This document shows positions 1 to 5,864 of a stretch of 5,864 nt of DNA, piece by piece (the stretch's first letter is position 1; every line of letters begins with the position of its first letter). The notes beneath the pieces are model-generated. The model worked only from the letters and a program-made list of their open reading frames with translations, ran no database searches and was not told the DNA's origin. Source of the stretch: Deltaproteobacteria bacterium RBG_13_61_14 (GTDB taxonomy: Bacteria; RBG-13-61-14); assembly GCA_001797815.1 (NCBI GenBank), contig MGQK01000132.1, positions 17,963 to 23,826 on the forward strand. Direction: 5' to 3'. A program made the position numbers and the translations under genes.

Positions 1-610
1 GGGCTCGCCGGTGCACGAAGACCTCCAGGTGATCGAATACAACGCCAACCATGCCAAGAAGGTAGTGGAAAAACTGCTCGGGTTCGCCCGGATCACCGAG
101 GGCATGGAAGACACGGTGGACTTGAACTACAGCGCGGAGACGGTGTTCAGCATCGTCAAGAATACGCTGATGACCAAGAAGATCGAACTGCGCATGAACC
201 TGCCGGAGAGACTGCCCCGGGTCAAGGGCGACCCCCGGGAGTTCCAGCAGGTGCTCTTCAACCTGATCAACAACTCGGTGGCGGCCATCGGGGACGCGGG
301 CGGCGTGCTCACCGTGTCGGCCCGGCCGGAGAACGGCTGGGTGAACGTGAGCGTGACCGACACCGGCGTGGGCATTCCCGACCGGATCAAGCCGCAGATC
401 TTCGACCCGTTTTTCACCACCAAGAAGGTGGGCGAGGGCACCGGCCTGGGCCTGTCCCTGTGCTACGGGATCGTCAAGAAATACGGGGGCAAGATCAGCT
501 TTACCTCATCCTCCCAAGAGGACTATCCCGAGCGGCCGAGCGGGACCACCTTTACCGTGTCGCTGCCGGTGGCGCCGGCCGCGGGGGAGGCGGGAGGAGA
601 AGCCCTCTAG
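1..610 (+). CDS. Sensor histidine kinase, C-terminal part (5' end outside window)
   Basis: This is the C-terminal 202 residues of a two-component histidine kinase. The frame is open through the left edge (first full codon at base 2), so the GTG at 11 is not taken as the start. Residues about 4-32 resemble the second helix of a dimerisation/HisKA domain, ending in a typical LLGFAR. The phospho-accepting His helix must lie upstream. A complete HATPase_c domain follows: N box at about 81-95 with Asn91 as the likely Mg-coordinating residue, G1 box DTGVG at 120-124, F box FDPFF at 134-138, and G2 box GEGTGLGL at 144-151. This domain binds ATP and phosphorylates the His; a neighbouring regulator then receives the phosphate. 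The last 12 residues are an Ala/Gly/Glu-rich tail. The response regulator starts 37 bases downstream on the same strand, suggesting a cognate pair. The sensed signal cannot be told because the sensory domain is not here. Confidence 0.95.
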
Positions 611-618
611 ACCAGCCG

Positions 619-632
619 GCCTCGGAGGAGGC
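619..632 (+). other. Small inverted repeat between kinase and regulator genes
   Basis: GCCTC (619-623) and GAGGC (628-632) form a 5-base-pair stem with a GGAG loop in the 37-base gap. No T-tract follows, so it is not a Rho-independent terminator. It lies just upstream of the AGGAG Shine-Dalgarno site at 636-640. A hairpin this short arises easily by chance in GC-rich DNA. Confidence 0.2.
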
Positions 633-647
633 GGAAGGAGACGTCGC

Positions 648-1202
648 ATGAAACAGCGAATCCTGGCGGTGGATGATGAGTTGCACATGCTCAAGCTCTT
701 GGAGCGGATCATCACCGAGAAAACGCCCTACGAGATCCTGACCACCAACAACTCCCTGGAGGTGCCGGGCCTCTTGGAGCAGGGCGGCTTTGACCTGATC
801 ATCACCGACCTGAAGATGCCGGGGCTGGATGGGATTGACATTTTGCGCTGGATCAAGGAAAAGGAGCGGCCGGAGGAGGTGATCATCATCACCGCCTTTG
901 GTTCGCTGGAGTCGGCGATCGAGGCGCTTTCCCGGGGAGTGTTTGACTACATCACCAAGCCGTTCAAGAAGGAGCAGATCATCTTCACCGTGGATCGGGC
1001 CATGCGCTGGCAGAAGTTGAAGCGGGAGGCGGCGCGGATCGGGGAGATCTTCCAGGTGGAGCCGTTTGAGAAGGCGCGCCAGGTCTTCGAGGCCGAATAC
1101 CTGCGCCGCCTGGCCGAGCGCTGCGGGGGGAATGAGCCGGCGATGGTCGAGCGCTCGGGACTTTCGCCCGCGACGGTCGCGGCGGCCCTTAAACCCATCT
1201 GA
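648..1202 (+). CDS. Response regulator, receiver domain plus Fis-like HTH, no AAA+ domain
   Basis: This is a 184-residue response regulator, probably the partner of the kinase just upstream. ATG 648 is preceded by AGGAG (636-640) at 7 bases. The receiver domain (about 4-120) has the full set of key residues: acidic pair Asp9-Asp10, phospho-acceptor Asp54 in IITDLKMPG, Thr82 in IITAFGS, and Lys104 in ITKPF. Its sequence style is that of NtrC-family receivers. After a short linker, residues about 139-184 resemble the Fis-type helix-turn-helix that ends NtrC-family activators: FEKARQVFEAEYLRRLAERCGGN, then the HTH. The roughly 240-residue AAA+ sigma-54-interacting domain that normally lies between is absent, so it should not activate sigma-54 promoters by ATP hydrolysis. 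The architecture is like RegA/ActR/PrrA-type regulators. The presumed recognition helix (SPATVAAAL) has few basic residues, so DNA binding is inferred rather than certain. The anion-transport operon begins 137 bases downstream and is a candidate target. Confidence 0.92.
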   Translation: MKQRILAVDDELHMLKLLERIITEKTPYEILTTNNSLEVPGLLEQGGFDLIITDLKMPGLDGIDILRWIKEKERPEEVIIITAFGSLESAIEALSRGVFDYITKPFKKEQIIFTVDRAMRWQKLKREAARIGEIFQVEPFEKARQVFEAEYLRRLAERCGGNEPAMVERSGLSPATVAAALKPI

Positions 1203-1227
1203 AAAATCCAGGGCGGAAGGGGGGGTA

Positions 1228-1265
1228 AGCCGGAAAAGGAAAATCGGCTGACCGGAAAGGTCGGC
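1228..1265 (+). other. Two overlapping inverted repeats, possible alternative RNA hairpins
   Basis: Hairpin A pairs 1228-1233 (AGCCGG) with 1244-1249 (TCGGCT) around the purine-only loop AAAAGGAAAA; the innermost pair is G-U. Hairpin B pairs 1247-1253 (GCTGACC) with 1259-1265 (GGTCGGC) around GGAAA, with one G-U pair. The two share bases 1247-1249. They can therefore exclude each other, or stack end to end if B shortens to 4 pairs (1250-1253 with 1259-1262). No T-tract follows B, so neither is a standard terminator. Function is unknown. Confidence 0.35.
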
Positions 1266-1324
1266 GCAACCACGACACCGGATCGAAGGCAGCTTGAGGT
1301 CAACCGCGTGGAATCCCGAAGTTC

Positions 1325-1330
1325 AAGGAG
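1325..1330 (+). promoter_or_regulatory. Ribosome-binding site of the TSUP permease gene
   Basis: AAGGAG lies 9 bases before ATG 1340. It supports this start over other in-frame candidates and marks the start of the five-gene unit. Confidence 0.8.
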
Positions 1331-1339
1331 TGAAAAACC

Positions 1340-2278
1340 ATGAATGTCTATTTACCCATTGCGGACATGAGCATCAACCTCTTCCTGGTCGTCGGGATCG
1401 GCGCCCTGGTCGGGTTCCTCTCCGGCCTGTTCGGCGTCGGCGGAGGCTTTTTGCTCACCCCGTTGATGATGATGATCGGCATCCCGCCCGCCGTGGCCGC
1501 GGCCTCGGACTCGAACCAGATCGTGGCCGGCGCGTCCTCCGGCGCCTTCGCCCACTGGCGGATGGGCAACGTGGATTTCAAGATGGGTCTCACCATCCTG
1601 GTCGGCGGCATCGCCGGCGGCACCCTGGGCGTGCAGGTGGTCAAAATCCTGCGGGCGGTCGGCAATTTCGAGTTCGCCATGAAGCTGATCTACGTGTTCA
1701 TGCTCGGCTTGGTCGGCGGGGCCATGCTCATCGAGAGCCTGAGCACCCTGCGCAAGATCCGGATGGAGGTCTCGGCCGCGCCGCCCCAGTTCAGCGAGCC
1801 GCGGCTGAGCCGACTCTTCCGCCGACTGCCGCTGCAGATGACCTTTCGCAAGTCCCGGCTCAAGACTTCGGCCATCTTTCCCTTTGCCATCGGCTTCGCG
1901 GTCGGCTTCCTGGCCGCCATGCTGGGCGTGGGCGGCGGCTTCATCATGATCCCGGCCATGATCTACATCATCGGCATGCCCACCATCACCGCGGTGGGAA
2001 CCGACCTCTTCCAGATCGTGCTCACCTCGGCCAACGTCACCTTCCAGCAGGCCATGACCAACCACACCGTGGACATCCTCCTCGCGCTGTGCCTCTTGCT
2101 CGGCTCCACTTTCGGCGCTCAGATCGGGGCGCGGGCGAGCAAGCTGTTCCGGGGCGAGCAAATCCGGGTCCTGCTCTCGGTCATTGTCCTGGCCATGATG
2201 GTCAAGCTCTTGCTGGACCTGGTGCTGACCCCGGATAATCTGATCAGCTTTGCCAAGGGCGTCTCTGGAGGACACTGA
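1340..2278 (+). CDS. TSUP-family (TauE/SafE-like) anion permease
   Basis: This 312-residue integral membrane protein belongs to the TSUP family, whose members move sulfite, sulfoacetate, thiosulfate or related sulfur or organic anions across the inner membrane. It shows the family's internal duplication. GFLSGLFGVGGGFLLTPLM (25-43) matches GFLAAMLGVGGGFIMIPAM (189-207). The segment GIPPAVAAASDSNQIV (47-62) likewise matches GMPTITAVGTDLFQIV (212-227). About eight membrane segments are visible. A hydrophilic, Arg/Lys-rich linker (about 134-176) joins the halves and is probably cytoplasmic, which is rather long for the family. ATG 1340 has a good ribosome site. The stop codon overlaps the next start by one base (TGATG), which indicates translational coupling. 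From memory, TSUP genes are often adjacent to TIGR02186 genes in alphaproteobacteria, which matches the next gene here. The substrate and direction of transport cannot be read from sequence; the family assignment is secure. Confidence 0.93.
   Translation: MNVYLPIADMSINLFLVVGIGALVGFLSGLFGVGGGFLLTPLMMMIGIPPAVAAASDSNQIVAGASSGAFAHWRMGNVDFKMGLTILVGGIAGGTLGVQVVKILRAVGNFEFAMKLIYVFMLGLVGGAMLIESLSTLRKIRMEVSAAPPQFSEPRLSRLFRRLPLQMTFRKSRLKTSAIFPFAIGFAVGFLAAMLGVGGGFIMIPAMIYIIGMPTITAVGTDLFQIVLTSANVTFQQAMTNHTVDILLALCLLLGSTFGAQIGARASKLFRGEQIRVLLSVIVLAMMVKLLLDLVLTPDNLISFAKGVSGGH
2267..2271 (+). promoter_or_regulatory. Ribosome-binding site inside the 3' end of the TSUP gene
   Basis: GGAGG lies 6 bases before ATG 2278 and is read at the same time as the last codons of the permease. 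The 14-base junction 2267-2280 reappears with one base change at 3139-3152. Confidence 0.8.
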
Positions 2279-3150
2279 TGAAAACTAAAGCCCTTGCCGG
2301 TAAAAGTCGCCGCCTCGGGGCCGGCGCGGTTTTAGGTCTGCTGCTCGCGGGGTTGATCCTGGTCAAGGCCCGGGCCGGGACCGAGGTCACCCCGGGGCCG
2401 AGTCCGGCCGCCGCACTCGAGGCGCTCGCCCAGCCGGCCGCGGCCAACGACGTGGTGACCGATTGCTCCAAGGATGAGATTCAAGTGGGCATCAACTATC
2501 GGGGGGACCGGATCGACTTTTTCGGCACCCTGGGCGACTCCGGGGCGGACGCGGTGATCGTCAAGCTCACCAGCCCCGCGGAGACCGTGAAGCTCAACCA
2601 GAAGGGCCGGGTGGGACCGGTCTGGATGAACGTCAAGCAGCACACGGTGGAGAGCGTGCCTTTCATCTACCAGATCAGCGCCTCGGACCGGCTGGACCAG
2701 ATCCTGTCGCCCGAGTTGGAGCAGAAGCTGGGCATCGGGTTCGAGGCGCTCAAGGGGCGGATGGTCATCCACACCACCAAGGGCGAAGCGGAGCCGGCCG
2801 ATGCGGAGATCGTGTTCCAGGGCCTGTTGAAGCTGAAGCAAAAAGAAGGTCTCTACAAGATCAATGAGGAGAACCGGATCAAGATCAAGCAGGGGGTGCT
2901 CTTCCGGCATCGCATCGTCTTTCCCGCGGCAAGCAAAGAAGGGGATTACCTGGTGGAGACTTACCTGTTCCGGCAGGGCCGCCTGCTCCAGACCGTGACC
3001 GACACCATCCACGTCCAAAAGGTGGGCCTGGAAGCCAAGCTGGTGCGCTGGGCGCAAGAGCGGCCCAAGCTCTACGGTCTGGCCGCGGTGGTGATCGCTC
3101 TGGGGGCCGGGCTGTTGGTCGGCTTCATCTTCAAGGGAGGAGGACATTGA
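2278..3150 (+). CDS. TIGR02186/Alph_Pro_TM-like membrane-anchored protein
   Basis: This 290-residue protein has a hydrophobic N-terminal segment (about 13-30, after a basic KSRR) that looks like a signal peptide, with possible cleavage after ARA near 33. A large soluble domain (about 60-262) and a single C-terminal membrane helix (about 265-286) follow. I recognise the pattern of the TIGR02186 family (Pfam Alph_Pro_TM): a DRIDFFG segment near 77-83, AVIVKLTSP then PVWMN near 92-118, VPFIYQISAS near 127-136, VLFRHRIVFP near 207-216, GDYLVETYLFRQG near 222-234, and VQKVGLE followed by RPKLYGLAAVV before the helix. The soluble part is predicted to face the periplasm and is strand-rich. No enzymatic motif is seen. 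Its biochemical function is unknown. Coupling to the TSUP permease by a TGATG overlap suggests it is a partner or accessory subunit of that transporter. Residues 34-58 form an Ala/Pro-rich linker. Family call by pattern memory, not by alignment. Confidence 0.75.
   Translation: MKTKALAGKSRRLGAGAVLGLLLAGLILVKARAGTEVTPGPSPAAALEALAQPAAANDVVTDCSKDEIQVGINYRGDRIDFFGTLGDSGADAVIVKLTSPAETVKLNQKGRVGPVWMNVKQHTVESVPFIYQISASDRLDQILSPELEQKLGIGFEALKGRMVIHTTKGEAEPADAEIVFQGLLKLKQKEGLYKINEENRIKIKQGVLFRHRIVFPAASKEGDYLVETYLFRQGRLLQTVTDTIHVQKVGLEAKLVRWAQERPKLYGLAAVVIALGAGLLVGFIFKGGGH
3136..3143 (+). promoter_or_regulatory. Ribosome-binding site deciding the start of the universal stress protein
   Basis: Two overlapping GGAGG copies (3136-3140 and 3139-3143) precede the start. 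The second is 6 bases from ATG 3150 but only 3 bases from the in-frame TTG 3147. This favours ATG 3150, giving a 1-base TGATG overlap with the upstream stop codon, the same layout as the preceding gene pair. Confidence 0.75.
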
Positions 3151-3629
3151 TGGTCGCCGAGTTAAAACGGATCATGGTCGCCACCGACGGGAGCAAGGCG
3201 GCCGAGCACGCCGTGCGCTATGCGGCGCGCCTGGCCAAGCGGCGGGGCACGGAACTGGTGATCTTGCATATCGTGAGTTACAAGCGGGTGGGCTACTGGG
3301 CCTTTATTGACGGACATTTCAAGAAGGAGCTGATCCTGGCCGCGAGCAAGATCGTGGATGCGGCCGAGGCCCTGGTTAAGGAGTACGAGGTGGCGTGCTC
3401 CCGCGTGATCCGGGAGGCGGAGAAGTTGCCGCACCTGGCCATTGTGGACGTGCTCGAGGAACGCAAGGACATCTGGGTGCTGGTCCTGGGCGACAAGGGC
3501 CAGGACTTCGAGGACCGCCAGACCCTGGGGTCCACCACCCACGGAGTGCTGCACGAGTTGTCCCGGCGCCAGATCCCGGTGCCGCTGCTGGTCGTTCCCT
3601 ATGTGGAAGGGGTCGAGTTGACCGTCTGA
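3150..3629 (+). CDS. Universal stress protein (UspA family), ATP-binding type
   Basis: This 159-residue cytoplasmic protein is a single Usp domain of normal family length. It opens with beta-strand RIMVATDGS (Asp13 in the position that contacts adenine). The nucleotide-binding signature G-2x-G-9x-G-S/T is complete: Gly114-Asp-Lys-Gly117, nine residues, then Gly127-Ser-Thr. It closes with the typical VPLLVVPY strand. It should therefore be an ATP-binding member rather than the non-binding UspA type. Start: ATG 3150 is preferred to TTG 3147, which would add one Met, because of ribosome-site spacing. Translation is probably coupled to the TIGR02186-like gene. In operons with transporters, Usp proteins are commonly thought to act as nucleotide-dependent regulators. 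That role here, on the TSUP or DASS transporter, is inferred from position only. The middle (about 46-100) is less typical and helix-rich. Confidence 0.93.
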   Translation: MVAELKRIMVATDGSKAAEHAVRYAARLAKRRGTELVILHIVSYKRVGYWAFIDGHFKKELILAASKIVDAAEALVKEYEVACSRVIREAEKLPHLAIVDVLEERKDIWVLVLGDKGQDFEDRQTLGSTTHGVLHELSRRQIPVPLLVVPYVEGVELTV

Positions 3630-3630
3630 G

Positions 3631-3643
3631 CCGGCGCGGCCGG
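3631..3643 (+). other. GC-only hairpin just after the universal stress protein gene
   Basis: CCGGC (3631-3635) pairs with GCCGG (3639-3643) around a 3-base loop, starting 2 bases after the stop codon TGA (3627-3629). No T-tract follows. It could slow exonucleases or partly insulate the first three genes from the last two, but such short GC palindromes are frequent in this base composition. Confidence 0.3.
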
Positions 3644-3681
3644 AGGGTCGCCATCAAGAGGCAACCTGAAACGATCACGAA

Positions 3682-3687
3682 AAGGAG
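3682..3687 (+). promoter_or_regulatory. Ribosome-binding site of the CBS protein gene
   Basis: AAGGAG lies 7 bases before ATG 3695, within a purine-rich run. It fixes the start there, although the frame stays open far upstream inside the universal stress protein gene. Confidence 0.8.
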
Positions 3688-3694
3688 AAGAGAG

Positions 3695-4219
3695 ATGGAA
3701 ACAAAACGGGCGGGCGATTTGATGATCCCCCTGGACAGATACCCGCACATCCCCTACTGGTTCACGCTTCGCCAGGCCATGGTGGAGATGGAAAAGTCGG
3801 AAATCGAGATCGATGGCCGCAAATCCCTGCCCCGGGTGGTGCTGGTCTTTGACGAGACTTACCGGCTCCTGGGCATGATCCGCCGGCGCGACATCCTGCG
3901 CGGACTGGAGCCCAGCTTCTTGACCAGCCAGCCGCTCGAATACCGGAAAAAGCTGTTCGACGTGAAAATGGACCCCAACCTGTCCATGCTTTCGCCCGAA
4001 AGGCTGCTCGAGGGCCTGCGCGAGCGGGCCGAGCGGCCGGTGCGGGACGTGATGCGCCCCATCCAGGTGACCGTGGAATTCGAGGACCACATGGTCAAGG
4101 TCATTTACGAGATGGTGGACAACAACTTGAGCCTGCTCCCGGTCCTGCAAAACGGCAAAGTGGTCGGCGTGGTGCGTTCGGTGGACGTGTTTCACGAAAT
4201 TGCCCAGCTCTTGCTCTGA
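3695..4219 (+). CDS. Stand-alone tandem CBS-domain protein
   Basis: This 174-residue soluble protein consists of two CBS motifs forming one Bateman module. The first spans about 5-72: AGDLMIPLDRYPHI, then the helix TLRQAMVEM, then PRVVLVFDETYRLLGMIRRRDIL. The second spans about 115-173: PVRDVMRPIQVTV, then LSLLPVLQNGKVVGVVRSVDVFHEI. A charged segment (about 73-114) joins them. CBS pairs usually bind AMP, ATP, SAM or related ligands. In the consensus G-h-h-S/T-x-x-D ligand motif, both copies keep Asp (Asp66 and Asp164, which normally binds ribose) but have Arg at the S/T position (Arg63 and Arg161). No catalytic or membrane domain is fused, so it is most likely a regulatory partner that senses a nucleotide or ligand. 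The neighbouring universal stress protein and DASS transporter genes are the obvious candidates to work with. The DASS gene follows after 27 bases. Confidence 0.9.
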   Translation: METKRAGDLMIPLDRYPHIPYWFTLRQAMVEMEKSEIEIDGRKSLPRVVLVFDETYRLLGMIRRRDILRGLEPSFLTSQPLEYRKKLFDVKMDPNLSMLSPERLLEGLRERAERPVRDVMRPIQVTVEFEDHMVKVIYEMVDNNLSLLPVLQNGKVVGVVRSVDVFHEIAQLLL

Positions 4220-4228
4220 GCTCGGAAC

Positions 4229-4236
4229 AGAGGGGA
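4229..4236 (+). promoter_or_regulatory. Ribosome-binding site of the DASS transporter gene
   Basis: The purine-rich AGAGGGGA (4229-4236) sits 10 bases before ATG 4247. It is a weaker match and slightly longer spacing than at the other genes of the unit, which may lower translation of this large membrane protein. Confidence 0.6.
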
Positions 4237-4246
4237 TAGTCGGAAA

Positions 4247-5767
4247 ATGGATCAAAAAAGTCAAGAGCCTCGCCGCAGCGGGCTGCCGCCGATGCCCGAG
4301 GACATCTACTTAGCCAAGGCCGAAAAGCGCCTGGACCTGAAACGAGTCTTCTTTATCCTTCTAGGAATCGCCTTGTTTTGCCTGGTCTATTGGGCGCCTC
4401 CGGTGAAAGACGCGATTGACCCCGCGGGAAAAGCCTTCCCCCTCACCTACGAGGGCAAGGCCGCGCTCGCCCTGTTCCTGCTCGCCGCCACCTGGTGGGT
4501 CTTTGAGGTAGTTCCCATCGGAGTGACCGCCATCCTCATCGGCGTGGTCCAGGCCCTGTTCCTGATCCGGCCGGCCAAGGCCGCCTTCACCGATTTCATG
4601 GACCCCTCGGTGTGGTTTATCTTCGCCTCGCTCGTGATCGGCAAGGTCTTTACCAAGACCGGGCTGACCCAGCGCATGGCTTACAAGATGCTGGTCCTGG
4701 TGGGCGAGCGCACCAGCATGATCTACCTGGGCTGCTTCTTTATCGTCGCCGCCCTCACCCTGATCATGGCCCACACCGCGGTGGCCGCCACCGTGTTCCC
4801 CCTGCTCATGGCCATTTACGGGCTTTACGAGGAAGGAGACAAGCCGACCAAGTTCGGCAAGGGCCTGTTCATCGGCATGGCCTTTGCCGCCGGCGCCGGC
4901 AGCGTGGTCACCCTGCTCGGCGCGGCCCGGGGCGCGGTGGCCATCGGCTTTTTCAAGGACATGGCCGGCCGCGAAATCACGTTCTTCGAGCTCTCTTATT
5001 ACATGTTTCCCATCGGCTGGCTGATGGTCTTCCTGGTCTGGCTGCTGATCCTGGTCTTCTTCCGGCCGGAGAAAAGCACCATCCCCGGTCTGCGCGAGCG
5101 GGCCCAAGCGCTGTATGCGCGGCTGGGCAGGATTTCTCGCACCGAAGTCCTGGCCCTGGTGATCGTGTTCTCCACCATCCTGGTCTTGAGCCTGCGGTCC
5201 TTCTTCCCGGTCCTCAACCCCCTGGACAAAAGCGCCATCATCCTGGTCTCCACCCTGCTCTTCTTCGTCTTCAAAATCCTGGACCTCGACGACCTCGAAA
5301 CCATCCCCTGGAACATCGCCCTGCTCTTCGGCGGGGCCATGAGCATCGGCTTCTGCCTCTGGCAGACCGGCGCCGCCAACTGGCTCGCGGTCAAGTGGCT
5401 CTCCCTGTTCCAGCACGCCCACTGGATCATCTTCGTGCTCGGCATCGCCTTCTTCTGTATGGTCATGACCAACTTCATCATGAACGTGGCCGCCATCGCC
5501 ATCACCATGCCCATCGCGCTGGCCATCGCCCCCTACCTGGGCGTGGCCCCCGAGGTGATCCTCTTCGCCTCTCTCGCCACCGCGGGCATGCCCTTCCTGC
5601 TCCTGATCGGAGCCGCGCCCAACGCCATTGCCTATGGCTCCAACCAGTTCACCTCCGGCGAGTTCTTCAAGGCCGGCATCCCCGCCAGTATCATCCTGAT
5701 GGCCGTGCTCGCACTCTTCGTCTGGCTGATCTGGCCGCTGATGGGCATGCCGGTCCTGCTCAAGTAG
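4247..5767 (+). CDS. DASS/SLC13-family anion transporter, atypical motifs
   Basis: This 506-residue inner-membrane protein has about 11-12 hydrophobic segments after a hydrophilic N-terminal tail of about 32 residues. It resembles the divalent anion:Na+ symporter (SLC13) family, whose members carry dicarboxylates, citrate or sulfate. Family landmarks are WWVFEVVPIGVTAILIG (83-99), DPSVWFIFASLVIGK (119-133), WNIALLFGGAMSIGF (355-369), and GAAPNAIAYGSNQF (455-468), followed by GEFFKAGIPAS. It departs from well-studied members at conserved ion and substrate sites. Where SNT is expected it has AHT (175-177) in the first repeat and MNV (412-414) in the second. The first-repeat equivalent of GTPPN reads GAARG (225-229), with no proline or asparagine. 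The protein is full length with no frameshift, so these look like functional divergence, not decay. It ends the operon. Sodium coupling and substrate are uncertain; membership in the wider ion-transporter superfamily is firm. Confidence 0.88.
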   Translation: MDQKSQEPRRSGLPPMPEDIYLAKAEKRLDLKRVFFILLGIALFCLVYWAPPVKDAIDPAGKAFPLTYEGKAALALFLLAATWWVFEVVPIGVTAILIGVVQALFLIRPAKAAFTDFMDPSVWFIFASLVIGKVFTKTGLTQRMAYKMLVLVGERTSMIYLGCFFIVAALTLIMAHTAVAATVFPLLMAIYGLYEEGDKPTKFGKGLFIGMAFAAGAGSVVTLLGAARGAVAIGFFKDMAGREITFFELSYYMFPIGWLMVFLVWLLILVFFRPEKSTIPGLRERAQALYARLGRISRTEVLALVIVFSTILVLSLRSFFPVLNPLDKSAIILVSTLLFFVFKILDLDDLETIPWNIALLFGGAMSIGFCLWQTGAANWLAVKWLSLFQHAHWIIFVLGIAFFCMVMTNFIMNVAAIAITMPIALAIAPYLGVAPEVILFASLATAGMPFLLLIGAAPNAIAYGSNQFTSGEFFKAGIPASIILMAVLALFVWLIWPLMGMPVLLK

Positions 5768-5792
5768 GCCGGGGACGGAATCCGCTTCAACC

Positions 5793-5816
5793 CCAGGCAT
5801 CGCCGCGGGCCCCTGG
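5793..5816 (+). other. Possible hairpin after the last gene of the unit
   Basis: CCAGG (5793-5797) pairs with CCTGG (5812-5816). Inside the loop GCC (5802-5804) can pair with GGC (5808-5810). It starts 25 bases after the DASS stop codon, where an operon terminator would be expected, but no T-tract follows (ACTTCC). A Rho-independent terminator is therefore not supported; it may be a transcript-end stabilising structure or chance. Confidence 0.25.
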
Positions 5817-5833
5817 ACTTCCGCCGCGTGCAG

Positions 5834-5862
5834 TTGAAAAATTCAAGACGATCAATTAAAAT
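5834..5862 (+). promoter_or_regulatory. Predicted sigma-70-type promoter facing out of the window
   Basis: TTGAAA (5834-5839) and TAAAAT (5857-5862) are separated by exactly 17 bases, and each matches the sigma-70 consensus at 5 of 6 positions. The surrounding 34 bases are strikingly AT-rich in an otherwise GC-rich window. The transcription start would fall just past base 5864, so the target gene is outside. The -35 hexamer is also part of a small inverted repeat, TTGAA-AAA-TTCAA (5834-5846), which might be an operator. Confidence 0.6.
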
Positions 5863-5864
5863 TA

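Follow-up and report, generated by a model that had tools for sequence, protein, structure and literature searches.

A TSUP permease and a protein of the Alph_Pro_TM family (APT) are encoded side by side in the window, the 5,864-nucleotide stretch of a Deltaproteobacteria bacterium RBG_13_61_14 contig analyzed here, and the adjacency of the two genes is near-obligate across phyla. In the reading that we favor, with evenly balanced confidence, they would make up a sulfur-oxyanion transporter in which APT serves as a dedicated subunit, anchored in the membrane with its beta-sandwich in the periplasm, and which is attended by cytoplasmic regulators. For sulfate uptake by sulfate reducers, the tie between one TSUP subfamily, APT and dsrA narrows the field to a few genes that can be tested, and for Alph_Pro_TM proteins beyond the Alphaproteobacteria it offers an initial clue to function. 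The features of the window are:

1..610, +, sensor histidine kinase, 3' part (dCache, PAS, HisKA, HATPase)
648..1202, +, response-regulator receiver protein, 184 aa (PF00072, 93 bits)
1340..2278, +, TSUP (TauE/SafE) permease, 312 aa, C-terminal end GGH (PF01925, tree)
2267..2280, +, coupling signal TSUP/APT (GGAGG 2267-2271 within the TSUP gene, TGATG 2276-2280)
2278..3150, +, Alph_Pro_TM (APT) protein, 290 aa (PF09608)
3139..3152, +, coupling signal APT/Usp (GGAGG 3139-3143 within the APT gene, TGATG 3148-3152)
3150..3629, +, universal stress protein (Usp), 159 aa from ATG 3150 (PF00582)
3695..4219, +, CBS-domain protein, 174 aa (PF00571)
4247..5767, +, DASS-family transporter, 506 aa (PF00939, TIGR00785)

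The permease and its membrane-anchored partner

All five genes of the original prediction, from TSUP to DASS, were confirmed in place and with the expected families. The TSUP protein matches PF01925 with 165.4 bits (cut-off 32.6) over positions 2-237 of the 237-position profile, and APT matches PF09608 with 206.6 bits (Pfam gathering cut-off 24.5) over positions 2-226 of 227. The proposed assignment of APT to TIGR02186 was borne out in part: the match is clear (114.5 bits, E 4.5e-33, profile positions 15-259 of 261) but lies below the curated equivalog cut-off of 255.25 bits, so that by sequence profile APT is a member of the Alph_Pro_TM family under the TIGR02186 equivalog level. Like the members found in many Alphaproteobacteria, it belongs to this Pfam family and sits in the order TSUP-APT-Usp; unlike them, it has a GxH tail in place of FRK/RR-type ends. 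Signals for the translational coupling predicted for TSUP and APT are present and extend to APT and Usp: at both junctions the genes overlap by one base (TGATG), and a ribosome-binding site (GGAGG) lies within the upstream gene, four bases before its stop codon.

APT adjoins TSUP in at least 73 of 74 relatives of the permease, and with automatic gene calls a TSUP gene lies directly upstream of 77 of 82 APT open reading frames. The same was found in all 30 alphaproteobacterial APT loci, which had been chosen independently of TSUP, and an Ammonifex relative in the set carries the pair as well. This near-obligate adjacency supports the proposed role of APT as a partner dedicated to the permease. 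TSUP proteins from the same loci that lack an APT neighbor fall on a separate, very long branch of the tree; the permease of the conserved core is one particular TSUP subfamily. We propose that this core is a two-subunit transport unit whose members would form a physical complex, with the APT beta-sandwich probably lying in the periplasm beside the permease. No TSUP-APT fusion was found as a sign of contact, so contact between the two proteins is putative.

The predicted structure of APT begins with a signal-peptide-like N-terminus (helix 14-30), followed by an Ig-like beta-sandwich (approximately residues 57-135 and 202-249) that is interrupted at 136-200 by an insertion of mixed structure, and ends with a helix at 251-261, a membrane helix at 263-285 and a short tail. 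This model supports the earlier view of APT as a membrane-anchored periplasmic protein, more precisely a membrane protein of type I that would expose its beta-sandwich to the periplasm. Fold comparison yielded nothing beyond widespread beta-sandwiches of the Ig-like or arrestin-like kind (best Z 9.3; Foldseek TM < 0.3 on the query) and gave no functional hint, and sequence searches for solved structures found none that matched TSUP or APT with a convincing E-value.

Association with dissimilatory sulfur metabolism

The substrate is suggested by the distribution of APT among 297 genomes of one sulfate-reducer phylum, that of genome G078. Both APT and dsrA are present in 50 of these genomes, APT alone in 1, dsrA alone in 94 and neither in 152; dsrA is thus found in 50/51 genomes with APT versus 94/246 without it (Fisher p 4.5e-17, in a test that ignores shared ancestry). 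Most dsrA genomes of the phylum (94/144) lack APT. Since APT is almost confined to sulfate or sulfite respirers in this phylum, TSUP and APT probably transport a sulfur anion, and in organisms with dissimilatory sulfite reductase its substrate would most likely be a sulfur oxyanion, sulfate or sulfite. Bearers of dsr genes among the Acidobacteria and Alphaproteobacteria also carry the TSUP-APT pair; in Thermopetrobacter, some 5 kb separate TSUP-APT-Usp from dsrA, which is followed by genes resembling dsrE and dsrL.

The window's genome encodes dsrA with dsrD adjoining, as well as aprA, three TSUP and two DASS proteins; SulP was not found in it. Transport in this sulfate reducer would probably be inward. 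There is a low but appreciable probability that the same two-subunit transporter works outward, exporting sulfite or other toxic sulfur species and protecting the cell when cytoplasmic sulfite accumulates. A role in sulfite export has been described for TauE of Cupriavidus necator (Weinitschke et al. 2007, cited in PMC3949148), the pair is found in one organism whose dsr cluster is of the oxidative, sulfite-making type and is widespread in Alphaproteobacteria without Dsr, and the Usp and two-component genes would fit a stress response. Against export in the window's organism stands its need, as a sulfate reducer without SulP, for an importer.

APT occurs in 156 of 240 alphaproteobacterial genomes and dsrA in only 4, which shows that the pair can do without Dsr, and no recurrent sulfur-metabolism family was seen among 75 proteins neighboring ordinary alphaproteobacterial pairs. 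Four genomes (G026, G073, G090, G100) carry the pair without dsrA above the cut-off, where incompleteness of the metagenome-assembled genomes may play a part. The Alphaproteobacteria that have the pair without Dsr, together with four loci (L009, L010, L011, L021) in which a carbonic anhydrase gene on the opposite strand lies immediately downstream, would be consistent with transport of another anion, such as bicarbonate, a carboxylate or a sulfonate, the association with dsr then reflecting shared anaerobic ancestry. We regard this as quite improbable in view of the near-complete co-occurrence of APT with dsrA in the phylum surveyed and of the pair's presence in dsr-bearing organisms of other groups.

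Relation to described systems

Part of the finding is already in print. DVU2958 of Desulfovibrio vulgaris is a candidate sulfate transporter, placed in PMC5840216 in a conserved TSUP clade ("clade B") that also holds the sole putative sulfate transporters known from two sulfate reducers, and the operon DVU2957-DVU2964, which includes DVU2958, has been mapped as a sigma-54 regulon and classed with transmembrane transport (PMC4641369, PMC5840216). The activator controlling this operon is the neighboring DVU2956 (PMC4641369), for which an effect on H2S production is reported (Zhu et al. 2019, as cited in PMC8586430). The original prediction that the module had not been described as a unit is therefore only partly right. 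The 2018 comparative survey offers only candidates for uptake in sulfate reducers, with TSUP as the overlooked group found in all genomes (PMC5840216). No paper naming TIGR02186 or PF09608 was found in the literature searched.

The order of genes among related Desulfovibrionaceae points to the D. vulgaris operon as a probable module of the window's kind, and Desulfovibrionaceae and Ammonifex relatives suggest that the window's TSUP, likewise a permease of a sulfate reducer, may belong to clade B with DVU2958. APT, Usp and the phosphotransferase are not treated as parts of the system in the accessible text of PMC5840216. Both loci contain a TSUP gene, and the divergent activator order of D. vulgaris matches that of Solidesulfovibrio (L058) and Humidesulfovibrio (L079); unlike DVU2957-DVU2964, the window has phosphotransferase, kinase and receiver genes before TSUP, Usp after APT, then CBS and DASS, and has a regulator other than a sigma-54 activator. 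Profile search found no sigma-54 domain in the 184-aa receiver protein, a sigma-54 promoter scan of the window gave 11 matches against a shuffle mean of 20, fewer than expected by chance, and a simple promoter and terminator scan of the window gave results at or below chance.

Accessory genes around the pair

The PEP-synthase-like, kinase and receiver genes, which the original prediction had missed, lie directly upstream of TSUP on the same strand and recur in relatives' loci. The full-length kinase has 748 aa and starts outside the window (G000:C132:16326), its GTG start overlapping the stop codon of the PEP-synthase-like gene. The product of the latter shares with PEP synthase (PpsA) its ATP-grasp and phospho-histidine domains (PPDK_N and PEP-utilizers matches) and, among its relatives, an invariant His. 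It differs in having an unassigned domain of about 300 residues in place of the PEP/pyruvate-binding C-terminal domain, which was not detected, no profile matching beyond about residue 585; by this measure the protein does not qualify as a PEP synthase. The phosphotransferase, kinase and receiver most likely adjust the synthesis or activity of the transporter. A bolder reading, which we consider unlikely, is that many organisms respiring sulfate or sulfite depend on APT as an indispensable periplasmic component of their principal sulfur-oxyanion transporter, and that this transporter is controlled by a signaling route not recognized before, in which the PEP-synthase-like phosphotransferase, devoid of a PEP domain, acts on it along with a lone receiver and with Usp proteins.

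Membership of the downstream genes was assessed in the 49 comparable loci, those with enough flank. Usp, linked in 32 of these and directly downstream of APT, in the window's order, in 20 of the 30 alphaproteobacterial loci, may be regarded as a frequent cytoplasmic third component. CBS lies within 5 kb in 4/49, with the window's arrangement TSUP-APT-Usp-CBS in only one other locus (L019), and DASS is linked in 0/49; both look like local, lineage-specific additions. The survey that had been called for rejects the five genes as one unit but not TSUP-APT-Usp, and it supports in part the view that Usp is a member.

The window's Usp (PF00582, 72 bits) carries the ATP motif G-x2-G-x9-G-S (GDKGQDFEDRQTLGS) and so conforms to the pattern G-x2-G-x9-G(S/T) of the ATP-binding type; most Usp proteins of related loci lack this motif, among them 33/33 of those encoded upstream of TSUP, and so do 20/20 alphaproteobacterial ones, so that ATP sensing by Usp as a general mechanism is unsupported. 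On this and on the CBS and DASS counts, it is very improbable that Usp and CBS proteins, by binding nucleotides, gate anion transport according to the energy state of the cell and that DASS is a second carrier integral to the unit, although in the window the five genes are contiguous on one strand, its Usp has the motif and L019 repeats four of them.

The CBS protein matches PF00571 with 49 bits; two repeats are expected, of which one scores. DASS, which may be a co-expressed second anion carrier, matches PF00939 (167 bits) and exceeds the curated TIGR00785 cut-off (206 versus 198.6 bits). Sodium-coupled DASS transporters have two SNT motifs at their substrate and sodium sites; in a pairwise alignment to VcINDY the window's protein has AHT and MNV at these two sites, neither being SNT, and in these motifs it does not resemble the sodium-coupled type. 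In the Usp gene, a TTG at 3147 is an alternative open start.

The TSUP-APT pair

The original prediction placed five genes of the window in one module, with the stress protein and the CBS-domain protein as possible reporters of cell energy state to it:

1340-2278, TauE/SafE permease (TSUP)
2278-3150, Alph_Pro_TM protein (APT; PF09608), partner of TSUP
3150-3629, universal stress protein (Usp)
3695-4219, CBS-domain protein (CBS)
4247-5767, second anion transporter (DASS)

They follow, on the same strand, the 3' end of a sensor kinase gene and a receiver gene. The observation is real, and its TSUP-APT core turned out to be stronger than sequence alone could tell: among 80 named loci gathered from relatives by a scan with a TSUP alignment, the two genes are adjacent in 73 of the 74 with enough sequence, and the lone APT-less exception, like most unpaired cases of the automatic count, looks like a gene-call artefact. 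APT scores above cut-off in 156 of 240 alphaproteobacterial genomes; in the 30 best-scoring loci from these 156, TSUP always lies immediately upstream and Usp immediately downstream in 20, which is the order of the window. In a TSUP tree (quick method, midpoint root), a very long branch separates the APT-linked TSUPs, which come from sulfate reducers, Acidobacteria and Alphaproteobacteria, from the five APT-less TSUPs present by chance within the loci.

Membership of the 2278-3150 product in TIGR02186 stands in part: it is a clear member of Pfam Alph_Pro_TM (207 bits) but, with a cut-off of 255.25 set for the TIGR02186 model, it scores just 114.5 bits there. No paper naming TIGR02186 or PF09608 was found in a literature search. 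In a structure model built with 68 sequences (mean pLDDT of at least 93 per ten-residue block, residues 61 to 280), residues 57-135 and 202-249, separated by an insertion, make up an Ig-like beta-sandwich; an amphipathic helix comes next, and then a membrane helix (263-285). Solved folds matching the model are generic only. The membrane helix, together with a signal-peptide-like N-terminus, is suggestive of a periplasmic location for the sandwich.

TGATG is common to the TSUP/APT and APT/Usp junctions and each GGAGG sits within the preceding gene, so that translation of TSUP, APT and Usp is likely to be coupled; such signals are absent from the gaps ahead of CBS (65 bases) and DASS (27 bases). 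In the sulfate-reducer type, GGH is the usual TSUP end (75 of 120 ends read, alphaproteobacterial ones included; window 2267-2278; loci L006-L085), explained in part by the GGAGG that serves the following gene as its ribosome site. APT mostly ends GxH (window 3136-3150; L006-L085) and retains the final His even with no gene start close behind.

Boundaries of the unit

The window (G000:C132:17963-23826) belongs to a 4.74-Mb genome of a small lineage. Immediately upstream lies a PEP-synthase-like gene (843 residues) overlapping the start of the kinase gene, which brings the row to eight co-directional genes. Within the 49 loci with wide flanks, a PEP-synthase-like protein is found nearby in 36, Usp in 32, a receiver in 39 and a kinase in 35, the last two counts being less telling because kinases and receivers abound in such genomes; the PEP-synthase-like gene is the immediate next gene past APT in 39 of 69 loci. 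CBS (4/49) and DASS (0/49) are to be dropped as members, and the order TSUP-APT-Usp-CBS recurs in L019 only. The unit should thus be redrawn with the phosphotransferase, kinase and receiver in, and CBS and DASS out.

Desulfobacterales and Desulfovibrionales most often show the order Usp-TSUP-APT-phosphotransferase-receiver-Usp-Usp, or alternatively with two more phosphotransferases, and have a sigma-54 regulator and a kinase alongside. The window represents a second arrangement, TSUP-APT-Usp with signalling genes divergent or upstream. A cytidylate-kinase-like protein adjoins TSUP-APT in L004 (where it carries a BON domain), L020, L030, L041, L053 and L059, a variant found in Acidobacteria, Poribacteria and genome G026; L004 and L020 have no dsrA above cut-off. 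A carbonic anhydrase gene lies on the opposite strand directly 3' of Usp in L009, L010, L011 and L021. Downstream of the window, L003:1129-5530 encodes SBF-family (ACR3-like), ArsP_1 permease and DsbD_2 proteins and resembles an arsenic-resistance cluster.

The phospho-histidine of the PEP-synthase-like protein is invariant (H531 in L029), and no PEP-binding domain is detectable in it. We note that these proteins (L029:11719-14328 and relatives) have in common a C-terminal domain, conserved and roughly 300 residues long, with no Pfam match, and that H625, D626, R629, H632 and H757 are invariant among them.

Putative mechanism and link to sulfur metabolism

The redrawn unit is a transporter system with a concrete putative function. 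TSUP most likely moves the ion, and APT is most likely a fixed subunit of it on the periplasmic side; APT could capture the anion, gate it or stabilise the permease. Regulation would fall to the cytoplasmic proteins. Energy sensing through Usp is compatible with the complete ATP motif of the window's own Usp but cannot be a general principle, the motif being missing from 33/33 upstream and 20/20 alphaproteobacterial Usp proteins.

dsrA was detected above cut-off in 38 of 45 genomes carrying TSUP-APT, a set biased by its selection for similarity to a sulfate reducer's TSUP, and three more have dsrA pieces at contig ends. A less biased phylum survey, whose counts ignore shared ancestry, gave 50 genomes with both APT and dsrA, one with APT only, 94 with dsrA only and 152 with neither. 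dsrA occurs in four of the 240 alphaproteobacterial genomes, all four with APT; its rarity there, beside the frequency of APT, points to a wider role of TSUP-APT in this class. In Thermopetrobacter, about 5 kb separate TSUP-APT-Usp from dsrA, and dsrE- and dsrL-like genes come after dsrA.

In the window's own genome, dsrA adjoining dsrD and the presence of aprA mark sulfate reduction. The dsr region also encodes a second PEP-synthase-like protein (L116:13744-16284, contig C113; 846 aa, PPDK_N and PEP-utilizers). Among the carrier types covered (SulP, TSUP and DASS), SulP gave no match in this genome, TSUP three and DASS two, so that two of the few candidate sulfate carriers of these types in the genome are encoded in the window. 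The window's DASS has AHT and MNV at the positions of the two SNT motifs of VcINDY, and its ion coupling or substrate may therefore be unusual.

In D. vulgaris, the TSUP DVU2958 falls into a conserved clade; two other sulfate reducers have their only putative sulfate transporters in that clade (PMC5840216). DVU2956 binds the sigma-54 operon DVU2957-DVU2964, which is filed under transmembrane transport (PMC4641369). The order of genes found in Solidesulfovibrio (L058) and Humidesulfovibrio (L079) suggests that this operon is equivalent to the TSUP-APT module. DVU2956 is reported to influence biofilm and H2S production (as cited in PMC8586430).
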